Positions 1 through 64,000 of a stretch of 64,000 bases of DNA are shown one piece after another. The notes below the pieces were generated by a model, which was not told the origin of the DNA, searched no databases, and saw only the letters and a program-made list of their open reading frames with translations. Each line of letters starts with the position of its first letter. The stretch's first letter is position 1. This stretch comes from Devosia sp. Root635. Lineage in GTDB: Bacteria > Pseudomonadota > Alphaproteobacteria > Rhizobiales > Devosiaceae. Location of the stretch: positions 62,001 to 126,000 of the forward strand of contig NZ_LMGZ01000001.1 in NCBI RefSeq assembly GCF_001427605.1. The letters are read 5' to 3'. Both the position numbers and the translations under genes were made by a program.

Positions 1-1924
1 CCGCCCCTGTGGCACTGACGGTGCCCGATAGCAGGCCGGCGGCGATGAGGAATTTCTGCTCCTGCCCGATGATGCGGGCGCGGTCGATGATCTCCTCATA
101 GGACCGCGACTCGGCGAGGAAGGCATCGACCTTGGCGACCAACACGTCGCGATGGGTGATTTCATTGGCGAAGGCCGGATCGATGAGGCCGTCCATAACG
201 TGGGCGCGATGGATCACCGCTTCAGACATGCGCGGCGCCGAGGCCATGAGCTGGACCAGCAGCGTGCGCAGATCGGGATGGGTACGCAGCAGCGCGAAAA
301 GCTGTATGCCGGACGGCAGGCGGGACAGGAAGTCGTCGAACTTGGCCAGTGCTTCATCGGCATTGCCGGCGCTGCCCAGCGTGTTCAGCAGCGCGGGCAG
401 CAATTCGGTCAGATGTGCGCGAGCGGCGGCGGCACGGGTGGCGGCATAGCTGCCATAGTGCCATTTGCGTACCATTTCGATGGCTTTGGACGGATTGGCG
501 AAGCCCATGGCGGACAGCGTTTCCACGGTGCCGGGATCGTCGTCGTTGCCGGTGAAAACAAGATTGCCCTCGCCACTGCCCAGGCTTTCACCCTCGGTAA
601 ACAGCTCGGAATAATAGCCGACGACGCGCTCAAGCGCGCCGCGGTAGCCGGTTTCGAAGGCGCGCAGGTCGGGCTCGCCCATCAGTCGGCCGATGATCGT
701 GACCTCTTCGGCCGAGGCCGGCATGACATGGGTCTGCTCGTCGCGCAGCATCTGCAGCCGGTTCTCGACGGCGCGCAGATACCAATAGGTCTGCGTCAGC
801 TCGGTGGCGGCTTTCGGCGTGATCCAGTTGGCGTCGGCCAGGGCTGCCAGCGCATGCGCGGTCGGCTTGACGCGCAGGGTCTTGTCGCGCCCGCCGGCAA
901 TGAGCTGCTGGGTCTGGGTAAAGAACTCGATCTCGCGGATGCCGCCGCGGCCGAGCTTCACATTGTGACCCTCGACGCGGATATCGCCGACATTCTTGGC
1001 GATGTTGATCTGCCGCTTCATCGCCTGAATATCGGCGATGGTGGCGAAGTCGAGATGCTTGCGCCAGACATAGGGCGCCATCTCGCGCAGGAAGGCCTCG
1101 CCCACCTGCCGGTCGCCGGCGCAGGCGCGGGCCTTGATCCAGGCGGCGCGCTCCCAGTTCTGGCCGCGGCTTTCGTAATAGGCGAGCGCCGCATCGAAGG
1201 AGATGGCGACGGGGGTCGAGCCGGGATCGGGGCGCAGGCGCAGGTCGGTGCGGAACACGTAGCCATGCGCCTGCCGATCTTCCATCAGCGCGACCAGCCG
1301 CTGTACCATGCGCGAATAGATTTTGGTCGCCTCCAACGGGTCGGCGAGGACGGCCTTGGCGGGATCGTAGAAGGCCACGATGTCGATGTCGGACGAATAA
1401 TTGAGTTCCTGGCCGCCATGCTTGCCCAGGGCGAAGATGGCGAGGCCCGAATTGGCGGCGGAGGCTTGGCTGGCGGGGATAGCCAGCAGCCCCTTGTCGG
1501 CGGCTTGGCGCATCAGCAGGTTCAGCGCCGCATCGAGCGCCGCGTCGGCCAGGTCCGACAGGGCCGCGGTGGATTGTGCGGTCGTCCAGGCGCCTCCGGT
1601 TTCGGCAATCGCGGCCAGCAGCGCCGTGCGGCCCTTGGCTATACGGAGAATGGGGGCGAGCTCTTCCTCGTTGGCGGCGGTGGCGCCCTCGACGGTGTCG
1701 ATGATGTCGGCAAAGCCGCCATCGGCACTATCGGCCAGGGTGGCGACCAGCCAGTCGGCATTGTCCTGGGCCAGATCAAGCAGGTAGGGCGCGGATTCGA
1801 GCAGCGGGCCGATGGAGGGGGCGGCCGCAGCGAGCGCGGCGCGCTGATCGGCCGGAAGGTCAGCGAGCCAGGCGTCGAAAAGCGGCGTGGCGATGGGCGG
1901 CAGGGCGGAAAGCGTGATGGCCAT
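1..1924 (-). CDS. glnE: Bifunctional glutamine synthetase adenylyltransferase/deadenylyltransferase (3' end cut by window)
   Basis: GlnE adds and removes AMP on glutamine synthetase in response to PII proteins, tuning ammonia assimilation in the cytoplasm. I read the minus frame directly. It opens with MAITLSALPP at an ATG at 1924 and stays open for 641 codons to the window edge. The visible part carries a nucleotidyltransferase core (ALGKHGG followed by the SDIDI metal-binding motif near residue 178) and the GRGGIREIEF block near residue 325. The family is usually 950-1000 residues, so about the last third, with the second transferase domain, lies outside the window. Position downstream of degP and a two-component system is typical for Hyphomicrobiales. 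Confidence 0.95.
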   Translation of the reverse strand, partial: MAITLSALPPIATPLFDAWLADLPADQRAALAAAAPSIGPLLESAPYLLDLAQDNADWLVATLADSADGGFADIIDTVEGATAANEEELAPILRIAKGRTALLAAIAETGGAWTTAQSTAALSDLADAALDAALNLLMRQAADKGLLAIPASQASAANSGLAIFALGKHGGQELNYSSDIDIVAFYDPAKAVLADPLEATKIYSRMVQRLVALMEDRQAHGYVFRTDLRLRPDPGSTPVAISFDAALAYYESRGQNWERAAWIKARACAGDRQVGEAFLREMAPYVWRKHLDFATIADIQAMKRQINIAKNVGDIRVEGHNVKLGRGGIREIEFFTQTQQLIAGGRDKTLRVKPTAHALAALADANWITPKAATELTQTYWYLRAVENRLQMLRDEQTHVMPASAEEVTIIGRLMGEPDLRAFETGYRGALERVVGYYSELFTEGESLGSGEGNLVFTGNDDDPGTVETLSAMGFANPSKAIEMVRKWHYGSYAATRAAAARAHLTELLPALLNTLGSAGNADEALAKFDDFLSRLPSGIQLFALLRTHPDLRTLLVQLMASAPRMSEAVIHRAHVMDGLIDPAFANEITHRDVLVAKVDAFLAESRSYEEIIDRARIIGQEQKFLIAAGLLSGTVSATGA

Positions 1925-1964
1925 GAGCGAGGGATAACTTGGCTAACGCAAGCCGGCAAGCGCT

Positions 1965-2118
1965 CCCCTTCTCCCCTCGTGGGAGAAGGTGCCCGAAGGG
2001 CGGATGAGGGGGCACGGAGCTACCCACCAGCATCAAAGCAAGGGAGGGCGCAGCCCCCTCACCCGATTTTTCCGGCTGAACGCCGTAAAAATCACCCTCT
2101 CCCACAAGGGGCGAGGGG
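1965..2118. repeat. Interspersed palindromic repeat, family A, copy 1
   Basis: Outer arms read roughly CTCCCCTCGTGGGAGAAGG at the left and CCCTCTCCCACAAGGGG at the right, with inner arms GATGAGGGGG and CCCCCTCACCCG. The same layout recurs at 43571-43720 and 62491-62640. This copy is the most diverged in its right inner arm. It fills the gap between the histidine kinase stop and the glnE start, both on the minus strand, so it would be transcribed and could fold into a long hairpin. Confidence 0.8.
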
Positions 2119-2147
2119 TGGCTCCACTCACTTGGACAATAGCAGCA

Positions 2148-3566
2148 CTAAGCCCCCGGCAGGTCGATCACGGCCCTCACCCCCGGCGCACTGTCCTCTA
2201 TCCGGAATTCCCCGCCATGCAGGCGGGCCACTGCGTCCACCAGCGACAGGCCAAGGCCCGAACCGTGCTCCGACCGGCTTTTCTCCAGGCGCACGAAGCG
2301 TTCCAGCACGCGCTTGCGGTCGGCCTCGGGAATGCCGGGTCCATTGTCGGCTACTTCGATCAGCACCCGATCATTCAGCCGGCGCAGGCCGACAGTGATG
2401 CGCCCCTGCCCTTCCCCTTCGGGCTTGGCGTATTTCACCGCATTTTCGAGCAGGTTGACCATCGCCTGGCCGATCAGTTCGCGGTTGGCATGCAGGTGCA
2501 CATCCGCATCGATGCCGGTTTCCACCACGATGCCCTCGTCCTCCGCCACCGGCCCATAAAGCTCGGCCACGTCGGCCACCACGGCGCTGACATCGACGTC
2601 GGCAAGCGCCCCCGAGGGGGCGCCGGCCTCGGCGCGGGCGATCATCAGCAGGGCATTGAAGGTCTGGATCAGCCGGTCGCTCTCGGCAATGGTGGTTTCC
2701 AGCGCCTGCTGGCGGGTCTCGTCGCTGGCGCCGTCGCGCAAAGCCGTCTCGGCCTGGTTGCGCAGGCGGGTCAGCGGCGTCTTGAGGTCATGCGCGACAT
2801 TGTCGGTGACCTCCTTGAGGCCCTGCAGCAATTGCTCGATGCGGTCGAGCATGGCGTTGAGATTGGTGGCGAGGCCATCGAATTCGTCATTGCGCCGGGT
2901 CACCGGCACACGCTCGCTGAGATTGCCCGACATGATCTTGGTCGAGGTATCGCGGATGGTGTCGATGCGGCGCAGCACGCGACGGGCGGTGATGCCGCCG
3001 GCCACCAGCGAGAACAGGATGATGCCGAGCACGCCGAACAGGAAGCTCTGCACGATGATGGCCGAAAAGCCCTGGCGCTCCACCACATCGCGGCCGACGA
3101 CCAGCCGCATGCCGTTGGTCAGCTCGACCGAGCGCACCACGGCAAAGCCGGTGCGTATCCGGCGCGGCGGGGATTCGGCACCATCAGGCGGATCGATAAA
3201 GGGATTGGCCCGCTCATAGTCGAAGCTGTAGATGCCCGGCTCGATCAGCACATCGGGCGGGACGTCGGTGACATTGCCCAGCAGGTACTGGCCGGTAGCG
3301 TCGCCAAGATAATAGACGCCCGGCCCCGGCGCGCGGGAAATGCGCTCCAGGGCAAAGGCCAGCGCGCGGATGCCCTGGGTGGCATCAATGCGCTGCAGCA
3401 CCCGCACTTCGCGGTCGATGTCATTGGCCTGCTGGCGCTGGATCTGCACGCTGGATTGCCAGGTGATGAAGGCCAGCAGCAGGATGGCGAATAGTGAGAA
3501 GATCAGGATGAACGTCGCCGTCAGCCTGACCGTCGACGTGCGCCAGAGTTGAGCGAAGCGGGTCAA
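2148..3566 (-). CDS. Sensor histidine kinase of a DegP-linked two-component system
   Basis: Membrane sensor kinase of 472 residues. A membrane segment near residues 15-36 and a second near 172-195 bracket a periplasmic sensor region. A HAMP region follows (about 196-245), then the phosphoacceptor box NVAHDLKTPLTRLRN with His259, and a HATPase domain with NLLENAVKYAK, DNGPGIPE and GSGLGLSLVDAVARLHGG. The start is a TTG at 3566, three bases after the stop of the response regulator, so the two genes are probably coupled. Placement after degP suggests an envelope-stress role, but the stimulus is not visible in the sequence. Confidence 0.93.
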   Translation of the reverse strand: MTRFAQLWRTSTVRLTATFILIFSLFAILLLAFITWQSSVQIQRQQANDIDREVRVLQRIDATQGIRALAFALERISRAPGPGVYYLGDATGQYLLGNVTDVPPDVLIEPGIYSFDYERANPFIDPPDGAESPPRRIRTGFAVVRSVELTNGMRLVVGRDVVERQGFSAIIVQSFLFGVLGIILFSLVAGGITARRVLRRIDTIRDTSTKIMSGNLSERVPVTRRNDEFDGLATNLNAMLDRIEQLLQGLKEVTDNVAHDLKTPLTRLRNQAETALRDGASDETRQQALETTIAESDRLIQTFNALLMIARAEAGAPSGALADVDVSAVVADVAELYGPVAEDEGIVVETGIDADVHLHANRELIGQAMVNLLENAVKYAKPEGEGQGRITVGLRRLNDRVLIEVADNGPGIPEADRKRVLERFVRLEKSRSEHGSGLGLSLVDAVARLHGGEFRIEDSAPGVRAVIDLPGA

Positions 3567-3569
3567 GAT

Positions 3570-4241
3570 CTACTCGCGGATCATGTAGCCGGCGCCGCGC
3601 ACGGTATGCAGCAGCGGGGTCGCGTGGCCCTTGTCGATCTTGGAGCGCAGGCGCGACATATGCACGTCGATGACATTGGTCTGCGGATCGAAATGATAGT
3701 CCCAGACATTTTCCAGCAGCATGGTGCGGGTCACCACCTTGCCGGCATTTTTCATCAGATATTCGAGCAGGCGGAATTCGCGCGGCTGCAGCAGCACGGT
3801 CTCGCCATCGCGCTCGACCTTGCGGGACAGCCGGTCCAGCGTCAGACCGGCAACCTCGTAACTGGTGGCCGCCTCGGAGGGGCTGGAGCGGCGCGCGAGG
3901 ACTTCGACGCGGGCCAGCAGCTCGGTGAAGGCATAGGGCTTGGTGAGATAATCGTCGCCCCCGGCGCGCAGGCCGGTCACCCGGTCATCGACTTCGCCCA
4001 GGGCAGACAGGATGAGGACGGGGGTCTTGTCGTCTTCGGCGCGCAGCGACTCGACGATGGACAGGCCGTCGCGGCGCGGCAGCATGCGGTCGACGATGAG
4101 GACATCGTAATCCATGCCCGAGGCCATGGCATAACCCGTTTCGCCATCGGCGGCGTGATGGGTGATGTGGCCGGCTTCGTCCAGCGCCTGGATGAGATAG
4201 CTCGCGGCTTCCCGATCATCTTCGATCAGCAGGATTTTCAC
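3570..4241 (-). CDS. OmpR-family response regulator
   Basis: A 223-residue response regulator. The receiver domain (1-120) has the acidic pair EDD at 7-9, the phosphoacceptor Asp51 in IVDRMLPRRDG and Lys in YLTKPYAF. The C-terminal winged-helix DNA-binding domain contains LQPREFRLLEYLMKNAGKVV and ends at TVRGAGYMIRE. It is the partner of the kinase at 2148-3566, which begins three bases after its stop. It lies 64 bases downstream of the DegP gene on the same strand, so the protease and its putative regulator may share a transcript. Confidence 0.93.
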   Translation of the reverse strand: MKILLIEDDREAASYLIQALDEAGHITHHAADGETGYAMASGMDYDVLIVDRMLPRRDGLSIVESLRAEDDKTPVLILSALGEVDDRVTGLRAGGDDYLTKPYAFTELLARVEVLARRSSPSEAATSYEVAGLTLDRLSRKVERDGETVLLQPREFRLLEYLMKNAGKVVTRTMLLENVWDYHFDPQTNVIDVHMSRLRSKIDKGHATPLLHTVRGAGYMIRE

Positions 4242-4305
4242 CGCGACGCTCCGTGGTCAGTGGCGGGAGGGCGGCCCCGGGCTGAAGCCCGGGACCGTCG
4301 GGAGA

Positions 4306-5838
4306 TCAGTCGGCCGCCAGCGGCAGGCCGATGAAGCGATCATTGCCGTCGCGGCTGGCCTTGACCAGAGCCGTGCTGCGGCCCTGCGCCTTGACCGCGT
4401 CAAGCGCCGACTCGAACTCTTCGAGCGTATTGACCGGCGTATTGTTGACCTCGAGGATCGCGTCACCAACGGCCAGGCCCTTTGCGGCAGCAGGCGATTC
4501 AGGCTCGACATTCTGGATCAGCAGCCCCCCCGAGCCGTCAGAGTTGGGCACCAACGTCAGACCGACGCTGGTCTCGGCCGGCAGCGGAGCCGGCGGAACT
4601 GGCGACTGGCCCTGGTCGGCCTGGGCAAGGGCTTCTTCATTGAGCGTACCCAGCTTCACCGAAACCGTGGTCTCGGCGCCATCGCGCCAGATGGTCAGCT
4701 CGACGGTGGAATCGGGCGACTTGCCGGCAATGGTGCGGCTGAGGTCGAGCGCGTCGTCGATCTTGTCGCCATCGACGGCGGTTATGATATCGCCCGACTT
4801 GACGCCGGCCGGGCCTGCGGGGCCGTCATCGGCCACATTGCTGACGATGGCGCCCTTGGCATCGGCAAGGCCGACGCCGTCGGCGATGTCACGGTTTACG
4901 TCCTGGATGCCGACGCCGAGATAGCCGCGGGTCACGGTGCCGCTATCGATCAACTGGTTGACGATGCCCTTGACGGTGGCCGCCGGGATGGCGAAGGCGA
5001 TGCCGACATTGCCGCCATTGGGCGAATAGATGGCGGTATTGACGCCGACCACTTCACCCTTGGTGTTGAAGGCCGGGCCGCCCGAATTGCCGGTATTCAC
5101 CGCCGCGTCGATCTGCAGGAAATCGCCATAGTTCGAGCCACCGATATTGCGGCCGGAGCCCGAAATGACGCCAACGGTCACGGTGCCGCCGAGGCCGAAC
5201 GGATTGCCCACGGCAACCACCCAGTCGCCGACGCGGCTCTGTTCGGTTTCGAAGTTCACGAAGGGCAGGTCGGTGCCCTCGATCTTGAGCACGGCGAGGT
5301 CGGTGCGCTCGTCGGTGCCGACGATCTCGGCAACCTGCTCGGTTCCGTCATCGAACACGACCGTTACCTTGGTGGCGTCCTCGACGACGTGATTATTGGT
5401 GACGACATAGCCGTCAGCCGAGATCACGAAGCCCGAGCCGGCGGCCATGAAATGGCGGGGAGCCTGCTCGCCACGCGGACCTTGCTGGCCGAACTGGTCG
5501 CCAAACTGGTCGAAGAAATCGTGGAAGGGGTGATCGGGGGGGAGGTCGGGGAAGTTGAAATTGAACTCGCCGCCGCGGCGCTGCACGTTGCGGGGGCTTT
5601 CCTCGGCTTCGACGAGGATGGAGACCACGGCAGGCTTGACCGCTTCCACCAGGTCGGCAAAGCCGGCCTGCGGCTGGACCGCCTCGGGTACGATGATCTG
5701 GGCGGCGTTCTGCACCTGGGCAGTCGCGGCCTGACCGGTCATGACGAACGCGGTGGAAACACCACCGATACCCACCAGCAGCGCCAGGGCAGAGGCCCCG
5801 AGCCAGCGGCTGGTACGCTTCAGAATGGTCGAGCGCAT
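4306..5838 (-). CDS. degP: Do/DegP-type periplasmic serine protease
   Basis: HtrA-family protease-chaperone of 510 residues that degrades or refolds damaged envelope proteins. A signal or anchor segment spans about residues 12-38. The trypsin-like domain shows a full triad: His150 (VVTNNHVVED), Asp180 (ERTDLAVLKI) and Ser252 (NTGNSGGPAF). Two PDZ domains follow at about 300-385 and 410-505. A residue stretch at 84-130 is rich in Phe, Asp, Pro and Gln. I chose the ATG at 5838 because AAGGAG sits seven bases upstream. A start at 5859 would put that ribosome site inside the gene. Confidence 0.95.
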   Translation of the reverse strand: MRSTILKRTSRWLGASALALLVGIGGVSTAFVMTGQAATAQVQNAAQIIVPEAVQPQAGFADLVEAVKPAVVSILVEAEESPRNVQRRGGEFNFNFPDLPPDHPFHDFFDQFGDQFGQQGPRGEQAPRHFMAAGSGFVISADGYVVTNNHVVEDATKVTVVFDDGTEQVAEIVGTDERTDLAVLKIEGTDLPFVNFETEQSRVGDWVVAVGNPFGLGGTVTVGVISGSGRNIGGSNYGDFLQIDAAVNTGNSGGPAFNTKGEVVGVNTAIYSPNGGNVGIAFAIPAATVKGIVNQLIDSGTVTRGYLGVGIQDVNRDIADGVGLADAKGAIVSNVADDGPAGPAGVKSGDIITAVDGDKIDDALDLSRTIAGKSPDSTVELTIWRDGAETTVSVKLGTLNEEALAQADQGQSPVPPAPLPAETSVGLTLVPNSDGSGGLLIQNVEPESPAAAKGLAVGDAILEVNNTPVNTLEEFESALDAVKAQGRSTALVKASRDGNDRFIGLPLAAD

Positions 5839-5977
5839 AAAATCATTCTCCTTCGGCAAGCCCTCAACAGCTTGTGGGCCTAGATATGGAACGGGCGATC
5901 TTTCTGTGAGGTTGCGCCAACATTAAACCTTGGCAATGTTGGCGGCGGGAATAGGGCGGGGAATGTGGCATTGCCAG

Positions 5978-6092
5978 TGCCACGCCCTCGTGGTTTGAGG
6001 GTCGCTACGCTCCCACTGGTACACCGCGCCAAGAGTAGCCCTCATGGTGAGGTGCGCGTCCTTCGCGCGCCTCGAACCACGAGGGCGTGGCA
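5978..6092. repeat. Interspersed palindromic repeat, family F
   Basis: Left arm TGCCACGCCCTCGTGGTTT pairs with right arm GAACCACGAGGGCGTGGCA, and an inner unit CCCTCATGGTGAGG ... CCTCGAACC is present. It resembles the repetitive extragenic elements scattered through Hyphomicrobiales chromosomes. It lies between the ccmH stop and the degP promoter region. Only one copy was seen in this window. Confidence 0.65.
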
Positions 6093-6101
6093 GGGTGCTT
6101 G

Positions 6102-6542
6102 CTACTCCAGCTCGTCCAGGGCTCCCTGCTCTTCTGCGCTCAGCTCCGTCTCCACCACTCGCCGCCGGCGTCCAACCACGAACAGCGTGCCCAAACCCGC
6201 CAGCAGCAATACCGGCGCGGCGATCCACAGCAGGATGGTATGGCTGTTCACGCGCGGATTGAGCAGCACATATTCGCCGTAGCGGTCGACGAGATATTGC
6301 CGCACCGCTTCGTCGCTGTCCCCTGCCACCAGCCGTTCGCGCACCAGCACGCGCAAATCCCTGGCGAGATCGGCATCGCTGTCGTCGATGGACTGGTTCT
6401 GGCAGACGAGGCACCGCAGGCCGGCGGAAATGTCGCGGGCGCGCTGCTCCAGCACCGGGTCCGGCAGCACTTCGTCAGGGCTCAGTGCCATGACCGGCGT
6501 CGCGAGGCAGAAGGCTAGCAGGAGGGCGCGGAGCCAGATCAT
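6102..6542 (-). CDS. ccmH: Cytochrome c maturation thiol-disulfide protein CcmH/CycL
   Basis: A 146-residue protein that keeps apocytochrome c heme-binding cysteines reduced for heme attachment at the periplasmic side of the inner membrane. A signal sequence ends near residue 20. The redox motif [10 protein letters not shown] gives Cys44 and Cys47, and one membrane helix (about 104-124) anchors the C-terminus. The ATG at 6542 overlaps the ccmF stop in the arrangement ATGA, so translation is probably coupled. It is the last gene of the ccmI-ccmE-ccmF-ccmH run. Confidence 0.95.
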
Positions 6543-8512
6543 TCCGCAGCCTGCGCAGCGGATTTGGCGGCTCGGCGCGGTGCGCCCACGCGCAGCTTGC
6601 GATCGGTGAGCGACAAAAACCCGGCGCAGGCCATCAGGATGGCACCGAGCCAGATCAGGGTGATGTACGGCTTGTGCCAGACACGGACGACATGGGTATT
6701 GTCCAGCGGTTCGCCGAGCTGGAGATAGAGCTGGGAAAAGCCATAGGTCTCTATGGCCGCTTCGGTGGTGGGCATGCCGGAGGCGACATAGGTCCGCCGG
6801 TCGGCCAGCATCTGGCGCGTGCCGCCATCGGGCGCGGTGACGGTGAAGTGGCCCTCGTCGGACAGGTAGTTCGGCCCCTCCACGGTGTCGAAGCGGTCGA
6901 AGGCGATGGTATAGCCGGATAGCTCGGTGCTTTCGCCCGGATTGAGCGTGGTGACCCGTTCGGTCTCCCAGGCCGAGGTGGCGACGATGCCGAGCACGGT
7001 GATGCCGATGCCGAAATGGGCGATGGCGGTGGACCAGGCCGAGCGCGGCAGGCCGATCAGCCGGCGACCGCTTTCGGCCAGCGGAATGCGGCCGAGCTTG
7101 CTGCGATCGACCAGTTCGGCAATGGCGCCGAAGGCAACCCAGAAGCCGAGCAGCAGCCCGAGCGGGGCCAGCGAGACCGCGATGCCGCTGAGCGCCGAAA
7201 TCAGGATCGTGACAAAGATGGCCAGAGCCGCGGCGCCGATCAGTCTTTGCGCCGCGCTAACGATATCGGCGCGCTTCCAGGCCAGCAGCGGCCCGAAGGG
7301 CAGCACCAGCAGCAGCGGCGCCATCAGCGTGCCAAAGGTGAGATTGAAGAAAGGCGCACCCACCGAGATGGTGGTGCCGGCCAGCGCGTCTAGCAGCAGC
7401 GGATAGAGCGTGCCGACCAGCACCGCACCGACGGCCGTCGCCAGGAACAGGTTGTTGAGGATCAGCGCCCCTTCGCGGCTGACCGGCGCAAACAGCCCGC
7501 CCTGCCGCAACGAGGCGGCGCGGAAGGCGAAGAGCGCAAAGGCCCCGCCAATGACCAGCGCCAAGAGCGTCAGGATGACCAGCCCGCGCGTGGGATCGCT
7601 GGCGAAGGTGTGGACCGAGGTCAGGATGCCCGAGCGCACCAGGAAGGTGCCAAGCAGCGAGAGCGAGAAGGTGATGATGGAGAGAAAGACCGTCCAGATC
7701 TTGAGCGCATTGCGCTTTTCCATCACCAGCGCCGAATGCAGCAAAGCGGTGCCGGCCAGCCAGGGCATGAAGCTGGCATTTTCCACCGGATCCCAGAACC
7801 ACCAACCGCCCCAGCCGAGTTCGTAATAGGCCCAGTAGGAGCCCATGGCGATGCCCAGGGTCAGGAAAGTCCAGCTCAGCATGGTCCAGGGCCGTACCCA
7901 GCGCGCCCAGGCTTGATCGATGCGGCCGGAAACCAGCGCGGCAATGGCGAAGGAAAAGCAGATCGAGAAGCCGACATAGCCGGCATAGAGCAGCGGCGGA
8001 TGGATGGCGAGGCCGATATCCTGCAGCACCGGATTGAGGTCATTGCCCTCGATGGGCGCCGGGATCAGCCGGGCAAAGGGGTTCGAGGTGAAGATGGTGA
8101 AGCCAGCAAAAGCTGATGTCAGCAGGCTTTGCGTCGCCAGCACCAGCGCCAGCAGGTCATGCGGGAGCTTTCGTCCGAACGTAGCCACCATGGCGCCAAA
8201 GGCGACGAGGATGAAGATCCACAGGACCATAGAGCCCTCGTGATTGCCCCAGACGCCGGAAATCTTGAAGATCAGCGGCTTCAGCGAATGCGAATTGTTG
8301 GCCGCCAGCAGCAGGCTGAAATCGGAGGTGACGAAGGCCTGGATCAGCGCCGCGAAGGCGACAGCAATAAGGATGAATTGCAGCACGGCGCCCTGGCTCA
8401 GCACCAGCGCGATACGCTGGCCCGAACGCCAGAAGGCAAAGCCGCCAACGGCCGAGACCGTGGCGATGGCAAAAGCCAGGATGAGGGCAAAGTGACCGAG
8501 TTCGATGCTCAT
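6539..8512 (-). CDS. ccmF: Heme lyase subunit CcmF/CycK
   Basis: Polytopic membrane protein of 657 residues that transfers heme from CcmE to apocytochrome c with CcmH and CcmI. The tryptophan-rich heme-handling segment [18 protein letters not shown] and many membrane helices are clear. Length matches the usual 640-670. I chose the ATG at 8512 ([10 protein letters not shown]). Upstream in-frame sequence to 8707 encodes the repeat element and is not protein-like. The purine-rich GGGAGAGG just before the start comes from the end of the family B repeat. Confidence 0.95.
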
Positions 8513-8517
8513 GCTTA

Positions 8518-8643
8518 ACCTCTCCCTTCGGGGGAGAGGTCGACCCTCTTGGGTCGGGTGAGGGGGCCTTTCCCCCGCACCGCACCCAGTAAAGGCCCCC
8601 TCACCCGACGCTGACGCGCCGACCTCTCCCCCAAAGGGAGGGG
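8518..8643. repeat. Interspersed palindromic repeat, family B, copy 1
   Basis: Left half ACCTCTCCCTTCGGGGGAGAGGT followed by GGGTCGGGTGAGGGGGCCTTT, and right half AAAGGCCCCCTCACCCG followed by GCGCCGACCTCTCCCCC. A near-identical copy lies at 22891-23015 and a half copy at 48274-48298. It separates ccmE from ccmF within one operon and reaches to within six bases of the ccmF start. Confidence 0.85.
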
Positions 8644-8675
8644 TGAAGGGAGACAAAGCCGAACACCCAGGTTCA

Positions 8676-9149
8676 TCACTCCCCGCCCTCCGGCCGCCAT
8701 TCGCCACTGGCTTTCAGGGCTTCGACGACCTCCTTGGGGATATAGTTCTCGTCATGCTTGGCCAGGACATTGGTGGCCATGAACGTCCCGTCCGGCCCCA
8801 GGCTCCCCTCGGCCACCACGCCCTGCCCTTCGCGGAACAGGTCGGGCAATATGCCGGTATAGCGGGCGGCGATATCCCTGGCCCCGTCGGTAACGGTAAA
8901 GCTGTTGTCCTGCCCCTGGCGCACCCACGACCCATCCTTGACCAGACCACCCAGGCGGATCGGCGTGCCCGCGGCAACTTCGCGGGCGACAACGTCGGAG
9001 GGCGAATAGAAGAACACGATCTGGTCGCGCAGGGCCACCAGCACCAGCGTCGTCGCCAGCGCCACGACCACCGCGAGGCCGGCAATGACGGCCAGCCGCT
9101 TCTGCTTGCGCGACCAACCCTGCTTGCGGATTGTGGAAGGCATGGTCAT
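8676..9149 (-). CDS. ccmE: Heme chaperone CcmE/CycJ
   Basis: Periplasmic heme chaperone of 157 residues that binds heme covalently through a histidine and passes it to CcmF. An N-terminal membrane anchor (about 18-40) is followed by the OB-fold domain with YTGILPDLFREGQGVVAEG. The heme-binding HDENY motif gives His132 and Tyr136. The start ATG at 9149 overlaps the ccmI stop (ATGA). A second in-frame ATG lies two codons later and cannot be excluded. Confidence 0.95.
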   Translation of the reverse strand: MTMPSTIRKQGWSRKQKRLAVIAGLAVVVALATTLVLVALRDQIVFFYSPSDVVAREVAAGTPIRLGGLVKDGSWVRQGQDNSFTVTDGARDIAARYTGILPDLFREGQGVVAEGSLGPDGTFMATNVLAKHDENYIPKEVVEALKASGEWRPEGGE

Positions 9150-10231
9150 GGCTGGGCTCCATTGAGAGTCAGGCCGGCGCCCAGCGCCAGCGTATCGAGA
9201 TCGCCCCGATCGAAGGCCTGCGGATAGGACGCCACGGCGGCGTCATAGGCAGCCTGGGCGCTGTCGGTATCATCGAGCACCAGATAGGCGCGCACGAGCT
9301 GCGTCCATTCGGCAATGCTGCCGCCCTCGGCGGCGAGCCGGTCGGCCAGGCCGCCGACCATCTGGCCGATCATTTCGGCTTCCTGCGCATTGGCCGGAGC
9401 AACGCCGCCATTCTGCGCCACGGCCAGCCCCTGCTGCGCTGCCGGCAGCCAGGGCTCGTCCCCCTTGGACAAAGCCAGCGCCGCCTGCCAGGCCGCTGCG
9501 GCAGCCGGGTAATCCCCGGCGCGGGTCAGATCGGCGGCGATATAGAGCCGCGACAGCACATGGTTGGGGTCCGATGCCGCGGCCGCCCGCAGCAGGTCCA
9601 TGGCTTCCGCCGACCCGGCGCCGTCGGCGCCCAGCATCAGCGCTTCGGCAAGGCTGGTCTGCAGGTCCGCCGTCGGCTCGCCCAGTTCCATCATCCGGCG
9701 ATAGGCCCGTGCCGCATCGGCATAGCGGCCCATTTCGAGATAGGCGGGCGCGATGACGGTCCAGCCGCGCAAATCGTCGGGATTGGCGGTGAGCTGCGCC
9801 TCGATACGGGCAATGGCCGCATCGAGGTCGATCTGCTGGGCCATGGCATCGTCACGCCCGGCCAGCGGCTGGCTCGGCAGGTCCGGGCTGCCCAGCATGG
9901 CATAGAGCCCCAGCGCCAACACGGCGATCCCGCCAAGGCCCGCCAGCAGCGGCATCCGGCCAAGCCCATGCGGGGGTGCGACCATCCGCCCGGCCTCGGC
10001 CTTGAGTCGCAGGATTTCGCGCGCCAGCTCACCCCGCGCCGCTACTGCTTCGGGCTCGCCCAGCTTGCCGGCAGCGACATCGGCGTCGATCCCGGCCAGC
10101 ACCAGGCGAAAATGACTGTTGGCATCGTCCAATTCGGGGGCTGCTGCGTTGACCGCACGCGGGCCCGCTGCGTAAAAAAGTGCAGCGCATGCAATGGCGG
10201 TAACAGCGATGGCGATGAACCAGAAGAGCAT
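9146..10231 (-). CDS. ccmI: Cytochrome c biogenesis protein CcmI/CycH
   Basis: A 361-residue membrane protein that presents apocytochrome c to the heme lyase. Membrane helices at about residues 2-22 and 95-117 flank a cytoplasmic loop rich in Ala, Glu and Arg. The periplasmic C-terminal half has TPR-like helical repeats (for example GWTVIAPAYLEMGRYADAARAYRRM). I placed the start at the ATG at 10231 (MLFWFIAIAV). The longer frame to 10438 would overlap the divergent flavoprotein gene and is not membrane-like. First gene of the ccmIEFH run. Confidence 0.92.
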   Translation of the reverse strand: MLFWFIAIAVTAIACAALFYAAGPRAVNAAAPELDDANSHFRLVLAGIDADVAAGKLGEPEAVAARGELAREILRLKAEAGRMVAPPHGLGRMPLLAGLGGIAVLALGLYAMLGSPDLPSQPLAGRDDAMAQQIDLDAAIARIEAQLTANPDDLRGWTVIAPAYLEMGRYADAARAYRRMMELGEPTADLQTSLAEALMLGADGAGSAEAMDLLRAAAASDPNHVLSRLYIAADLTRAGDYPAAAAAWQAALALSKGDEPWLPAAQQGLAVAQNGGVAPANAQEAEMIGQMVGGLADRLAAEGGSIAEWTQLVRAYLVLDDTDSAQAAYDAAVASYPQAFDRGDLDTLALGAGLTLNGAQP

Positions 10232-10354
10232 GGGGCCCGAATGCTTGACGCCGGCGCGCGGCAAGATGGCGTCATCTATAAGCCCAATACGGCGAAAAAC
10301 CACCAAAACACGAGATCGTGGGGCGGACGCATTGCCACAGGCGCGCATTGCCGC

Positions 10355-11419
10355 ATGAGTGAGACCCGTGCCGATTTTGTCATTATCGGATCGACACCCC
10401 TCGCCCGGCTGGTCGCGGGATTGCTGGCGTCGGTGCATGGCAAAAGCGTGGTGTTTTCCGGTGAAAGCCAGTCTGGATACCGCCTGCCGCGTGCCATCGA
10501 CCTGTCGGTCGCCCCGATCACCCGCCCCGAAACCTGGGGTCTGCTCAAGGCCGGCCTGCCCGAGGCGCTGAAGCTGCTATCGCGCATCGGCGGACGCGGC
10601 GCCTGGTCGCGCGTCGATCCGATCTTCTTCTCCGAGGCGGCGGCGGGCAAGGAAGCCCTGGCCCATATCCGCCACATGGCGCTGGCCTTCGGCCATGCCG
10701 CCGAGCTGGTGCCCGCCAGCGCCATCGGGCCCGGCCGCAGCGGCCTGCTGCTGCGCGATGCGGTGCTGCTGCATCGGCCAACGCTGGAAGCGGGCCTCGA
10801 TCGGTGGCTGGACCAGCACGGCGTGCGCCGCTGCGGCGAGAGCGAGACGCTGACAGTGCGCAGCAGCGGCAGCGCGGAACTGGTTTCCGGAGCGGATCGC
10901 ATCGAAATCGAACAAGCCGTGCTGGCCGACGATGCCGCCGTCATCGACCATGTTCCCGGCCCGCTCTGGCCCGCTTTGCTGACCCGTCACGTAACGAGTA
11001 CGATCTTCACCGAACCGACGCGCCCCATTGCCGCCACGGTGATGCACCGGCTCGATACCGGCCTCACGCTGGTTCAGCAGCCCGGGCGCGGCATCGCCGC
11101 CATCGGCCCGGGCGCCATCGATCCCTTCGCCGCCGCCCTTGGAACCTTGCTGGGCCGGGAGCGGGAATTTCGGCAGGCGGGCCAATCGAGCTACGAAGCC
11201 CTGGTCACCGTGGACGCGGCCCCGGCCGTTGGCCGGCTGCGCGGCAGCGGTCCGGACATATTGGCTGGCCTCGGCCCCAGCGGAGCCTTTCTGGCGCCCG
11301 CCATCGCGCGCTGGCTCTGCGGCAAGGCCGACCCGGCCGAAAACGCCTGGCTCGGCGCCCGGCTGGTGGACCGCAGGGCAGCGCCGTCGGCCGTCGCCGA
11401 ATATGGGTGCGCGGCATGA
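10355..11419 (+). CDS. DAO-like flavoprotein, sarcosine oxidase beta-like, degenerate FAD motif
   Basis: A 354-residue protein resembling the glycine/sarcosine oxidase (DAO) family: N-terminal beta-strand DFVIIG, a mid region with substrate-domain character, and a C-terminal GLGPSGAFLAPAIARWLCG segment like the FAD-closing end of DAO enzymes. The usual dinucleotide-binding GxGxxG is replaced by GSTPLA near residues 11-16, so FAD binding may be altered or lost. The stop overlaps the start of the next gene in the pattern ATGA, so the two products are probably made together. Substrate unknown. Confidence 0.7.
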   Translation: MSETRADFVIIGSTPLARLVAGLLASVHGKSVVFSGESQSGYRLPRAIDLSVAPITRPETWGLLKAGLPEALKLLSRIGGRGAWSRVDPIFFSEAAAGKEALAHIRHMALAFGHAAELVPASAIGPGRSGLLLRDAVLLHRPTLEAGLDRWLDQHGVRRCGESETLTVRSSGSAELVSGADRIEIEQAVLADDAAVIDHVPGPLWPALLTRHVTSTIFTEPTRPIAATVMHRLDTGLTLVQQPGRGIAAIGPGAIDPFAAALGTLLGREREFRQAGQSSYEALVTVDAAPAVGRLRGSGPDILAGLGPSGAFLAPAIARWLCGKADPAENAWLGARLVDRRAAPSAVAEYGCAA

Positions 11420-13407
11420 GGAGCCAGCCCGGCCGCCTCGGCATTGAGCGTCAGCATCACCTGCAAGGCAGCGCCATAGACCGCGACCGCCCGTTGCAAT
11501 TCAGGCTGGATGGCCGGATCGTTTCCGGCTTTGCCGGCGATACCGTGCTGAGCGCCGCACTGGCATCGGGCATCGATGCCGCGGGGCGGCGCGACGGGGT
11601 GGCGCTGGCGCTCTCGGCGCGGCATGCGCCGGCCATTACCTTTGCAGCATTGGCGGGCGACCACCAGCGCGCCCTGCCGATGGAACGAACGCTCGCCACC
11701 AATGGCGCCGACTATCTCACCACGGCACAAAAGGTCGGGGGCAATCTTGTTGCGCGCCTGCTGCGGCGTGGCGGACGTTCGCTCGATATCGATCTCGACC
11801 GATCCGATGCGCTGGCGCGGCCCTGGCTGGGCACCCCGGCGGCGGCTGGGCCAGAAGCCGATCTCGTCGTGGTCGGCGGCGGTGTTGCCGGTCTTTCGGC
11901 TGCCCTGGCCGGCGCCAGGCGCGGCCTGCGGGTGGTCCTGGCCGAGGCAACGCCGCTGCTCGGCGGCAAGGCCCGCCTGTTCGGCACGCAGGACGGCGAG
12001 GAAACGCCCGACGCGGCCATTGCCCGCCTGACCGCCGCCGTAGCCAAAACCGATGCCATCACCGTGCTCACGTCCGCCGAGGCTTTTGCCCTGCGTCCCG
12101 GCGTGGTGCGGCTGCATCAGGTCGAAATGCCCGACGGCACGCCGACCGGGCGGGTCATCGACATACACGCGCCCCATATTGTGCTGGCCACCGGGGCGCT
12201 GGAGCGTCTGCCGCTGTTTCCGGGCAACCGGCTGCCCGGCGTCATCGGAGCGCTCGATGCGTTCGAGCTTGCGCAGCTCTATGGCCTGTGGCCGGGCTCG
12301 TCCGCCCTCGTCGCCACCGGCAGCAGCCCCGCCTACCGGCTGGCCATGCTGCTCACCGATGCCGGCATCACCGTGCCGCGCATCATCGATTCGCGGCCGC
12401 ATCCGCAGTCGCGCTTCATCGAATTCTCCAAGGCCTACGGCATTACGCTGGCCGCGGGCACCATCGTCGCGTCGGCCACCCCGGCGCGCCGAGGCAATGG
12501 CGTCGTCGCCATGCCGAAATTGTCGATGGAGGGATTTTCACGCACCGAGCCGGCATTGCCGGTGGACCGGCTCGTGGTCTGCGGCGGCTGGCAGCCGGAT
12601 TTGACCCTGTGGCATATGGCGGGCGGGGAGAGCGCCTGGAATGCCGGCGGCATGCGCCTCGAAGGGCGTGGCGGTCCAGAGGGAACGGTGCTCGCCGGCA
12701 GTGCCGCCGGCTGGGTCAGCCGCAGCGCCTGCCTCGCCAGCGGCGGTGATGCCGTCGATGTGCTGCTCGGTCGCCATCGCCGGCTGGTCGAGGACCGATT
12801 GATCGACCCCATTTACGAGACGCCCGATGCCCCCGCTTCGGTGGGAGACGAGCCCGACGAGGCGGCCCAGCCGGTCTTTCTCGATGGCGGCTGGCGCCAT
12901 ATCCAGCGTCCGCGCCGCGTCGTTTCGCGCTGGCCGGCCTGGCTGCCCTTCGCGCCGAAGCCGCCGGGATGGTCGCTCGCCGATACGCCGCAGCCGCTGG
13001 ATATCGCCGACATCGCCGCAGGCGTGCAGCTCGGCGCCATTCCGGCCACCAGCGCCGGCATCGTAGCGCAGGAGCGTGTGGCCATGGTCGTCATCGAGAG
13101 CGATCAGCCCGATGAAACCGCGCACCCCGCCGGCCCCCTGCCCCTGCCGCCGCCCTGGCTCGCCGCCCGCTATGCCGGCGCCACGCTCTGGCTGGCCGTG
13201 CCCGACGATGCGCGAACCCTCGATGCCGGCGCGCTGATCCACACCAATGCCGACGAAACCGACCCGCTCAAGGCCATCGGTGTCATAGTGCGGATCGTCA
13301 ACGGCACTGCCGTCGCTCTCGTCGACGGCAGTGCCGGCCAAAGCGCCAGCGTCCGCGAACCCGGCCGTGCCGTGGGTATCCGGCTGGTGGAGCCGTATCG
13401 GGCCTAG
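11416..13407 (+). CDS. FAD/NAD(P) oxidoreductase, sarcosine oxidase alpha-like
   Basis: A 663-residue protein with the layout of SoxA/HcnA-HcnB/opine-oxidase alpha chains. Residues about 20-100 resemble the ferredoxin-like N-terminal domain but contain no cysteine, so no iron-sulfur cluster is expected there. A pyridine-nucleotide disulfide-type fold follows, with an intact VVVGGGVAGLSAALAGARRG near 149-168 and an ATGALERLPLFPGNRLPGV segment. It is shorter than SoxA (about 960-1000) and I see no folate-binding aminomethyltransferase domain. Coupled to the DAO-like gene. Its stop overlaps the convergent gene's stop by four bases. Confidence 0.75.
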   Translation: MRSQPGRLGIERQHHLQGSAIDRDRPLQFRLDGRIVSGFAGDTVLSAALASGIDAAGRRDGVALALSARHAPAITFAALAGDHQRALPMERTLATNGADYLTTAQKVGGNLVARLLRRGGRSLDIDLDRSDALARPWLGTPAAAGPEADLVVVGGGVAGLSAALAGARRGLRVVLAEATPLLGGKARLFGTQDGEETPDAAIARLTAAVAKTDAITVLTSAEAFALRPGVVRLHQVEMPDGTPTGRVIDIHAPHIVLATGALERLPLFPGNRLPGVIGALDAFELAQLYGLWPGSSALVATGSSPAYRLAMLLTDAGITVPRIIDSRPHPQSRFIEFSKAYGITLAAGTIVASATPARRGNGVVAMPKLSMEGFSRTEPALPVDRLVVCGGWQPDLTLWHMAGGESAWNAGGMRLEGRGGPEGTVLAGSAAGWVSRSACLASGGDAVDVLLGRHRRLVEDRLIDPIYETPDAPASVGDEPDEAAQPVFLDGGWRHIQRPRRVVSRWPAWLPFAPKPPGWSLADTPQPLDIADIAAGVQLGAIPATSAGIVAQERVAMVVIESDQPDETAHPAGPLPLPPPWLAARYAGATLWLAVPDDARTLDAGALIHTNADETDPLKAIGVIVRIVNGTAVALVDGSAGQSASVREPGRAVGIRLVEPYRA

Positions 13408-14612
13408 CTGCGCCGTTCGGCGGCTGCGCGAGCGCGCTTCAGCGTTTCGGCATATTCGGGATTGAAGCGGACTTCGGCCATCTTGATGCCGGCATCGAGC
13501 CGCGCGCCGATCACCGCGTCGGCCGGATGCTGGCGGATCAGGTCGAGATTGCGCTGCAGATGAACTTCCAGCGCCTGTCCGATCTGGCTCCAGGCCTGCT
13601 CGAACAGGGCGTTGAGCGCCAGCGAGTCGCGGCATTCGCGGATCGTCGCCAGCAGATAGACGCCGTTGATGGCGGCCAGTATCCGGTCATTGTCGAGCCG
13701 GTCGCTGCCTTCGCGGCCACGGCGCATGGCCTGGTTGAGGTCGGCGACCACGTCGCGCAGGCGGGGCTCGATGCGGTCCGATACCTGCTTGGTGATGGCC
13801 GAGAGCACCATGGCCCAGCGGCTGCCACGGGCAAATTCGATATAGCCGGTCAGCGACCGCACCAGCCGGTGGAAGCGCTCGAGGCTGCGGCAGACGAGGT
13901 CGATATCGGCGAAGGCGCCCATCGGCTGCAGGATGTGAATCTGGTTCTGCGCATGGGCCAGGATGGCGTCGACTACCGGGCTGAAGCCCATGCGGATCAC
14001 GGCAACTTCGGTGGCATTGCCCGACAGCTTGATGATGGTAGTGATGAGCCGCGTCGGATTGGCGATATGCCCGAGGGCGGCGTGAAATAGCAGCGAAGCC
14101 AGCGCCGGATCCTTCAAGGGCATGGATTGCAAGGCCACGCCCAGGGCGCCGTCTTCGCCTATGGCGTTGACGGCCTTACCGAAAGCCTGGGCCTTGGCAA
14201 GCAAGGCCCGGCTGCGCAAGGCCATCATGATGGCCGGCAGAGCATCGCGGGCCTCGGTGCTGCCGAGGGCAGCGCGCAGGCGCCGATCCTTCTCCTGATC
14301 TCCGGCGGCTGCGGCCAGGGCGTCCTTCATGCGGGTCAGTATGTCGGGCAGCACGACTTCGAGGTCTTTGGCCAGGAAATTGCCGTTGGCAACGCCCTCG
14401 GCAGAGATCAGGTCGGGGCAGAGATCGCGGTAGACCCAGGTCCAGCCGGCTTCCGCATAGGCGCGCGATACCGAGCCGGCAAAAGGAAACGGCACCGGGT
14501 CCTGCACCAGGATCACATCGATGACGCCGGCGAACGGACGCGCGGGGGTGCGCCCAGTCCGGCGGGGCGCGGCGGAGGCCGGCATTTCACTCTGATTGGC
14601 GGCTTGGGACAT
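13404..14612 (-). CDS. Conserved-looking protein of unknown function
   Basis: A 402-residue soluble, mostly helical protein that I do not recognise. No signal peptide or membrane segment is visible. It opens with a Pro/Arg-rich stretch, then FAGVIDVILVQDPVPFPFAG, followed by helical sequence with many Ala, Leu and Arg residues. The ATG at 14612 is preferred over a TTG at 14648, but neither has a good ribosome site. Codon use matches the neighbours. It is convergent with the flavoprotein operon, sharing four bases at the stop codons. Confidence 0.7.
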   Translation of the reverse strand: MSQAANQSEMPASAAPRRTGRTPARPFAGVIDVILVQDPVPFPFAGSVSRAYAEAGWTWVYRDLCPDLISAEGVANGNFLAKDLEVVLPDILTRMKDALAAAAGDQEKDRRLRAALGSTEARDALPAIMMALRSRALLAKAQAFGKAVNAIGEDGALGVALQSMPLKDPALASLLFHAALGHIANPTRLITTIIKLSGNATEVAVIRMGFSPVVDAILAHAQNQIHILQPMGAFADIDLVCRSLERFHRLVRSLTGYIEFARGSRWAMVLSAITKQVSDRIEPRLRDVVADLNQAMRRGREGSDRLDNDRILAAINGVYLLATIRECRDSLALNALFEQAWSQIGQALEVHLQRNLDLIRQHPADAVIGARLDAGIKMAEVRFNPEYAETLKRARAAAERRS

Positions 14613-14700
14613 CAACGCAGCGGGTCTGGAAAACGAATTCGTCCCCAAACCCTATAGCGCGTTGGTAAACAATCCTTATCCGGGAAGACCGCGAACTCTA

Positions 14701-15174
14701 TCAGGCGGCGCCCTGCACCACGGCCCAGTTGCCGTTCTGCTCGCGGCAGGCGGTGCCCTTCTTCACATAGTCCTGGCCGTTGGCCTTGACCGTGTGGGTA
14801 AAGTCGCGGCAGTCGAGATTGTTGACGCGGACATAGGGGCCCACGGCCACCGTGCCGGTCGTGCCCCTGTCGCCGGCCCACTGGCGCGGTGCGCCGGGGC
14901 GACCGAACTGCAAAGCGTAGAACTGGGCGCTGTTGGCTTCGGCCGAATCCTTGGCCGTCATGATCGCCAGGGCCGCCGGGTCGACGAAGCCATTGGCGAC
15001 GCTGGTGGTCAGCAGAGCCTGTTGCGTCGTCTGCGCCGGCGTCGCCACCAGCGGCTGCGGCGTCACCGGCGTCATCACCACCGGGGCCTGCGCCACCTGG
15101 GTCGGACCGGTACTGGCACAGCCGGCAAGGGTCAAGGCAAGCAGCGGCGCGGCGATTAGGGCGATGCGGTTCAT
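14701..15174 (-). CDS. Outer-membrane lipoprotein, surface-antigen-like
   Basis: A 157-residue lipoprotein. MNRIALIAAPLLALTLAGCAS is a clear signal with lipobox LAGC, making Cys20 the lipidated residue. A Pro/Thr/Gln-rich linker follows. The C-terminal part (VGPYVRVNNLDCRDFTHTVK ... GTACREQNGNWAVV) resembles the 17-kDa surface antigen/RT0821-like domain, with two cysteines that could pair. Start at ATG 15174; a TTG two codons upstream is less likely. It lies downstream of feuQ on the same strand with a 60-base gap. Confidence 0.8.
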   Translation of the reverse strand: MNRIALIAAPLLALTLAGCASTGPTQVAQAPVVMTPVTPQPLVATPAQTTQQALLTTSVANGFVDPAALAIMTAKDSAEANSAQFYALQFGRPGAPRQWAGDRGTTGTVAVGPYVRVNNLDCRDFTHTVKANGQDYVKKGTACREQNGNWAVVQGAA

Positions 15175-15234
15175 GTGCAAAAATCTCGTGGTCGTTTGTA
15201 ATGGCTCTTGTTGTCGTAATGCGGCGAAAGTGCG

Positions 15235-16611
15235 TCAGGTTGCGTTTGGCCTGGCCATGGCGCCAAGACGTGCCGTTGGTAGCCGCAATTCCACCAGCAG
15301 TCCGCCCAGCGCCGAACGTTTGAGCGCCAGGCTGCCACCATAGACATCCACCAGTTCCTTGACGATATCGAGCCCCAGGCCGCTACCGGGCGTTTTCTCG
15401 TCCAGCCTGACACCACGGCGCAACACTTTCTGCGCGTCTTGCTCGGACAGGCCGGGGCCGTTGTCGTCGATGCGGATCAGCAACATGGTGCCGGTGTCGC
15501 TGCGCTCGGCGTCGAGCCGCACGCCCACCTGCCCCTTTGACCATTTGCAGGCATTGTCGAGCAGGTTGCCCGCCATTTCCTCCAGATCGGCCTCATCGCC
15601 GCGGAACCATGGCAATGATGCGTCGGGGCGCTGGAAAGCGATGGTGCAGTCGGGGTTGATCTTGCGCATGACCCGCGTCAGCCGCAGCATGATCATGGTG
15701 GCATCGGCCTTCTTGCCCACCACCGAGGTCCGGGCCGCCAGTCGCGCGCGCTCGAGATAGGTCGCGACCATGGTGCTCATCTTCTCGCTCTCGGCGACCA
15801 CCACGTCGGCCAGCGCACCCTTTTTCGCGGCCGCCTCGTTGCGCAGCACGGCGATGGGGGTCTTGAGCCCATGGGCAAGATTGCCGACCTGGTTGCGCGC
15901 CCGCTCGATGATCTGCGCATTGGAGCGCAGCAATTCGTTGACCTCCTCGGCCAGCGGCGCGATCTCGCGGGGATAGGTGCCGGCAATCGCGACACTCTCA
16001 CCCTCGCGCACGCTTTCGATGGCGGCGCTGAGCCGGTCGATGGGCCGCATGGCGAAGCGCGCCACGATGGCGCTCATGATCGCCAGCATCACTCCCACCG
16101 CGCCCAGCACGATAAAGGCCTGTCCGCGGAAATTGCCCACCAGCTCAAGGATTTCACTGAGATTGCCGGTGACCACGATCTGATAGGTGGTCGGCGCCAG
16201 CGTCACCGCGCGCTCCACCACGCGCATGCGCGTGCCGAATACGTCGTCCATGATGGCCGTGCGCCGGCCCCGCGCATCGGCGGCGCCGGTCATGTCGGGA
16301 AGGTCGATGCCGACCACCGAGGTCGAGAGGTTGTAGAGCGTGCCGTCGGCATCGCGGATGGCCCAGTACCAGCCCGAGCGCGGCCGGTCGAAGCGCGGAT
16401 CGCTGAGGGCGATATCGGCGCTCGACGGATCGCCCGCCTCCAGCAGGGCCCCAGCCAGGCTCTCGACATGGAATTCGAGCGTGTCCGACAGCGACGTATC
16501 GAGCGCCCGCGAATAGAGATCGGTCAGCAGAAAGCCGGTCGCCACCAGCGCCAGGATCAGCCAGCCCGCCGACAGCCAGAACAATGATGCCGCGATGGAG
16601 CCCTTACGCAT
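15235..16611 (-). CDS. feuQ: Sensor histidine kinase FeuQ-like
   Basis: PhoQ-type sensor kinase of 458 residues, partner of FeuP. Membrane segments lie near residues 11-31 and 165-187 with a periplasmic domain between. HAMP follows, then NLAHGLKTPIAVLRNEAAA with phosphoacceptor His247, and an ATPase domain with LLDNACKWSKG, DDNGPGLSEQD and GSGLGLDIVKELVDVYGG. In Sinorhizobium the FeuPQ pair controls cyclic glucan export and osmotic responses. That role here is inferred from similarity. It is separated from feuP by a repeat of 112 bases. Confidence 0.88.
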   Translation of the reverse strand: MRKGSIAASLFWLSAGWLILALVATGFLLTDLYSRALDTSLSDTLEFHVESLAGALLEAGDPSSADIALSDPRFDRPRSGWYWAIRDADGTLYNLSTSVVGIDLPDMTGAADARGRRTAIMDDVFGTRMRVVERAVTLAPTTYQIVVTGNLSEILELVGNFRGQAFIVLGAVGVMLAIMSAIVARFAMRPIDRLSAAIESVREGESVAIAGTYPREIAPLAEEVNELLRSNAQIIERARNQVGNLAHGLKTPIAVLRNEAAAKKGALADVVVAESEKMSTMVATYLERARLAARTSVVGKKADATMIMLRLTRVMRKINPDCTIAFQRPDASLPWFRGDEADLEEMAGNLLDNACKWSKGQVGVRLDAERSDTGTMLLIRIDDNGPGLSEQDAQKVLRRGVRLDEKTPGSGLGLDIVKELVDVYGGSLALKRSALGGLLVELRLPTARLGAMARPNAT

Positions 16612-16632
16612 GATCTTGCGCCGGACTGAAAG

Positions 16633-16744
16633 CCCCTCCCCCTTGAGGGGAGGGGTTGGGGTGGGGGTGTCGCGCTATCCGATGGCATCTCGTCGCATGG
16701 AAAACTCGACACCCCCACCCAAGCCCTCCCCTCAAGGGGGAGGG
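16633..16744. repeat. Interspersed palindromic repeat, family C, copy 1
   Basis: Left arm CCCCTCCCCCTTGAGGGGAGG followed by GGGTGGGGGTGTCG, and right arm CGACACCCCCACCC followed by CCCTCCCCTCAAGGGGGAGGG. It is the same layout as 26602-26753, with a shortened variant at 36630-36712. It lies between feuP and feuQ. Confidence 0.85.
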
Positions 16745-16779
16745 AATGGCGCAGTGGGTGTTGAAAGCGTAGAGCAAAA

Positions 16780-17439
16780 TCAGTCTTCCGCGATCTGATA
16801 ACCCAGCCCGCGCACCGTCTGGATACAATCCTCGGGCAGCTTCTTGCGCAGCCGGCCGACAAACACTTCGATCGTGTTGCTGTCGCGATCGAAATCCTGG
16901 TCGTAAAGATGCTCGGTCAGTTCCGTCCGCGAGATGACCTTGCCCTTGTGGTGCATGAGATAGCTCAACAGCCGCAATTCGTGGCTGGTCAGTTTCACCG
17001 ACTGGCCATCGACCGTCACCTTGCCCGAGCGCGCATCGAGCCGCACCGCACCGGCCACGATCTCGTTGGAGGCGAGCCCGGCCGCGCGGCGCACCAGGGC
17101 GCGGATGCGCGCCAGCACTTCCTCCATGTGGAACGGCTTGGCGACATAATCATCGGCGCCGGCATCGATCCCCTGCACCTTGTCGCTCCAGCGATCGCGC
17201 GCCGTGAGCAGCAGCACCGGAGTCGTCTTGTCGGCGCGCCGCCATTCTTCCAGCACCGAGAGCCCGTCCATCTGCGGCAGCCCGATATCGAGCACGATGG
17301 CGTCATAGGGTTCGGTGTCGCCGAGGAAATGTCCCTCCTCGCCGTCAAAGGCCACGTCGACCGCATAACCGGCCTCGGTCAGGGCTTCCTTGAGCTGCCG
17401 GTTGAGATTGGTATCGTCTTCGACAACGAGAATACGCAT
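16780..17439 (-). CDS. feuP: OmpR-family response regulator FeuP-like
   Basis: A 219-residue response regulator. The receiver domain has EDD at 7-9, phosphoacceptor Asp51 (IVLDIGLPQMDG) and the KPF lysine near 104. The winged-helix domain carries LTSHELRLLSYLMHHKGKVISRTELTEH and ends at TVRGLGYQIAED. The sequence strongly recalls rhizobial FeuP, especially GHFLGDTEPYDAIVLDIGLP and DRDSNTIEVFVGRLRKK. It lies 25 bases after the PepSY-like gene and upstream of feuQ, so all three probably form one regulatory unit. Confidence 0.92.
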   Translation of the reverse strand: MRILVVEDDTNLNRQLKEALTEAGYAVDVAFDGEEGHFLGDTEPYDAIVLDIGLPQMDGLSVLEEWRRADKTTPVLLLTARDRWSDKVQGIDAGADDYVAKPFHMEEVLARIRALVRRAAGLASNEIVAGAVRLDARSGKVTVDGQSVKLTSHELRLLSYLMHHKGKVISRTELTEHLYDQDFDRDSNTIEVFVGRLRKKLPEDCIQTVRGLGYQIAED

Positions 17440-17464
17440 TGCAGGCCCCCGCTACGTCTATGCG

Positions 17465-17758
17465 TTACTGCGCGCTCAGAACCAGGTTCTGCGCTTCCCC
17501 CTCGGGAGTCAGCACGCCGATAATATAGACGAGCCCGCCGCCTTCGTCACATACCTGAACGGAAAGGATTTCCGCGCTGCCATCGACGCCGGCCGAAGCC
17601 AGCACCGCATCGAGCGACATGATCTGGCCGGACGACACCGCATCCTGGATCTGGCGCTTGTCGAGGCACGCCTGCGCATGGGCCGCCCCAGTCGAGGCAA
17701 GGCCAACCGCCAGTGCGACAGCGATCGATGCGAGGAAATTTGAGGTCAAGGTTTTCAT
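17465..17758 (-). CDS. Small secreted PepSY-like protein upstream of feuP
   Basis: A 97-residue protein with a signal peptide (about 1-29, ending AHAQA). The mature part holds two cysteines and a PepSY-like pattern: ACLDKRQIQDAVSSGQIMSLDAVLASAG followed by VQVCDEGGGLVYIIGVLTPEG. PepSY proteins adjacent to PhoPQ/FeuPQ-type systems often act as periplasmic inhibitors or sensors. A modulatory role on FeuQ is inferred from adjacency. Start ATG at 17758. Confidence 0.75.
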   Translation of the reverse strand: MKTLTSNFLASIAVALAVGLASTGAAHAQACLDKRQIQDAVSSGQIMSLDAVLASAGVDGSAEILSVQVCDEGGGLVYIIGVLTPEGEAQNLVLSAQ

Positions 17759-17833
17759 GACAGCAACTTAGGAGGCTGTTGCTGAATGGGACATGAATAA
17801 GGCAGGAGCGCCAGTCCGAGGCGTATCAACGGA

Positions 17834-18030
17834 TCAGAAATGATGCTCTATCCCCGCCTGTTTCATAACGGCATTGGCCGTGTGCCGAGATAGCGAGCCC
17901 CTGTCCACCGTGAACGTGCGATCGGTAATTGGGCTATACCAGATCTCGTGATCGCCTTGCCCTGGCGACGATACTCACAGCCGGCGGCTTTCAGGGCTTC
18001 CACGATCTGTCGATAGAGGCCCTGGCCCAT
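17834..18030 (-). pseudogene. hicA: HicA-type mRNA interferase toxin, frameshifted
   Basis: The minus frame from ATG 18030 reads MGQGLYRQIVEALKAAGCEYRRQGK, then leaves the family pattern at about base 17955. Shifting frame at that point restores the rest: GDHEIWYSPITDRTFTVDRG and then SLSRHTANAVMKQAGIEHHF, to a TGA at 17834. A single missing G explains both halves. The restored product would be 65 residues with the catalytic histidine in DHEIW. As it stands the protein ends out of frame. It could be a real inactivating mutation or a sequence error. The ATG overlaps the antitoxin stop by one base. Confidence 0.8.
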
Positions 18031-18278
18031 TAATGCGCGCGAGCCGCGTCGAGACGGAATTGGGACTGGATGCACACGTCGATCAGATCGCCGGGGTGGC
18101 TGCCGTCTTCGATGAGATGGGCGTTGTCTTCGAGAAGTTCGGGGGCAACGGCCAGAACGCGTTCCAGCAGTTCATCAAGGCTTGCTGCCTCTGTGACCAA
18201 GCCCGGAATATCATCGCTTGTGGCAACCCAAACGCCCGCTTCATTGTCCCACTGGGCAATGACGAGAAGCTTTTTCGT
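18030..18278 (-). pseudogene. DUF1902-type antitoxin paired with HicA, lacking a normal start codon
   Basis: An open frame encodes KKLLVIAQWDNEAGVWVATS, then DDIPGLVTEAASLDELLERV and a hydrophilic end to TAA at 18030. This matches the small DUF1902/HicB-like antitoxin fold. No ATG, GTG or TTG lies between the upstream in-frame stop and the conserved part. A good ribosome site (AGGAG) is followed five bases later by ACG at 18276-18278, exactly where a start would be expected. Either ACG is used weakly or the ATG was lost. Product 82 residues if so. It overlaps the broken toxin (TAATG), so the module looks decayed. Confidence 0.7.
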
Positions 18279-18384
18279 GTCGGCTCCTAGGTTCTGGCGA
18301 GTTCAAGCACGAATATATCGTTAGAACAAGACGCCTGAACAACGGGTGAAACATGGCAGTGTTTCGCCCGCGTTGTCCCTGTTC

Positions 18385-19149
18385 CTACACCTTCCCCAAA
18401 TCCCCCTTCAGCCCCTTGCGCAGGAACAGCACCGCCAGTGCTTCCATGATCAGATGTCCAGCCGAAGCACCATCGAGCGCCGGCAAGTCCACGCCCAGCA
18501 TCTGTGCCAGCCCCGCCAGCAGCATGAAGGCGGCGACGATATAGGTCTTGTAGCCGTTCAGAATATCCATGATCGTTCTCCAGAGTGTGATCGTGTTGAT
18601 CGGTGCCGTCGTTCCGGCTGCATCGAGAGCAGCCGCCCGCACTGTTGCCACGCGGGCGGTCCAGCCCTTGCCGAAAGTGGCAAAGGTCGGCAGGCGATTG
18701 AGGAAGGCCAGGCGCCGGTCGCAGAGTGCGCCGATGAGCGCGCCGAGCCCCTTGCGCGCGGCATAAGCTTCCACCGCATCGAGCGTCAGCGGCCCCACCT
18801 GCCCGTCTGCCGCCACGTCGAGCTCGGCCTGAAGCGTGCGAATGGCCCGATCGGGGCCCGAATTGACCGCGAAGTCGAACAGCGCCAGGTCGAGCCCGGT
18901 GGGCAATTGCCCGGCCTGGCAGCGGTCCCAATAGCTGGCGCGATAGATCTTCGCCGCCTCGGGCCTTTGCAAGTCCATCACCGCGCTCTTGGGCAGTTTC
19001 CACCACGGCGAGACCAGGCGCCAGCGCGCCAGCGTCTTGTGGGTGATGCCCATATTGGTGGCGCCACCGGGATCGGACGGATGGTCAGCATAGCCGCCCT
19101 CCTGCCGCAGCACCGCGTCGAGGCAGATATCGAACCGGCTTCTAGCCAT
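18385..19149 (-). CDS. GTA-linked GH108 endolysin with C-terminal membrane segment
   Basis: A 254-residue protein that probably cuts peptidoglycan to release GTA particles. The N-terminus has the GH108 motif RQEGGYADHPSDPGGATNMG with catalytic Glu17. A peptidoglycan-binding-type domain follows (about 75-165: YWDRCQAGQLPTGLDLALFD). A membrane segment lies near 203-223 (TYIVAAFMLLAGLAQMLG), and a second hydrophobic stretch follows near 232-247. The combined enzyme and membrane tail is unusual and could merge endolysin and holin-like anchoring. Start ATG 19149 with a GGGGGAA ribosome site. It overlaps the end of the hub gene by eight bases. Confidence 0.85.
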   Translation of the reverse strand: MARSRFDICLDAVLRQEGGYADHPSDPGGATNMGITHKTLARWRLVSPWWKLPKSAVMDLQRPEAAKIYRASYWDRCQAGQLPTGLDLALFDFAVNSGPDRAIRTLQAELDVAADGQVGPLTLDAVEAYAARKGLGALIGALCDRRLAFLNRLPTFATFGKGWTARVATVRAAALDAAGTTAPINTITLWRTIMDILNGYKTYIVAAFMLLAGLAQMLGVDLPALDGASAGHLIMEALAVLFLRKGLKGDLGKV

Positions 19150-22100
19150 GAAATTCCCCCTGCGCGGCATGGCCTTGGCCTAGCACCGCGCTCAATTGCG
19201 CCACGGTGAAATCGAATGCGGCCGGCAGCACGCCGAAATCGGCTACCTGCTCAGCGCTTGAATAGGCCGCCGAGGGCAGGCCGGTTTCCAGCACCCGCAC
19301 CGCCGCCGCGCCATCGAAGATCGTCACACGATAGCGCTCGGGCACATGCTCCATCGGCGCATCGGCCACGCCCCAGCCATCGCCATCGGCCCGGCTGCGC
19401 CGCACCCAGCGCAAGCCGATATCGCCGCTGCCGTCCCGCTCCGCCCGCAGATGCACCGGCGCCAGCGGCAAAGCCGGCCCCAGCCCGGCCTCGACCGAAA
19501 GGCTTGTGCCCTCGATATCGGTCGCCCCGGCATAGATGCGGAAGTCCCGCATCTCCCCCAGCAGTCCCGGCTCCACCGGCAGCGTCACCGCCCGCGAATC
19601 CGGCACCATCACGCGCGCGCCCATGGCAGCGGCCCCAACCGGAGTGCCCTCCAATCCGCGCAACAACCGGCGCAGTCGATAGCGCCCGGACGAGACCAGC
19701 TCGGCCTCGGCAAAGCCGATCACCTCCCAGCCACCGCCATCGGTCTCGATCGCCAGCCGGTTGCTGCCCGAGAGCACGGCCAGCGGTTCGACCGAGGCCA
19801 GGTGCCCGGCCAGCAACGTCACCTCCACCACATTGCCCTCGTCCCAGATCGCCACCGGTCCCGGCAGCAATGGCGTCGCCATCGCGCCCAGGAACCCGCG
19901 CCGCGGCAGGGTCGCAGCCACGGCGCCGGTCGTGTCGTCCACCAGTTGCACGCTGCCCGGCCAGGGTTGCGCATAGGCGGCAGCCATCAGCCGGGACCGC
20001 GTCGCATCGCCCGGCAGCGGCGGCAGATGCGCCACTGTCACCACCGGCAGCGCCCGCACCTGCGCCCCTCCCCCTGAGGCCAGCGGCCTGTCGATACCGG
20101 TCGCGACGGCCGTATCCGCCGGCAGGGTTCTCGCCGTCACTTTCCGCATCAGCCCGTCGCGGATTTCGCCGATCTCGAACGGCCCCTCGGCCAGCCCGTC
20201 AATCTCGGTGACATCGCCCGGCTCCAGCGCCAGCGCCGAAGGTGGCAGGCTGAAATCGAGCACCTCGCGCTGCGTGCTGCGGCCATCGAGCATCCGCTCC
20301 GCCGCCAGCCGCGCGGCCGAGGCATCGAGCGTCATCGCACTCGTCTCGCCCGCCAGCGGCCCATTGCCGCCATTCAGCGCCGTTACCGTGCCGATCAGGT
20401 AATCCCGTTCGCGGTCGAGATAGGTCAGCGCCAGCCGCCCCGGCGTCTCGGCCGGGTCGCCCCGCCGGCGCGCCACAATCGCCCCCTCACCCGCTGCCAA
20501 CTCCTCCGCATCGAGCACCACGGCCTGGGCATGGCGGCTCACGCCGAGATGCAGCCCATCCGCGCCGCTGCGCAGGCTGAGCCCCGTCGCCGCCAGCAGC
20601 GGCTCCAGCGCCTCGCGTGCGGTGGTTGCCGTGCCCAGCACCAGCCCACCCACTAGCGGCGCAGCTGCTTCGGCGCTCAGGGCCACGCCATGATCGGCGG
20701 CGATGGCACTGGCGAGTTCATCGCTGGCCATGCCGCCCAGCCGCCCGGTCAGCCAGTGCCCGTTGCGATGGTTGGGACCGTCGGCCCATACATCACTCAG
20801 CGCCGGAAAGGCCGGATAGGGCCGCGCATCCCAGGTCCACAGATACATCCGCTCCATGTCGACCATGCCGGCCGGATTGTTGGCCGGATCGCCCCACCAG
20901 GCCCGGTGCGCCCGCAACACCTGCCGCTGGATCAGCGGATCGGGTGTGCCCGCCGAAAAATACGGAAGCCCGCTTTCGGCGCTCTTGGGATCGCCGAAGA
21001 TATTGGGCTGGTTCGCCCCCTTGTCGACCGCGCCACAGCCCAGCTCAGTGAAAACCACCGGCTTCGAACCCGGTATCCAGGCCGTTGGACTGCCATTGCG
21101 CACGCCGCCCGGCCGGTCATGATGGGCTTGGCTCCACCAGTTGCGGATGTCCTTGAAGCGCCACACCCAGGGCTCGCCATAAGCGCCGTCGGTAATTGGC
21201 GTCCGCACCTGCGCCTGCCGGTCGGCGTCGCTGGCATAGAACCAGTCGAACCCCTCGCCCCCGGCGACATTGCCCATCAGATAGTCGAGGTCATAACCTG
21301 CCGCCGAGGCACCCGCGTCCGCATGTCCATGCCCGTCCCGCCAATCGGCCAGCGGCATATAATTGTCTATGCCCACCGCGTCGATATTGGCCGCGGCCCA
21401 GAGCGGATCGAGATGAAAGAATTTCTCGCCGCCCCCCGGCTGATAGCCCGAATATTCGCTCCAGTCCGCGGCATAGGTCAGCCTTGTCCCCTCGCCCACC
21501 ACCGCTCGCACGTCATCGGCCAGCGCCACCAGCGCCGACACGAACGGAAAGCTGTTCCCCACGCCGCGCACAGTCGTCAGCCCGACCATTTCCGAGCCGA
21601 TGAGCAGCGTATCGACACCCCCGGCCGCCACCGCGAGCCCGGCATAATGCAGCGCCATCTGCCGATAGGCCGCGGCAAATGTCGCCACCTGCGCCGCCGC
21701 TGCCGCCGACTGGTCGGGCGACCCCGGCTGTCCCGGTGCCGGATAGCAGGTGATGCGTCCGCGCCACGGATAAGCCGCCTGCTCGCTGCCCCCATGCGGG
21801 TCGGGCAGGCCATTGCCCCCGGCCACATCCATCATCACCATGGGATAGAGCGTTACCCCCAGCCCGCGCGCCTTGAGGTCGGCAATCGCCGCCAGCACCG
21901 CCGCATCCGACGGCGTGCCGCCATAGGCTGCCCCGCCGCCGTGGCTCGACACGACAGGCACGTCGCCGCGCCCGAGCCCCATGACGCTCCACTCGGCGCC
22001 CAGCACGGTCCGCTCCGCCGCCTCGACCCGCGGTCCGATGGCGCAATGCCCGCAGCGCAGGTCATCGCCGAACCAGGCCACGACAAGTGCCACATGTTCG

Positions 22101-22873
22101 AGATTGGGGCACAGCGCCACCAGCTCGTCGATCGACGCCGTCCAGTCGCTCACCGATGACGACACGTGGGTATTCTCACCCGCCGTCTGCCCCGGCCCGA
22201 CAATGCGCACCCGCGGGGTGGGGTCATAGCCGAATTCGGTGGCGCCGGGGATTGCCGTCACCGCGCGAATACTCGGCTCCAGGTCGCCCACCACCCGGCA
22301 CAATTCCACGCTCAGATGCGGAATGCGGTTGCCGAAGCGATTGAGCGGCAATTGCTCGACCACCAGGTAGCACAGCCCGCGATATCCAGGCGCTACACCC
22401 TGCGTGGCCTCGATCAGCCCGTCCGGCAACTGGTCCTCGGTGCCGCGATAAAAGCGCAGCGCCAGTCCGGTCGTATCGAGCAATTGCCCATCCGCCCAGA
22501 TGCGCCCCAGCCGCTGCACCTCGCCCTCGCAGAAGGCCACGGCGAAGCTGGCGCCGACCACATCCTGGTCCGGCTCCTGCCCAAAGCCCTTGGCCCCGCC
22601 ATTCTCTACCGCCAGCAGTTCCAGCTCCCGCGCCCAGATGATGTTGCCCGATAGCCGGCTCCAGCCATAAAGCCGCGGCACCGCGCCGCCCTCGCTCGAT
22701 CCCTGCAGCCGGATATCACCGCCGGCCGCCGGTGCCCGCTGCTCCCCGAACAACATGCTATCAACCGCGCTCCCGGCCAGCGCACCAAGCGCCCGCCCGA
22801 CCGTCGCACCCAGCGGCCCGCCCACGAAGCCGCCAACAAATTGCCCGGCAAGGGAAAGCGCGAGAGTGGCCAT
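19142..22873 (-). CDS. GTA baseplate megatron/host-interaction protein (gp15-like)
   Basis: A 1243-residue protein at the tail tip, matching the GTA TIM-barrel-like tail protein. An Ala/Gly-rich hydrophobic N-terminus (GGFVGGPLGATVGRALGALA) is followed by tail-hub sequence, a glycoside hydrolase TIM-barrel-like region in roughly residues 270-640 (GIDNYMPLADWRDGH, KPVVFTELGCGAVDKGANQP, YLWTWDARPYPAFP), and a long C-terminal part with beta-rich phage-tail features. Start ATG 22873 has an AAGGAA ribosome site. It is full length for the family. It presumably acts in recipient binding and DNA injection. Confidence 0.92.
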   Translation of the reverse strand: MATLALSLAGQFVGGFVGGPLGATVGRALGALAGSAVDSMLFGEQRAPAAGGDIRLQGSSEGGAVPRLYGWSRLSGNIIWARELELLAVENGGAKGFGQEPDQDVVGASFAVAFCEGEVQRLGRIWADGQLLDTTGLALRFYRGTEDQLPDGLIEATQGVAPGYRGLCYLVVEQLPLNRFGNRIPHLSVELCRVVGDLEPSIRAVTAIPGATEFGYDPTPRVRIVGPGQTAGENTHVSSSVSDWTASIDELVALCPNLEHVALVVAWFGDDLRCGHCAIGPRVEAAERTVLGAEWSVMGLGRGDVPVVSSHGGGAAYGGTPSDAAVLAAIADLKARGLGVTLYPMVMMDVAGGNGLPDPHGGSEQAAYPWRGRITCYPAPGQPGSPDQSAAAAAQVATFAAAYRQMALHYAGLAVAAGGVDTLLIGSEMVGLTTVRGVGNSFPFVSALVALADDVRAVVGEGTRLTYAADWSEYSGYQPGGGEKFFHLDPLWAAANIDAVGIDNYMPLADWRDGHGHADAGASAAGYDLDYLMGNVAGGEGFDWFYASDADRQAQVRTPITDGAYGEPWVWRFKDIRNWWSQAHHDRPGGVRNGSPTAWIPGSKPVVFTELGCGAVDKGANQPNIFGDPKSAESGLPYFSAGTPDPLIQRQVLRAHRAWWGDPANNPAGMVDMERMYLWTWDARPYPAFPALSDVWADGPNHRNGHWLTGRLGGMASDELASAIAADHGVALSAEAAAPLVGGLVLGTATTAREALEPLLAATGLSLRSGADGLHLGVSRHAQAVVLDAEELAAGEGAIVARRRGDPAETPGRLALTYLDRERDYLIGTVTALNGGNGPLAGETSAMTLDASAARLAAERMLDGRSTQREVLDFSLPPSALALEPGDVTEIDGLAEGPFEIGEIRDGLMRKVTARTLPADTAVATGIDRPLASGGGAQVRALPVVTVAHLPPLPGDATRSRLMAAAYAQPWPGSVQLVDDTTGAVAATLPRRGFLGAMATPLLPGPVAIWDEGNVVEVTLLAGHLASVEPLAVLSGSNRLAIETDGGGWEVIGFAEAELVSSGRYRLRRLLRGLEGTPVGAAAMGARVMVPDSRAVTLPVEPGLLGEMRDFRIYAGATDIEGTSLSVEAGLGPALPLAPVHLRAERDGSGDIGLRWVRRSRADGDGWGVADAPMEHVPERYRVTIFDGAAAVRVLETGLPSAAYSSAEQVADFGVLPAAFDFTVAQLSAVLGQGHAAQGEFHG

Positions 22874-22890
22874 GTGTGTTTCCTTTCTTC

Positions 22891-23015
22891 ACCTCTCCCT
22901 TGGGGGAGAGGTCGACCCTCTTGGGTCGGGTGAGGGGGCCTTTCTTGATGCGGTGCGAGGGGAAGGCCCCCTCACCCGGCGCTAACGCGCCGACCTCTCC
23001 CCCAAAGCGAGAGGT
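22891..23015. repeat. Interspersed palindromic repeat, family B, copy 2 (inside GTA cluster)
   Basis: Almost identical in layout to 8518-8643: ACCTCTCCCTTGGGGGAGAGG, then GGGTCGGGTGAGGGGGCCTTT; after a short loop AAGGCCCCCTCACCCG and GCGCCGACCTCTCCCCC. It fills the gap between the gp14-like and gp15-like genes, and its right arm overlaps the last codons of the gp14-like gene. Confidence 0.85.
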
Positions 23016-23425
23016 GGAAACCGAAACCGCGCCGACACCCGCCTTACCCAGGCTTCGGTCAAATTCGCCTCGACCACGCCCAGCCGTTCCTGGGCATGGA
23101 TGAACCGCTCCGGCCCCACCAGGATCCCGCAATGCTTGGCGTCGACCATGCCGCCGAGCCGAAACAGCACCACCTGTCCCGCGGCCATCGGCCCATTCTC
23201 CGCCACCAGCAGCCTCTCCGCCGCCCGCCGCAGCGCTCCGGCATTGCCCGGGTCGCGCATATCCGCCCGGTAGGCCGGCATTGCCATCGGCTCGGCGCCA
23301 TAAAGCGCCCGCCACACGCCGCGCAGCAACCCCAGGCAATCGCACCCCGCCCCAGCCAGCGACGCCTGGTGCCGATAGGGCGTATCGAGAAATTCCCGCG
23401 CCGCCGCCACGATTTCGGCGCTCAT
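22982..23425 (-). CDS. GTA NlpC/P60 tail peptidase (gp14-like)
   Basis: A 147-residue cell-wall hydrolase thought to sit in the tail tip and open recipient peptidoglycan. The NlpC/P60 catalytic Cys30 is in GAGCDCLGLL and the catalytic histidine in VDAKHCGILVG. The last ten or so codons (PPLALGERSAR) and the stop lie within the family B repeat, so the original C-terminus has probably been replaced or extended by repeat sequence. The ATG at 23425 overlaps the upstream stop (ATGA). Confidence 0.9.
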   Translation of the reverse strand: MSAEIVAAAREFLDTPYRHQASLAGAGCDCLGLLRGVWRALYGAEPMAMPAYRADMRDPGNAGALRRAAERLLVAENGPMAAGQVVLFRLGGMVDAKHCGILVGPERFIHAQERLGVVEANLTEAWVRRVSARFRFPPLALGERSAR

Positions 23426-24312
23426 TTCACCACCGCCCGCCCATCCAGCGCATCACCATTGCGCGGATGGCGCAGCACGAAATCGCTGCCCGGAATATGC
23501 GGAAAGCCGCGGAAATTGACCGCATTGGCGAACTTGTCCCGGCAGCTGGCAAACCGCCGGTCGCACCCGGCCGTCACTTCGAGCGTATCGCCCACCGCCA
23601 CCCGCTGGCCCACCGCCACGCCGAACCCCAGCACATCGCCACCCATGCCGCGCTGATGGCTCACCACCCCGTCGCGCAGCCCGCTCCGCTGCCCATCGGT
23701 CCACTCCGCGCTGCCGAAACCGAACCAGCCCTCCTCGAACCCACCCAGCCCCGCCACCACGACACGATGGTCGTCGTCCATCGCCGTCACCGTGGCAAAG
23801 CCCCGATAGGCCGTGCCCGCCAGGCCCACACCGCATCGGGCATCGCCCACCACGGCGTCGCACAGCCCCTGGTAAAGCCGCCCGCGTGTCGCATTCAGCC
23901 CCTGCTGCGCCGAGCGCAGTTCCGCCCGGAACACATTGTCTTCACGGATGATTTCGCCAATCGCATCGCTGCGCAGTTTCACCCGCTGGCTCACATCGAC
24001 CCAGTTGACCCGCCAAGTCTCCACGTCGGCCCCGTCGTAGCGCCCGAGCAGGATGTCGTCCTCGCTGATCGCCTCGGCATGGAGCACGCCCAGCACCTCC
24101 GATGTCTCCACCTGCGCCCCCAGCCGCGCCGGCACCTCGCCGCCATCGAGGCCATGCGCCGGCACGAAATCCACGCCGCCGAAGCTCAGCACACGATCAT
24201 GGTCGGTGAAGCCCAGCACCACGCCATCCCTCCGCACCAGCTTCCAGCAGGTGGCCAGCGTCGTCTCGCTTTGCGCTAGATGCGCCGCGAGCCCGATATC
24301 CAGTGTCCTCAT
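23422..24312 (-). CDS. GTA tail hub protein, DUF2163 family (gp13-like)
   Basis: A 296-residue protein matching the DUF2163/BR0599 family, the hub in GTA tails. Typical features are the N-terminal LATCWKLVRRDGVVLGFTDHDR and the C-terminal TAGCDRRFASCRDKFANAVN followed by FRGFPHIPGSDF, whose cysteines can bind a metal or cluster in related hubs. Start ATG at 24312 overlaps the gp12-like stop by four bases, and its own stop overlaps the next start. No sign of damage. Confidence 0.92.
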   Translation of the reverse strand: MRTLDIGLAAHLAQSETTLATCWKLVRRDGVVLGFTDHDRVLSFGGVDFVPAHGLDGGEVPARLGAQVETSEVLGVLHAEAISEDDILLGRYDGADVETWRVNWVDVSQRVKLRSDAIGEIIREDNVFRAELRSAQQGLNATRGRLYQGLCDAVVGDARCGVGLAGTAYRGFATVTAMDDDHRVVVAGLGGFEEGWFGFGSAEWTDGQRSGLRDGVVSHQRGMGGDVLGFGVAVGQRVAVGDTLEVTAGCDRRFASCRDKFANAVNFRGFPHIPGSDFVLRHPRNGDALDGRAVVK

Positions 24313-24929
24313 GGCAATATCTCCACCAGCGGAATGGCAGGCGCCTCGGCCCCGTCGAAGCTGGTCAGTTCCACATCCAGCCGATCGGTATCGAATCGAA
24401 CAGGCACATCGAACAGAAACCCCGCCGTTACCTCGGCCCCATCATCTGGCGCCGCCGCAAACGTCACGACGCCCGTCGTCACATCCACCGCCCAGCCGCT
24501 CCCCAGTTCCACCCCCGCCACCGCCACCTTCACGCTCCCCGAAACCGGCCTTGTGATCGGCCGCAGATAGGGGTCGAACGCCGCGCCATAGCGCTTGCTC
24601 AGCTGAAACGCGGTCCTGCTGCCGTCCCCGGCGCCAATCACCTGGTCCAGCGCATCAGGCACCGCGCCACCGCTGGAAAAATCCAGCCCGTCGCGCCACA
24701 AAAACCCATGCAGCCGCCCGCGCCTCTCCTCGAAAAACGCCAGCACCGCCTGCATATCGGCCCGCGACTTCACGCCATAGCCGGCATTGTACCGTCGCCG
24801 CGAATGCTGCCACCGCCCATTGCGCTGCTCGCGGCCGGACGCCAATGTGACCACATCGGTCCTGCGCTCCGGGCCGCCGCGCGCGCCGAGAGCGACGTCG
24901 AGGGGGAAGCGAACTGGATGAAAAGCCAT
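24309..24929 (-). CDS. GTA distal tail protein, DUF2460 family (gp12-like)
   Basis: A 206-residue DUF2460 protein, forming the ring between tail tube and baseplate in GTA-like particles. Recognisable parts are MAFHPVRFPLDVALGARGGP, RRRYNAGYGVKSRADMQAVL followed by AFFEERRGRLHGFLWRD, and a C-terminal beta domain ending FDGAEAPAIPLVEILP. I placed the start at ATG 24929; the upstream extension to 24953 has no conserved residues. Coupled to gp13 by a four-base overlap. Confidence 0.9.
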   Translation of the reverse strand: MAFHPVRFPLDVALGARGGPERRTDVVTLASGREQRNGRWQHSRRRYNAGYGVKSRADMQAVLAFFEERRGRLHGFLWRDGLDFSSGGAVPDALDQVIGAGDGSRTAFQLSKRYGAAFDPYLRPITRPVSGSVKVAVAGVELGSGWAVDVTTGVVTFAAAPDDGAEVTAGFLFDVPVRFDTDRLDVELTSFDGAEAPAIPLVEILP

Positions 24930-24993
24930 CTTTCTACTCTCTCGTTTTGGCACTGAAGCGCGCGGAGATTCAGGTCAGGCCGAGTCGAAAGGG

Positions 24994-25060
24994 GCAGGCT
25001 TCGAGAACCGGAGCGCAGCGTACTTTTGGGTACGTGAGCACCGGAAGCGCAGAAGCCTGC
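24994..25060. repeat. Interspersed repeat, family E, copy 1 (inside GTA cluster)
   Basis: Palindromic ends GCAGGCTTC and GAAGCCTGC enclose a core GGAGCGCAGCGTAC-TTTTGG-GTACGTGAGCACCGG. The core recurs at 28235-28304. It lies between the tape-measure gene and the gp12-like gene. Confidence 0.75.
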
Positions 25061-25087
25061 CGCTTGCAGGCCGGCATCACCTGAATG

Positions 25088-25636
25088 TCAAGCGCTGCGC
25101 GTCCCGCGCTTCACCGCCCTTAACAGCATCGCGCTGATCTCCGCTTCGCTCGCCGCAAAGCTCCGCGCGTCGCTCGCCGTCACGTTGAACGTCACCTGCA
25201 CCGCCCCGCCGCCGCCTGCCACGCCCAGCCGACCGTCGGGGCCGCGGGCCAGAGGCATGATCGCCTCCGGCCCCGCTTCCCCCGCCAGGCCATGCCCCGT
25301 CCCCAGCGGAAAGTAGCTCGGCGTTGCGATCACCCCGCCCTTGGCGAATGGTGTCACCGTGCCGAGCGCCGGATTGCTTCCGGCAAACAGATTCCCCACC
25401 AGCCCGCCCACCAGGTCGCCCAGCGGCTTGAATGCGGCCTTGAGCGCGATATCGGCGAAGCCGCGCGCAATATCGCCCAGTACCGATTTGAGCGACTTGC
25501 CCTCCAGCAGCGCCCCGCGGAACCCGGCGCTGATCGAGCGCGCCACGCCGTCGGCCAGGTGTTCGATGCGTTCCAGCTCAACCGACACGCTGTCCAGCTC
25601 GTCGCGAAAGCCGTCGGGAAAAAGCTCATCGTCCAT
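25088..25636 (-). CDS. GTA short tail tape-measure protein (gp11-like)
   Basis: A 182-residue tape-measure protein, short as expected for the short GTA tail tube. The N-terminal half is helical (DSVSVELERIEHLADGVARS), with a conserved Gly/Ala-rich hydrophobic mid part (ALKAAFKPLGDLVGGLVGNL) and the GGVIATPSYFPL ... GEAGPEAIMPLARGPDGRLG block seen in GTA and lambda-like tape measures. The ATG at 25636 lies within the end of the upstream chaperone gene, an overlap of 11 bases. Confidence 0.9.
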   Translation of the reverse strand: MDDELFPDGFRDELDSVSVELERIEHLADGVARSISAGFRGALLEGKSLKSVLGDIARGFADIALKAAFKPLGDLVGGLVGNLFAGSNPALGTVTPFAKGGVIATPSYFPLGTGHGLAGEAGPEAIMPLARGPDGRLGVAGGGGAVQVTFNVTASDARSFAASEAEISAMLLRAVKRGTRSA

Positions 25637-25817
25637 CAGGAAAACGCTCCATCAATCCATTGAGGTCGTCGCGGCCCAATGGCCCGCTCCGGTCCCCCAT
25701 CACCGCCCCCCAGGCTGCCGCCAGTTCGCGCGGCGTCATGCGCCAGAATTCCTTTGGCGGCAGCCGCAGCACGCCCAGCCCAAACGCCATCGCCGCCGCC
25801 CAGGGAAACGGCGTCAT
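25626..25817 (-). CDS. GTA tail assembly chaperone (gp10.1, rcc01693-type)
   Basis: A 63-residue protein: FPWAAAMAFGLGVLRLPPKE followed by FWRMTPRELAAAWGAV. This matches the small phage tail assembly chaperone (TAC) found between gp10 and the tape measure in GTA clusters. It is thought to bind the tape measure during tail assembly. It overlaps gp10 by four bases (ATGA) and the tape-measure gene by 11. Confidence 0.88.
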   Translation of the reverse strand: MTPFPWAAAMAFGLGVLRLPPKEFWRMTPRELAAAWGAVMGDRSGPLGRDDLNGLMERFPDGR

Positions 25818-26128
25818 GCCGCCTCTCCAAACGTCGCCCGGAGCAGCCGCGCGGCAATCTCGGCCGCGCCCTTGAGCCCGCCCTCAATGCTCAGCCGCGC
25901 CAGGTCGTCGTCGCTCACCGCATTGCCGCCGCCGCGCAAACCTGCCCCCAGGATCGCCGTCAAATCCCGCGCCGAAACCCGGCCGCTGGAAAACCGCTCG
26001 GCCAGCCCCACCAGATCGCCCGCCTGCAGCCGCGCCTCCAGCTCGGCCAGCGCCCCCAGCGTCAGGCAGAGCACCCGCGCCTCGCCGCCGATGATTGCTT
26101 CGATTTCCCCGCGTTGGGTGATGGCCAT
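25814..26128 (-). CDS. GTA family tail chaperone (gp10-like)
   Basis: A 104-residue member of the GTA-gp10 family: MAITQRGEIEAIIGGEARVL, LGALAELEARLQAGDLVGLAERF, and a helical C-terminus. Role is tail tube assembly, probably together with the next small gene. The ribosome site TAGGAG contains the stop codon of the gp9-like gene, nine bases upstream, and the start context AAACACATGGCC is shared with the gp9-like gene; the gp15-like gene has nearly the same one. Confidence 0.88.
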   Translation of the reverse strand: MAITQRGEIEAIIGGEARVLCLTLGALAELEARLQAGDLVGLAERFSSGRVSARDLTAILGAGLRGGGNAVSDDDLARLSIEGGLKGAAEIAARLLRATFGEAA

Positions 26129-26137
26129 GTGTTTCTC

Positions 26138-26551
26138 CTAGATCGCCGTGAACGTCATTTCCCCGGCGCTTTCCAACGCCAGGTCGAACGTCACTTCCCC
26201 GGCATGGTCCGCCGCGAATTCCAGCGCCACGATCTGGAACGGCCCCGCCACCGTCCCGAAATCGGGAATAATGAGCTGCCAGTTGCGGATGGTTCCGGCA
26301 AAGAACAGCGAGCGCACCTGCGCGTCCGACGAGGTGTCCTTGAAAACGCCTGCCCCACTCACCGAGGCGCGCTTCACCCCACCGCCCGCCAGCAATTCCC
26401 GCCAGCGCCCGGCGCTTTCCTGGTCGGTCGTGTCCACCGTCGCGGCGTTGAACGCCAATGCCCGCGTGCGCAGACCCGCCACGGTGAGAAAGCTCCCCGA
26501 CCCGGTCTGGTCGAGCTTGAGCAGCATATTCTTTCCGCTCTGAGCGGCCAT
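26138..26551 (-). CDS. GTA major tail tube protein, TP901-1 family (gp9-like)
   Basis: A 137-residue tail tube subunit: GKNMLLKLDQTGSGSFLTVA, GLRTRALAFNAATVDTTDQESAGRWRELL and VQ-type beta strands to MTFTAI. This is the compact TP901-1/GTA major tail protein pattern. Start ATG 26551 has the ribosome site AAAGGCG. Downstream of a family C repeat that separates it from the tail terminator gene. Confidence 0.92.
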   Translation of the reverse strand: MAAQSGKNMLLKLDQTGSGSFLTVAGLRTRALAFNAATVDTTDQESAGRWRELLAGGGVKRASVSGAGVFKDTSSDAQVRSLFFAGTIRNWQLIIPDFGTVAGPFQIVALEFAADHAGEVTFDLALESAGEMTFTAI

Positions 26552-26601
26552 GTGTTTCGCCTTTCAAGTTGGGCACCGAACAGGCCCATGAGTGGAGACC
26601 A

Positions 26602-26753
26602 CCCTCCCCTTGAGGGGAGGGAAGCGAGATAGGGCTTTGCGTCAGCTAAGTCCGTTGAATCGAGCAGGGCGGGGGTGTCGATCTATCCGCGGGACACTGG
26701 GTTGCGGGACGTCCGACACCCCCACCCCAACCCCTCCCCTCAAGGGGGAGGGG
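26602..26753. repeat. Interspersed palindromic repeat, family C, copy 2 (inside GTA cluster)
   Basis: Arms ACCCTCCCCTTGAGGGGAGGG and CCCCTCCCCTCAAGGGGGAGGGG with inner GGGGGTGTCG and CGACACCCCC. It occupies most of the gap between the tail terminator (gp8-like) and major tail (gp9-like) genes and touches the gp8-like stop codon. Confidence 0.85.
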
Positions 26754-27152
26754 CTAAGAAGTCTCGCTGAAAAACCGCAGCGCCACCGCCGCCCGCGCCA
26801 GCCCGGTATTCCTGTCGATCACCGTCTCCGTCCGCAGATGCTGGCGATGCGTCACCACGATGTCGGCCGCCACCAACGCCGTCGCCACCATCACCACACG
26901 CTCGGCCATATCCAGCGCCCGCTTGCGGCTGGGCTGGTCGCCCCAGCAATGCAGCAGCAGCCGGTGTTCCTGGCCTGGCGCGGCATCGCCATCGCGCTGA
27001 ATCATGTCGTGCCGGGCGATCACCACATAGGGTGCTGGCCGGCCGTTGGGCGCGGCATCGAACACGCCATCGGCGCCCACGATCGCCACCAAAGCCGCGT
27101 CCCCCTTGAGCGCCGTCACCAGCGCCCCCTGCAATTCACTGATCGGATGCAC
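26754..27152 (-). CDS. GTA tail terminator, DUF3168 family (gp8-like)
   Basis: A 132-residue DUF3168 protein, the ring that ends the tail tube and docks to the head. Features: ISELQGALVTALKGDAALVA followed by IVGADGVFDAAPNGRPAPYV, AERVVMVATALVAADIVVTHRQHLRTETVIDRN and AAVALRFFSETS. The start is GTG at 27152, with the G-rich GGGGTAGGG upstream. Its stop abuts a family C repeat. Confidence 0.9.
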   Translation of the reverse strand: MHPISELQGALVTALKGDAALVAIVGADGVFDAAPNGRPAPYVVIARHDMIQRDGDAAPGQEHRLLLHCWGDQPSRKRALDMAERVVMVATALVAADIVVTHRQHLRTETVIDRNTGLARAAVALRFFSETS

Positions 27153-27156
27153 CGCC

Positions 27157-27498
27157 CTACCCCGTGAAACTGGTTTCGCTGCAGGCGCAGCTCAGATAGG
27201 CCCGCCGCCCATTGAGATCGGCGGCGCTCACCACATCCAGGTTTCGTCCGCGATAGATGATGCGGTCGCCCGGCTTCACATCATTGCGAAACCGCACCAC
27301 GACCGAATGCGAGATTTCCACCGCCCGCCCATCGGCGCTGGTGCCCTGCCGCCCGGTCAGCGAACGCACCCGCGCCCACAGGCTCGTCACCGGCACGAAG
27401 AGCGCGACATGCCCGCCTTCGGCCTCGCCGGTCATTTCCCGGCGCTTGAGCTGTACGCGGTCGGTCATCGTGCCGATCGGCGGCACCCGCTCGCTCAC
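27157..27498 (-). CDS. GTA head-tail stopper/adaptor (gp7-like)
   Basis: A 113-residue phage head-tail joining protein: VQLKRREMTGEAEGGHVALF, VTSLWARVRSLTGRQGTSAD, VVRFRNDVKPGDRIIYRGRN followed by LDVVSAADLNGRRAYL. The start is a GTG at 27498 giving SERVPPIGTMTDRVQL, overlapping the gp6-like stop by four bases (GTGA). An internal ATG ten codons later is an alternative start. Sequence upstream of 27498 belongs to the other frame. Confidence 0.87.
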   Translation of the reverse strand: MSERVPPIGTMTDRVQLKRREMTGEAEGGHVALFVPVTSLWARVRSLTGRQGTSADGRAVEISHSVVVRFRNDVKPGDRIIYRGRNLDVVSAADLNGRRAYLSCACSETSFTG

Positions 27499-28061
27499 AG
27501 CCGCACCCGCTTGTAGCCGCCCACCAGGCGCTCGAAGCCCGAAGGCACCACCGCGCCCGATCCGGCCACGATCACCGCGTCGCGATGCTCGAACCAATAG
27601 CCGATCAGCATGAGCAGCCCCTGGCGCAGGTCGGCCGGCACGTCTTCCGGCTCGGTCCCGAACCCGGCGACATAGTCGATCTCGATGCCCTGCCGCTCCC
27701 GCAAACCCGGCATCCCGGCCACGTCCGCCGGCAACAACAACCGGTCCGGCTCGCTCAAAAACTGCGCCAGCGGCACGTCATGCGCCGCCCCGTCCGCGTC
27801 ATGGGCGGTGATTTCCGTCACCGCCATGAACGGCGTCACCGGCAATTTCACCTGCCGGTCCACCGGCCAGCCGTCGAGCACCACGCGCCAGCTCTGCGCC
27901 AGCAGCGCCCGCGCCGTCACACCCTCGACATGCAGCCGCGCCGCCCCGATCAGGGTGGTAATCAGCCCGTCCTCGGCCGTGTCGTCCACCTTGAGAAAAG
28001 CCTTGGCCTCGACAAGCGAAACCGGCTCCTCCGCGGGCCCCGCGAGAAGGTAGGAAGTCAT
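27495..28061 (-). CDS. GTA head-tail connector (gp6-like)
   Basis: A 188-residue head-tail connector of the phage gp6-like family: EPVSLVEAKAFLKVDDTAED followed by GLITTLIGAARLHVEGVTAR, and LLMLIGYWFEHRDAVIVAG near the C-terminus. It forms the adaptor ring under the portal. Start ATG 28061. Separated from the capsid gene by 264 bases holding two repeat elements. Confidence 0.9.
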   Translation of the reverse strand: MTSYLLAGPAEEPVSLVEAKAFLKVDDTAEDGLITTLIGAARLHVEGVTARALLAQSWRVVLDGWPVDRQVKLPVTPFMAVTEITAHDADGAAHDVPLAQFLSEPDRLLLPADVAGMPGLRERQGIEIDYVAGFGTEPEDVPADLRQGLLMLIGYWFEHRDAVIVAGSGAVVPSGFERLVGGYKRVRL

Positions 28062-28109
28062 TGTTTTGCTTTCTGGTTGTTGGTGGCTGCCGTTGCTACC
28101 GCACCCCCG

Positions 28110-28138
28110 ATGTCATCCCGGCCTTGAGCCGGGATCCA
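28110..28138. repeat. Short palindrome, family D, copy 1 (inside GTA cluster)
   Basis: ATGTCATCCCGGCCTTGAGC followed by CGGGATCCA: a hairpin with CCCGGC / GCCGGG arms. The same motif with CACCCCGG recurs at 32626-32730 and relatives at 34566-34650. It lies between the connector and capsid genes next to a family E element. Confidence 0.7.
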
Positions 28139-28234
28139 TCCCGAGATCGCCCCACAGCCGCGAGGTGGGGCGATGTGACGGCGCGTGGGTGGAGGGCACG
28201 CCGCGAAGTAGGATCCGTCAGCCTGAGTCAGATA

Positions 28235-28304
28235 GAGTGGAGCACCGGAGCGGAGCGGAGCGTACTCTAGGTACGTGAGCACCGGAGCGCAGGCGCTCCG
28301 CTCT
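28235..28304. repeat. Interspersed repeat, family E, copy 2 (inside GTA cluster)
   Basis: GAGCACCGGAGCGGAGCGGA followed by GCGTACTCTAGGTACGTGAG and CACCGGAGCGCAGG. It shares the core GCGTAC ... GTACGTGAGCACCGG with 24994-25060. It ends 22 bases before the capsid gene stop. Confidence 0.75.
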
Positions 28305-28325
28305 AGCTGGCCAGGATCACGGCTC

Positions 28326-29546
28326 CTACGAAGCGGCGAACTTCAGCAGCTTGATCGCGTCGTAATCCGCGATCCCACCGCCGACCCTTTTCGTCGTATA
28401 GAACAGCACATAGGGCTTGCTGCTGAACGGGTCGCGCAGCACGCTCACGCCCTGGCGATCCACGATCAGGTAGCCCCGGCGGAAATCGCCAAAGGCCATC
28501 GACAGCGAATTGGCCGCAATATTCGGCATGTCCTCGGCCTCGACCAGGTCGAAGCCCATGAACCGGGCCTTGCCATCCGCCGTCAGCGCCGGCTGCCACA
28601 GATAGTTGCCATCGGCATCCTTGAGCTTGCGCAGCGTGCCCTGCACCTTGCGGTTCATCACCCAGCTCGCATTCTGGCGGTAGCCGGCCTTGAGCGCATA
28701 GACCAGGTCGATCAGCACGTCGCTGGCATTGCTGACCGGCAGGGCGCCGGCCGCGCCGGTGGCGACATAGCCCAGCTTGCCCCATTCCCAGCTCCCTTCG
28801 GCCACCGTGGTCGCCGCCAGGAACCCGGTCGGCTTGTTGGTGCCGTTGCCGGTCACGAAAGCCGTGGTTTCCTGCGCCGCGAAGGCCGCATTGACCTCGT
28901 CGGCGATCCACTGGCCCACATCCACCGCCGCATCGTCGAGAAAGGCCGAGGTGGCCGCCGGCATGGCGTAGAGTTCAGTGGTCGGATAGCTCAGCTCGGC
29001 CAGCGTCTGGCTGTTGGTGGTCGGGCGCGAAGCCGTCTCCCCCACCCAGCCGGTGGCCGGGCCGGTCACCGAGATCGGCCGCTTATAGACCGAGCCCGAC
29101 ACCTGCCGCACGCCCGCAATGGCGCGGATCGGCGATACCGCCGTCATCAGCCTGGTGATCTCAGTCTCGGTCTCTCCCGGCACCACATAGCCGCCATCGG
29201 CATTGACGCCGATGGAGAGCGCCTTCTCCTCGCCGCGCTTCACATAGGCGGAAAAGGCTTCCTTGTATTCGCCATCGGCCTGCGCCGCCTTGCCGTCCAG
29301 CAGCGGGCGGGCGCGCTCCACCAGCACGCGGTCCATCGCCGCCTTCTGCCCGTCGAGCACGGCGTTGAGCCGCTCGATCTTGCCCTCGATCAGCCCATCG
29401 GCCGAACCGCGCTTCTCGATCTGCTTGATGCGCTCGTCGTTGCTGGCCTTGAATTCCTCGAAGGCACGCGAAAATTCGGCAAAGAGCGCGCCAACGTCGC
29501 TCCCTGCGCCGGCCTTGGTTTCAAGGCCGTCACTGGTCATGTCCAT
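28326..29546 (-). CDS. GTA major capsid protein, HK97 fold (gp5-like)
   Basis: A 406-residue HK97-type capsid protein. The N-terminal delta region (about 1-115) is coiled-coil-like and rich in Glu, Lys and Ala (FSRAFEEFKASNDERIKQIE), and would be removed by the prohead protease. The shell domain starts near GVNADGGYVVPGETETEITR and includes ASWVMNRKVQGTLRKLKDAD and AFGDFRRGYLIVDRQGVSVL. Start ATG 29546 is chosen because AAGGA lies seven bases upstream. The longer frame to 29624 runs into the protease gene. Confidence 0.95.
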   Translation of the reverse strand: MDMTSDGLETKAGAGSDVGALFAEFSRAFEEFKASNDERIKQIEKRGSADGLIEGKIERLNAVLDGQKAAMDRVLVERARPLLDGKAAQADGEYKEAFSAYVKRGEEKALSIGVNADGGYVVPGETETEITRLMTAVSPIRAIAGVRQVSGSVYKRPISVTGPATGWVGETASRPTTNSQTLAELSYPTTELYAMPAATSAFLDDAAVDVGQWIADEVNAAFAAQETTAFVTGNGTNKPTGFLAATTVAEGSWEWGKLGYVATGAAGALPVSNASDVLIDLVYALKAGYRQNASWVMNRKVQGTLRKLKDADGNYLWQPALTADGKARFMGFDLVEAEDMPNIAANSLSMAFGDFRRGYLIVDRQGVSVLRDPFSSKPYVLFYTTKRVGGGIADYDAIKLLKFAAS

Positions 29547-29556
29547 GCATCTGTCC

Positions 29557-30045
29557 TTATCGGTTGCGGATAGTGTTGGTGGCGGCCACGATGGCGGCGC
29601 CGGTCGAATATCCAGAGGGCGCAATCCGCGCGTCCTCCATCATCGGAAAAGTCACGATCGAGATTTCGAACAGGTCGATCGCCCACAGCTTGCGGTGCCC
29701 GCTTTCGCGGGTCGCCCGCACCGTGCGAAAGCCGATGGACAGGCCATCCAGCGCCCCGTTCTCGATCAGCCGGCGCAGCGCATCGGCCCGTTCCACGCCC
29801 GGCACGAGGCGCCCGGCAACAAAAAGGCCATTGGCATCTTCGCCAATGGCCTCCCAGATACCGACCGGCTCCTTGGGGTCATGCTGGAACAGCAGCCTGA
29901 TCCGGTCGCGCCGCCGCGCCAGGCTCTTTGCGAACGCCCCCGGCATGACGATGTCGCCGCCACTGTCGAGCCGGTTGAAAATGCTGGCATAGCCCGAAAA
30001 CCGTCCTTCGGCGTCGATGGGAATGGACTCGGAAAGTTTCTGCAT
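29557..30045 (-). CDS. GTA prohead protease, HK97 family (gp4-like)
   Basis: A 162-residue maturation protease. It matches the HK97 prohead protease fold: EGRFSGYASIFNRLDSGGDI followed by VMPGAFAKSL, RIRLLFQHDPKEPVG with the catalytic histidine, and NGALDGLSIGFRTVRA with the catalytic serine. It cleaves the capsid delta domain during assembly. Its ATG overlaps the stop of a 42-codon gene by one base (TGATG). Confidence 0.93.
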   Translation of the reverse strand: MQKLSESIPIDAEGRFSGYASIFNRLDSGGDIVMPGAFAKSLARRRDRIRLLFQHDPKEPVGIWEAIGEDANGLFVAGRLVPGVERADALRRLIENGALDGLSIGFRTVRATRESGHRKLWAIDLFEISIVTFPMMEDARIAPSGYSTGAAIVAATNTIRNR

Positions 30046-30173
30046 CAGCGCTTGCCCGGCTTGCCCGCCGCCGGCCGCTGCGCCCCCTTGGCGCCGGCCA
30101 GCGTTCCCGCCAGGTTCCAGGCAAATTGCCGGAAGGTCTGCTGCGCATTCTCCCGATTCTGCTTGTTGGCCAT
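30045..30173 (-). CDS. Small basic GTA-operon protein, unknown
   Basis: A 42-residue frame: MANKQNRENAQQTFRQFAWN, then LAGTLAGAKGAQRPAAGKPGKR. It is basic, with a short helical part and an Ala/Gly/Lys tail. The stop overlaps the protease ATG (TGATG) and the start lies four bases after the stop of the TM protein gene, so it fits the operon spacing tightly. Function unknown; a small head-assembly factor is possible. Confidence 0.65.
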   Translation of the reverse strand: MANKQNRENAQQTFRQFAWNLAGTLAGAKGAQRPAAGKPGKR

Positions 30174-30177
30174 GGGC

Positions 30178-30366
30178 TTAGTCATCCTTCCTGAAAAGCC
30201 GATTCAAACTTGCGATCTCCTGCACGAAGTCGTTGAAGTGTTGATTCACCTTCGCCATCTCGCGCAGGCTCCACACGAGAAGCGCACTGGCGCCGCTCGC
30301 CCACAGGAACAGCGCCAGATGCGCCAGGTCACCCCGCTCGATGACGGTTTTGGTGAGGTCGTCCAT
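30178..30366 (-). CDS. Small membrane protein in GTA head operon
   Basis: A 62-residue protein with one hydrophobic helix (about 18-36: LALFLWASGASALLVWSL) and a charged C-terminal helix (EMAKVNQHFNDFVQEIASLN). It has an excellent ribosome site (GGAGGAA five bases before ATG 30366). Similar small TM proteins occur between portal and protease in GTA clusters of this order. Function unknown. It begins just after an intrinsic terminator, which implies its own promoter or read-through. Confidence 0.75.
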   Translation of the reverse strand: MDDLTKTVIERGDLAHLALFLWASGASALLVWSLREMAKVNQHFNDFVQEIASLNRLFRKDD

Positions 30367-30380
30367 GGTTCCTCCGGGCA

Positions 30381-30405
30381 AAGAAAAAGCCCCCGTGAGG
30401 GGGCT
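30381..30405 (-). terminator. Intrinsic terminator between cassette and capsid half of GTA operon
   Basis: On the minus strand AGCCCCC, loop TCAC, GGGGGCT, then TTTTTCTT: a seven-base GC stem with a four-base loop and a T-run. It would stop transcripts coming from the 30435-31408 cassette (and from the portal and terminase genes) before the protease and capsid genes. Confidence 0.8.
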
Positions 30406-30434
30406 GGGAATATTCCAGAATGTTCCGGCCTAGC

Positions 30435-30629
30435 CTAAAGCTTGCCTCGGACCATCGCGAAAAGCTCCGACAATCCTCCAGCCCGCCTGGTGCGAAAATC
30501 CGATGGCGATTGGTTCCAAATCTTCTTCAAGCGGAGATTGGCGTCGGGCTGAGTGAGAATCCAATCCAGAAACTCCGCCAGTTCACGCCGTTCCTCCGGC
30601 GACAAACCGCGCACGAGATGGCCGGCCAA
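30435..30629 (-). CDS. Small protein of the GTA-embedded cassette, unknown
   Basis: At least 64 residues from TTG 30629: LSPEERRELAEFLDWILTQP followed by DANLRLKKIWNQSPSDFRTR. The open frame continues upstream to an ATT codon at 30674 that overlaps the stop of the TPR-like gene (GATTGAT). A 79-residue product with a rare ATT start, coupled to the upstream gene, is therefore possible. I do not recognise the family. Third gene of the cassette between portal and terminator. Confidence 0.5.
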   Translation of the reverse strand: MAGHLVRGLSPEERRELAEFLDWILTQPDANLRLKKIWNQSPSDFRTRRAGGLSELFAMVRGKL

Positions 30630-30669
30630 AGCCTCGCTCGAACGCCTCGCGCTGTCAGGCGCGTAACGA

Positions 30670-30963
30670 TCAATCCGCGATCAGCAAGTGCTCGATCGGC
30701 AGATCGCCAATCAGACGCAGCGCGTTTTCACTGGCGGTCCAAATGCCAGGATTTTCCTCCACCGCGCGCCCATGCCAATATTTGGCCTCGCGTATGCGCC
30801 CCATCGCTTCGTAGCATTCGGCGATGCGCATCCCAAGATATCCGGCATCCAGCGACGGATCGCCATCGGCCATGAACAGGTAAACCTCCAACGCATCCTG
30901 CCAACGCCGGAGCGTCTTGAGCTGGCTGGCCGAGCGTTCAAAGCGGTTGAAATCATACGGCAT
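30670..30963 (-). CDS. TPR-like small protein, candidate immunity partner
   Basis: A 97-residue all-helical protein, with one clear TPR-type pair: AGYLGMRIAECYEAMGRIRE followed by AKYWHGRAVEENP, and a Leu/Trp-rich first helix (TLRRWQDALEVYLFMADGD). No signal or membrane segment. It follows the toxin-like gene by 19 bases on the same strand. Placement after a putative toxin suggests an immunity or chaperone role, which is inference only. Confidence 0.6.
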   Translation of the reverse strand: MPYDFNRFERSASQLKTLRRWQDALEVYLFMADGDPSLDAGYLGMRIAECYEAMGRIREAKYWHGRAVEENPGIWTASENALRLIGDLPIEHLLIAD

Positions 30964-30982
30964 AGCGAACCTGTTGGCCTAG

Positions 30983-31408
30983 TTATTTGAGGATAATATG
31001 ATAGTTGAAGCCACCATAGTGGAGATTTATGTGGGGACTTTGCCCGCCGAGATACTGTCCCGGCAACAGATCGAAACGCAATATCATGCCATTAGGAAAG
31101 ATGAATTGCGTCGCGCCTTTCGGGCTGGGTCGAAGTATAGGCGCACCACCACCCAGACTTTCCAGACGAGCCGCTAAATCTGCGACAAGCCGTTTTGGCT
31201 GAGCTTGAGCTTGAGCTTGGCTTGAATTGGTTGAGCCATCAACCCACTGCCCACCCTCCGACGTGCCCTTGGGCGCGCGGGGCTGGTCCGGCCGGTACTT
31301 GCGCACCAGATCATCAAGCGCGCGCTCGAACCGCCTCTGCGCGATGTGAAGCCGCAAGTCCGCAACTGCGGCCCGCAATTCGAGCGACATTGGCTCCGGC
31401 CACATCAT
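30983..31408 (-). CDS. Putative toxin-like protein coupled to GTA portal gene
   Basis: A 141-residue protein. The N-terminal helix (AVADLRLHIAQRRFERALDDLVRKYR) leads into DQPRAPKGTSEGGQWVDG, a linker motif I associate with phage-borne and polymorphic toxins. A low-complexity SQAQAQAQ spacer separates a compact C-terminal domain ending SPHINLHYGGFNYHIILK, whose paired His-rich strands recall small RNase-type toxin domains. The call is tentative. Its ATG overlaps the portal stop (ATGA), so it is translated with the portal. Bases 30980-31210 are visibly richer in A and T than the flanks, suggesting transfer. Confidence 0.5.
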   Translation of the reverse strand: MMWPEPMSLELRAAVADLRLHIAQRRFERALDDLVRKYRPDQPRAPKGTSEGGQWVDGSTNSSQAQAQAQPKRLVADLAARLESLGGGAPILRPSPKGATQFIFPNGMILRFDLLPGQYLGGQSPHINLHYGGFNYHIILK

Positions 31409-32577
31409 CCCCGCTCCCCGGCCCCGATCCCCAACATCGCCCGCTTCTCCGCATCACTCAGAAAATCCGCGCCGCCCACCCGGCTCCACAGCGCCGCCCG
31501 GTCCTCGGCCAGCGCCTCCACGCCGTCGAAATCCGGCGTCACCACCGCCCCGCCGAAGGCCGGCGACAGCCAGTTGCTCAATTCATCCGCCACGCGCACC
31601 ACCAGCGGGATCAGCGTCTGCCGCCACAGGGCGCGATTGGCTTCGGCCAGGTTGGCATAGGTATTGTCGCCCGGAATGCCGAGCAGCATGGGCGGCACGC
31701 CGAAGGCCAGCGCAATGTCGCGCGCCGCGGCGTGCTTGGCCTCGATGAAATCCATGTCGCGCGGACTGAGCGCGATCGTCTTCCAGTCCAGCCCGCCCTC
31801 CAGCAGCATCGGCCGCCCGGCATTACCGGCGCCGGAGAAATTGGCTTCCAGCTCCTCCTTGAGCCGCTCGAACTGGTCGGCCCGCAGGCTCTGCCCGCCC
31901 GCCGAATAGACCAGCGCGCCCGAGGGCCGCGCCGCATTGTCCAGCAGGGCCTTGTTCCAGGTGCCGGCCGCATTGTGGATGTCGAGGCTGGTCTGCGCCG
32001 CCTCCAGCGGCGCCATGCCATAATGGTCGTCCATCGGATGGAACAAGGCCATATGCAGCACCGCAGGCACCGGCCCCCCATCCTGCCGCAGCCGCATGGT
32101 CCGCCCGCCGGCCGTATAGTCATAGGCTTGCGGCCAGCCATCGACCCCGGCCACCACCTTCATGCGGTCCGGCCTGAGGCAGAACAGCCCCTTCACCTCG
32201 CCATCGACCGCCCCCGCCTGCAGATAGGCATTGCCGGCCGTCTGCAGATAGGCATAGACCGCTTCGAGCATTTCCCCGCCCGATTGCCGCCCATTGGGCC
32301 GCGCCAGCAGGGTCGCCAGTGGATGCTCATCTACCCTTTGCCCGCCCTCGCTCACTACCAACGGTACCCGATTGGCCGCCTCGGCGATCAGCCGCACACA
32401 GCGATAGACCACCGGATTTTTCGCGAATCCCTGGTTCACGAGGCTGGCAAAGCCCCGATTGCTCCAGTTGGCCGCCCCGAGCTGGTTGAGGCTCAGCAGC
32501 GTATGCCCGCCGAACGACTTCCGTTCATCAGGCGTGTTCGTCTGCCCGCCCAGCAGGCGGCTGATCCAGTTCGGCAT
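31405..32577 (-). CDS. GTA portal protein, HK97 family (gp3-like)
   Basis: A 390-residue portal protein forming the DNA gate of the head. Recognisable segments: NRGFASLVNQGFAKNPVVYR followed by CVRLIAEAANRVPLVV, GEMLEAVYAYLQTAGNAYLQ, FHPMDDHYGMAPLEAAQTSL and PPMLLGIPGDNTYANLAEAN. Length matches HK97/GTA portals. Start ATG 32577. Its stop overlaps the start of the toxin-like gene. Upstream 182 bases to the large terminase contain a family D repeat. Confidence 0.93.
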   Translation of the reverse strand: MPNWISRLLGGQTNTPDERKSFGGHTLLSLNQLGAANWSNRGFASLVNQGFAKNPVVYRCVRLIAEAANRVPLVVSEGGQRVDEHPLATLLARPNGRQSGGEMLEAVYAYLQTAGNAYLQAGAVDGEVKGLFCLRPDRMKVVAGVDGWPQAYDYTAGGRTMRLRQDGGPVPAVLHMALFHPMDDHYGMAPLEAAQTSLDIHNAAGTWNKALLDNAARPSGALVYSAGGQSLRADQFERLKEELEANFSGAGNAGRPMLLEGGLDWKTIALSPRDMDFIEAKHAAARDIALAFGVPPMLLGIPGDNTYANLAEANRALWRQTLIPLVVRVADELSNWLSPAFGGAVVTPDFDGVEALAEDRAALWSRVGGADFLSDAEKRAMLGIGAGERG

Positions 32578-32625
32578 TGTTTTGATCCTTAAACCTGTCG
32601 CATTCGCCGGCGTGGCCCCACCCGC

Positions 32626-32730
32626 GATGTCACCCCGGCCTTGAGCCGGGGCCCATCTCGAGATCGTTCCACAACCGCAAGGTGTTCGGGCACCTCAGGA
32701 TGGACCCCGGCTCAAGGCCGGGGTGACACG
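32626..32730. repeat. Palindromic repeat pair, family D, copy 2 (inside GTA cluster)
   Basis: GATGTCACCCCGGCCTTGAG + CCGGGGCCCATC at the left and GGACCCCGGCTCAAGGCCGG + GGTGACA at the right form inverted copies of one unit about 70 bases apart. They lie between the terminase and portal genes. The unit resembles 28110-28138. Confidence 0.8.
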
Positions 32731-32759
32731 GTGGTTGGGGCGATCTCGGGGCCCATCAC

Positions 32760-34016
32760 CTAAAGCCCCCGCACCTGCGGCCGTGTCTCGTTCAACAGCA
32801 ATTCCGTCACCGCCCAGACCAGCGCATCCACGCGGTCCGGCGAGTGGCCATCGCTCAATCCATCAACGGCGAAGCTGCACATCTCGTCTTCCAGCTCGGT
32901 CAGCCCCGCGGCATGGCTCACCAGCCCGCGGGCATAGAGCGCCGCCACCGGCTCGGCGCGGCTCCATTTGCCGCGGCTGGCCCGCACCGCCCGCACCGGC
33001 ACATTGGCATCCACCTGCGCGATCACCGCCGGCACCATGTCGCCGCCCTGGTTCACCTCCACCACGATGGCATCGGCATCATGCGCCACATAGGCCGCCA
33101 CGGCCCGCCGCGCCCAGTCAAGCGGCCGCACCTGTTTCAGCGTGCAATCCTCAAGCACCGCCACCCCGTCGCCCACCCTTCCCGCCACGACGATGCCGCA
33201 GGCATCCGAACTGGCATTGCCCGTCACCGGCGGGTCCACCGCCACCACGATCCGCCCAATGTCCCCGCCCGCAAAGGCCCGGAACATGCCCCGCTGCCAC
33301 AGCGCACCGGGCAGGTCCTCGATCAGTTCACCATCGAGTTCCTGCCGCCCCAGCACCGTGCCCTGGTAGCGCGCCACCACCTGCCCCATGAAATCGGGCG
33401 CCAGATGGGCGTGATTGTCCGCGGTCCGCATCCGGCTCATCACCGTGGCCGGGTCGTCGAGCAGCCGCTTGAGCAAGGCCGTAGGTCGTGGCGTCGTCGT
33501 TGCCAGCTGGCGCGGTCTGTCACCGAGGCGCAGGCCGAATTGTAGCTGGTCCCAGGCCGCTTCGGCATTCGGCCATTTGCCCACCTCGTCGCACCAGGCT
33601 GCCGCAAATTGCGGCCCGCGAAAGCTGTCGGGGTCGGACGCGGACAAAAGCGTGGCCTCCACCTTGTTGGGCCAGATAAGCCTTGCGCCCCGAATAGTCG
33701 GCGTCTCGTCGTCGCGGCAGACGGTGAGCAGGCCGCTTTGCCCGCGTACCATCACCGCCATGGCTTCCGTCATGGTCTCGCCGACCAGGGCAATCGGTGA
33801 AATCTTGCGGGCAACCAGGCTCCGCACCCATTCTGCCCCGGCCCTTGTCTTGCCGGCGCCGCGCCCACCCATGAACAGCCAGGTGGTCCAGTCTCCCGGC
33901 GGCTCCTTTTGGGCGTCATATGCCCAGCGCGACCAGTCGAAATAGCGGTTATAGGCCTCGTCGTCGTTCAATCCGGCGACAACGACGGCCCCCTCAACGG
34001 CGGTTGAACTGGTCAA
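32760..34016 (-). CDS. GTA terminase large subunit (gp2-like)
   Basis: A 418-residue DNA-packaging motor. The Walker A GGRGAGKTRAG spans residues 50-60 (Lys56), and the Walker B region is FAAAWCDEVGKW. The C-terminal RNase H-like nuclease domain begins near VVAVDPPVTG, with further acidic residues at VVEVNQGGD and SPDRVDALVWA. The start is uncertain: TTG at 34016 overlaps the small terminase gene by 23 bases, and another TTG lies at 33971. It packages host DNA into GTA heads. Confidence 0.93.
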   Translation of the reverse strand: MTSSTAVEGAVVVAGLNDDEAYNRYFDWSRWAYDAQKEPPGDWTTWLFMGGRGAGKTRAGAEWVRSLVARKISPIALVGETMTEAMAVMVRGQSGLLTVCRDDETPTIRGARLIWPNKVEATLLSASDPDSFRGPQFAAAWCDEVGKWPNAEAAWDQLQFGLRLGDRPRQLATTTPRPTALLKRLLDDPATVMSRMRTADNHAHLAPDFMGQVVARYQGTVLGRQELDGELIEDLPGALWQRGMFRAFAGGDIGRIVVAVDPPVTGNASSDACGIVVAGRVGDGVAVLEDCTLKQVRPLDWARRAVAAYVAHDADAIVVEVNQGGDMVPAVIAQVDANVPVRAVRASRGKWSRAEPVAALYARGLVSHAAGLTELEDEMCSFAVDGLSDGHSPDRVDALVWAVTELLLNETRPQVRGL

Positions 34017-34416
34017 TTCGCTGGGCCAGCTTTTCCCTTATGTCGCGCATGTCCCGCTTCCGCGGCGGCGTGACCACCTTGGTCTCCTCGCTGGCAATCG
34101 TGGTGATCTTGTCGAAATTCTTGATGAGTTCGGTCAATTGCTGTGCTTCCTTGTCGCCTAATGTTTCGCCCACATTATTGGCCAGTTTCGTCACCTGGCT
34201 TTCCAGCAGGGCAAACAGTTTCTCCAGCGTGGCGCCGCGCCGGTTGGTCACCTTGGCTCGCCGCGATATCCAGTGCTGCGTCTTCCAGCGGTGCTCAAAC
34301 GCACTCTTGGTCACGCCAAACCGCTCGCAGATTTGCTTTATCGTTTCGTCGCCCTGTTCGTAGGCACGCCGGATCGCCACCCAGTCAGGGGTGTTTTGAA
34401 GATTTGACGTTGGCAT
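33994..34416 (-). CDS. GTA small terminase-like protein (gp1-like)
   Basis: A 140-residue protein at the head of the cluster. The N-terminal helix-turn-helix DETIKQICERFGVTKSAFEH is followed by WKTQHWISRRAKVTNRRG, and the C-terminal half is a long charged helix (LEKLFALLESQVTKLANNVG and onward). This fits small terminase/gp1. Start ATG 34416; a TTG precedes it directly. It is the first gene of the minus-strand GTA operon. Confidence 0.82.
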   Translation of the reverse strand: MPTSNLQNTPDWVAIRRAYEQGDETIKQICERFGVTKSAFEHRWKTQHWISRRAKVTNRRGATLEKLFALLESQVTKLANNVGETLGDKEAQQLTELIKNFDKITTIASEETKVVTPPRKRDMRDIREKLAQRIDQFNRR

Positions 34417-34722
34417 CAATGGGTCCCGGCATTTCGGCGGGTCAGCGGCTCATCGCCGCCTCACCCACTTTTCCGACCATGCCTGAACTATAGCTGATCA
34501 CCGTGACGCGGGGATAAGATGGATAAGTTCTGCGCACGACCACAGCGCTGGCCCACCCACCAGCCGTCACCCTCGGGCCTGACCCGAGGGCTCTTCACTT
34601 ACGGAGCGTTCGGCAAGTGCACCCCCCCTCGGGTCAAGCCCGAGGGTGACGCGCGGTGTGTGAATGAAGAAGGCCTGCCCCGTTTCCGCGGGACAGGCCT
34701 GACTTCAGCAACAAGCCGAAAA
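34417..34722. other. Gap upstream of GTA cluster, with family D-like palindromes
   Basis: No gene was recognised in these 306 bases. Two GC-rich palindromes lie at 34566-34590 (CCCTCGGGCCTGACCCGAGGG) and 34626-34650 (CCCTCGGGTCAAGCCCGAGGG), inverted relative to each other. A hairpin at 34673-34697 (GGCCTGTCCCG / CGGGGCAGGCC) follows the DUF2147 gene stop and may be its terminator. The GTA promoter should lie in 34417-34560, but I see no convincing -35/-10 pair. Confidence 0.6.
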
Positions 34723-35109
34723 TCAGATCCGCACGAAATCCACCTTGCGGCAGGCGATCAGCTGGCAGCCGGACAGGCTCATCTGGTCGCTATCCACCAG
34801 CGTCACCGAGCCGGACACGGTGTGCCCGTCATATTTCACTGTACCGCGCCACTTGTTTTCGGCGGTGGCCCGGGCGCCCTGCACCACATATTCGTTGAGC
34901 AGCGCCAGGTTTTCCGGGCTCTGGGCATCCTTGCGCAGCCAGGTCAGCTTGGCGCAGAGCGCGGTGCCGTCGCCGCAATAGCTCACGGCATAGCGCGACT
35001 CACCGGTCGTGGTCTGCCAGGTGCCGACTGGCGTCAGGTCCTGGGCGAAAGCAGGGGCCGCGGCACAAAGGGCCAGAACGGCGGCGGCAATGGTCTTTGC
35101 AACAGTCAT
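34723..35109 (-). CDS. Secreted DUF2147 protein
   Basis: A 128-residue exported protein: signal peptide MTVAKTIAAAVLALCAAAPAFAQ, then a lipocalin-like DUF2147 domain (PVGTWQTTTGESRYAVSYCG, ALCAKLTWLRKDAQSPEN, NKWRGTVKYDGHTVSGSVTL) with several cysteines likely paired in the periplasm. Start ATG 35109 is supported by GAGGAG upstream. The family's function is unknown. Monocistronic by context. Confidence 0.88.
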   Translation of the reverse strand: MTVAKTIAAAVLALCAAAPAFAQDLTPVGTWQTTTGESRYAVSYCGDGTALCAKLTWLRKDAQSPENLALLNEYVVQGARATAENKWRGTVKYDGHTVSGSVTLVDSDQMSLSGCQLIACRKVDFVRI

Positions 35110-35241
35110 GATCGTCTCCTCGACGGCACGCCGAAGGCCGGCCCGCAAGGGCGCCACGGCGTGAATGGGTTTGGTTGACCGTGCAATTGCCATTGCCGCA
35201 CTGAACCTGCCGCGAACCGGGCGTTCAGTTCGGGTTCATGC

Positions 35242-36498
35242 TCACCCAAACTTCCGCCCCGCATCCATCGCCAGGCCCAGCCCCACACTCCCCAGCACAT
35301 CCGTTCGCACCAGTTCCGCCGCCGGAAACAGCGCCCGCAGCCGGTTGGCAATAACAGGCACCTGGGTCGAGCCCCCCGTCAGGATCAGGCTGTCGATGGC
35401 CCCTGCCACCACCCCTGCCCGCCGCAGCGCCTCGGCAATCGTGTCCTCGATCCGCCGAACCGAGGCCTGCAGCGCCCGGGTCAGGTCGTCGATAGCAATG
35501 GAGGTCTCGATCCAGCCGTCGCGCACCGGAAAGGTGAAATCCGTGGCCTCGGCATCCGACAGCGCGATCTTGGCTGCTTCCACCGCCCCCACCAGCCGAT
35601 GTCCCAACCGGTCCTCGATCAGTTCCACCATCATCCCCACCCGCTCGGGCGTCTGCGCCTCGCGCTGCGTGCCGCGCAGGTCGCGCAGGGTCTTGGCCGT
35701 ATAGAGCCGGTTGATGCGATGCCAGGTGGAGAGGTCATGATAGGGCGCCACCGGCAAATGCCGCTTGCCATCCAGCGTCATGCTGCCCAGCCCCAGTTCC
35801 GGCATCACCTTGCCCATCGACAGCAGCCGGTCGAAATCGGTGCCGCCGACATGGACGCCCGCCGTCGACAGGATATCGCCGGCCCGGTCCACCGCGCGCG
35901 CCCGTTCCGGGGAAACCCGCACCACCGAAAAGTCCGAAGTGCCGCCGCCCAGGTCGACGATCAGCGCCAGCCGCTCGCGCGTCACCTGCCGCTCATAGTC
36001 CAGCGCCGCCGCGATCGGCTCGAACTGGAAATCGACATGGCGAAACCCCTGCGCCCGCACCGCGCCCTCAAGCTGCCCCTGCGCCGCCGCATCGGCTTGC
36101 CGGTCATCATCGACGAAATGCACCGGCCGGCCGCAGACCACGGTATCGACCGCGCCACCCAGCTCCGCCTCGGCCCGCCGCTTTAACTCGGCGATGAAGA
36201 TGCCGAGAATGTCGATGAATCCATAGCTCTTCGCCTTGACCCGCGTCGTGTCCCCGATCAGCGCCGTGCCCAGCACGCTTTTGAGCGAGCGCATCAGCCG
36301 CCCCTCGGCGCCGCTGACATATTCGGCCACCGCCTGCCGGCCGAAATGCACGCTGTCATCCTCGAAGCCGAAAAAGATCACGCTGGGAATGGTTTCGCGC
36401 CCATCCTCCAGCTTGAGCAATTGCGGCACCCCGCCGGAATCGCGGCGCGCAATGGTCGAATTGGACGTGCCGAAGTCGAGGCCGCAAACAAGGGTCAT
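35242..36498 (-). CDS. Hsp70-family chaperone, YegD-like
   Basis: A 418-residue actin-like ATPase. MTLVCGLDFGTSNSTIA is the phosphate-1 motif, IVDLGGGTSDFSVVRV phosphate-2, and LILTGGSTQVPVIANRLRALF the adenosine motif. A substrate-binding domain of DnaK type is absent, as in YegD, where the ATPase domain stands nearly alone. Cytoplasmic. Clients unknown. Start ATG 36498. Confidence 0.93.
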   Translation of the reverse strand: MTLVCGLDFGTSNSTIARRDSGGVPQLLKLEDGRETIPSVIFFGFEDDSVHFGRQAVAEYVSGAEGRLMRSLKSVLGTALIGDTTRVKAKSYGFIDILGIFIAELKRRAEAELGGAVDTVVCGRPVHFVDDDRQADAAAQGQLEGAVRAQGFRHVDFQFEPIAAALDYERQVTRERLALIVDLGGGTSDFSVVRVSPERARAVDRAGDILSTAGVHVGGTDFDRLLSMGKVMPELGLGSMTLDGKRHLPVAPYHDLSTWHRINRLYTAKTLRDLRGTQREAQTPERVGMMVELIEDRLGHRLVGAVEAAKIALSDAEATDFTFPVRDGWIETSIAIDDLTRALQASVRRIEDTIAEALRRAGVVAGAIDSLILTGGSTQVPVIANRLRALFPAAELVRTDVLGSVGLGLAMDAGRKFG

Positions 36499-36629
36499 GG
36501 CATGCCATCCATTTTGGGGTCGCGCCCAGGGCGCGCGAGGGACGGCTTATTAAGGGTTCAGGTCTTGGCTGGCAACCTCTGTGATCCCCACCACCGCAGG
36601 GCTATCGGGCCGCAAATTCTTCAGTCGTC

Positions 36630-36712
36630 TCCCTCTCCCTTGCGGGGAGGGATCAAGGGTGGGGGATGTTTAGCCCCGATATCCGGGCTCCCAACACCCC
36701 TCCCACCATCGG
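36630..36712. repeat. Palindromic repeat, short variant of family C
   Basis: CCTCTCCCTTGCGGGGAGGG with GGGTGGGGGATG at the left and CCAACACCCCTCCCACC at the right. It resembles shortened 16633-16744. It lies between the Hsp70 start and the GGDEF-like gene stop, together with an inner palindrome AGCCCCGATATCCGGGCT. Confidence 0.65.
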
Positions 36713-36724
36713 GTCATGAGAAAA

Positions 36725-37378
36725 TCAGGCAGCCCGGCGCCGACGCTCCTGCGCCGGCCGCAGATCCACGCCCTGCATCTGGCCCATGCCCCTGCGCTGG
36801 GCCTTCTTCAGCGCCTCGGCGGCAGCCTCGAAGAATTTCCGTTCATAGCCGCCGCGCGGATTGGTCACCGCCAGGCCCATGCTCAGCGTCACCATGCCGG
36901 CATGGCTTTCCTTGTGCGGCATGGCCAGTCGGCGCATGGCGTCGGCAATCTTGCCGGCGGTGGCGCGCGCCATCAGCGCCGGCATGTCGGGCAGCACGAT
37001 GACGAAACTGGCGGCGCCCAGCCGCAGGCAGCTATCGCCCGCGCGCGGCAGCGCCTCGGTGATCGCCTGCGTCACCGACAGCAGGCAGCGATCGGCCTCG
37101 CCGCGGCCATAGGCGGTAAAATAGTCGGCGAAGCGGTCGATTTCGATGACCAGCAGGCTCAGCGAGACATGCCGGGCCGCCGCATGGTTCCAGCCCTGCA
37201 CCAATTCATCCTCGATCCGGATGCCCAGCTTGGGCTTCATGCCGATGGAGCGGGCGATGGCGGCCTGGCCATAGGCCGGCACCCGCTCCTGCCGCGCCGG
37301 TCGCAACGCGCCCAAAGCCGCCCGGACACGGGTCCAGAACGGCTCGCTCTGATCTTTGGCAATCGCGGTGTCGGTCAT
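36725..37378 (-). CDS. Degenerate GGDEF-domain protein
   Basis: A 217-residue soluble protein with one GGDEF-like domain: VSLSLLVIEIDRFADYFTAY and GRGEADRCLLSVTQAITEAL match the substrate-binding part. The signature GGDEF loop reads LGAASF, so diguanylate cyclase activity is not expected. MVTLSMGLAVTNP and EAAAEALKKAQRRGMGQMQG complete the fold. No sensory or membrane region. It may bind GTP or c-di-GMP or act by protein contact. Start ATG 37378. Confidence 0.85.
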   Translation of the reverse strand: MTDTAIAKDQSEPFWTRVRAALGALRPARQERVPAYGQAAIARSIGMKPKLGIRIEDELVQGWNHAAARHVSLSLLVIEIDRFADYFTAYGRGEADRCLLSVTQAITEALPRAGDSCLRLGAASFVIVLPDMPALMARATAGKIADAMRRLAMPHKESHAGMVTLSMGLAVTNPRGGYERKFFEAAAEALKKAQRRGMGQMQGVDLRPAQERRRRAA

Positions 37379-37492
37379 GATCGTCGCCCATCCTAGGCTC
37401 GCATTGTGCGGGATCAGGCCACAACATGGTTAACGACGTGTAAATACGTAGGAACCGTGCGGCGGGCAGGACTGTCGCTCCTCACCCGGATT

Positions 37493-37606
37493 CCAGGCCA
37501 CAGCCTGGTTTTATTCCATATATTTCCAGGCTATAACCTGGTTTTAATACATACAATAGCAGGCTACAGCCTGGTATTTCGCATAAAAAACCAGGCCGCA
37601 GCCTGG
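37493..37606. promoter_or_regulatory. Phased array of four palindromic operator-like sites
   Basis: Four 16-base palindromes, consensus CCAGGC-NNNN-GCCTGG, start at 37493 (centre CACA), 37526 (TATA, right arm ACCTGG), 37559 (TACA, left arm GCAGGC) and 37591 (CGCA). Spacing is 33, 33 and 32 bases, about three helical turns, so all face the same side of DNA. The spacers are AT-rich and unlike the arms. The last site ends one base before GTG 37606 and 15 bases before the regulator ATG 37621, so occupancy would block the promoter or ribosome site. The downstream HTH protein is the obvious candidate binder. Confidence 0.8.
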
Positions 37607-37620
37607 TGAAAGGTCTGAAC

Positions 37621-38085
37621 ATGGCATGGAACCGTAAGTTGCAGCAGGCGCGCCAGAGCCTCGACCAGAAGCTGCGGGCGTTCCAACCCGCCGGCCAGCA
37701 TCCTCCTCCGGCAAAGGGCTGGATTCGGGCCCTTCGGAATGCGCTGGGCCTGTCTGCCGCACAACTTGGCGACAAGCTGGGTGTGCGGCCGCAATCCATC
37801 GACGATCTGGAAAGGAGCGAAGCCGCCGGCACGATCAGCCTCGATGCCATTGCCCGCGTGGGCCAGGCCATGGACTGCACCCTGGTCTACGCGCTTGTTC
37901 CGAACACGTCGCTGGAAACCATCGTGCAACGGCGCGCCGAGGCCCTTGCCATGGCAGCCATAGCCGGGGTCGCCCATACCATGGCACTGGAGGATCAACA
38001 GGTTCCCAGCCCCCTCGGGCAGCAGGTCAAGGATTATATCGAGGACCATATCTCCGAGCGCGATCTGTGGCGCGACAATGGCTGA
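37621..38085 (+). CDS. Mobile mystery protein A (HTH regulator)
   Basis: A 154-residue protein of the mobile mystery protein A family. A xre-type helix-turn-helix lies at about 35-72 (ALRNALGLSAAQLGDKLGVR followed by PQSIDDLERSEAAG). The rest is helical (CTLVYALVPNTSLETIVQRR). Start ATG 37621 is supported by AAAGG seven bases upstream; a GTG at 37606 lies in the last operator. It overlaps the Fic gene by eight bases. Probably the autoregulator of the module and a possible antagonist of the Fic partner. Confidence 0.9.
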   Translation: MAWNRKLQQARQSLDQKLRAFQPAGQHPPPAKGWIRALRNALGLSAAQLGDKLGVRPQSIDDLERSEAAGTISLDAIARVGQAMDCTLVYALVPNTSLETIVQRRAEALAMAAIAGVAHTMALEDQQVPSPLGQQVKDYIEDHISERDLWRDNG

Positions 38086-38662
38086 CATCTTTGCCGGTCC
38101 GGAAGGCTCGACGCCTCTCCACCCGCAGGATCAGCGCGGCCTCCGCCAATCGTGGATCACCACCCGTGACGACCTCAATGCGGCCGAGCAAGCCAATATC
38201 CTTGCCGGCCGCGCCTGGGCGATGCGCAGCCGGGTCGCGCTGACTTCGGAGGATTACCTGCGCCGGCTGCACCGGCAGATGTTCGGTGATGTCTGGTCCT
38301 GGGCCGGGCAGTTGCGGCAGATCGAAACCAATATCGGGGCTCTGCCGCACGAAATCCCCACCCGGCTGCGCCAGTTTCTCGGCGACGTGGATTACTGGAT
38401 CGCCAACCAGACCTGGCCGCCCGACGAACTCGCCGCCCGCCTTCACCACGGACTGGTGTTGATCCATCCCTTCACCAATGGCAACGGCCGCCACACCCGG
38501 CTCACTGCCGACCTTATGTGCCGTCAACTTGGCCTTGCGCCCTTCACCTGGGGCCGCCACAGCCTCGATTCCGTCGGCGAGACCCGCCAGGCCTATCTGG
38601 CCGCCTTGCGCGCGGCCGATAATCACGACTTTGCCCCGCTCCTCGCCTTCGTGCGGTCCTAA
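38078..38662 (+). CDS. Mobile mystery protein B (Fic-domain protein)
   Basis: A 194-residue Fic protein with the complete active-site motif HPFTNGNGR at 130-138, so transfer of AMP (or another nucleotide part) onto a target hydroxyl is expected. N-terminal helices include [21 protein letters not shown] see no obvious inhibitory (S/T)xxxE(G/N) helix in the protein; control may come from partner A. The pair is found on mobile and genomic-island DNA. Its stop overlaps the convergent YcgN-like gene by four bases. Confidence 0.92.
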
Positions 38663-39114
38663 AGCGCTTCCGGCGGTTCCCATTCCGGCCAGTCCACTGC
38701 GTGGTCTTCCCATTCGTCGGGTGCGATGTCCTGTTCGGCGAAGGTGCGGCCCCGCGCCGAGACGCCGACATCGACCACGGTCTGCGGATCGCCCGAGACC
38801 AGCGGGTGCCACCAGGCCAGCCCCTTGCCCTCGGCAATGCGGCGATAGGCGCAGGTGGTGGGGATCCACTTGATTTCGGTGACGTTCTGCGGTGTCAGCT
38901 TGATGCAGTCGGGCACCTTGGCCTGCCGGCCCGGATAGTCGGTGCAGCCACAGGTATCGCCATCGAGCAGCTGGCAGCGCACGTCCGAGGTGATGAGGAT
39001 ACCGCTATCCTCATCCTCGAGTTTTATCAGGCAGCAGCGGCCGCAGCCGTCGCAGAGCGCTTCCCACTCCGCCTCGGTCATTTCGTCCAGCGTTTTTTCG
39101 TCCCAGAAGGCCAT
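38659..39114 (-). CDS. YcgN-family cysteine-cluster protein
   Basis: A 151-residue protein of the YkgJ/YcgN zinc- or iron-binding family. Cysteines: [65 protein letters not shown]. The cluster pattern is complete. Function unknown. Start ATG 39114 (MAFWDEKTL). Convergent with the Fic gene. Confidence 0.92.
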
Positions 39115-39250
39115 TTTAACTCGCGGGCTGGTAAGCCTGTTGCCGGTTTGCCCTTGTCGGGCGCGCAGCGCAATCATATTCCAGCGATCATGTTGCGTTG
39201 ATCACCGCCTGCGCGGACAACAGTCCGTGAGACCAAGCCCGGGGATAGTG

Positions 39251-41404
39251 GTGCAGGATCCGTTCTATACCAAGGAAAAGCGCAAGAAATCGGGCGGCAT
39301 GCTGGCCGCCGATGCGTGGCTGGATTCCTCGCTCTACGAGTTCTGGCAGGCGCTGGGCCGCGGCTATACCCGCTTCCAGGATTTCATGAGCATCTTCCAC
39401 GTCGCCGGCATCAAGCGGCTGTTCGTGGAACTGGTCAGCGACGGTCTCTCCTTCTTCGCCATCGGCTGCGTGCTGATGACCGCGCTGGCCCTCCCCGCCT
39501 TCGACGCCACCGCCTCGGGCGAATTCAACAAGGCCGAGGACTATTCGGTCGTCTTCCTTGATCGTTTCGGCACCGAGATCGGCCGTCGCGGCATCCGTTC
39601 CGACGATTCCGTCGCGCTCGATGACATGCCCGACTATCTGCTCAAAGCCACCCTCGCCACCGAGGATCGCCGCTTCTACGACCATTTCGGCATCGACGTC
39701 GTCGGCACCCTGCGCGCGCTGATGAGCAACGCGCAGGGCGACAATTCCACCCAGGGCGGCTCGTCGATCACCCAGCAGCTCGCCAAGAACCTGTTTCTCA
39801 GCTCCGAGCGCACGCTCGAGCGCAAGATCATCGAGGCTTTCCTCGCCGTCTGGCTGGAATGGCACTATTCCAAGGATCAGATCCTCAAGCTCTATTTCGA
39901 CCGCGCCTATATGGGCGGCGGCAATTTCGGCGTCGTGGCCGCCGCCGACTACTATTTCGGCAAGAAGGTGCAGGACATCAACCTGGCCGAGGCCGCCATG
40001 CTGTCGGGCCTGTTCAAGGCCCCCACCCGCTATGCGCCGCATGTCGACCTGGCCGCCGCGCGCGGCCGCGCCAATCTGGTGCTGTCCAACATGGTGGCCG
40101 CCGGCTTCCTCACCGAGGGCCAGGTTACCGCGGCCCGGCGCCACCCGGCCACGCCGATCAGCCGCGCCGACGATGCCAATTCCCCCAATTACTTCCTCGA
40201 CTGGGCCTTCGAGCAGTCCAAGACCCTGATCGAGACCCACAACCACGCTTCCAACAATTTCATCGTTCGCACCACCATCGACACCACGTTGCAGAAATAT
40301 GCCGAGGAGGCAGTGGTTTCGACCATCCTCGAACAGGGCGAGCGATATGATGTCAGCCAGGCGGCCATGGTGGTCACCGATACCCAGGGCGCCATCCGCG
40401 CCATGGTGGGCGGCACCGACTATGCCAAGAGCCAGTTCAACCGCGCCATCGTCTCGACCCGCCAGCCGGGCTCGGCCTACAAGATTTTCGTCTATTCGGA
40501 AGCCTTCGAGCAGCTAGGCCTCACCCCAGCCGATCTCATCACCGACCGGCCCGTCTGCATCGGCGATTGGTGCCCGGTCAATTACGGCCGCAGCTACAAG
40601 GGCACGGTAACGCTGGCCAGCGCCTTCGCCCAGTCGCTCAACACCGTGCCCGTCACCCTCTCGATCAAGACCGGCCGCGAGCCGATTGCCGCGCTCAGTC
40701 ATCGCATGGGCCTGCAGGCGGACTATCCGGTCACCCGCTCGCTGGCGCTCGGCGTCGCATCAGTCTCGGTGCTGGACATGACCTCGTCCTACGCCGTGCT
40801 GGCCAATCACGGCTACAAGACACCGGGCTTCGGCATCACCCGCATGACCACGCTCAATGGCGAGCTGGTCTACGAGGCCGATCCCGATGCCCCGCGCGAG
40901 CGCGTCCTCAGCGACACCACGGTTGCCAATATGAATTCCATGCTGCGCGGCGTCGTCACCGGCGGCACCGGCACCCGTGCCCGTATCGAGGGCGTGCCCG
41001 TACTCGGCAAGTCGGGCACCACCTCATCTTATCGCGACGCCTGGTTCTGTGGCTTTACCGGCAATTACGTCGCCGCCGTGTGGATGGGCAATGACGATTA
41101 CCACGCCACCAACAATCTCACCGGGGGAAGCCTGCCGGCCGTCGCCTGGCAGAAATTCATGGCCTATGCCCACACCAATATCGAAATCCTGCCGGTTTTC
41201 GGCGTCGATTTCGTGCCCGAACCGACCGTGGTCGCCGAAGCCGATCCCGCGCTCGAAGACGAGATCATCGAACGCCCGCCCAGCCTCACCCCCGCCGCCG
41301 CACGCAAACTCGTCGACCTGGCCGGCCGCTTCGCAGCGACACTGGAAACCGCGGCGCCAGCGGCCCATCAGGCGAGCGTGCCGGGAAATACGCAGGGGCT
41401 GTAG
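39251..41404 (+). CDS. Class A penicillin-binding protein, PBP1A type
   Basis: A 717-residue bifunctional peptidoglycan synthase. A membrane anchor lies near 67-88. The transglycosylase (GT51) domain has catalytic Glu138 in ATEDRRFYDHFGID and QGGSSITQQLAKNLFLSSER. The transpeptidase has Ser408-Lys411 (PGSAYK), SLNTVP and Lys587-Ser-Gly-Thr. I chose GTG 39251 so that the protein begins MQDPFYTKEK, as in related proteins; GTG 39248 is adjacent. It makes and crosslinks glycan strands in the periplasm. Confidence 0.95.
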   Translation: MQDPFYTKEKRKKSGGMLAADAWLDSSLYEFWQALGRGYTRFQDFMSIFHVAGIKRLFVELVSDGLSFFAIGCVLMTALALPAFDATASGEFNKAEDYSVVFLDRFGTEIGRRGIRSDDSVALDDMPDYLLKATLATEDRRFYDHFGIDVVGTLRALMSNAQGDNSTQGGSSITQQLAKNLFLSSERTLERKIIEAFLAVWLEWHYSKDQILKLYFDRAYMGGGNFGVVAAADYYFGKKVQDINLAEAAMLSGLFKAPTRYAPHVDLAAARGRANLVLSNMVAAGFLTEGQVTAARRHPATPISRADDANSPNYFLDWAFEQSKTLIETHNHASNNFIVRTTIDTTLQKYAEEAVVSTILEQGERYDVSQAAMVVTDTQGAIRAMVGGTDYAKSQFNRAIVSTRQPGSAYKIFVYSEAFEQLGLTPADLITDRPVCIGDWCPVNYGRSYKGTVTLASAFAQSLNTVPVTLSIKTGREPIAALSHRMGLQADYPVTRSLALGVASVSVLDMTSSYAVLANHGYKTPGFGITRMTTLNGELVYEADPDAPRERVLSDTTVANMNSMLRGVVTGGTGTRARIEGVPVLGKSGTTSSYRDAWFCGFTGNYVAAVWMGNDDYHATNNLTGGSLPAVAWQKFMAYAHTNIEILPVFGVDFVPEPTVVAEADPALEDEIIERPPSLTPAAARKLVDLAGRFAATLETAAPAAHQASVPGNTQGL

Positions 41405-41442
41405 CCATTGACGACGATGTAGTCCCAAGCTACATTTCGGTC

Positions 41443-41691
41443 GTGAAGCCGATCACCTACAAGCCTGCTGCCACTAAGGCCCTTCGCAAGATGCCCGCGA
41501 ACACGGCTCACAGGATCATTGGCAAGATTGAAGCCTATGCAGCCGATCCGGCTTCGCAGCAAAACAATGTCAAGGCGCTTAAAGGCACCCAAGCAATCAG
41601 GCTGCGCGTCGGGGACTGGCGTGTCATCATGCATGACGGCACTGTGCTCGACATTATTGATATCGGTTCGCGTGGCGGCATTTATGACTGA
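41443..41691 (+). CDS. RelE/ParE-type toxin
   Basis: An 82-residue toxin-like protein: ITYKPAATKALRKMPANTAH, RIIGKIEAYAADPASQQNNV followed by KALKGTQAIRLRVGDWRVIM, and DIIDIGSRGGIYD. This is the RelE fold with the basic helices and the RLRVGDWRVIM strand. GTG start at 41443 with a weak ribosome site. The stop overlaps ATG 41691, but I put the antitoxin start at 41703. Toxin-first order fits HigBA-like modules. Confidence 0.85.
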   Translation: MKPITYKPAATKALRKMPANTAHRIIGKIEAYAADPASQQNNVKALKGTQAIRLRVGDWRVIMHDGTVLDIIDIGSRGGIYD

Positions 41692-41702
41692 TGGAGACCA
41701 CC

Positions 41703-42032
41703 ATGAATGAAATGATCACCATCCCTCGAGCGGAATATGACCGGCTGCGTGAAGCCGCCGAAGACCTCGCCGATCTCCAGATTTATGAGCGGGCCATCGC
41801 CGCTAAAGAAGAATCCATCCCCTCCGAATTTGTCAACCGCATGATCGACGGCGAAAGCCCCGTCCGGGTCTTCCGCGACTTTCGTGGCATGACCCAGATG
41901 GCCTTGGCCAAGGCGTCGGGTGTCAACCGCGTACAGATCGCCGATATCGAGGCCGGTCGCGGCAAGGGCTCCGTCGAAACCCTGCGCAAGCTGGCCGAGG
42001 CCCTGCGGGTCACTATCGACGATCTGGTTTGA
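41703..42032 (+). CDS. HTH antitoxin of RelE-type module
   Basis: A 109-residue xre-type regulator. The N-terminal half is a helical toxin-binding-like part (PRAEYDRLREAAEDLADLQI), and the C-terminal half holds the helix-turn-helix (FRGMTQMALAKASGVNRVQI followed by ADIEAGRGKGSVETLRKLAE). Start ATG 41703 has GGAG six bases upstream. ATG 41691 would overlap the toxin stop but would put that site inside the gene. Expected to neutralise the upstream toxin and repress the pair. Confidence 0.85.
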   Translation: MNEMITIPRAEYDRLREAAEDLADLQIYERAIAAKEESIPSEFVNRMIDGESPVRVFRDFRGMTQMALAKASGVNRVQIADIEAGRGKGSVETLRKLAEALRVTIDDLV

Positions 42033-42404
42033 TCCGCCTCGCGGCCAGGACTATCGCCGGGATGCATCCGGTTTCGGCGATTGAGGTAAGAGTGCCGTCA
42101 GGTTTAGCAAGTCGCTTTGGGGATTAAGCGTCCCCATTCCCATGCCGATATAGGGAGCCACTATCGCAGCCAAACGGTTCCTGACGACAAAGAGTTCAAT
42201 AACCCGGCCGTCAGCTTCACTTGCTCGGTCTTTGCTGGAGACACTATCACTCCGGATCGACATCACATTCATCTCATGGGCAAGGCGTCGGCCGCAAGCC
42301 ACTTCGCCCTTCCGCCTCCCCGCCCCCCTTGCTACAACCGGTCCAGTCCTTTCGCGCAGGTTCCTTCGCCCATGCCGATTCCAGCATTTCCGAGCCGCTG
42401 AACC
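42033..42404. other. 372-base gap, nothing firm recognised
   Basis: A stretch between the antitoxin gene and the DUF1214 gene. A minus-strand frame of about 70 codons ending at 42051 exists, but codon use and ribosome site do not support it. No palindromic repeat of the families seen elsewhere, no tRNA and no clear promoter. It may be remnant sequence from insertion of the toxin-antitoxin module. Confidence 0.5.
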
Positions 42405-42977
42405 GTGCGCTTCGTCTTCTATCTCCTCGTGATGATCGCCGTGGCGCTTTGCGTCGGTTTCGGCCTCAGCTATTACGCGCTGACCGATGGGCGCCTGTTC
42501 GGCGTGGCGCAAGTGGGGCCATGGGCCGCCTGGCCCGATGTCGGCTCCAATGCGCCCAATCCCTATACGCGCGGCCATCTCGCGCGCACCGCCGCTTTCG
42601 AGCTGGGCCAGTCCGAGGGCCTGCAATTCACCGCCACCTCCGATAGCGATGGCCAGCCGCTCAGCCGCGACTGCGCCTATCGCATCCTTGGCAAAACCCC
42701 GCTCGCCACCTTCTGGACGCTGGCGGCGCAGGACGAGGCCGGCGTCAACATCGCCGCGCCCGATGTCGCCCCGGCCATGCGCAGCAGCGATATCGCCCGC
42801 GCCGATGACGGCTCCATCATCATCAATGTCGGCACGCGCCTGTTGCCGCTCAACTGGCTGGAACTGGCCGGCGAAGGCCCGTTCAAGCTGGTCCTCACCC
42901 TCTACGACACCGCCGCCTTTTCCGGCTTTTCCAGCGATGCCTCCATGCCCTCGATCATCCGCGGAGATTGCGCATGA
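42405..42977 (+). CDS. Membrane-anchored DUF1214 protein
   Basis: A 190-residue protein with one N-terminal membrane helix (FVFYLLVMIAVALCVGFGLSYYAL). The outer part matches DUF1214: PWAAWPDVGSNAPNPYTRGH followed by LARTAAFELGQSEGLQFTA, DGQPLSRDCAYRI and GEGPFKLVLTLYDTA. The start is GTG 42405, with no ATG nearby. The stop overlaps the next gene (ATGA). DUF1214 and DUF1254 are often fused in one longer protein; here they are separate coupled genes. Function unknown. Confidence 0.85.
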   Translation: MRFVFYLLVMIAVALCVGFGLSYYALTDGRLFGVAQVGPWAAWPDVGSNAPNPYTRGHLARTAAFELGQSEGLQFTATSDSDGQPLSRDCAYRILGKTPLATFWTLAAQDEAGVNIAAPDVAPAMRSSDIARADDGSIIINVGTRLLPLNWLELAGEGPFKLVLTLYDTAAFSGFSSDASMPSIIRGDCA

Positions 42978-43519
42978 TCCGCTTCCTGCTCTGGCTGCTG
43001 GGCGGCGTGGTGCTGGGCGGCATCATCCATATCGTGGTCATCCTCACCCTGCCGGCTTTGGCCGAGCAGTCGGTGTGGAGCCGCGTTGCCGACCTCGACG
43101 CCGATAACCACATGGTTATCCTGCCCCCGATCGTGGCCGGCGAGGCCAATCCGCTCGGTCTCGACCCGGCTCTGGCCTATGGCCTGTGCCGCGTGGATTT
43201 GAGCCAGGGCCCGGCCTATGTCAGCGGCGTGCTGCCCGACGCTTTCTGGTCGGTCGCCCTGTTCAATCCTTCCGGCATCGTCACCTATTCGACCACCAAT
43301 CGCGACGGCATCGGCCAGACGCTGCAATTGGGTATCTTCAACGCCGCCCAGACACGCCTGCTGGCGCAGCAGCAGCTCGACATTGCCGAGGGCCTGCTCG
43401 TCGTTGAATCCACCAGCGACCGGCTCCTCATCCTTGTCCGCCTCGCCCCACCCCACCAGGCCATGCGACAGCGCTTCGAACAGGAATTGAGCGAAGTGGA
43501 ATGCGGCACACGGGGCTAG
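42974..43519 (+). CDS. Membrane-anchored DUF1254 protein
   Basis: A 181-residue protein. The N-terminal membrane helix (LWLLGGVVLGGIIHIVVILT) precedes a soluble part with LGLDPALAYGLCRVDLSQGP, DAFWSVALFNPSGIVTYSTT and LVRLAPPHQAMRQRFEQEL, matching DUF1254. Start ATG 42974. It is coupled to the DUF1214 gene and probably acts with it at the cytoplasmic membrane. A family A repeat follows 51 bases after the stop. Confidence 0.85.
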   Translation: MIRFLLWLLGGVVLGGIIHIVVILTLPALAEQSVWSRVADLDADNHMVILPPIVAGEANPLGLDPALAYGLCRVDLSQGPAYVSGVLPDAFWSVALFNPSGIVTYSTTNRDGIGQTLQLGIFNAAQTRLLAQQQLDIAEGLLVVESTSDRLLILVRLAPPHQAMRQRFEQELSEVECGTRG

Positions 43520-43570
43520 CGGCCCAACCTTCCCTTGTGGGGGAGCTTCTTTGGACGCCGATGCCTCCTT

Positions 43571-43720
43571 CCCCTTCTCCCCTCGTGGGAGAAGGTGCCC
43601 GAAGGGCGGATGAGGGGGGCGCCGAGTTTCCCACCTGCATTGAAGCATGGGAGAGTGCAGCCCCCTCACCCGGAAATCCGCTAGACGCGGATTTCCACCC
43701 TCTCCCACAAGGGGAGAGGG
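43571..43720. repeat. Interspersed palindromic repeat, family A, copy 2
   Basis: CCCCTTCTCCCCTCGTGGGA + GAAGGTGCCCGAAGGGCGG, then GATGAGGGGGG; right part CCCCCTCACCCGGAAATCCG and CGGATTTCCACCCTCTCCCA + CAAGGGGAGAGGG. A second hairpin (GGAAATCCGC / GCGGATTTCC) is nested in the right part. It lies between convergent genes, so it may also end transcription. Confidence 0.85.
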
Positions 43721-43769
43721 GGAGTCGGAGCATGAGCTCAACGTAAGCACTCCCTGGGGGAGCCTACCC

Positions 43770-44504
43770 CTATCCCCGCAGATAAGGCCGCATCGCCGTG
43801 GCATGTTGCGCCGCGAATTCCAGCCGCCTGATCCATTGCAGCGGATCGCCGTCGCCGCTGTCTTCCGCGTCGCCGAATTCCTCCACCGTCCGGTAGAACA
43901 GCGCATGGGACTCTGCATAGCCGAGCGTCATTCCGGCCCCGCGCACCAGCAGGGGCCAGTCGACATCATTGGCCAGCGTATCGACGCGGCTCTCCCGCAC
44001 GATCAGCCCGGCCGCTTCCGGCGACAGGCGGCGAATGGCGAACATCAGGTCCCAGTTCTCGCCGGTCAGCAAGGAATGGACATGGTTGACCAGCCGCTCG
44101 CTCTGCTGCAGCCGCTGCGGCCCCTGCGCCAGCGCCTCGGACGAGCGCCCCACCACCAGCATGTCGACGTCAGGCTGCTCGGCCAGCACATGGCTCAGGT
44201 CTTCCGGATCGCATTCGATCCAGCGCAGCATATGGTCGAAATCGGCATAAAGCGCCGGCCGTCCCGCCGCCATGGCCACCGCATCGCGCCGCGCCTTGCC
44301 GATGATGGCCTCGCCCGCCGCATGGGTCATGATGTCTGCCCCCAGCGCCTCCAGTTCCGCCAGCACTTCGGGCCTGGTCGCATCCGACACATTCAGCGCG
44401 ATCTCGGGAAAAATCCCCCGCAGCGACCCTGCCAGCCGGTGCGTCGCCGATGCCAACCGTCCCACCGGATCGTGTACCGTCGCAGTGAGCACAATGGTTT
44501 CCAT
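43770..44504 (-). CDS. Protein of unknown function
   Basis: A 244-residue soluble protein that I do not recognise. The N-terminal METIVLTATVHDPVGRLASA looks like a nucleotide-binding beta strand and helix. ALYADFDHMLRWIECDPEDL carries a DxD-like acidic motif such as that seen in glycosyltransferase-type folds, but this is weak. No signal or membrane segment. Start ATG 44504. Upstream is chrA on the same strand with a gap of 78 bases. Confidence 0.75.
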   Translation of the reverse strand: METIVLTATVHDPVGRLASATHRLAGSLRGIFPEIALNVSDATRPEVLAELEALGADIMTHAAGEAIIGKARRDAVAMAAGRPALYADFDHMLRWIECDPEDLSHVLAEQPDVDMLVVGRSSEALAQGPQRLQQSERLVNHVHSLLTGENWDLMFAIRRLSPEAAGLIVRESRVDTLANDVDWPLLVRGAGMTLGYAESHALFYRTVEEFGDAEDSGDGDPLQWIRRLEFAAQHATAMRPYLRG

Positions 44505-44582
44505 CAATCCTGATCTCCGACCACAACCACCATTGCGGGTTCTGCGGCAGCTCCAGCCCGACTCGCAACACAGTCTTGTGGC

Positions 44583-45809
44583 CTATCCGAGCGCGCCGGT
44601 CACCCCACCGGCCAGTGCCAGCAGCAGCACGACCACCCAGGGCGGTGCCTTCCAGGCCACCAAAGCCACGAAGCCGGCCAGCGCCAGTGCGAAATCCAGC
44701 GGGTCCAGCACGGCGCTGATCCATACCGGATCATAGAGCGCCGCCCCGAGTATCCCCACCACTGCCGCATTGGCGCCGCGCATGGCCGCCTGCGCCGCCG
44801 GGCGCCCCCGCAGCGCGTCCCAGAAGGGCAATGCCCCCACCAGCAGCAGCATGCCCGGCAGGAAGATCGCCACCAACGCAATGGCTGCGCCGACGACCCC
44901 GTTCGGCATCGGCCCGCCCACCGCGCCCAGATAGGCGGCAATGGTAAAGAGTGGTCCCGGCACAGCCTGCGCCGCGCCATAGCCGGCGAGGAACGCATCC
45001 TTGCTCACCCAGCCGCTTGCCACCGTTTCGGCGTCGAGCAGCGGCAGCACCACATGCCCGCCGCCGAAGACCAGCGAACCGGCGCGATAGAAGGCGTCGA
45101 ACAGGTCCAGCCCATGCGCATTGACCGCCGCAGCCAGCACCGGCAGGCCAACCAGCAGCAGGGCAAACAGCACCAGGCACACCACGCCGACCGCACGGCT
45201 CACCGGAAAGCGCGTCACCGGCGCCGCCATCACCGCCCCGTTGCGGCAGAAGACCAGCCCGGCCAGCCCACCGAGCACGATCGCCGCCACCTGCCCCGGC
45301 GATCCGGCCAGCAGGATCGTCACGGCCACCGCGGCCACGGCAATCGTCGCCCTTTGCCGGTCCGGCGTCAGGCTGCGCGCCATGCCCCACACGGCCTGTG
45401 CCACCACGGCAACGGCCACCAGTTTCAGCCCATGCAGCACGCCCTGCGCCACCGGCCCGTCCAGCAGGTCCGCGCCCAGCGCGAACACCACCAGCAGGGC
45501 GGCCGATGGCAAGGTGAAGGCCGCCCAGGCCGCCAGCGCCCCCAGGGGCCCCGCCCGATACAGCCCGAGCGCGAAGCCGACCTGGCTCGAAGCCGGTCCG
45601 GGCAAGAACTGGCACAAAGCCACGAGGTCGGCATATTCGGCCTCGCCCAGCCAGCGCCGCCGCACCACGATCTCGTCGCGGAAATAACCGAGATGGGCAA
45701 TCGGCCCGCCGAAGGAGGTCAGTCCGAGCTTGAGGAAGGCGAGAAACACTTCCCCGGCCGCACCGGTTGGCTGAACGTGTCGGGATGCCGAAGCGCGCTC
45801 GTCGGTCAT
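44583..45809 (-). CDS. chrA: ChrA-type chromate efflux transporter
   Basis: A 408-residue inner-membrane transporter with two homologous halves. The family motif FLKLGLTSFGGPIAHLGYFR lies near the N-terminus, and the matching GSLVFGGGHVVLPLLDAETV begins the second half. CQFLPGPASSQVGFALGLYR and AQAVPGPLFTIAAYLGAVGG are the paired PGP motifs. It exports chromate, probably by chromate/proton exchange. Start ATG 45809; the longer frame starts with TTG. No regulator gene is adjacent. Confidence 0.93.
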   Translation of the reverse strand: MTDERASASRHVQPTGAAGEVFLAFLKLGLTSFGGPIAHLGYFRDEIVVRRRWLGEAEYADLVALCQFLPGPASSQVGFALGLYRAGPLGALAAWAAFTLPSAALLVVFALGADLLDGPVAQGVLHGLKLVAVAVVAQAVWGMARSLTPDRQRATIAVAAVAVTILLAGSPGQVAAIVLGGLAGLVFCRNGAVMAAPVTRFPVSRAVGVVCLVLFALLLVGLPVLAAAVNAHGLDLFDAFYRAGSLVFGGGHVVLPLLDAETVASGWVSKDAFLAGYGAAQAVPGPLFTIAAYLGAVGGPMPNGVVGAAIALVAIFLPGMLLLVGALPFWDALRGRPAAQAAMRGANAAVVGILGAALYDPVWISAVLDPLDFALALAGFVALVAWKAPPWVVVLLLALAGGVTGALG

Positions 45810-45887
45810 CGCACCCTGTTCATCGCCCGCCAAGGCAGCCCCACCACCACGTCATTCCGGAGAACCACCGTCATTCCCATCACCCAC

Positions 45888-45919
45888 GATGTCATTCCCG
45901 CGAAGGCGGGAATGACATC
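45888..45919. repeat. Palindrome, family D-like
   Basis: GATGTCATTCCCGCG-AA-GGCGGGAATGACATC: a near-perfect 14-base stem. A relative CACGTCATTCCGGAGAACC lies just upstream at 45849. It sits 18 bases after the stop of the lipoprotein gene (minus strand) and may end its transcript, though no T-run follows. Confidence 0.7.
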
Positions 45920-45937
45920 GGGTATCTATCGACCGCC

Positions 45938-46753
45938 CTATTTCGGCAGCACGATCTCGGTGTCGCCGATATTCTGGAAGCGTGACGGTATGACGACACC
46001 GCCGCCCCCGCCCGGATGGCCGCCCGGCGCGGCACAGAAATCGCGGCGATTGGCGCGGTTCACGAATACCGCCATGCGCCGCAAAGCCTCGTCCACCGCC
46101 AGCGACTGCTCATGCGGCGTTTCCACCAGCAGGTTGTCGAGCGCAAAGTCGTAGCTCGAATAGCGGTAGTTCAGCGCCCGCACGAACCAGTCGATGAAGG
46201 CATCGTTCTCGTATTTGCGCGCCGCCACCTCCGCACCGATGCGCGGCGGCAGGTCATGGCCCAGCCCGCCATAGGCAACGGCGCGCTGCCGGTCGATCTC
46301 GATCACCTTGCAGATGGCGGCGAATGTCGTCGGCAGCGTGTCGATATCGGCCGTCACATGGCTGCCCACGGTTGCGTAGCGCGTGCGCGAGGACTGGTAG
46401 TCGGTGCGTTTCAGCCAGTCGTAGTAGCGCTCGATGGTGAAGCGCTCGTCGCGCGGCCGCACGATGCGGGTGCGCTGCAGTTCCACGGCGCCGTCGAATT
46501 GCCAGTCCTTGGCATGGGCAGCCACGAGGAAGCGCCAGACGCGGTCACGCATCTCCTCTTCCTGGTCGGTCTTGTTGAAGCTCGAAACCGGTTCATTGCG
46601 ATTGCCGGCGATGAAGGCACCGGTCGCCGGCATGGCTGTGTCATGGGTCCAGCTCGGCGCGGCGCGGCCGAAATCGCCTACGGGTCGCGCCACGCAGCCG
46701 GCCAGCATGGCCGAAAGAGCCAGTGCGCCGGCCAGGCGAAAGAATTTATCCAC
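45938..46753 (-). CDS. Lipoprotein, possibly DUF2927-like
   Basis: A 271-residue exported lipoprotein: VDKFFRLAGALALSAMLAGC is a lipobox signal with the Cys at about residue 20. The mature part is soluble and charged, with WLKRTDYQSSRTRYATVGSH and AVDEALRRMAVFVNRANRRD. It resembles DUF2927-type proteins only in general form. The start GTG at 46753 overlaps the end of a small upstream gene by eight bases. Function unknown. Confidence 0.75.
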   Translation of the reverse strand: MDKFFRLAGALALSAMLAGCVARPVGDFGRAAPSWTHDTAMPATGAFIAGNRNEPVSSFNKTDQEEEMRDRVWRFLVAAHAKDWQFDGAVELQRTRIVRPRDERFTIERYYDWLKRTDYQSSRTRYATVGSHVTADIDTLPTTFAAICKVIEIDRQRAVAYGGLGHDLPPRIGAEVAARKYENDAFIDWFVRALNYRYSSYDFALDNLLVETPHEQSLAVDEALRRMAVFVNRANRRDFCAAPGGHPGGGGGVVIPSRFQNIGDTEIVLPK

Positions 46754-46916
46754 GCTTGCGTTTCGGCCGCGTAGGATCGAGCCTCTTGTTCGGCGGCTGC
46801 GACGTCCCGCGCTCATAACGCACCCCGGTAAAAATCAGGATCTGGGCGTTGCCGGGCGTGGCTGCCCCGCCTTTGGCGGCTTTCGGCCGCTGATCGAATT
46901 TGACGAGCTTTCCCAA
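46746..46916 (-). CDS. Small conserved-type protein with C-terminal basic tail
   Basis: A product of about 56 residues: GKLVKFDQRPKAAKGGAATP, then AQILIFTGVRYERGTSQPPN and the basic end RPKRKRG. The pattern ILIFTGVRYER with a PKRKRG end is one I recall from small hypothetical proteins of this order. The TTG start at 46916 is chosen because GGAGG lies five bases upstream; longer in-frame starts exist at GTG 46961 and TTG 46976. The stop overlaps the lipoprotein start. Function unknown. Confidence 0.55.
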   Translation of the reverse strand: MGKLVKFDQRPKAAKGGAATPGNAQILIFTGVRYERGTSQPPNKRLDPTRPKRKRG

Positions 46917-47036
46917 GCTGCCCTCCAGTTCGCTCGCTCCTCCATTCCCAATGGAGGCCACGGTTTCGCGTTGCAAATCGGTCGCGCGACGCCCCTCGCA
47001 CTGACCGCTGACATCCGCATTAAGAGATCGTCAAGG

Positions 47037-47051
47037 TTAACAGTCTGCTAA
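47037..47051. promoter_or_regulatory. Candidate CtrA-type site
   Basis: TTAA-CAGTCTG-CTAA fits seven of eight bases of the CtrA consensus TTAA-N7-TTAA and lies 36 bases upstream of the DUF2336 gene. It could equally face the small minus-strand gene. Weak evidence. Confidence 0.3.
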
Positions 47052-47087
47052 CGAATTCGCGGCAAGAGTGAATGTGCATCGAATGTG

Positions 47088-48266
47088 ATGCGATTCCGGA
47101 TAGACGGTCCCCCAGATATGCTTGGTTTTCAGCCCTACGAGACGTTTCAACTGCTCATCGAGACGGGCGGCGTCGACCGTACGAATACCCTGCTGATCGC
47201 CGCCTGCGACGCCTATGCGCGGCGCGGCAAGCCGACCGCTCCCGAAATGGAACAGTTCGAAGCGCTGGCCGGCCGGCTCTTCCCCATTGCTGGCCCCCAA
47301 GCCCGCGCCAAGGGCGCCGCCATCCTTGGCCGCGCCGAAATGCTGTCCCCTGCCCTCGAGCAACTGGTCATCGACAATATCGGGGAAGACCTCAACCAGT
47401 TCCTGGCTGGCGCGACCGACCTTTCCGAGCCCACCATGCTCGACATCATCGCCCGCTATGACGTGCCTGGCGCCGCCACCATCGCCGCCCGCGTCGACCT
47501 CACCAATGTCGTGCTGGCCAAGCTGTTCCAGATGAATTCCCGCAAGGTTTACCGGGCCTTGGCCGCCAACACCGCCATCGTGCCGCGCGGCGCCTATCTG
47601 AGCGCGCTGGCCCGTTCGGCGCAGATGGACCACATGGTCGCCGAGTCGCTGGCCCAGCGCGCCGACTTCGACGCGGCCCTGCTGGCCCCGGCCTTCTTCG
47701 ACCTCTCCGACGTCGATCGGGTCAAGGTGATCCAGGCTTTCGCCCATCGCGAAACGCCCAAAGCGCCGATCAGCAAGACCATCGAGCAACTCACCGTTGC
47801 CAATCAGGAACTGACCAAGGCGCTGATGAAGCTGTTCTCCGAGAACCGCCGCCCCGAAGTCACGCGGCTGCTCAGCCAGATCACCGGGCTCGACGAAGTC
47901 CGCTGCGGCCAGATCGCCCATGACGTCACCGGCGCCTCACTCTTCGTCATCCTGCGCGCCTTTGGCTGCTCCGCCTATGACGGGCTCAAGGTTCTCATCC
48001 ACGCCACCAGCCATGACAGCGAGCGCTCCCGCGCCCTGGCCGATTTCGCCACCCTCTTCGGCAATGTCACCCCGGAATCAATGGCCTACCTGATGGGCGC
48101 CTGGCGCGGCGAGGTGAACCTGCTCGAGCTCAACAAGCCCGAATACAAGCCCTTCGTGGAGACCGCCCGCCGGGCCCCGTCCAACACGCTGGCCCCGGCG
48201 CATAATCCGGTGGTCGACCAGGCCATCGAAGCCCTGGCCCGCATCGGTGCCCGCCGCGCGGGCTGA
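47088..48266 (+). CDS. DUF2336 protein
   Basis: A 392-residue soluble, all-helical protein of the DUF2336 family, built from HEAT-like repeats: SPALEQLVIDNIGEDLNQFL, LSEPTMLDIIARYDVPGAAT, VIQAFAHRETPKAPISKTIE. Such proteins are found in many alphaproteobacteria; function unknown. Start ATG 47088 is chosen, with a GTG just before it and an ATG at 47118 as alternatives. None has a strong ribosome site. Confidence 0.85.
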   Translation: MRFRIDGPPDMLGFQPYETFQLLIETGGVDRTNTLLIAACDAYARRGKPTAPEMEQFEALAGRLFPIAGPQARAKGAAILGRAEMLSPALEQLVIDNIGEDLNQFLAGATDLSEPTMLDIIARYDVPGAATIAARVDLTNVVLAKLFQMNSRKVYRALAANTAIVPRGAYLSALARSAQMDHMVAESLAQRADFDAALLAPAFFDLSDVDRVKVIQAFAHRETPKAPISKTIEQLTVANQELTKALMKLFSENRRPEVTRLLSQITGLDEVRCGQIAHDVTGASLFVILRAFGCSAYDGLKVLIHATSHDSERSRALADFATLFGNVTPESMAYLMGAWRGEVNLLELNKPEYKPFVETARRAPSNTLAPAHNPVVDQAIEALARIGARRAG

Positions 48267-48273
48267 CGTTCTT

Positions 48274-48298
48274 ACCTCTCGCTTTGGGGGGAGAGGTG
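48274..48298. repeat. Half copy of family B repeat
   Basis: ACCTCTCGCTTTGGGGGGAG followed by AGGTG: one arm of the family B palindrome. It can form a hairpin ACCTCTC / GAGAGGT eight bases after the DUF2336 stop and may act as a transcript end between convergent genes. Confidence 0.6.
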
Positions 48299-48306
48299 AA
48301 GGCCGC

Positions 48307-48642
48307 CTACCCCACCACCTCGATCCCCACGTCATCCCCGCGCAAATCGAGGCTCAACACCCACAAATCGGGGTCGAAATCGACTTCCTGGGCGATGCGT
48401 TCCGTCACCTTGGGCGGCTCGACGTGGTTGAAACGGCGCTGGAACACCAGGCTGGCATCGTCCTGGCGGCTTGCCATGGGCGCGGGCGTGAACAGCGAGC
48501 GCGTGCCATCGAGGTGATCCACCTCGATAAACACCTGTCCGGCAATGGGATCGCCACGACGCGACACCACGCACATATTGCCTAAATCATTGTGGCGTCT
48601 GACGAAAACGCCGCACCACAAATCGCTGCGCAAAGCCCTCAT
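48307..48642 (-). CDS. DUF1491 family protein
   Basis: A 111-residue protein: ALRSDLWCGVFVRRHNDLGN, VVSRRGDPIAGQVFIEVDHL and RFNHVEPPKVTERIAQEVDF followed by DPDLWVLSLDL. It matches the short alphaproteobacterial DUF1491 family, function unknown. Start ATG 48642. It follows the peptidoglycan-binding gene by nine bases, so it is probably in one operon with it and with the histidine kinase upstream. Confidence 0.88.
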   Translation of the reverse strand: MRALRSDLWCGVFVRRHNDLGNMCVVSRRGDPIAGQVFIEVDHLDGTRSLFTPAPMASRQDDASLVFQRRFNHVEPPKVTERIAQEVDFDPDLWVLSLDLRGDDVGIEVVG

Positions 48643-48651
48643 GCGAACAGC

Positions 48652-49719
48652 TTAGATCGCCGCGCCAGCCTGCCGCAACAGGCCCACCAGGTCGGGATTG
48701 ACCTGCCCGGTCACCCGGTAGCTATGGAAGTTCTCGAATTCGCGGATGGCCCTGGCCGTGGCGTCGCCCGGATGGCCATCGATCGAGCCGTGATAGAAGC
48801 CCAGGCTCGCCAGTCCCGACTGAATCTGGCTGACCAGTTGCACATTGTTGGCCGGGGCCAAGGTCGGCGTCGTCGGCTCGAGCGAGGCAACCTGCACCGG
48901 GGCCGGCATCTGCTGGGCCAGCGGCAAGGCCGGGACGGGCTTGACGGCAGGCGCCGTCGGCGTGGTGCGGCCGCCATCGACGGCGGCCACGATGGAATCG
49001 ATGGTCTGTGCCGCCGCATTGCCGATCGTGTCGACCGCCTGGTCGACCGGCGACAGCGCTGGCAACCGTGCCACGACGCGATCAGGCTGCGGCGCCGGCT
49101 GGACAACGGCCTGCGGCTGGACCACCGGCTGCACGACAACGGCCGGCCTGGCCACCGGCACCATGCCCGCGGCATCGGCGCGCAGGATGGCGTCGATCAT
49201 GTCCGGCGTCATGGCGCCGGTCGGCTCAAGGCCGTTGCGCTGCTCGAAGGCGCGAATCGCATTGGCGGTCATCGGCCCGTAAAAACCGTCGACCGTGCCG
49301 TTGAACAGGCCCAGCTCGGTCAGCTTCTTCTGCACCGCGAAGGCATCGCTATTGCCGACCGGTGCCGAGGGAATCGTCGGCGGCGCGACCGCGACGCTGC
49401 CGGTCGTTTCCTGGGCAACAGGAGCCGGGATCACCGCCGTCTCGCGCACTGGGGCGGGCATCGGTTCGGGAGCGACCAGCGGCTGCGCCACCGGCACATC
49501 CGCCACGGGCGCAAAGAACGGCGCGGGGTGCCGTTCGGTCTGGAAATACAGGGCATTGCTGGCCGCCAGCGCGGTCAGCGTCACCAGCGCCAGCATGCCG
49601 GTCGAGGCCAGCGGCGCGCGCATATAGCGGGACATGGTCCAAAGGCCGGCACGACCCAGCGAGGTCGCAAAGGCGCTGCCCGCCAGCAAAGGCAGGCGGG
49701 TGAAAGTGGTTGCCGTCAT
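48652..49719 (-). CDS. Membrane-anchored peptidoglycan-binding protein
   Basis: A 355-residue protein. One membrane helix lies near 37-55 (STGMLALVTLTALAASNALY). Two PG_binding_1 domains follow, one near 140-195 (KKLTELGLFNGTVDGFYGPM followed by TANAIRAFEQRNG) and one at the C-terminus (IQSGLASLGFYHGSIDGHPG followed by DATARAIREFENFH), joined by a Pro/Val/Gln-rich linker. No catalytic domain. Start ATG 49719 overlaps the kinase stop (ATGA), so it is probably made with the kinase. Confidence 0.88.
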   Translation of the reverse strand: MTATTFTRLPLLAGSAFATSLGRAGLWTMSRYMRAPLASTGMLALVTLTALAASNALYFQTERHPAPFFAPVADVPVAQPLVAPEPMPAPVRETAVIPAPVAQETTGSVAVAPPTIPSAPVGNSDAFAVQKKLTELGLFNGTVDGFYGPMTANAIRAFEQRNGLEPTGAMTPDMIDAILRADAAGMVPVARPAVVVQPVVQPQAVVQPAPQPDRVVARLPALSPVDQAVDTIGNAAAQTIDSIVAAVDGGRTTPTAPAVKPVPALPLAQQMPAPVQVASLEPTTPTLAPANNVQLVSQIQSGLASLGFYHGSIDGHPGDATARAIREFENFHSYRVTGQVNPDLVGLLRQAGAAI

Positions 49720-51533
49720 TGCGCTTTTCTTTTTTCGTCTTGCCATGAATGGATCGGAGCGGCGGCTGGCTCTTTGCGGAGTGGTGTGACCGATGCAGTT
49801 TCTTCGGTCTTTATTGCCGGACCGTTTATAGGCAACAAAACAGTCACTGTTGTCCCCGCCCCGATCTCCGACATGGCCCGCAAAGTGCCCTGATGCAGGT
49901 CGACCAGACCCTTGACGATGGACAGGCCAAGGCCAGTGCCCTCGTAGCGGCGGGCCAGCCCGTCCTGCACCTGGAAGAAAGGTTCCCCGATTCGGCTCAG
50001 CGCTTCGGGCGCCATGCCGACGCCGTGGTCGGTGACCGACAGGTTGAGGCTCTGGCCCTGCCGCTTGAGGCTTACCGTCACCCGTCCGCCGGGATGGCTG
50101 AATTTAATGGCGTTGGACAACAGGTTGAGCAGGATTTGCCGGCAGGCGCGCTCGTCGGCGACCAGCGGGGGCAGGTGGCCGGCGATATCGGCGACCAGCG
50201 TCACCTGCTGCTTGCTTGCCATAGCCTCGACCATGCCGAAGCAGGGTTCCACCATGTCCTCGACCATGAAGGGCTCGGTCTGCAGTTCAAACTTGCCCGC
50301 CTCGATCTTGGACATGTCGAGCAGCATGCGCACCACTTCGAGCAGGTGCTTGCCGCTCTGGTGGATCAGGCCCGCGTATTCGCGATGGGTGGTCGAAAGC
50401 TCGCCGCCAATGCCTGACGTCATCATTTCCGAAAAGCCGACCACCGCATTGAGCGGCGTGCGCAATTCATGGCCGATGGTGGCGAGGAAGCGCGACTTGG
50501 CGTCCGAGGACTCTTCGGCGGCCCGGCGCGCCTCGGCCATGGCGATCTCGCTGTCCTTGCGGCTGGTAATGTCGCGGAACAGCGCCACCACTTCGTGCCG
50601 CAGGCCGGTATTGTCGGCGTCCTGCACCGGGGAAAGGCTGATTTCGACCCAGATGAAACGTGGCACGCTGGTCATGGCGCGCGGATCGTCCTGGCGCATC
50701 CTGACTTCGATGATGCGCGATTTGCCGCCCTGGTTGGCGTCGGCGAAGGCGGTCAGATAGGCGGGCCGGTCCAGCACATGCAGCCGCTCGCCCAGCCCGC
50801 CGCCCGACAATTCATAGCGGCGGCAGCCGAAAAGCTGCTCGGACGAGCGCGAGGCGAGCAGGATGTCGCCATCGCTGGAAAAGCGGATGACGCCGTCCTG
50901 CACATGCTCGATCAGGTGGCGATAGGCGGTAATCTGGGCCTTGTCATACACCTCGTAGGCGGCGTTGATCCGGTTGGAGGTGTGAACGACGATGCCGGCG
51001 ATGGTCACGAATGTCGCCATCGCCGTGGCCATGAGCACCCCCGGCGCAATCGGAATTGCCGGCACGCCGAAGGCCGCGGCGGTCCCGGCGAGCGCGATCA
51101 CGCCGGCCAGCAGGGCCCAGCTCTGCTGCCGCAGGCGCCTGCGGCCCACCAGTGAGGCAAGCACCGGCGCCATGACGGCAATCGCCAGACCCGCATCGCC
51201 CAGCCTCTCATCGGCGAGCGTGAGCAGGCAACCCAGGATCAGCAGGGTACAGACCTGTCCGGCAGCGGCTTCCTCGAACAACCGGCGCTGGTGCAGCGAG
51301 AGCGTGACCATGCCGCCGGCCAGGCCTAGCGCCGCCACCGCGATGGGAAAGGCCGAACCGGCCACCAGGGCGTAGACGGCGAAGGGCATGGCGAGGGCGC
51401 TGAACAGGATCAGCAGGCGCGAATTGTTGGCGAGCGTCTTGCGGCGCAGCATTTCCGGCCGATGACCGGAGCCGGCAACGGCCAGGGATATCTCTTTGCT
51501 TGCGCCGAAAGAGAACAGCCTACGCATACGCAT
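49716..51533 (-). CDS. PAS-domain sensor histidine kinase, PleC/DivJ-like layout
   Basis: A 605-residue kinase. Several membrane segments lie within about 38-190. A PAS domain at about 205-325 (YRHLIEHVQDGVIRFSSDGD) is followed by the His-box SRFLATIGHELRTPLNAVVG with His355. The ATPase domain has LLSNAIKFSHPGGRVTVSLK, DHGVGMAPEAL and YEGTGLGLSIVKGLVDLHQG. Layout matches PleC/DivJ-type kinases that tie the cell cycle to envelope state; that role is inferred. Coupled to a peptidoglycan-binding protein by a four-base overlap. Confidence 0.9.
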   Translation of the reverse strand: MRMRRLFSFGASKEISLAVAGSGHRPEMLRRKTLANNSRLLILFSALAMPFAVYALVAGSAFPIAVAALGLAGGMVTLSLHQRRLFEEAAAGQVCTLLILGCLLTLADERLGDAGLAIAVMAPVLASLVGRRRLRQQSWALLAGVIALAGTAAAFGVPAIPIAPGVLMATAMATFVTIAGIVVHTSNRINAAYEVYDKAQITAYRHLIEHVQDGVIRFSSDGDILLASRSSEQLFGCRRYELSGGGLGERLHVLDRPAYLTAFADANQGGKSRIIEVRMRQDDPRAMTSVPRFIWVEISLSPVQDADNTGLRHEVVALFRDITSRKDSEIAMAEARRAAEESSDAKSRFLATIGHELRTPLNAVVGFSEMMTSGIGGELSTTHREYAGLIHQSGKHLLEVVRMLLDMSKIEAGKFELQTEPFMVEDMVEPCFGMVEAMASKQQVTLVADIAGHLPPLVADERACRQILLNLLSNAIKFSHPGGRVTVSLKRQGQSLNLSVTDHGVGMAPEALSRIGEPFFQVQDGLARRYEGTGLGLSIVKGLVDLHQGTLRAMSEIGAGTTVTVLLPINGPAIKTEETASVTPLRKEPAAAPIHSWQDEKRKAQ

Positions 51534-51847
51534 TACTCACTATCACGACGCCAGCAGTCATGGGTGCCTGGAGCACCGATGGGGCCTGAGCGGGGTCAGG
51601 TCTTGTTGATGCCACCCTGCCCGCCAAGAGCTAAAGGCGAGCTTAAATCTCATGGTCGGCAGAGGCTTGCATGCCATCGGGGACAGTCCTTTCTCGGGTT
51701 AGCGTAAACAAGGCGTTGCCCTGCCTCGCAGCGGTCGGACGCATTTGTCTAAAACTTTATGGAAATGTCCCAGCGGCGCTTAACAGGGCTGCCCTAGTCT
51801 GGGCGATGCAGGTCAATCGTGGCCTGCCCGAGAGTCTGGAAGAAGCA
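51534..51847. other. Divergent intergenic region, no gene recognised
   Basis: A 314-base gap between the divergent histidine kinase and the small membrane protein. It must hold promoters for both. The stretch CATTTGTCTAAAACTTTATG at 51741 on is the most AT-rich part and may contain a plus-strand promoter, but I cannot define -35/-10 boxes. No repeat of the listed families. Confidence 0.5.
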
Positions 51848-52141
51848 ATGTTCCTGGTCGTCCGCTCCGTTTTCTGGCTGACGGTCGCCTATATGGTGAT
51901 CAAGCCCGGCGTCGATTTTGTCGACGCCCAGGCCATGTCGGCGCAGGCGATGGCGGCCGGCCAGCAGGTCATTGCCGAGCAGATCCAGGCGATCGAATGT
52001 GACAGTTTCCAATGCGTCGGCGGCAAGGCGGTCATCGCCGCGGCGCTTCAGTCTGCCCCGCCTGTCGGTACACCCATGCATGAGTCGCCGACCCATGGTC
52101 CGGCCCCCATACCCCGGCCCCGGCCGGATTGGGCGGGATAG
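51848..52141 (+). CDS. Small membrane protein, DUF5330-like
   Basis: A 97-residue protein. The N-terminal membrane helix (LVVRSVFWLTVAYMVIKPGV) is followed by a helical, Ala/Gln-rich part, then IECDSFQCVGGKAVIAAALQ and a Pro-rich tail. This resembles the short DUF5330 proteins of this order, but similarity is weak. Start ATG 51848 with GGAAG upstream. A strong terminator follows 85 bases after its stop. Confidence 0.7.
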   Translation: MFLVVRSVFWLTVAYMVIKPGVDFVDAQAMSAQAMAAGQQVIAEQIQAIECDSFQCVGGKAVIAAALQSAPPVGTPMHESPTHGPAPIPRPRPDWAG

Positions 52142-52225
52142 CGGGAGCCCTGCCCCGGGCCCCGGTATAGACCCCAGGGATCGCGTCACTTCCCCAAGCG
52201 ACGCACTCCAGCGCTCCCTGGCCTC

Positions 52226-52261
52226 AGCCGCAAGCACGCTGCCCCGTGCTTGCGGCTTTTT
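52226..52261 (+). terminator. Strong intrinsic terminator
   Basis: AGCCGCAAGCACG, loop CTGCCC, CGTGCTTGCGGCT, followed by TTTTCTTT. A perfect 13-base stem with a T-run. It ends the transcript of the small membrane protein gene at 51848-52141. Confidence 0.92.
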
Positions 52262-52265
52262 CTTT

Positions 52266-52619
52266 CCGTAGGCCAGCACGGCGCATCGCCTGCAATTTTT
52301 GCAATCACACCTGATATGCTTGCATGAACAGCAAGAGCCTCAACCCGTGGAGCGAGGACGTCCTGCCGCGAGCGGCGAAGGCGGCCTTGGCCGGGTGACC
52401 ATGGCCGGGCCATGTCCGGCCGTAACAGCGCTGCCTTGCTATCGACACCATGTCAGCCTATATGTGCTGCATACGTTTGAGCTACATGGCTATCTGATCC
52501 CGGTCCGCCGGTCTTCGTACCCCCTGTTTTTGAGAGCGTTTAGGCCTGTCCGGCGTGTTGCCGGGCAGCAATGATGCTTGCTGGCCATTGGCCGGGGCAC
52601 GACCTGAAAGATTAAAGCC
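52266..52619. other. 354-base leader of the cold-shock gene
   Basis: No gene was recognised here. The region between the terminator and cspA is long for this gene-dense window and may hold a distant promoter and a structured 5' untranslated leader, as many cold-shock genes have. GC-rich hairpins occur near 52390-52425 (GGCCTTGGCC, CATGGCCGGGCCATG). The promoter was not located. Confidence 0.45.
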
Positions 52620-52829
52620 ATGATTACCGGCACCGTAAAATTCTTCAATTCCACCAAGGGCTTCGGCTTCATTTCGCCCGAAGACGGCAGCAAGGACGCT
52701 TTTGTCCATGTCTCTGCCGTCGAACGTTCCGGCCTTGCCGGGCTCTATGAAGGTGACAAGGTCACCTACGAGCTCGAAAATGGCCGTGACGGCAAGATTT
52801 CGGCGACGAATCTGACGCTCGTAAAGTAA
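52620..52829 (+). CDS. cspA: Cold-shock protein
   Basis: A 69-residue single cold-shock domain: MITGTVKFFNSTKGFGFISP, then DAFVHVSAVERSGLAGLYEG and VTYELENGRDGKISATNLTL. The two RNA-binding motifs KGFGFI and VFVHV-type (AFVHV) are present. It binds single-stranded nucleic acids and unwinds mRNA structure. A GC-rich hairpin just downstream (CCGGGCCC-TACG-GGGCTCGG) may protect or end the transcript. Confidence 0.95.
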   Translation: MITGTVKFFNSTKGFGFISPEDGSKDAFVHVSAVERSGLAGLYEGDKVTYELENGRDGKISATNLTLVK

Positions 52830-52925
52830 GACTGCTCCGGGCCCTACGGGGCTCGGATGCCGCCTCCGGCCTTGCCGAGGCATAGATAAGGCCCTGCGGC
52901 ACAGCCCGGGCCAATTGAGACAATC

Positions 52926-53255
52926 ATGACATTTCCGAACTACCACGCTCGCGCCGAGCTTTATCTCGGCAGCGATCGGCCCACTGCCATGGCGCAGGGT
53001 GGCCGAACTTTCGCTACTGCCGCCCAGGCCATCCGTTTCGCCTTCGAGGAAGCCGCGCCGGTGAGCCTGCATGGCGCCATGCTCAGGATCGGCGGCGCCA
53101 CTTATGCCGGCGCTGACCTGACCGACCTCTACCGCAGCCCCGCCTTTCCCCTGCCGCGCAAGCCGTCCATCCGGCGTCGCCCACATGGCAACCGCAGCGG
53201 CGCGCTCTATGCGGCTTCCCGCGCGGCGCCCCGGCATCAGGTCGCAATGGCCTGA
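52926..53255 (+). CDS. Small protein of unknown function downstream of cspA
   Basis: A 109-residue protein: TFPNYHARAELYLGSDRPTA, GRTFATAAQAIRFAFEEAAP and a very basic tail (RKPSIRRRPHGNRSGALYAA) rich in Arg, Pro and Ala. It may bind nucleic acid, but I do not recognise a family. Start ATG 52926. It lies 96 bases after cspA on the same strand. Confidence 0.7.
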   Translation: MTFPNYHARAELYLGSDRPTAMAQGGRTFATAAQAIRFAFEEAAPVSLHGAMLRIGGATYAGADLTDLYRSPAFPLPRKPSIRRRPHGNRSGALYAASRAAPRHQVAMA

Positions 53256-53305
53256 TGCCGACAGCGCTCTGGTAAAGCCGGCCCGCTTTGACTAGATAGT
53301 CCGCC

Positions 53306-53731
53306 ATGAGCGAACCCCAGGCCTTCCAGGACATTGCCGAAAACCTCTCCTTCCTCGACGATTGGGAGGACCGACTGAACTATGTCATCGAGCTTGGGCA
53401 GGCTTTGCCCGACATGCCGGAAACCGACAAGACGGCCGAGAACAAGGTCAAGGGCTGCGTGTCCAATGTCTGGCTGGTGTCGAGCGTCGACCGCTCCGGC
53501 GGGGCTCCCGTCATGCGCTTCCGCGGCCAGTCCGATGCCATTATCACCAAGGGCCTGGTGGCCGTGCTCATAGCCCTCTATTCGGGCCGCCCCGCTGGCG
53601 AGATCGCAGAAACCGACGCGATCGACTGGTTCAGGAAGGTCGGTCTCAGCGAGCACCTGGGCATGCAGCGCTCCAATGGCCTGGTGGCCATGGTCAATCG
53701 CATCCGTTCCGAAGGCAAGGCACTGAGCTGA
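53306..53731 (+). CDS. sufE: SufE family sulfur acceptor
   Basis: A 141-residue SufE protein. The sulfur-accepting Cys51 lies in NKVKGCVSNVWLVSS, followed by FRGQSDAIITKGLVAVLIAL and SGRPAGEIAETDAIDWFRKV and the LSEHLGMQRSNGLVAMVNRI end. It passes sulfur from the SufS desulfurase into iron-sulfur cluster assembly. No other suf gene is adjacent. Start ATG 53306. Confidence 0.95.
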   Translation: MSEPQAFQDIAENLSFLDDWEDRLNYVIELGQALPDMPETDKTAENKVKGCVSNVWLVSSVDRSGGAPVMRFRGQSDAIITKGLVAVLIALYSGRPAGEIAETDAIDWFRKVGLSEHLGMQRSNGLVAMVNRIRSEGKALS

Positions 53732-53732
53732 G

Positions 53733-54815
53733 CTATTCGGCCGGCGCGGGCGCCACTTCGGTTCGCCGCCCGCCGAAGGCGGCATTGCAGAACCGCAGCA
53801 ACGGCTGCTCGACGAAGCGATAGAGTACCAGGCCGGCCGCCGTGCCGCCGATGATCGATACCGCGGCAACGAGGTAGTCTGCCCATAGATTGGCCGGGTC
53901 CAGCAGCTTGAACACCAGCCCGGACAGCACCGCCACCTCGTAAATATGCACGAGATAGATCGAATAAGACGCGTCCCCGATATGTTCGAGGATGGCCACG
54001 CGCGGCAGAAGGCGCTCGAAACGCACGGCGAGCAGCACCAGCGACGAAGCGAAGGCGACAAGGCCGATAAAGGCAAAGCCGTCCTCGACCAGCCCTTCGC
54101 CGAAGACAAATCCCTCCACCAGTCCGGCAAGGCCCAGGACCAGCGCAACGCAGACTGCCCCGGCCGACAGGCCGCTCAGGCGGCCCTGCAAGGTCGCCAG
54201 CCCCAGCCAGGCGCCGGCACAGAAAGCCAGCGGCATGAAGCTCGTATAGAATTGGGCAATGGCCGGCTCGGGCTGCAGCAGCGCCCCCAGCACGGCGAGC
54301 GCCGTAAAGGCCGCCGTCAGCCAGACGACCCGCGATTGCGCGCCGAGAAAGGCCAGCAGCGCAAAGCAGACATAGAAGAAGACTTCATAATTCAGCGTCC
54401 AGCCGAGCTTGTAGAGCGGATGGATGCCGTGGCTGACCGGATTGTAGAAGGGCACGAACATCAGCGACAGCAGCAGCTGGCCGGTATCGTAGACCGTGGT
54501 CTTGAACATTTGCGGCGCCAGCAGCGCCAGGGCGGCGGCGAGAAGCGTCGCGCCCCAATACATCGGCACGATGCGGATGAAGCGGCGGCGCAGGAAGGCC
54601 GGGGCGGAAAACCGTCCTTCGCCAGTCACCGCAACCATGATGAAGCCGGAAATCACGAAGAACAGGATGACCCCAAGCCAGCCCAGCCGGCCGAAGCCGA
54701 GATGGTCGCCCACCAGCGGATAGAGCAGCGCATGCGACGCCAGCACCAGCATGGCCGCAAACCCGCGCAGGTATTGGATGGTGATGAACTTTTGCCGCAT
54801 GCCCGTATTTAACAT
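53733..54815 (-). CDS. Acyltransferase 3 family membrane protein
   Basis: A 360-residue multi-helix membrane acyltransferase (OafA/NodX type). ITIQYLRGFAAMLVLASHAL carries the conserved R and H of the family. WLGVILFFVISGFIMV and FLRRRFIRIVPMYWGATLLA follow, then about eight further helices. It probably acetylates a surface polysaccharide or lipid. Start ATG 54815; ATG 54800 is an alternative. Its stop lies one base from the sufE stop. Confidence 0.9.
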   Translation of the reverse strand: MLNTGMRQKFITIQYLRGFAAMLVLASHALLYPLVGDHLGFGRLGWLGVILFFVISGFIMVAVTGEGRFSAPAFLRRRFIRIVPMYWGATLLAAALALLAPQMFKTTVYDTGQLLLSLMFVPFYNPVSHGIHPLYKLGWTLNYEVFFYVCFALLAFLGAQSRVVWLTAAFTALAVLGALLQPEPAIAQFYTSFMPLAFCAGAWLGLATLQGRLSGLSAGAVCVALVLGLAGLVEGFVFGEGLVEDGFAFIGLVAFASSLVLLAVRFERLLPRVAILEHIGDASYSIYLVHIYEVAVLSGLVFKLLDPANLWADYLVAAVSIIGGTAAGLVLYRFVEQPLLRFCNAAFGGRRTEVAPAPAE

Positions 54816-54853
54816 GCCACCACCGGGCCAAAGTATTACAGTTGCGGATGTAG

Positions 54854-55357
54854 TTAAGACCCGGCATCGGCGATCAGCGGCAGGCGTTCGCCCAGCCAGC
54901 CAAGCGCCCTGCCCTGCTCGGGGCCGGTCGCCTGGGCGCGAAGCCCGAACTGGCTGGCCAGTTGGTCGAGGCCGATCCGCAGCACCAGCTTGGCGCTGCG
55001 CCGGGGCCAGCGCCGCTCGGTTTCCACCAGTTGCAGGCCCTTGCCCAACCCGCAGACATCGAACAATACGCCCCAGCAATCGGCAGGCAGGTCCGCCGCG
55101 ATGCGGCTGAGCCGAAGCCGGGCATCGGCGGCGCCCTGCGAGGCCGTCTCAACGCCATTGGCTGCTCGTCCCCCGCCCCCGACGGCGGCCGGGTTATAGG
55201 ACATGGTCACCCGCGGCGCGAGTTGGGCGCGCCGGATCAGTTGCTCAAGCCGCTCGGCCGCCAGCAGGTGATGAGCGCCGAGAAAGGCCGGTCCCCTTGC
55301 AACGCGACTCGCGCCGAGCCGGGCCAGAGCATCATCGTCGCGCGTGCTAGGCGGCAT
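54854..55357 (-). CDS. DUF6456 protein
   Basis: A 167-residue protein with DUF6456 in the C-terminal part: LRLSRIAADLPADCWGVLFD followed by VCGLGKGLQLVETERRWPRR and SAKLVLRIGLDQLASQFGL. The N-terminal part (LARLGASRVARGPAFLGAHH) is helical and may bind DNA. It overlaps the DnaA-domain gene by 11 bases. The pair is conserved in this order as far as I recall. Function unknown. Confidence 0.8.
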   Translation of the reverse strand: MPPSTRDDDALARLGASRVARGPAFLGAHHLLAAERLEQLIRRAQLAPRVTMSYNPAAVGGGGRAANGVETASQGAADARLRLSRIAADLPADCWGVLFDVCGLGKGLQLVETERRWPRRSAKLVLRIGLDQLASQFGLRAQATGPEQGRALGWLGERLPLIADAGS

Positions 55358-55727
55358 GGCTCAAGGCCTCCACCCCGGTCATCGCCGCCTCGATCTGGCG
55401 CTCGAGCCGCGATACTTCATCGTCAAAGGCCGGGTCGTCTCGCATATCTTCGATCAGGGCGCAGGCATATGAGACAGTTGTCCTATCCCTGCCGAAGGCC
55501 TCGCCAATCTCCAGCAGGCTGCGGCCCAGCATGACATGGGACAGGTACATGGCCAGTTGCCGTGCCCTTGCTACCGGCAACCGGCTGCGACTTGTGTGAG
55601 TAAGCAAGCGAATCGGCACGTTTTTTTGCCGAGCCACCAGAGCTATCACGTCGTCGCAGGCGCATCGCGCCATACTATGCCAGGTGGCGGGCGCCCTGGG
55701 CTGGCCGGGTGAAACAGAGTCGTGCAT
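55347..55727 (-). CDS. DnaA domain IV-like HTH protein
   Basis: A 126-residue protein whose core matches the DNA-binding domain of DnaA: VARQKNVPIRLLTHTSRSRL then ARQLAMYLSHVMLGRSLLEI and GEAFGRDRTTVSYACALIED. The RDRTTVSYA segment corresponds to the DnaA-box recognition helix, with no ATPase domain. It may compete with DnaA at DnaA boxes or act as a transcription factor. Start ATG 55727 has AGG six bases upstream. Confidence 0.85.
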   Translation of the reverse strand: MHDSVSPGQPRAPATWHSMARCACDDVIALVARQKNVPIRLLTHTSRSRLPVARARQLAMYLSHVMLGRSLLEIGEAFGRDRTTVSYACALIEDMRDDPAFDDEVSRLERQIEAAMTGVEALSHAA

Positions 55728-55807
55728 GGAGAACCTCATCGCAGTTAAGGAATTAATTCCTATATTCTGCGACGAGTAAAGCCCGCGGGGATAAGTGCCG
55801 GCTCAAA

Positions 55808-55840
55808 TTCAAACGGCCGCCCGTTAGGCGACCGTTTGAA
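55808..55840. terminator. Possible terminator hairpin after mucR
   Basis: TTCAAACGG and CCGTTTGAA form a nine-base stem around a GC-rich loop, 60 bases beyond the mucR stop on the minus strand. No clear T-run, so termination is uncertain. Confidence 0.4.
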
Positions 55841-55900
55841 GCTTCGTTCTCGCCGGGGTCCAGAGGTTCGGACGCGACGTTTCTTAGCGGAGAGTTTGCG

Positions 55901-56323
55901 TCAGGCGGCCTTGCGGCCCAGGCCATTATCCTTGGCCAGTTTGGAACGCGTTGCCGAGTAGTTCGGCGCAACCATCGGGTAGTCGGCCGGCAGGCCCCAC
56001 TTCTCGCGGTATTCTTCGGGCGAGAGATTGTAGTGGGTCCGCAGGTGGCGCTTCAGCGACTTGAACTTCTTGCCGTCTTCGAGGCAAATGATGTAGTCGG
56101 CAGCAACGGACTTGCGGATCGGCACGGCGGGCTTGAGTTCCTCAACAGGAACCTGGACTTCGTTCGTCTGAAGAGCGCGCAGCGACCCATGAACGTCAGC
56201 GATCAGCTTGGGCAGATCGGTCACGCTTACGGAGTTGTGGCTCACATAGGCTGAGACGATTTCGGTGCTGAGCTCGATCAAGTCGTGCTCGTAACCGGTC
56301 GCCGAGCCGGCGGTGTCACTCAT
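55901..56323 (-). CDS. mucR: MucR/Ros family zinc-finger regulator
   Basis: A 140-residue Ros/MucR regulator. The zinc-binding set is Cys80, Asp83, His93, His97 in YIICLEDGKKFKSLKRHLRT, followed by HYNLSPEEYREKWGLPADYP and MVAPNYSATRSKLAKDNGLG. The N-terminal half is the oligomerisation region. MucR binds AT-rich DNA and controls polysaccharide, motility and cell-cycle genes in rhizobia and Brucella. Its upstream region is AT-rich, which fits autoregulation. Start ATG 56323. Confidence 0.95.
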   Translation of the reverse strand: MSDTAGSATGYEHDLIELSTEIVSAYVSHNSVSVTDLPKLIADVHGSLRALQTNEVQVPVEELKPAVPIRKSVAADYIICLEDGKKFKSLKRHLRTHYNLSPEEYREKWGLPADYPMVAPNYSATRSKLAKDNGLGRKAA

Positions 56324-56430
56324 TTATTTTCAACCTTCCATTATTCTTATTGGACCGCGACAAAGGGCAGTCACAGCCATGATTCATTCCTATGACTGTT
56401 TAATGCCGTCCGCAACCCAATATGACGCAA

Positions 56431-56441
56431 TTAACATGTTA
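56431..56441. promoter_or_regulatory. AT-rich palindrome upstream of mucR
   Basis: TTAACATGTTA (palindromic TAACATGTTA) in an AT-rich 131-base gap upstream of mucR. A candidate site for MucR itself or another regulator; only sequence symmetry supports it. Confidence 0.3.
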
Positions 56442-56454
56442 CCAATAGCGGCAG

Positions 56455-56808
56455 TTATGCGCGATGATTTTGGCTACTTTTAGACTTAAGTTCATCAACG
56501 ACCATGTTCACACGATATTGACCACTGGTGCGATAACTTGCTTTTGCAAGGAGATGCGCTGAGACTGGTGTGGTGAGCAAAAGGAATACAACACCGATTA
56601 TTGCCCGCATGGCCACGCCGACGTCGAAACACAGCAAGGCAACTGCCAGAAGCACGAGTCCGCCCCCGACGGCCCCGGCCTTGGACGCGGCGTGCATGCG
56701 GGTAAAAAGATCCGGCAGGCGAACCACGCCGATGGCGGCGACCAGGCTGAACAGCGCGCCCAGCAGCAGCAGCAGGCAACCGGCATAGGTGGCGATATCG
56801 ACGATCAT
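56455..56808 (-). CDS. mnhG: Mnh/Mrp antiporter subunit G
   Basis: A 117-residue membrane protein, subunit G of the multi-subunit sodium/proton antiporter. Three helices: [39 protein letters not shown] and [20 protein letters not shown], with the family segment [20 protein letters not shown]. It is the last gene of the operon and overlaps mnhF by four bases. Confidence 0.94.
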
Positions 56809-57104
56809 GGCGCGTCATCCGGTTGGGTTGCGGCGCGGGACATGATGTAGCGCGCGAGCGCGACCGTGGCGAGAAATCCGAGCAGCGCCAGCGCGATGGC
56901 GATATCGAGATAGAGCATCAGGCCGGTGCGAATGGCTATGGTGCCGACCAGGCCCATGGCGATGACCGTCATCAGGTCCAGCGCCAGCACCCGGTCGCCC
57001 AGCGTCGGCCCGATGATGATGCGGACCACCGAGATCAGCAGCGCCAGCCCCAGGATGATCAGGGCGATCAGCGTCGACCAGGAGAGGATATCGGCCGCGC
57101 TCAT
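56805..57104 (-). CDS. mnhF: Mnh/Mrp antiporter subunit F
   Basis: A 99-residue membrane protein with three helices. The segment [25 protein letters not shown] is the family hallmark of subunit F. It overlaps mnhE and mnhG by four bases on each side, giving tight coupling. Confidence 0.94.
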
Positions 57105-57580
57105 GAATAGACCTCCCGCACCTTGGCTTCGAAGCCGCCAGCAATATCGGCGATCAGCCCCTCGCGCGTGCCGAAGGCCAGGGCGTGCACGTAGAGCAGG
57201 CTGCGATCCTCGCTCACATCGACGCTCAGGGTTCCCGGCGTCAGCGTGATGAGATTAGCCAGCAGCGTTATCTCGGCATCGGATTTTACGGTCAGCGGAA
57301 AAGCGATGATGGCCGGCTGCAGCGCCGATTTCAGGTCCGGCGTCAGCACCACGATCGCCACCCGCACGGCGCTGGCGCCGAGTTCATAGAGAAACAGCAC
57401 TGTCAGCGAGGCGATATTGCGAAGCTGGCGGAAGCGGCGCGGCGGGCCCAGGCTGCGCCGCAGCAGCAGCACGGCCAGGATGCCGATGGCGCCCCCGAGC
57501 AGCAGGTTGAGGCCGCTGAAGGTGCCGGTGATGGCGGCCCAGATCAGGGCCAGCACGACGACAGTCATTGCCGGGTTCAT
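57101..57580 (-). CDS. mnhE: Mnh/Mrp antiporter subunit E
   Basis: A 159-residue subunit E: short N-terminal helices ([34 protein letters not shown]), then a cytoplasmic domain with [20 protein letters not shown] and HALAF. The TPGT motif is typical. Overlaps mnhD and mnhF by four bases. Confidence 0.94.
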
Positions 57581-59133
57581 GGCGCGCCTCCTGCCAGGCC
57601 GATGGCGGCGACATAGCGGGATGGATCGAGCAGGTCCGGCGCGCCGACGCGCAATGCCTCGAACAGGCCGTTGGGCCAGAGGCCCGCCGCGACCACGACG
57701 GCCGCCAGCGCACCGGTCGCGCCGTAGCGGAGCCAGATGGTGTGCCGTGGCGGCGCGGGTGGCATCAACGCGCCTGCCGGCGCCGCTCGCCAGAAGATAT
57801 GCGCCCAGAGCCGCGAGCCGGCAATCAGCGTCAGCACGGCATTGACGACCAGCGCCGCGGCCACCAGGCCGCCCACCCAGCTTCCTTCGCCCAGGCCCGC
57901 CTGCAGCAGCAGCAGCTTGGGCCAGAAACCGAGGAAGGGCGGCACGCCGGCCGTGGCCAGCACCAGCACGAAAAACAGCACCGATAGCGGCGCGCTCGCG
58001 GCATAGAGGCCGCCCATCTGCCGGGAGTCGGTCTGCCCGGTGCGGCTCTCGATGAGGCCCGCGACCAGATAGAGCGCGGTCATGGTCAGGATGGCGTGGA
58101 ATATATAGAGCCCCGCCCCGCTCACGCCGGCCAGCGACGGAACGGCGATGCCCACCAGCACCGAGCCGACCCCGCCGATGACGAGGAAGCCGATGGCGCG
58201 GCGCAGGTTGGTTTCGGCAATGGCCCCTAGCGGGGCGATCAGCAGCGTCGCCAGCGCGATAGCGACCAGCACCGGCTCAAGCAGATCGCGGCTGGCCGGC
58301 AGCAGCACCACCAGGCTCCGCAGCATGGCATAGATGCCCACCTTGGTCAGCAGCCCGGCAAACAGCGCCGAAACCACGGCCGGCGGCGTGTGATAGGCGG
58401 CAGGCAGCCAGGCATTCACGGGAAAAGCGGCGGCTTTCATGCCGAAGGCAAGCAGCAGCAAGGCCGCCACGCCGGCAATTGCCGCCGGATTGGCCGATGG
58501 CGCCACCCGCAATATATCGGCCATGTTGAGCGTGCCGAGCAGGCCATAGAGCAGGCCCAGCGCCAGGAGGAAAAAGGTGGTGGCGAGGAAATTGAGGAAG
58601 CCGTATTTCACCGCGCCATCGAGCTGCGCCGGGCGCCCGCCCAGCACGATGAGCCCGAAGGAGGCGATCAGCATCACCTCGAACCACACATAGAGATTGA
58701 ACAGATCCCCGGTGAGGAACGAGCCGGTGACGCCGGCCAGCAGCAGCAGCACCATGGAGTGGAAACCGTCGCGCCCATCCTCGGCGCCGCGCTCGCCCTG
58801 CGCATAGACCAGCACCGCCAGCGTCACCACCGCGGCAGTCAAGGCGAAGCCGGCGCCAAAAATATCGGCGGCAAAGCTGATGCCGAAGGGCGGCAGCCAC
58901 TTGCCCATGGTCATGCTCAGTGGCCCGCTATCGAACACGCGCAGCAGCAGCGTCACCTCGCAGGCGATGACGGCACAGACGATCAGCACGGCAAAGATGA
59001 AGGTCAGCCCACCCGATTTGCGCAGCATCAGCGCCGCCGCGGCGCCCATCAGGCACAGCACCAGCGGCAGCACCACGACCCAGTCGGCGGCGGCGGTGGC
59101 GGTCTCGATCATGGCTTGCGGCACTTCCACCAT
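57577..59133 (-). CDS. mnhD: Mnh/Mrp antiporter subunit D
   Basis: A 518-residue polytopic protein related to the NuoN/NuoM proton channel of complex I. It has about 14 helices. GDLFNLYVWFEVMLIASFGL carries the conserved Glu, and FPVNAWLPAAYHTPPAVVSA with FAGLLTKVGIYAMLRSL the lysine-bearing channel helices. It probably forms one proton path of the antiporter. Starts one base before the mnhC stop. Confidence 0.95.
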   Translation of the reverse strand: MVEVPQAMIETATAAADWVVVLPLVLCLMGAAAALMLRKSGGLTFIFAVLIVCAVIACEVTLLLRVFDSGPLSMTMGKWLPPFGISFAADIFGAGFALTAAVVTLAVLVYAQGERGAEDGRDGFHSMVLLLLAGVTGSFLTGDLFNLYVWFEVMLIASFGLIVLGGRPAQLDGAVKYGFLNFLATTFFLLALGLLYGLLGTLNMADILRVAPSANPAAIAGVAALLLLAFGMKAAAFPVNAWLPAAYHTPPAVVSALFAGLLTKVGIYAMLRSLVVLLPASRDLLEPVLVAIALATLLIAPLGAIAETNLRRAIGFLVIGGVGSVLVGIAVPSLAGVSGAGLYIFHAILTMTALYLVAGLIESRTGQTDSRQMGGLYAASAPLSVLFFVLVLATAGVPPFLGFWPKLLLLQAGLGEGSWVGGLVAAALVVNAVLTLIAGSRLWAHIFWRAAPAGALMPPAPPRHTIWLRYGATGALAAVVVAAGLWPNGLFEALRVGAPDLLDPSRYVAAIGLAGGAP

Positions 59134-59134
59134 G

Positions 59135-59511
<377 letters not shown>

Positions 59512-59512
<1 letters not shown>

Positions 59513-59931
59513 CAGGGCCCCTCCTCGCCTTCGAGCGCCAGCGCCACGGCGGAGATGGTGCCAAAGACCACGAAATACACCCCGATATCGAAGACCATCG
59601 GCGTCGACAGCGGCACTGTCGTCTGCCCCAGTTCGAGATAGACCCAGATACTGGTCATGAAGGGCGTGCCCGTGAACAGCGACAGCAGCCCGGAGAGCCC
59701 GGCGATGAACACGCCGAAGCCGGCAATGGCCAGGGGGTCGATGCGCAAGGCGCGCCGCGCTTCCCCGGCGCCGCCCGACATGCCGAGGATGGCCATGGCC
59801 GAGGCGGCGATCAGCCCGCCGATGAAGCCACCGCCGGGCTCGTTATGGCCACGCAGGCAGACATAAATCGAAAAGACCAGCATCACGGCAACGATCAGCG
59901 GCGCGATGGTGCGGAAGATCAATGAGTTCAT
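59512..59931 (-). CDS. mnhB: Mnh/Mrp antiporter subunit B
   Basis: A 139-residue subunit B with four helices: FRTIAPLIVAVMLVFSIYVC, RGHNEPGGGFIGGLIAASAM (the family GGGFxGG motif), AGFGVFIAGLSGLLSLFTG and VYFVVFGTISAVALALEG. Overlaps mnhA by four bases. Confidence 0.94.
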
Positions 59932-62312
59932 GATTCCGCCTTCCGCCGGCGCCGCGGCGCCGGACTTGCCGGCACGGCCGGCTTGTTCCGCCGCCGCAGC
60001 AGCGCCATGACGGCGATGCCCGCCGCCATGACCACCGAGATTTCACCCAGCGTATCAAAGCCGCGATAGTCGACCAGGATGACGTTGACGATGTTGTGTC
60101 CATGGGCGATCGGAACGCTGGTGGCGGTGAACAGGTCCGACAGCCGCGTATCGAGCGTTCCGGACAGCACCACCATCAGCAGCAGGCTGACACCGGCGCC
60201 GCAGACCAGCGCCAATATGCCGTCGCGCGCCAGGTCTTCCAGCGGCCGCTGGTCGAGTTCGTCGAGCCGCAGCCGCGTCATCACCAGCGCCAGGATCACC
60301 ACCGACAGCACCTCCACCATGAACTGGGTGAAGGCCAGGTCGGGCGCGCCGAACAGCAGGAAGATCAGCGCCACCGATGTACCCTGGATGCCCAGCGCCA
60401 GGATGGCCACCAGCCGGTTGGTCGCCAGCAGCACGGCGCCCAGGCCGATCAGCGCCAGCGCCATCACACCCCATTCATAAGGCTGCAATTGCGGCCAGCT
60501 CAGCTTGGCCGACCAATTGCCGAGGTCGGCATTGGGCAGCAGCACGTCATAACCGTTGAGCAGCCCGAGCGGCGCGATCAGCGCCAGCGCCAGCCCGGCA
60601 AACACCGTCGCCAGGTAGATTTCCAGCCGCCCATGATGCAGCAGCCGCGTCACCGCGCCCGAAAAGCGGATCAGACCGAACATTACAGCATCGAACACCG
60701 TGTCCGCCGTCCAGCCAAGACCGGCCTCGAAGCGCCGCAGCAGCGTCCGCAGGACCGCAGCCTGCCGATAGACCAGGTAACCCAGCGCCCAGGTCGCAAT
60801 CGACAGCCAGAGCAAGGGGCTCGCCGGATTGATGGTCAGCGTCAGGTGGCTGCTGACCGTCTCCCCGAGAATGGCCGCCGCCCCCGGCTCGACCAGCGTA
60901 TGGCCCAGCCAGTCGGTCATCACCGAGGCGACGATACCCGCGCCACCGAGCACAATGGGTCCGGCAAGCATGGCGATGGGCGCCTCATGTGCCAGTTTCG
61001 GCGTCGGCAATACCGGACCGAGGAAGGGCTTGACCAGCACCAGCATGGCAACGCCCGCCAGCATGGCATTGCCCGCCAGCAGCACGGCCAGCACGGCGAT
61101 GTCGGACCACTGCCAGTGCATCAGTCCCAGATACATTTCTTCCTTGGCGAAATAACCCAGGGTCAGCGGCAGGCCGATCATGGCCAGGCTCGCCAAAGCC
61201 GCGCCGATGAACGTCACCGGCATCCGGTCGGCCAGCCCGCCCAGAATAGTGATATCGCGCGTGCCCGCCTCGTGGTCGATGGCGCCCACCACCATGAACA
61301 GACCCGCCTTGTAGAGAGCATGCGCCACGAAATAGAGCAGCATGGCCGCAATGGCCGCCTCGGTGCCCAGCCCGATCAGCAGCACTGAAAGACCCAGCGA
61401 GGCCAGGGTGGTCTGCGCCAGCATCTGTTTGAGATCGGTCTGCCTGAGTGCACCCAGCCCGCCCCATAGCAGGGTGGCGCCGCCGAAGCAGACGAGGATC
61501 AGCGTCCAGGCCTCGGTGCCGCCCAGCCACGGCGTGGTGCGAGCCAGCAGATAGACGCCCCCCTGCACCATGGTCGCCGAATGCAGGAATGCCGAAACCG
61601 GCGTCGGCGCCTCCATGGCATTGGGCAGCCAGAAATGCAGCGGCACCTGCGCCGATTTGGTGAAGGCGGCCACGAGGAACAGCGCCAGCGTCAAACCATA
61701 GAAGCCATTGGCGCGAACATCGTCGCCCAGCGCGCTCATGTCCCAGCAGCCGGTCAACTGATGCACCAGGATAGCGCCGACCAGCAGCGCCATACCGCCG
61801 ATATTGGTGAGCACCAGCGCCTGGATAGCCCCCCGGCGCGCGGCCTGCCGCGTATGGTCGAACCCGATCAGCAGGAAGGAGGTGACCGAGGTCAGCTCCC
61901 AGAACATGAACAAAGCCAGCATGTTGTCGGCCAGCACCAGCCCCAGCATCGCCCCCATGAAGGCCAGCAGGAAACCGAGGAACCGCCCCAGATGCGGATG
62001 GCCCTTCAGATAGGCGCCCGAATAGAGCACGATCAGCGTGCCGATGCCCGAAATGGTCAGCGCGAAGGTGAGGCTCAGCCCATCGACGAAAAACGACAGG
62101 TCGAGATCGAAGGCCGGCACCCAGCCGATCCGCGCCGATATCGCCCCGCCGGCCACCACTGGCGCGATCAGCGTCAGCAGAAACAGGAATATCCCGGCCG
62201 GCACCAGCGCCAGCACCCAGCCCGCATAGGGCCGAGCCAGTCGGTGAATGAAAGGCGCCAGCAAAGCGGCAACAAATGGCGCAATCGCCACCAGCGCTAT
62301 GCTTGCGTCCAT
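59928..62312 (-). CDS. mnhA: Mnh/Mrp antiporter subunit A
   Basis: A 794-residue NuoL-like subunit, the largest of the complex, with over 20 helices. MFWELTSVTSFLLIGFDHTR and KSAQVPLHFWLPNAMEAPTP followed by VSAFLHSATMVQGGVYLLAR hold the channel residues. The C-terminal MnhB-like part is shorter. Start ATG 62312 (MDASIALVAI) is chosen over the GTG frame at 62330. First gene of mnhABCDEFG, which exports sodium in exchange for protons and helps growth at high pH or salt. Confidence 0.95.
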   Translation of the reverse strand: MDASIALVAIAPFVAALLAPFIHRLARPYAGWVLALVPAGIFLFLLTLIAPVVAGGAISARIGWVPAFDLDLSFFVDGLSLTFALTISGIGTLIVLYSGAYLKGHPHLGRFLGFLLAFMGAMLGLVLADNMLALFMFWELTSVTSFLLIGFDHTRQAARRGAIQALVLTNIGGMALLVGAILVHQLTGCWDMSALGDDVRANGFYGLTLALFLVAAFTKSAQVPLHFWLPNAMEAPTPVSAFLHSATMVQGGVYLLARTTPWLGGTEAWTLILVCFGGATLLWGGLGALRQTDLKQMLAQTTLASLGLSVLLIGLGTEAAIAAMLLYFVAHALYKAGLFMVVGAIDHEAGTRDITILGGLADRMPVTFIGAALASLAMIGLPLTLGYFAKEEMYLGLMHWQWSDIAVLAVLLAGNAMLAGVAMLVLVKPFLGPVLPTPKLAHEAPIAMLAGPIVLGGAGIVASVMTDWLGHTLVEPGAAAILGETVSSHLTLTINPASPLLWLSIATWALGYLVYRQAAVLRTLLRRFEAGLGWTADTVFDAVMFGLIRFSGAVTRLLHHGRLEIYLATVFAGLALALIAPLGLLNGYDVLLPNADLGNWSAKLSWPQLQPYEWGVMALALIGLGAVLLATNRLVAILALGIQGTSVALIFLLFGAPDLAFTQFMVEVLSVVILALVMTRLRLDELDQRPLEDLARDGILALVCGAGVSLLLMVVLSGTLDTRLSDLFTATSVPIAHGHNIVNVILVDYRGFDTLGEISVVMAAGIAVMALLRRRNKPAVPASPAPRRRRKAES

Positions 62313-62490
62313 ACCTGACCCCACCTGCACTACCCCCGCCGATCCGACTCTAGTGGCCGGTTCGCGCAGAACCTTAGCGGATGCTCCCCCCGCGACAAGT
62401 CAAAACGGCCCGCTGCGGGGATTTGTCCAACGAAGGTCGCAGGCCATACCCATTTCTGCGCAAAGCCCTGAACGCTGATGCCTGGGCTTC
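62313..62490. other. Divergent region, no gene recognised
   Basis: Part of the 437-base gap between divergent mnhA and the S9 peptidase. The mnhA promoter should lie here, but no convincing -35/-10 pair was seen. The rest of the gap is the family A repeat at 62491-62640 and about 110 bases upstream of the peptidase start. Confidence 0.5.
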
Positions 62491-62640
62491 TCCCTTCTCC
62501 CCTCGTGGGAGAAGGTGCCCGAAGGGCGGATGAGGGGGCTATACGCTATCCTTCGGCATAAAAGCATGGGATGGCGCAGACCCCCTCACCCGGAAATCCG
62601 CTGGACGCGGATTTCCACCCTCTCCCACAAGGGGAGAGGG
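62491..62640. repeat. Interspersed palindromic repeat, family A, copy 3
   Basis: TCCCTTCTCCCCTCGTGGGA + GAAGGTGCCCGAAGGGCGG, then GATGAGGGGG; right part CCCCCTCACCCGGAAATCCG and CGGATTTCCACCCTCTCCCA + CAAGGGGAGAGGG. The right half differs from 43571-43720 by only one base or so, including the nested hairpin GGAAATCCGC / GCGGATTTCC. Confidence 0.88.
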
Positions 62641-62749
62641 TGGGGTCGTGGGGACCAGGGGAAGCTCGAGGAAACACTGAAAGTGCCGCCCCCTTCCCAT
62701 CGCTGTCGCCCCGTCCTATGTCAGGGGACCGCCTCTACGGAACGCCCCC

Positions 62750-64000
62750 ATGACCAAGCCCACGCCCCCCGTCGCCGCCCGGAAGTCGCATAGCGTGACC
62801 TTCCACACCATCCAGCGCGACGATCCCTGGCACTGGCTGCGCGCGGATAACTGGCAGGAGGTGATGCAGAAGCCCGAGACACTAGCGCCGGATATCCGCG
62901 CCTATCTCGAAGCCGAGAACGCCTTCTACGAGGCCGAATTCGGCACAAGCACCAAGGCACTGCAGGACACCATCTACAAGGAAATCCGCGGGCGCATCAA
63001 AGAAGACGATAGCGGCATCGCCTCGCCCGACGGCCCCTTCGCCTATAATTCGCGCATGCTCGAGGGCAAGCAATATCCCCTGATCGTCCGCACCCCGCGC
63101 GAGGGCGGCCCGGAAACCGTGCTGCTCGACTGCAATGTGGAAGCCGGCGACGCCTATTTCGGCTTTGCCGGGGCCGAGCATGACCGCAGCCACCGCTATC
63201 TCGCCTGGGCCGCCGACCGCGCCGGCTCTGAATATTACGACATCGTCATCCGTGACCTCGATACCGGCAAGGACAGTGCCGAAGTCATCCGGGAAACCGC
63301 CGGCTCCTATGTCTGGAGCAACGATTCCAGTGCCATCTACTACACCGAATATGACGACAACCACCGCCCCTATCGCATTCGCCTGCATACCATCGGCACC
63401 GATCAGGCCAATGATCCGATCATCTTCGAAGAGAAAGACCCCGGCTTCTTCGTCGGTGTCGGCCGCACCCTTTCCGACAAATACATTGTCATCGACGCCC
63501 ACGACCACCAGACCAGCGAATGCTGGCTGATCGATGCCGAACTCGGTGGCGCCCCCCGCCTCGTCGCCCCCCGCCTCACCGACCGTGAATACGATATCGA
63601 TGAGCGCGATGGCGTCCTTTACATCCGCACCAACGCCGATGGCGCCGAGGACTTCAAGCTCGCCGTCGCCCCCGCCGACAATCCCGGCGCCGAGAACTGG
63701 GTGGACCTCATCCCCCACCAGCAGGGCGTGCTGATCCTCGACACGATCGTCATCCGCAATCACCTGTTGCGGCTCGAACGCTTCGAGGGCCTGCCGCGCA
63801 TCGTCGTCCGCGACCTGCGCAGCGGCACGGAAGAGACCGTCAGGTTCGACGAGGAAGCCTATTCCCTCGGCATGTCGGTGGGCTACGAGTTCGACACCTC
63901 GGTCTTCCGCCTCAGCTATTCCTCGCCGACCACCCCGTCGCGCACCTATGACATGGATCTGCAAACCGGCGCCCGCACCCTGCTCAAGGAGCAGGAAGTG
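62750..64000 (+). CDS. S9 family prolyl oligopeptidase, oligopeptidase B-like (3' end cut by window)
   Basis: The first 417 codons of an S9A peptidase: DDPWHWLRADNWQEVMQKPE, AYLEAENAFYEAEF, then beta-propeller blades (FGFAGAEHDRSHRYLAWAAD, SGTEETVRFDEEAYSLGM). YEFDTSVFRLSYSSPTTPSR is close to the propeller/catalytic hinge. The Ser-Asp-His catalytic domain lies beyond the window (family about 690-710 residues). It cleaves short peptides after basic residues if it is a true PtrB. Start ATG 62750. Confidence 0.9.
   Translation, partial: MTKPTPPVAARKSHSVTFHTIQRDDPWHWLRADNWQEVMQKPETLAPDIRAYLEAENAFYEAEFGTSTKALQDTIYKEIRGRIKEDDSGIASPDGPFAYNSRMLEGKQYPLIVRTPREGGPETVLLDCNVEAGDAYFGFAGAEHDRSHRYLAWAADRAGSEYYDIVIRDLDTGKDSAEVIRETAGSYVWSNDSSAIYYTEYDDNHRPYRIRLHTIGTDQANDPIIFEEKDPGFFVGVGRTLSDKYIVIDAHDHQTSECWLIDAELGGAPRLVAPRLTDREYDIDERDGVLYIRTNADGAEDFKLAVAPADNPGAENWVDLIPHQQGVLILDTIVIRNHLLRLERFEGLPRIVVRDLRSGTEETVRFDEEAYSLGMSVGYEFDTSVFRLSYSSPTTPSRTYDMDLQTGARTLLKEQEV

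Follow-up and report, generated by a model that had tools for sequence, protein, structure and literature searches.

Small helix-turn-helix (HTH) antitoxins which bind several palindromic operators upstream of their own operon are known from the HipBA and HipBST systems. HipB represses its own operon by binding four operators cooperatively (PMC3376134), and three evenly spaced operators with 53-bp gaps are described for Legionella HipBST (PMC10653801). Class I Fic systems (VbhTA, EcFicTA; Fic-1-AntF) combine a Fic protein with a small upstream partner which blocks the Fic site by a helix-end motif [S/T]xxxE[G/N], the glutamate of which pairs with the last arginine of the Fic motif (PMC3667792, PMC5033356). 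In AMPylating Fic proteins, the latter motif reads HxFx(D/E)GNGRxxR (PMC3667792). Fic activity is also linked to DNA binding in Coxiella CbFic2 (PMC10628234) and Yersinia CccR (PMC9755527). CbFic2 carries its DNA-binding domain and Fic in a single protein, whereas in the module described here DNA binding is assigned to a gene of its own, which lies upstream of the Fic gene and is preceded by an operator array.

The window is a stretch of 64,000 nucleotides from Devosia sp. Root635 (contig NZ_LMGZ01000001.1, positions 62,001 to 126,000 of the forward strand), and all positions refer to it (Table 1). Both genes of the module belong to named families: the TIGR02612 profile scored mobile mystery protein A (hereafter A) with 164.8 bits (cut-off 122.6), the TIGR02613 profile scored mobile mystery protein B (B) with 250.9 bits (cut-off 124.4), and Pfam assigned B to the Fic domain PF02661. 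The gene calls behind the coupling of A to a Fic gene, proposed earlier from inspection of the letters alone (the sequence-only reading), were confirmed. Two small adjacent genes with the regulator in front correspond to the layout of a type II toxin-antitoxin system, and B was found downstream of A in 109 of 112 loci; the locus L141 stops at a contig end.

Table 1. Positions of the module and its features in the window.
Feature	Position	Strand	Sequence	Basis or remark
Module (array, A and B)	37453..38658	+		missing as a whole in the corresponding intergenic slot of related genomes
Operator 1	37492..37509	+	TCCAGGCCACAGCCTGGT	18-bp palindrome
Operator 2	37525..37542	+	TCCAGGCTATAACCTGGT	33 b from operator 1
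Operator 3 (penultimate)	37558..37575	+	AGCAGGCTACAGCCTGGT	33 b from operator 2
Operator 4	37590..37607	+	ACCAGGCCGCAGCCTGGT	32 b from operator 3; core ends 14 b 5' of A start codon
Mobile mystery protein A, 154 aa, HTH_3 regulator	37621..38085	+		TIGR02612
HTH_3 domain of A, residues 35-89	37723..37887	+		domain search
[S/T]MxLExQ segment of A (T120-M-A-L-E124-D-Q126), proposed Fic-inhibiting	37978..37998	+		conservation; putative role
Mobile mystery protein B, 194 aa, Fic/DOC	38078..38662	+		TIGR02613; overlaps A end by 8 b
Fic motif of B, Asn at the usual D/E position	38465..38500	+		conservation

The module resembles HipBA and HipBST in that a small HTH regulator is encoded in an operon preceded by several palindromic operators. 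A further likeness is a conserved C-terminal tryptophan (W88 of HipB, W150 of A, the latter in 100/100 A proteins), and the structural matches listed for the A model include HipB chains, with E values of 0.05 and weaker. It differs in its partner, which is a Fic protein and not a HipA kinase, in a long extra C-terminal helical part of A, in the operator sequence (TATCC-N8-GGATA in E. coli) and in its step of 32-33 bp, versus the 53-bp gaps in Legionella and the 28 bp between O1 and O2 of E. coli, as counted in the printed oligonucleotide (PMC3376134). Since the partner is not a kinase and the HipB profile TIGR03070 (couple_hipB) gave A 24.7 bits against a cut-off of 71.65, the module is not a HipBA system. 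A search of the PDB with the A profile revealed eight weak sequence matches (E 0.0003-0.002), namely to a 434 variant, P22 c2, MBF, HigA2, HigA3 and a designed protein. The operators of 434 and P22 are likewise resembled by the 18-bp palindrome with its CA..TG core and YYATRR centre; A differs from these repressors by its C-terminal part and by two to five sites per regular chain at a 32-33-bp step. The fold search with the A model gave 317 matches with a best E value of 0.033. None of the 50 listed of these 317 explained the C-terminal part of A, as they were either HTH-containing or unrelated long alignments of high rmsd.

The palindrome CCAGGC-N4-GCCTGG, searched with up to three mismatches, occurred 114 times in the window. 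This number is near chance (shuffles: mean 98.7, sd 9.2, with at least 114 matches in 6 of 100), so that the signal of the array is its near-perfect cluster: at most one mismatch was found at the four array sites exclusively, which start at 37493 (0 mismatches), 37526 (1), 37559 (1) and 37591 (0). A repeat search of the window returned four copies at spacings of 33, 33 and 32, and Tandem Repeats Finder described the array by a period of 33 and 2.6 copies. Four evenly set palindromes, as claimed by the sequence-only reading, were thus found by both pattern and repeat searches, and the claim that they run up to the ribosome site of A also held (see operator 4 in Table 1). The four-unit array spans 116 bp. 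The related pattern CCAGG-N6-CCTGG is present at 16 places in the whole 3.8-Mb genome, versus 11 for the reversed pattern used as a control. The array accounts for three of these 16 places; the other 13 are distant from each other, and no second cluster of this pattern exists in the genome.

To relate the array to the family, 112 A loci were collected, comprising 27 over-cut-off loci from genome searches, 80 GTDB contigs and 5 viral contigs (IMG/VR), but not L019-L022, whose matches were weaker. As the GTDB contigs are the best 80 of 533 relatives and mostly Rhizobiales by title, the sample leans to alphaproteobacteria. After removal of 10 near-duplicates and 2 loci with short upstream sequences, 100 non-redundant upstream regions were searched for their best repeat pair at all lags from 18 to 80. 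Lags of 31-34 or 63-67 bp, which make up 9 of the 63 lags and are thus expected in about 14% of cases by chance, were found in 94/100 upstream regions of A (50 at 31-34 and 44 at 63-67). The same lags were found in 27/100 gene bodies (14 of these 27 at lag 63), in 18/98 regions further upstream and in 4/27 other HTH genes, one of 28 having been dropped for its short upstream sequence. Fisher's test gave p values of 6e-16 or lower; it assumes independent loci, an assumption that does not hold completely here. The repeat score exceeded the 99th percentile of mononucleotide shuffles in 83/100 A upstream regions versus 5/27 controls. A chance origin of the step is ruled out by the gene-body, further-upstream and other-HTH controls and by mono- and dinucleotide-shuffled DNA. 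The sequence-only reading had proposed a search upstream of other A genes and had named a lack of palindromes there as the outcome which would speak against it; the step or its double is present in nearly all regions, in contrast to the control HTH genes.

The centres of palindromes showed autocorrelation peaks (lags 14-74) at 32-33 and, doubled, at 64-66. A second detector, which works without a spacing rule, yielded 259 spacings, 149 of them at 33, 75 at 32 and 4 each at 31 and 34, so that 224/259 are 32 or 33, while none of the 259 was 21-23 or 41-44, corresponding to two or four helical turns. Regular chains were present in 87 loci, with two, three, four and five sites in 11, 28, 34 and 14 loci, respectively, and had a mean step of 32.67 (sd 0.52, 211 steps). 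Six of the 100 regions showed other lags (L003, L005, L080, L090, L107, L120). Seven loci, in which the greedy detector had misplaced sites (L003, L005, L014, L090, L120, L135, L136), were set aside; inspection by eye revealed matching half-sites, some of them degenerate. The remaining 93 loci were used for counts of arm mismatches, operator distances and promoters, the latter in 87 loci after dropping 6 without a two-site chain. An operator array with a 32-33-bp step thus characterises the family of mobile mystery protein A. The idea that all sites share one DNA face needs a correction: with 10.5 bp to a helical turn, 33 bp correspond to 3.14 turns, and neighbours are therefore near one face but not exactly on it. 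For the mean step, the drift amounts to about 40 degrees per site.

The operator sequence itself is variable. From 312 sites we derived the half-site consensus A-T-C-A-G-N-Y-Y-A; the full palindrome of the family reads ATCAG-N-YYATRR-N-CTGAT, of which the window contains a CCAGG version. At least six clearly different half-sites exist in the family. Three Devosia loci have ACCAGG and most loci of Rhizobiales have ATCAG; ATAAAG occurs together with MTAQG[IV]VSL and GTCAA or GACAA together with K-Q-R, and there are also GCTCA, GTGCA and more. Half-site positions 7 and 8 carry a pyrimidine (a purine in the opposite arm) in 1152/1248 cases with variable letters, a pattern reminiscent of indirect readout in 434 and P22 operators. 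Thus, the operator sequence varies by A clade at a constant step, and such tracking is expected if A is the binder. Distances between operators correlated with distances between recognition segments when the rest of the protein was allowed for (partial r 0.20; 3/1000 permutations as high; 93 loci). Since two other nine-residue windows of A correlated slightly better (0.22 and 0.21), the recognition helix is not singled out. The palindromes are very probably the operators of A itself.

A candidate promoter was found within part of the arrays. A -35-like TTG directly 5' of the penultimate operator occurred in 34/87 arrays, versus 2/87 for the last, 2/76 for the third and 1/48 for the fourth site. 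Thirty-three of these 34 arrays belong to GTDB-contig records which, by their names, we take to be Rhizobiales, and the remaining array (L004) nearly duplicates that of Rhizobium sp. CF122. The promoter phase is seen in Rhizobiales loci only, and elsewhere the operator arm itself is -35-like. In the phased geometry the operator fills the 17-bp spacer and the -10 hexamer would begin at its last base, so that a dimer bound there would sit within the core promoter. Both hexamers reached at least 4/6 matches in 14/87 arrays; consensus matching is weak by itself, as the mean match to TTGACA was 3.54/6 for the operator's own arm (offset +13) versus 2.83 at -6. The array of the window itself contains no consensus sigma-70 promoter.

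The module is a unit of presence and absence. In a genus-mate (L163) with a 94% identical GGDEF protein, the homologues of window positions 37452 and 38659 are only 21 b apart. The same slot was compared in 14 of 30 retrieved loci; four of the 14, including the window, hold the module, and ten lack it, with a flank gap of at most 64 b in eight, about 207 b in one and about 1030 b in one. Array, A and B are hence present or absent together. One slot (L168, about 2230-3259 of a reversed locus) contains about 1 kb of other DNA in place of the module. Within the window's phylum, A exceeded the cut-off in 17/398 sampled genomes; phage records gave no A match at 1e-5.

Taken together, we consider A to be an autorepressor of the A-B operon whose dimers form a cooperative array on its own operators and which also neutralises B, a reading to which we assign a probability of roughly 0.7. 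Each A dimer would occupy one 18-bp palindrome, and contacts between neighbouring dimers, which the spacing data make rather likely, would fix the step at 32-33 bp. The resulting cooperative protein-DNA array of four units would extend over the 116 bp to the ribosome site and, by analogy with loci containing a recognisable promoter, cover the promoter of the operon, so that A would repress both itself and B. The rigid step gives cooperative binding no more than indirect support. A would further neutralise B, the helix-end glutamate of its [S/T]MxLExQ segment probably facing the last arginine of the Fic motif as in the FicA/VbhA antitoxins. Loss of A, presumably under stress, would relieve repression and inhibition together. 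By analogy, A looks like an autorepressing antitoxin of the HipB type with a fixed array.

Other explanations of the array were weighed against this autorepressor reading. The palindromes might act in the transcript as hairpins, i. e. as attenuators, terminators or a type III repeat RNA antitoxin. Repeat units of about 33 nt are indeed reminiscent of type III antitoxin RNAs, and sites 1 and 2 of the window are followed by TTTT and appear terminator-like on the + strand (4 such sites found on both strands together versus 0.8 expected). An RNA stem, however, would keep G-U pairs and lose C-A pairs, and the arm mismatches of 323 sites comprised 144 of the GU type (+ strand) and 137 of the CA type (p 0.72). 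Because C/A mismatches are as frequent as G/T mismatches, the sites act as DNA rather than as RNA hairpins, and the same counts speak against a type III system, in which repeats act as RNA. Moreover, Rfam gave no match within 36500-39500 up to E 1, and the -35-like element in front of the penultimate operator, where present, would leave the sites further upstream outside that transcript. We therefore regard an RNA function as extremely improbable. A reading of the array by a host regulator or nucleoid protein instead of A is highly improbable. A host reader would agree with the ATCAG consensus common to many Rhizobiales loci. Against it stand the shift of the site sequence with the A clade at an unchanged step, the joint presence or absence of array and genes in the Devosia slot, and the lack of a second CCAGG-N6-CCTGG cluster in the genome.

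A site for transfer, recombination or partition, iteron- or centromere-like, which makes the module mobile would suit both its clean presence or absence and the frequency of the family on plasmids (239 records, of which 101 are from Agrobacterium and 53 from Rhizobium). Family members are also chromosomal, e.g. L118, however, and 37453-38658 encodes A and B only, without a recombinase. In addition, the A proteins of three relatives with the module in the same slot are about 75% identical, as would follow from inheritance with occasional loss more readily than from recent transposition. A mobility site is accordingly very unlikely; the family search for arrays covered regions upstream of A, and the genome-wide search covered CCAGG-N6-CCTGG in the window genome. 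The most serious alternative, although itself unlikely, is an ordinary autorepressor on independent sites, the constant step being a relic of tandem duplication without contact between dimers. Sites within a locus are alike, the 33-b units of the window including spacers being 79% (copies 1 and 2) and 64% (copies 1 and 3) alike, and the four HipB operators and the three evenly spaced HipBST operators cited above also agree with it. A duplication relic is at odds with the predominance of 32 or 33 among spacings across clades with differing operators, and with spacers which across loci are AT-rich (29% GC) and share one -35-like stretch but no common sequence. It is also at odds with three relatives which have palindromes but lack the step.

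These relatives are single-gene HTH-nucleotidyltransferase fusions (L021, L022, L152) with an A-like HTH domain, without the C-terminal part of A and without B. Their upstream palindromes are of the type GTCAA-N8-TTGAC; the members of the best pairs are separated by 49-52 b, and another exact copy is found at a distance of 159-188 b. A step of 31-34 was not conspicuous in any of the three, scores of 16-20 being at the level of shuffled DNA. Conversely, two orphan A genes (L033, L017) have no B downstream, and a search of their genomes with TIGR02613 gave no match at 1e-10. L033, from a genome 84% complete, has two sites 32 b apart, and L017, from a complete genome, has a weak array with steps of 34 and 76. 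These comparisons suggest that the step may be set by the C-terminal part of A rather than by B, the caution being due to the few cases, three fusions and two orphan A genes. Pfam, applied to L021 and L022 only, gave mostly weak NTP_transf_2/Polbeta matches, and L022 matches PADLOC PDC-S09. On plasmid CP140858.1, a mobile mystery protein A is annotated with an NTP transferase domain protein under one match.

The B model matched known Fic structures, namely VbhT (TM 0.71/0.70-0.74), EcFicT (0.66/0.71) and also FICD. Of the full Fic active site which the sequence-only reading had ascribed to B, the histidine, the GNG and both arginines are present; the metal-binding D/E, however, is replaced by asparagine in 93/95 B proteins, and the motif hence deviates from that of AMPylating class I Fic proteins at this position. 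Standard AMPylation by B should therefore not be assumed. Apart from one stray match, an inhibition motif of their own is absent from the 95 B proteins, as is the case in class I.

The partner of B shares with class I antitoxins a [S/T]xxxE at a helix end and differs from them by its HTH domain and operator array. In A, a long C-terminal helix (residues 98-124) ends in [S/T]MxLE. Residue 120 is S/T in 97/100 A proteins and His in 3/100; M121, E124 and Q126 are each conserved in 100/100. The G/N which follows the glutamate in the class I motif [S/T]xxxE[G/N] is found at residue 125 in 12/100 A proteins only. Three columns of A are conserved for S/T and three for E, from which the chance of an offset of four was estimated at roughly 6%. 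Inhibition of the Fic site by the C-terminal helix of A is thus a possibility we rate somewhat below even odds. Coevolution between A and B (mean-field couplings, 95 pairs, effective 42) was uninformative as support for a contact, as four permuted pairings gave scores of 1.00-1.58, a range which includes the top inter-protein score of 1.45.

One can speculate further that A is double-acting, its HTH half building the fixed-pitch array and its C-terminal half both setting the pitch and plugging a Fic protein whose asparagine-containing motif hints at a chemistry different from standard AMPylation; we consider this doubtful. If it were true, a single C-terminal helix would be needed for both occupancy of the DNA and inhibition of Fic, or the two would compete for it, and assembly of the array would read out the A:B ratio. 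Blocking of the Fic site by this helix would join control of Fic and of transcription in one small protein. The literature searched, which left out most subscription journals, contained neither an antitoxin of this double-acting kind nor an operator array for the mobile mystery protein A/B pair. The rigid conserved array provides a direct handle on the regulator A, predicts the DNA for binding assays of family members and suggests how the regulator-Fic pair keeps itself off, and the natural operator variants should be useful to learn how an HTH domain reads DNA.

In Mesorhizobium loti, a mobile mystery protein b gene was among the 50 most heat-induced genes (M 4.02), and the part of that study used here gives no data for A (PMC3989490). 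The induction fits derepression under stress; other causes are possible. Among the PADLOC models for candidate defence systems, B matches PDC-S04 (best E 1.7e-26) and, with a weaker score, SoFic. In the neighbourhood of the module, about 3 kb upstream, the window contains prophage-like genes (32760-34419), one for the large subunit of a terminase and one for a small HTH protein. A second toxin-antitoxin-like pair, in which an HTH_3 gene comes after a gene for a ParE-like toxin, is located at 41443-42032, about 3 kb from the module.
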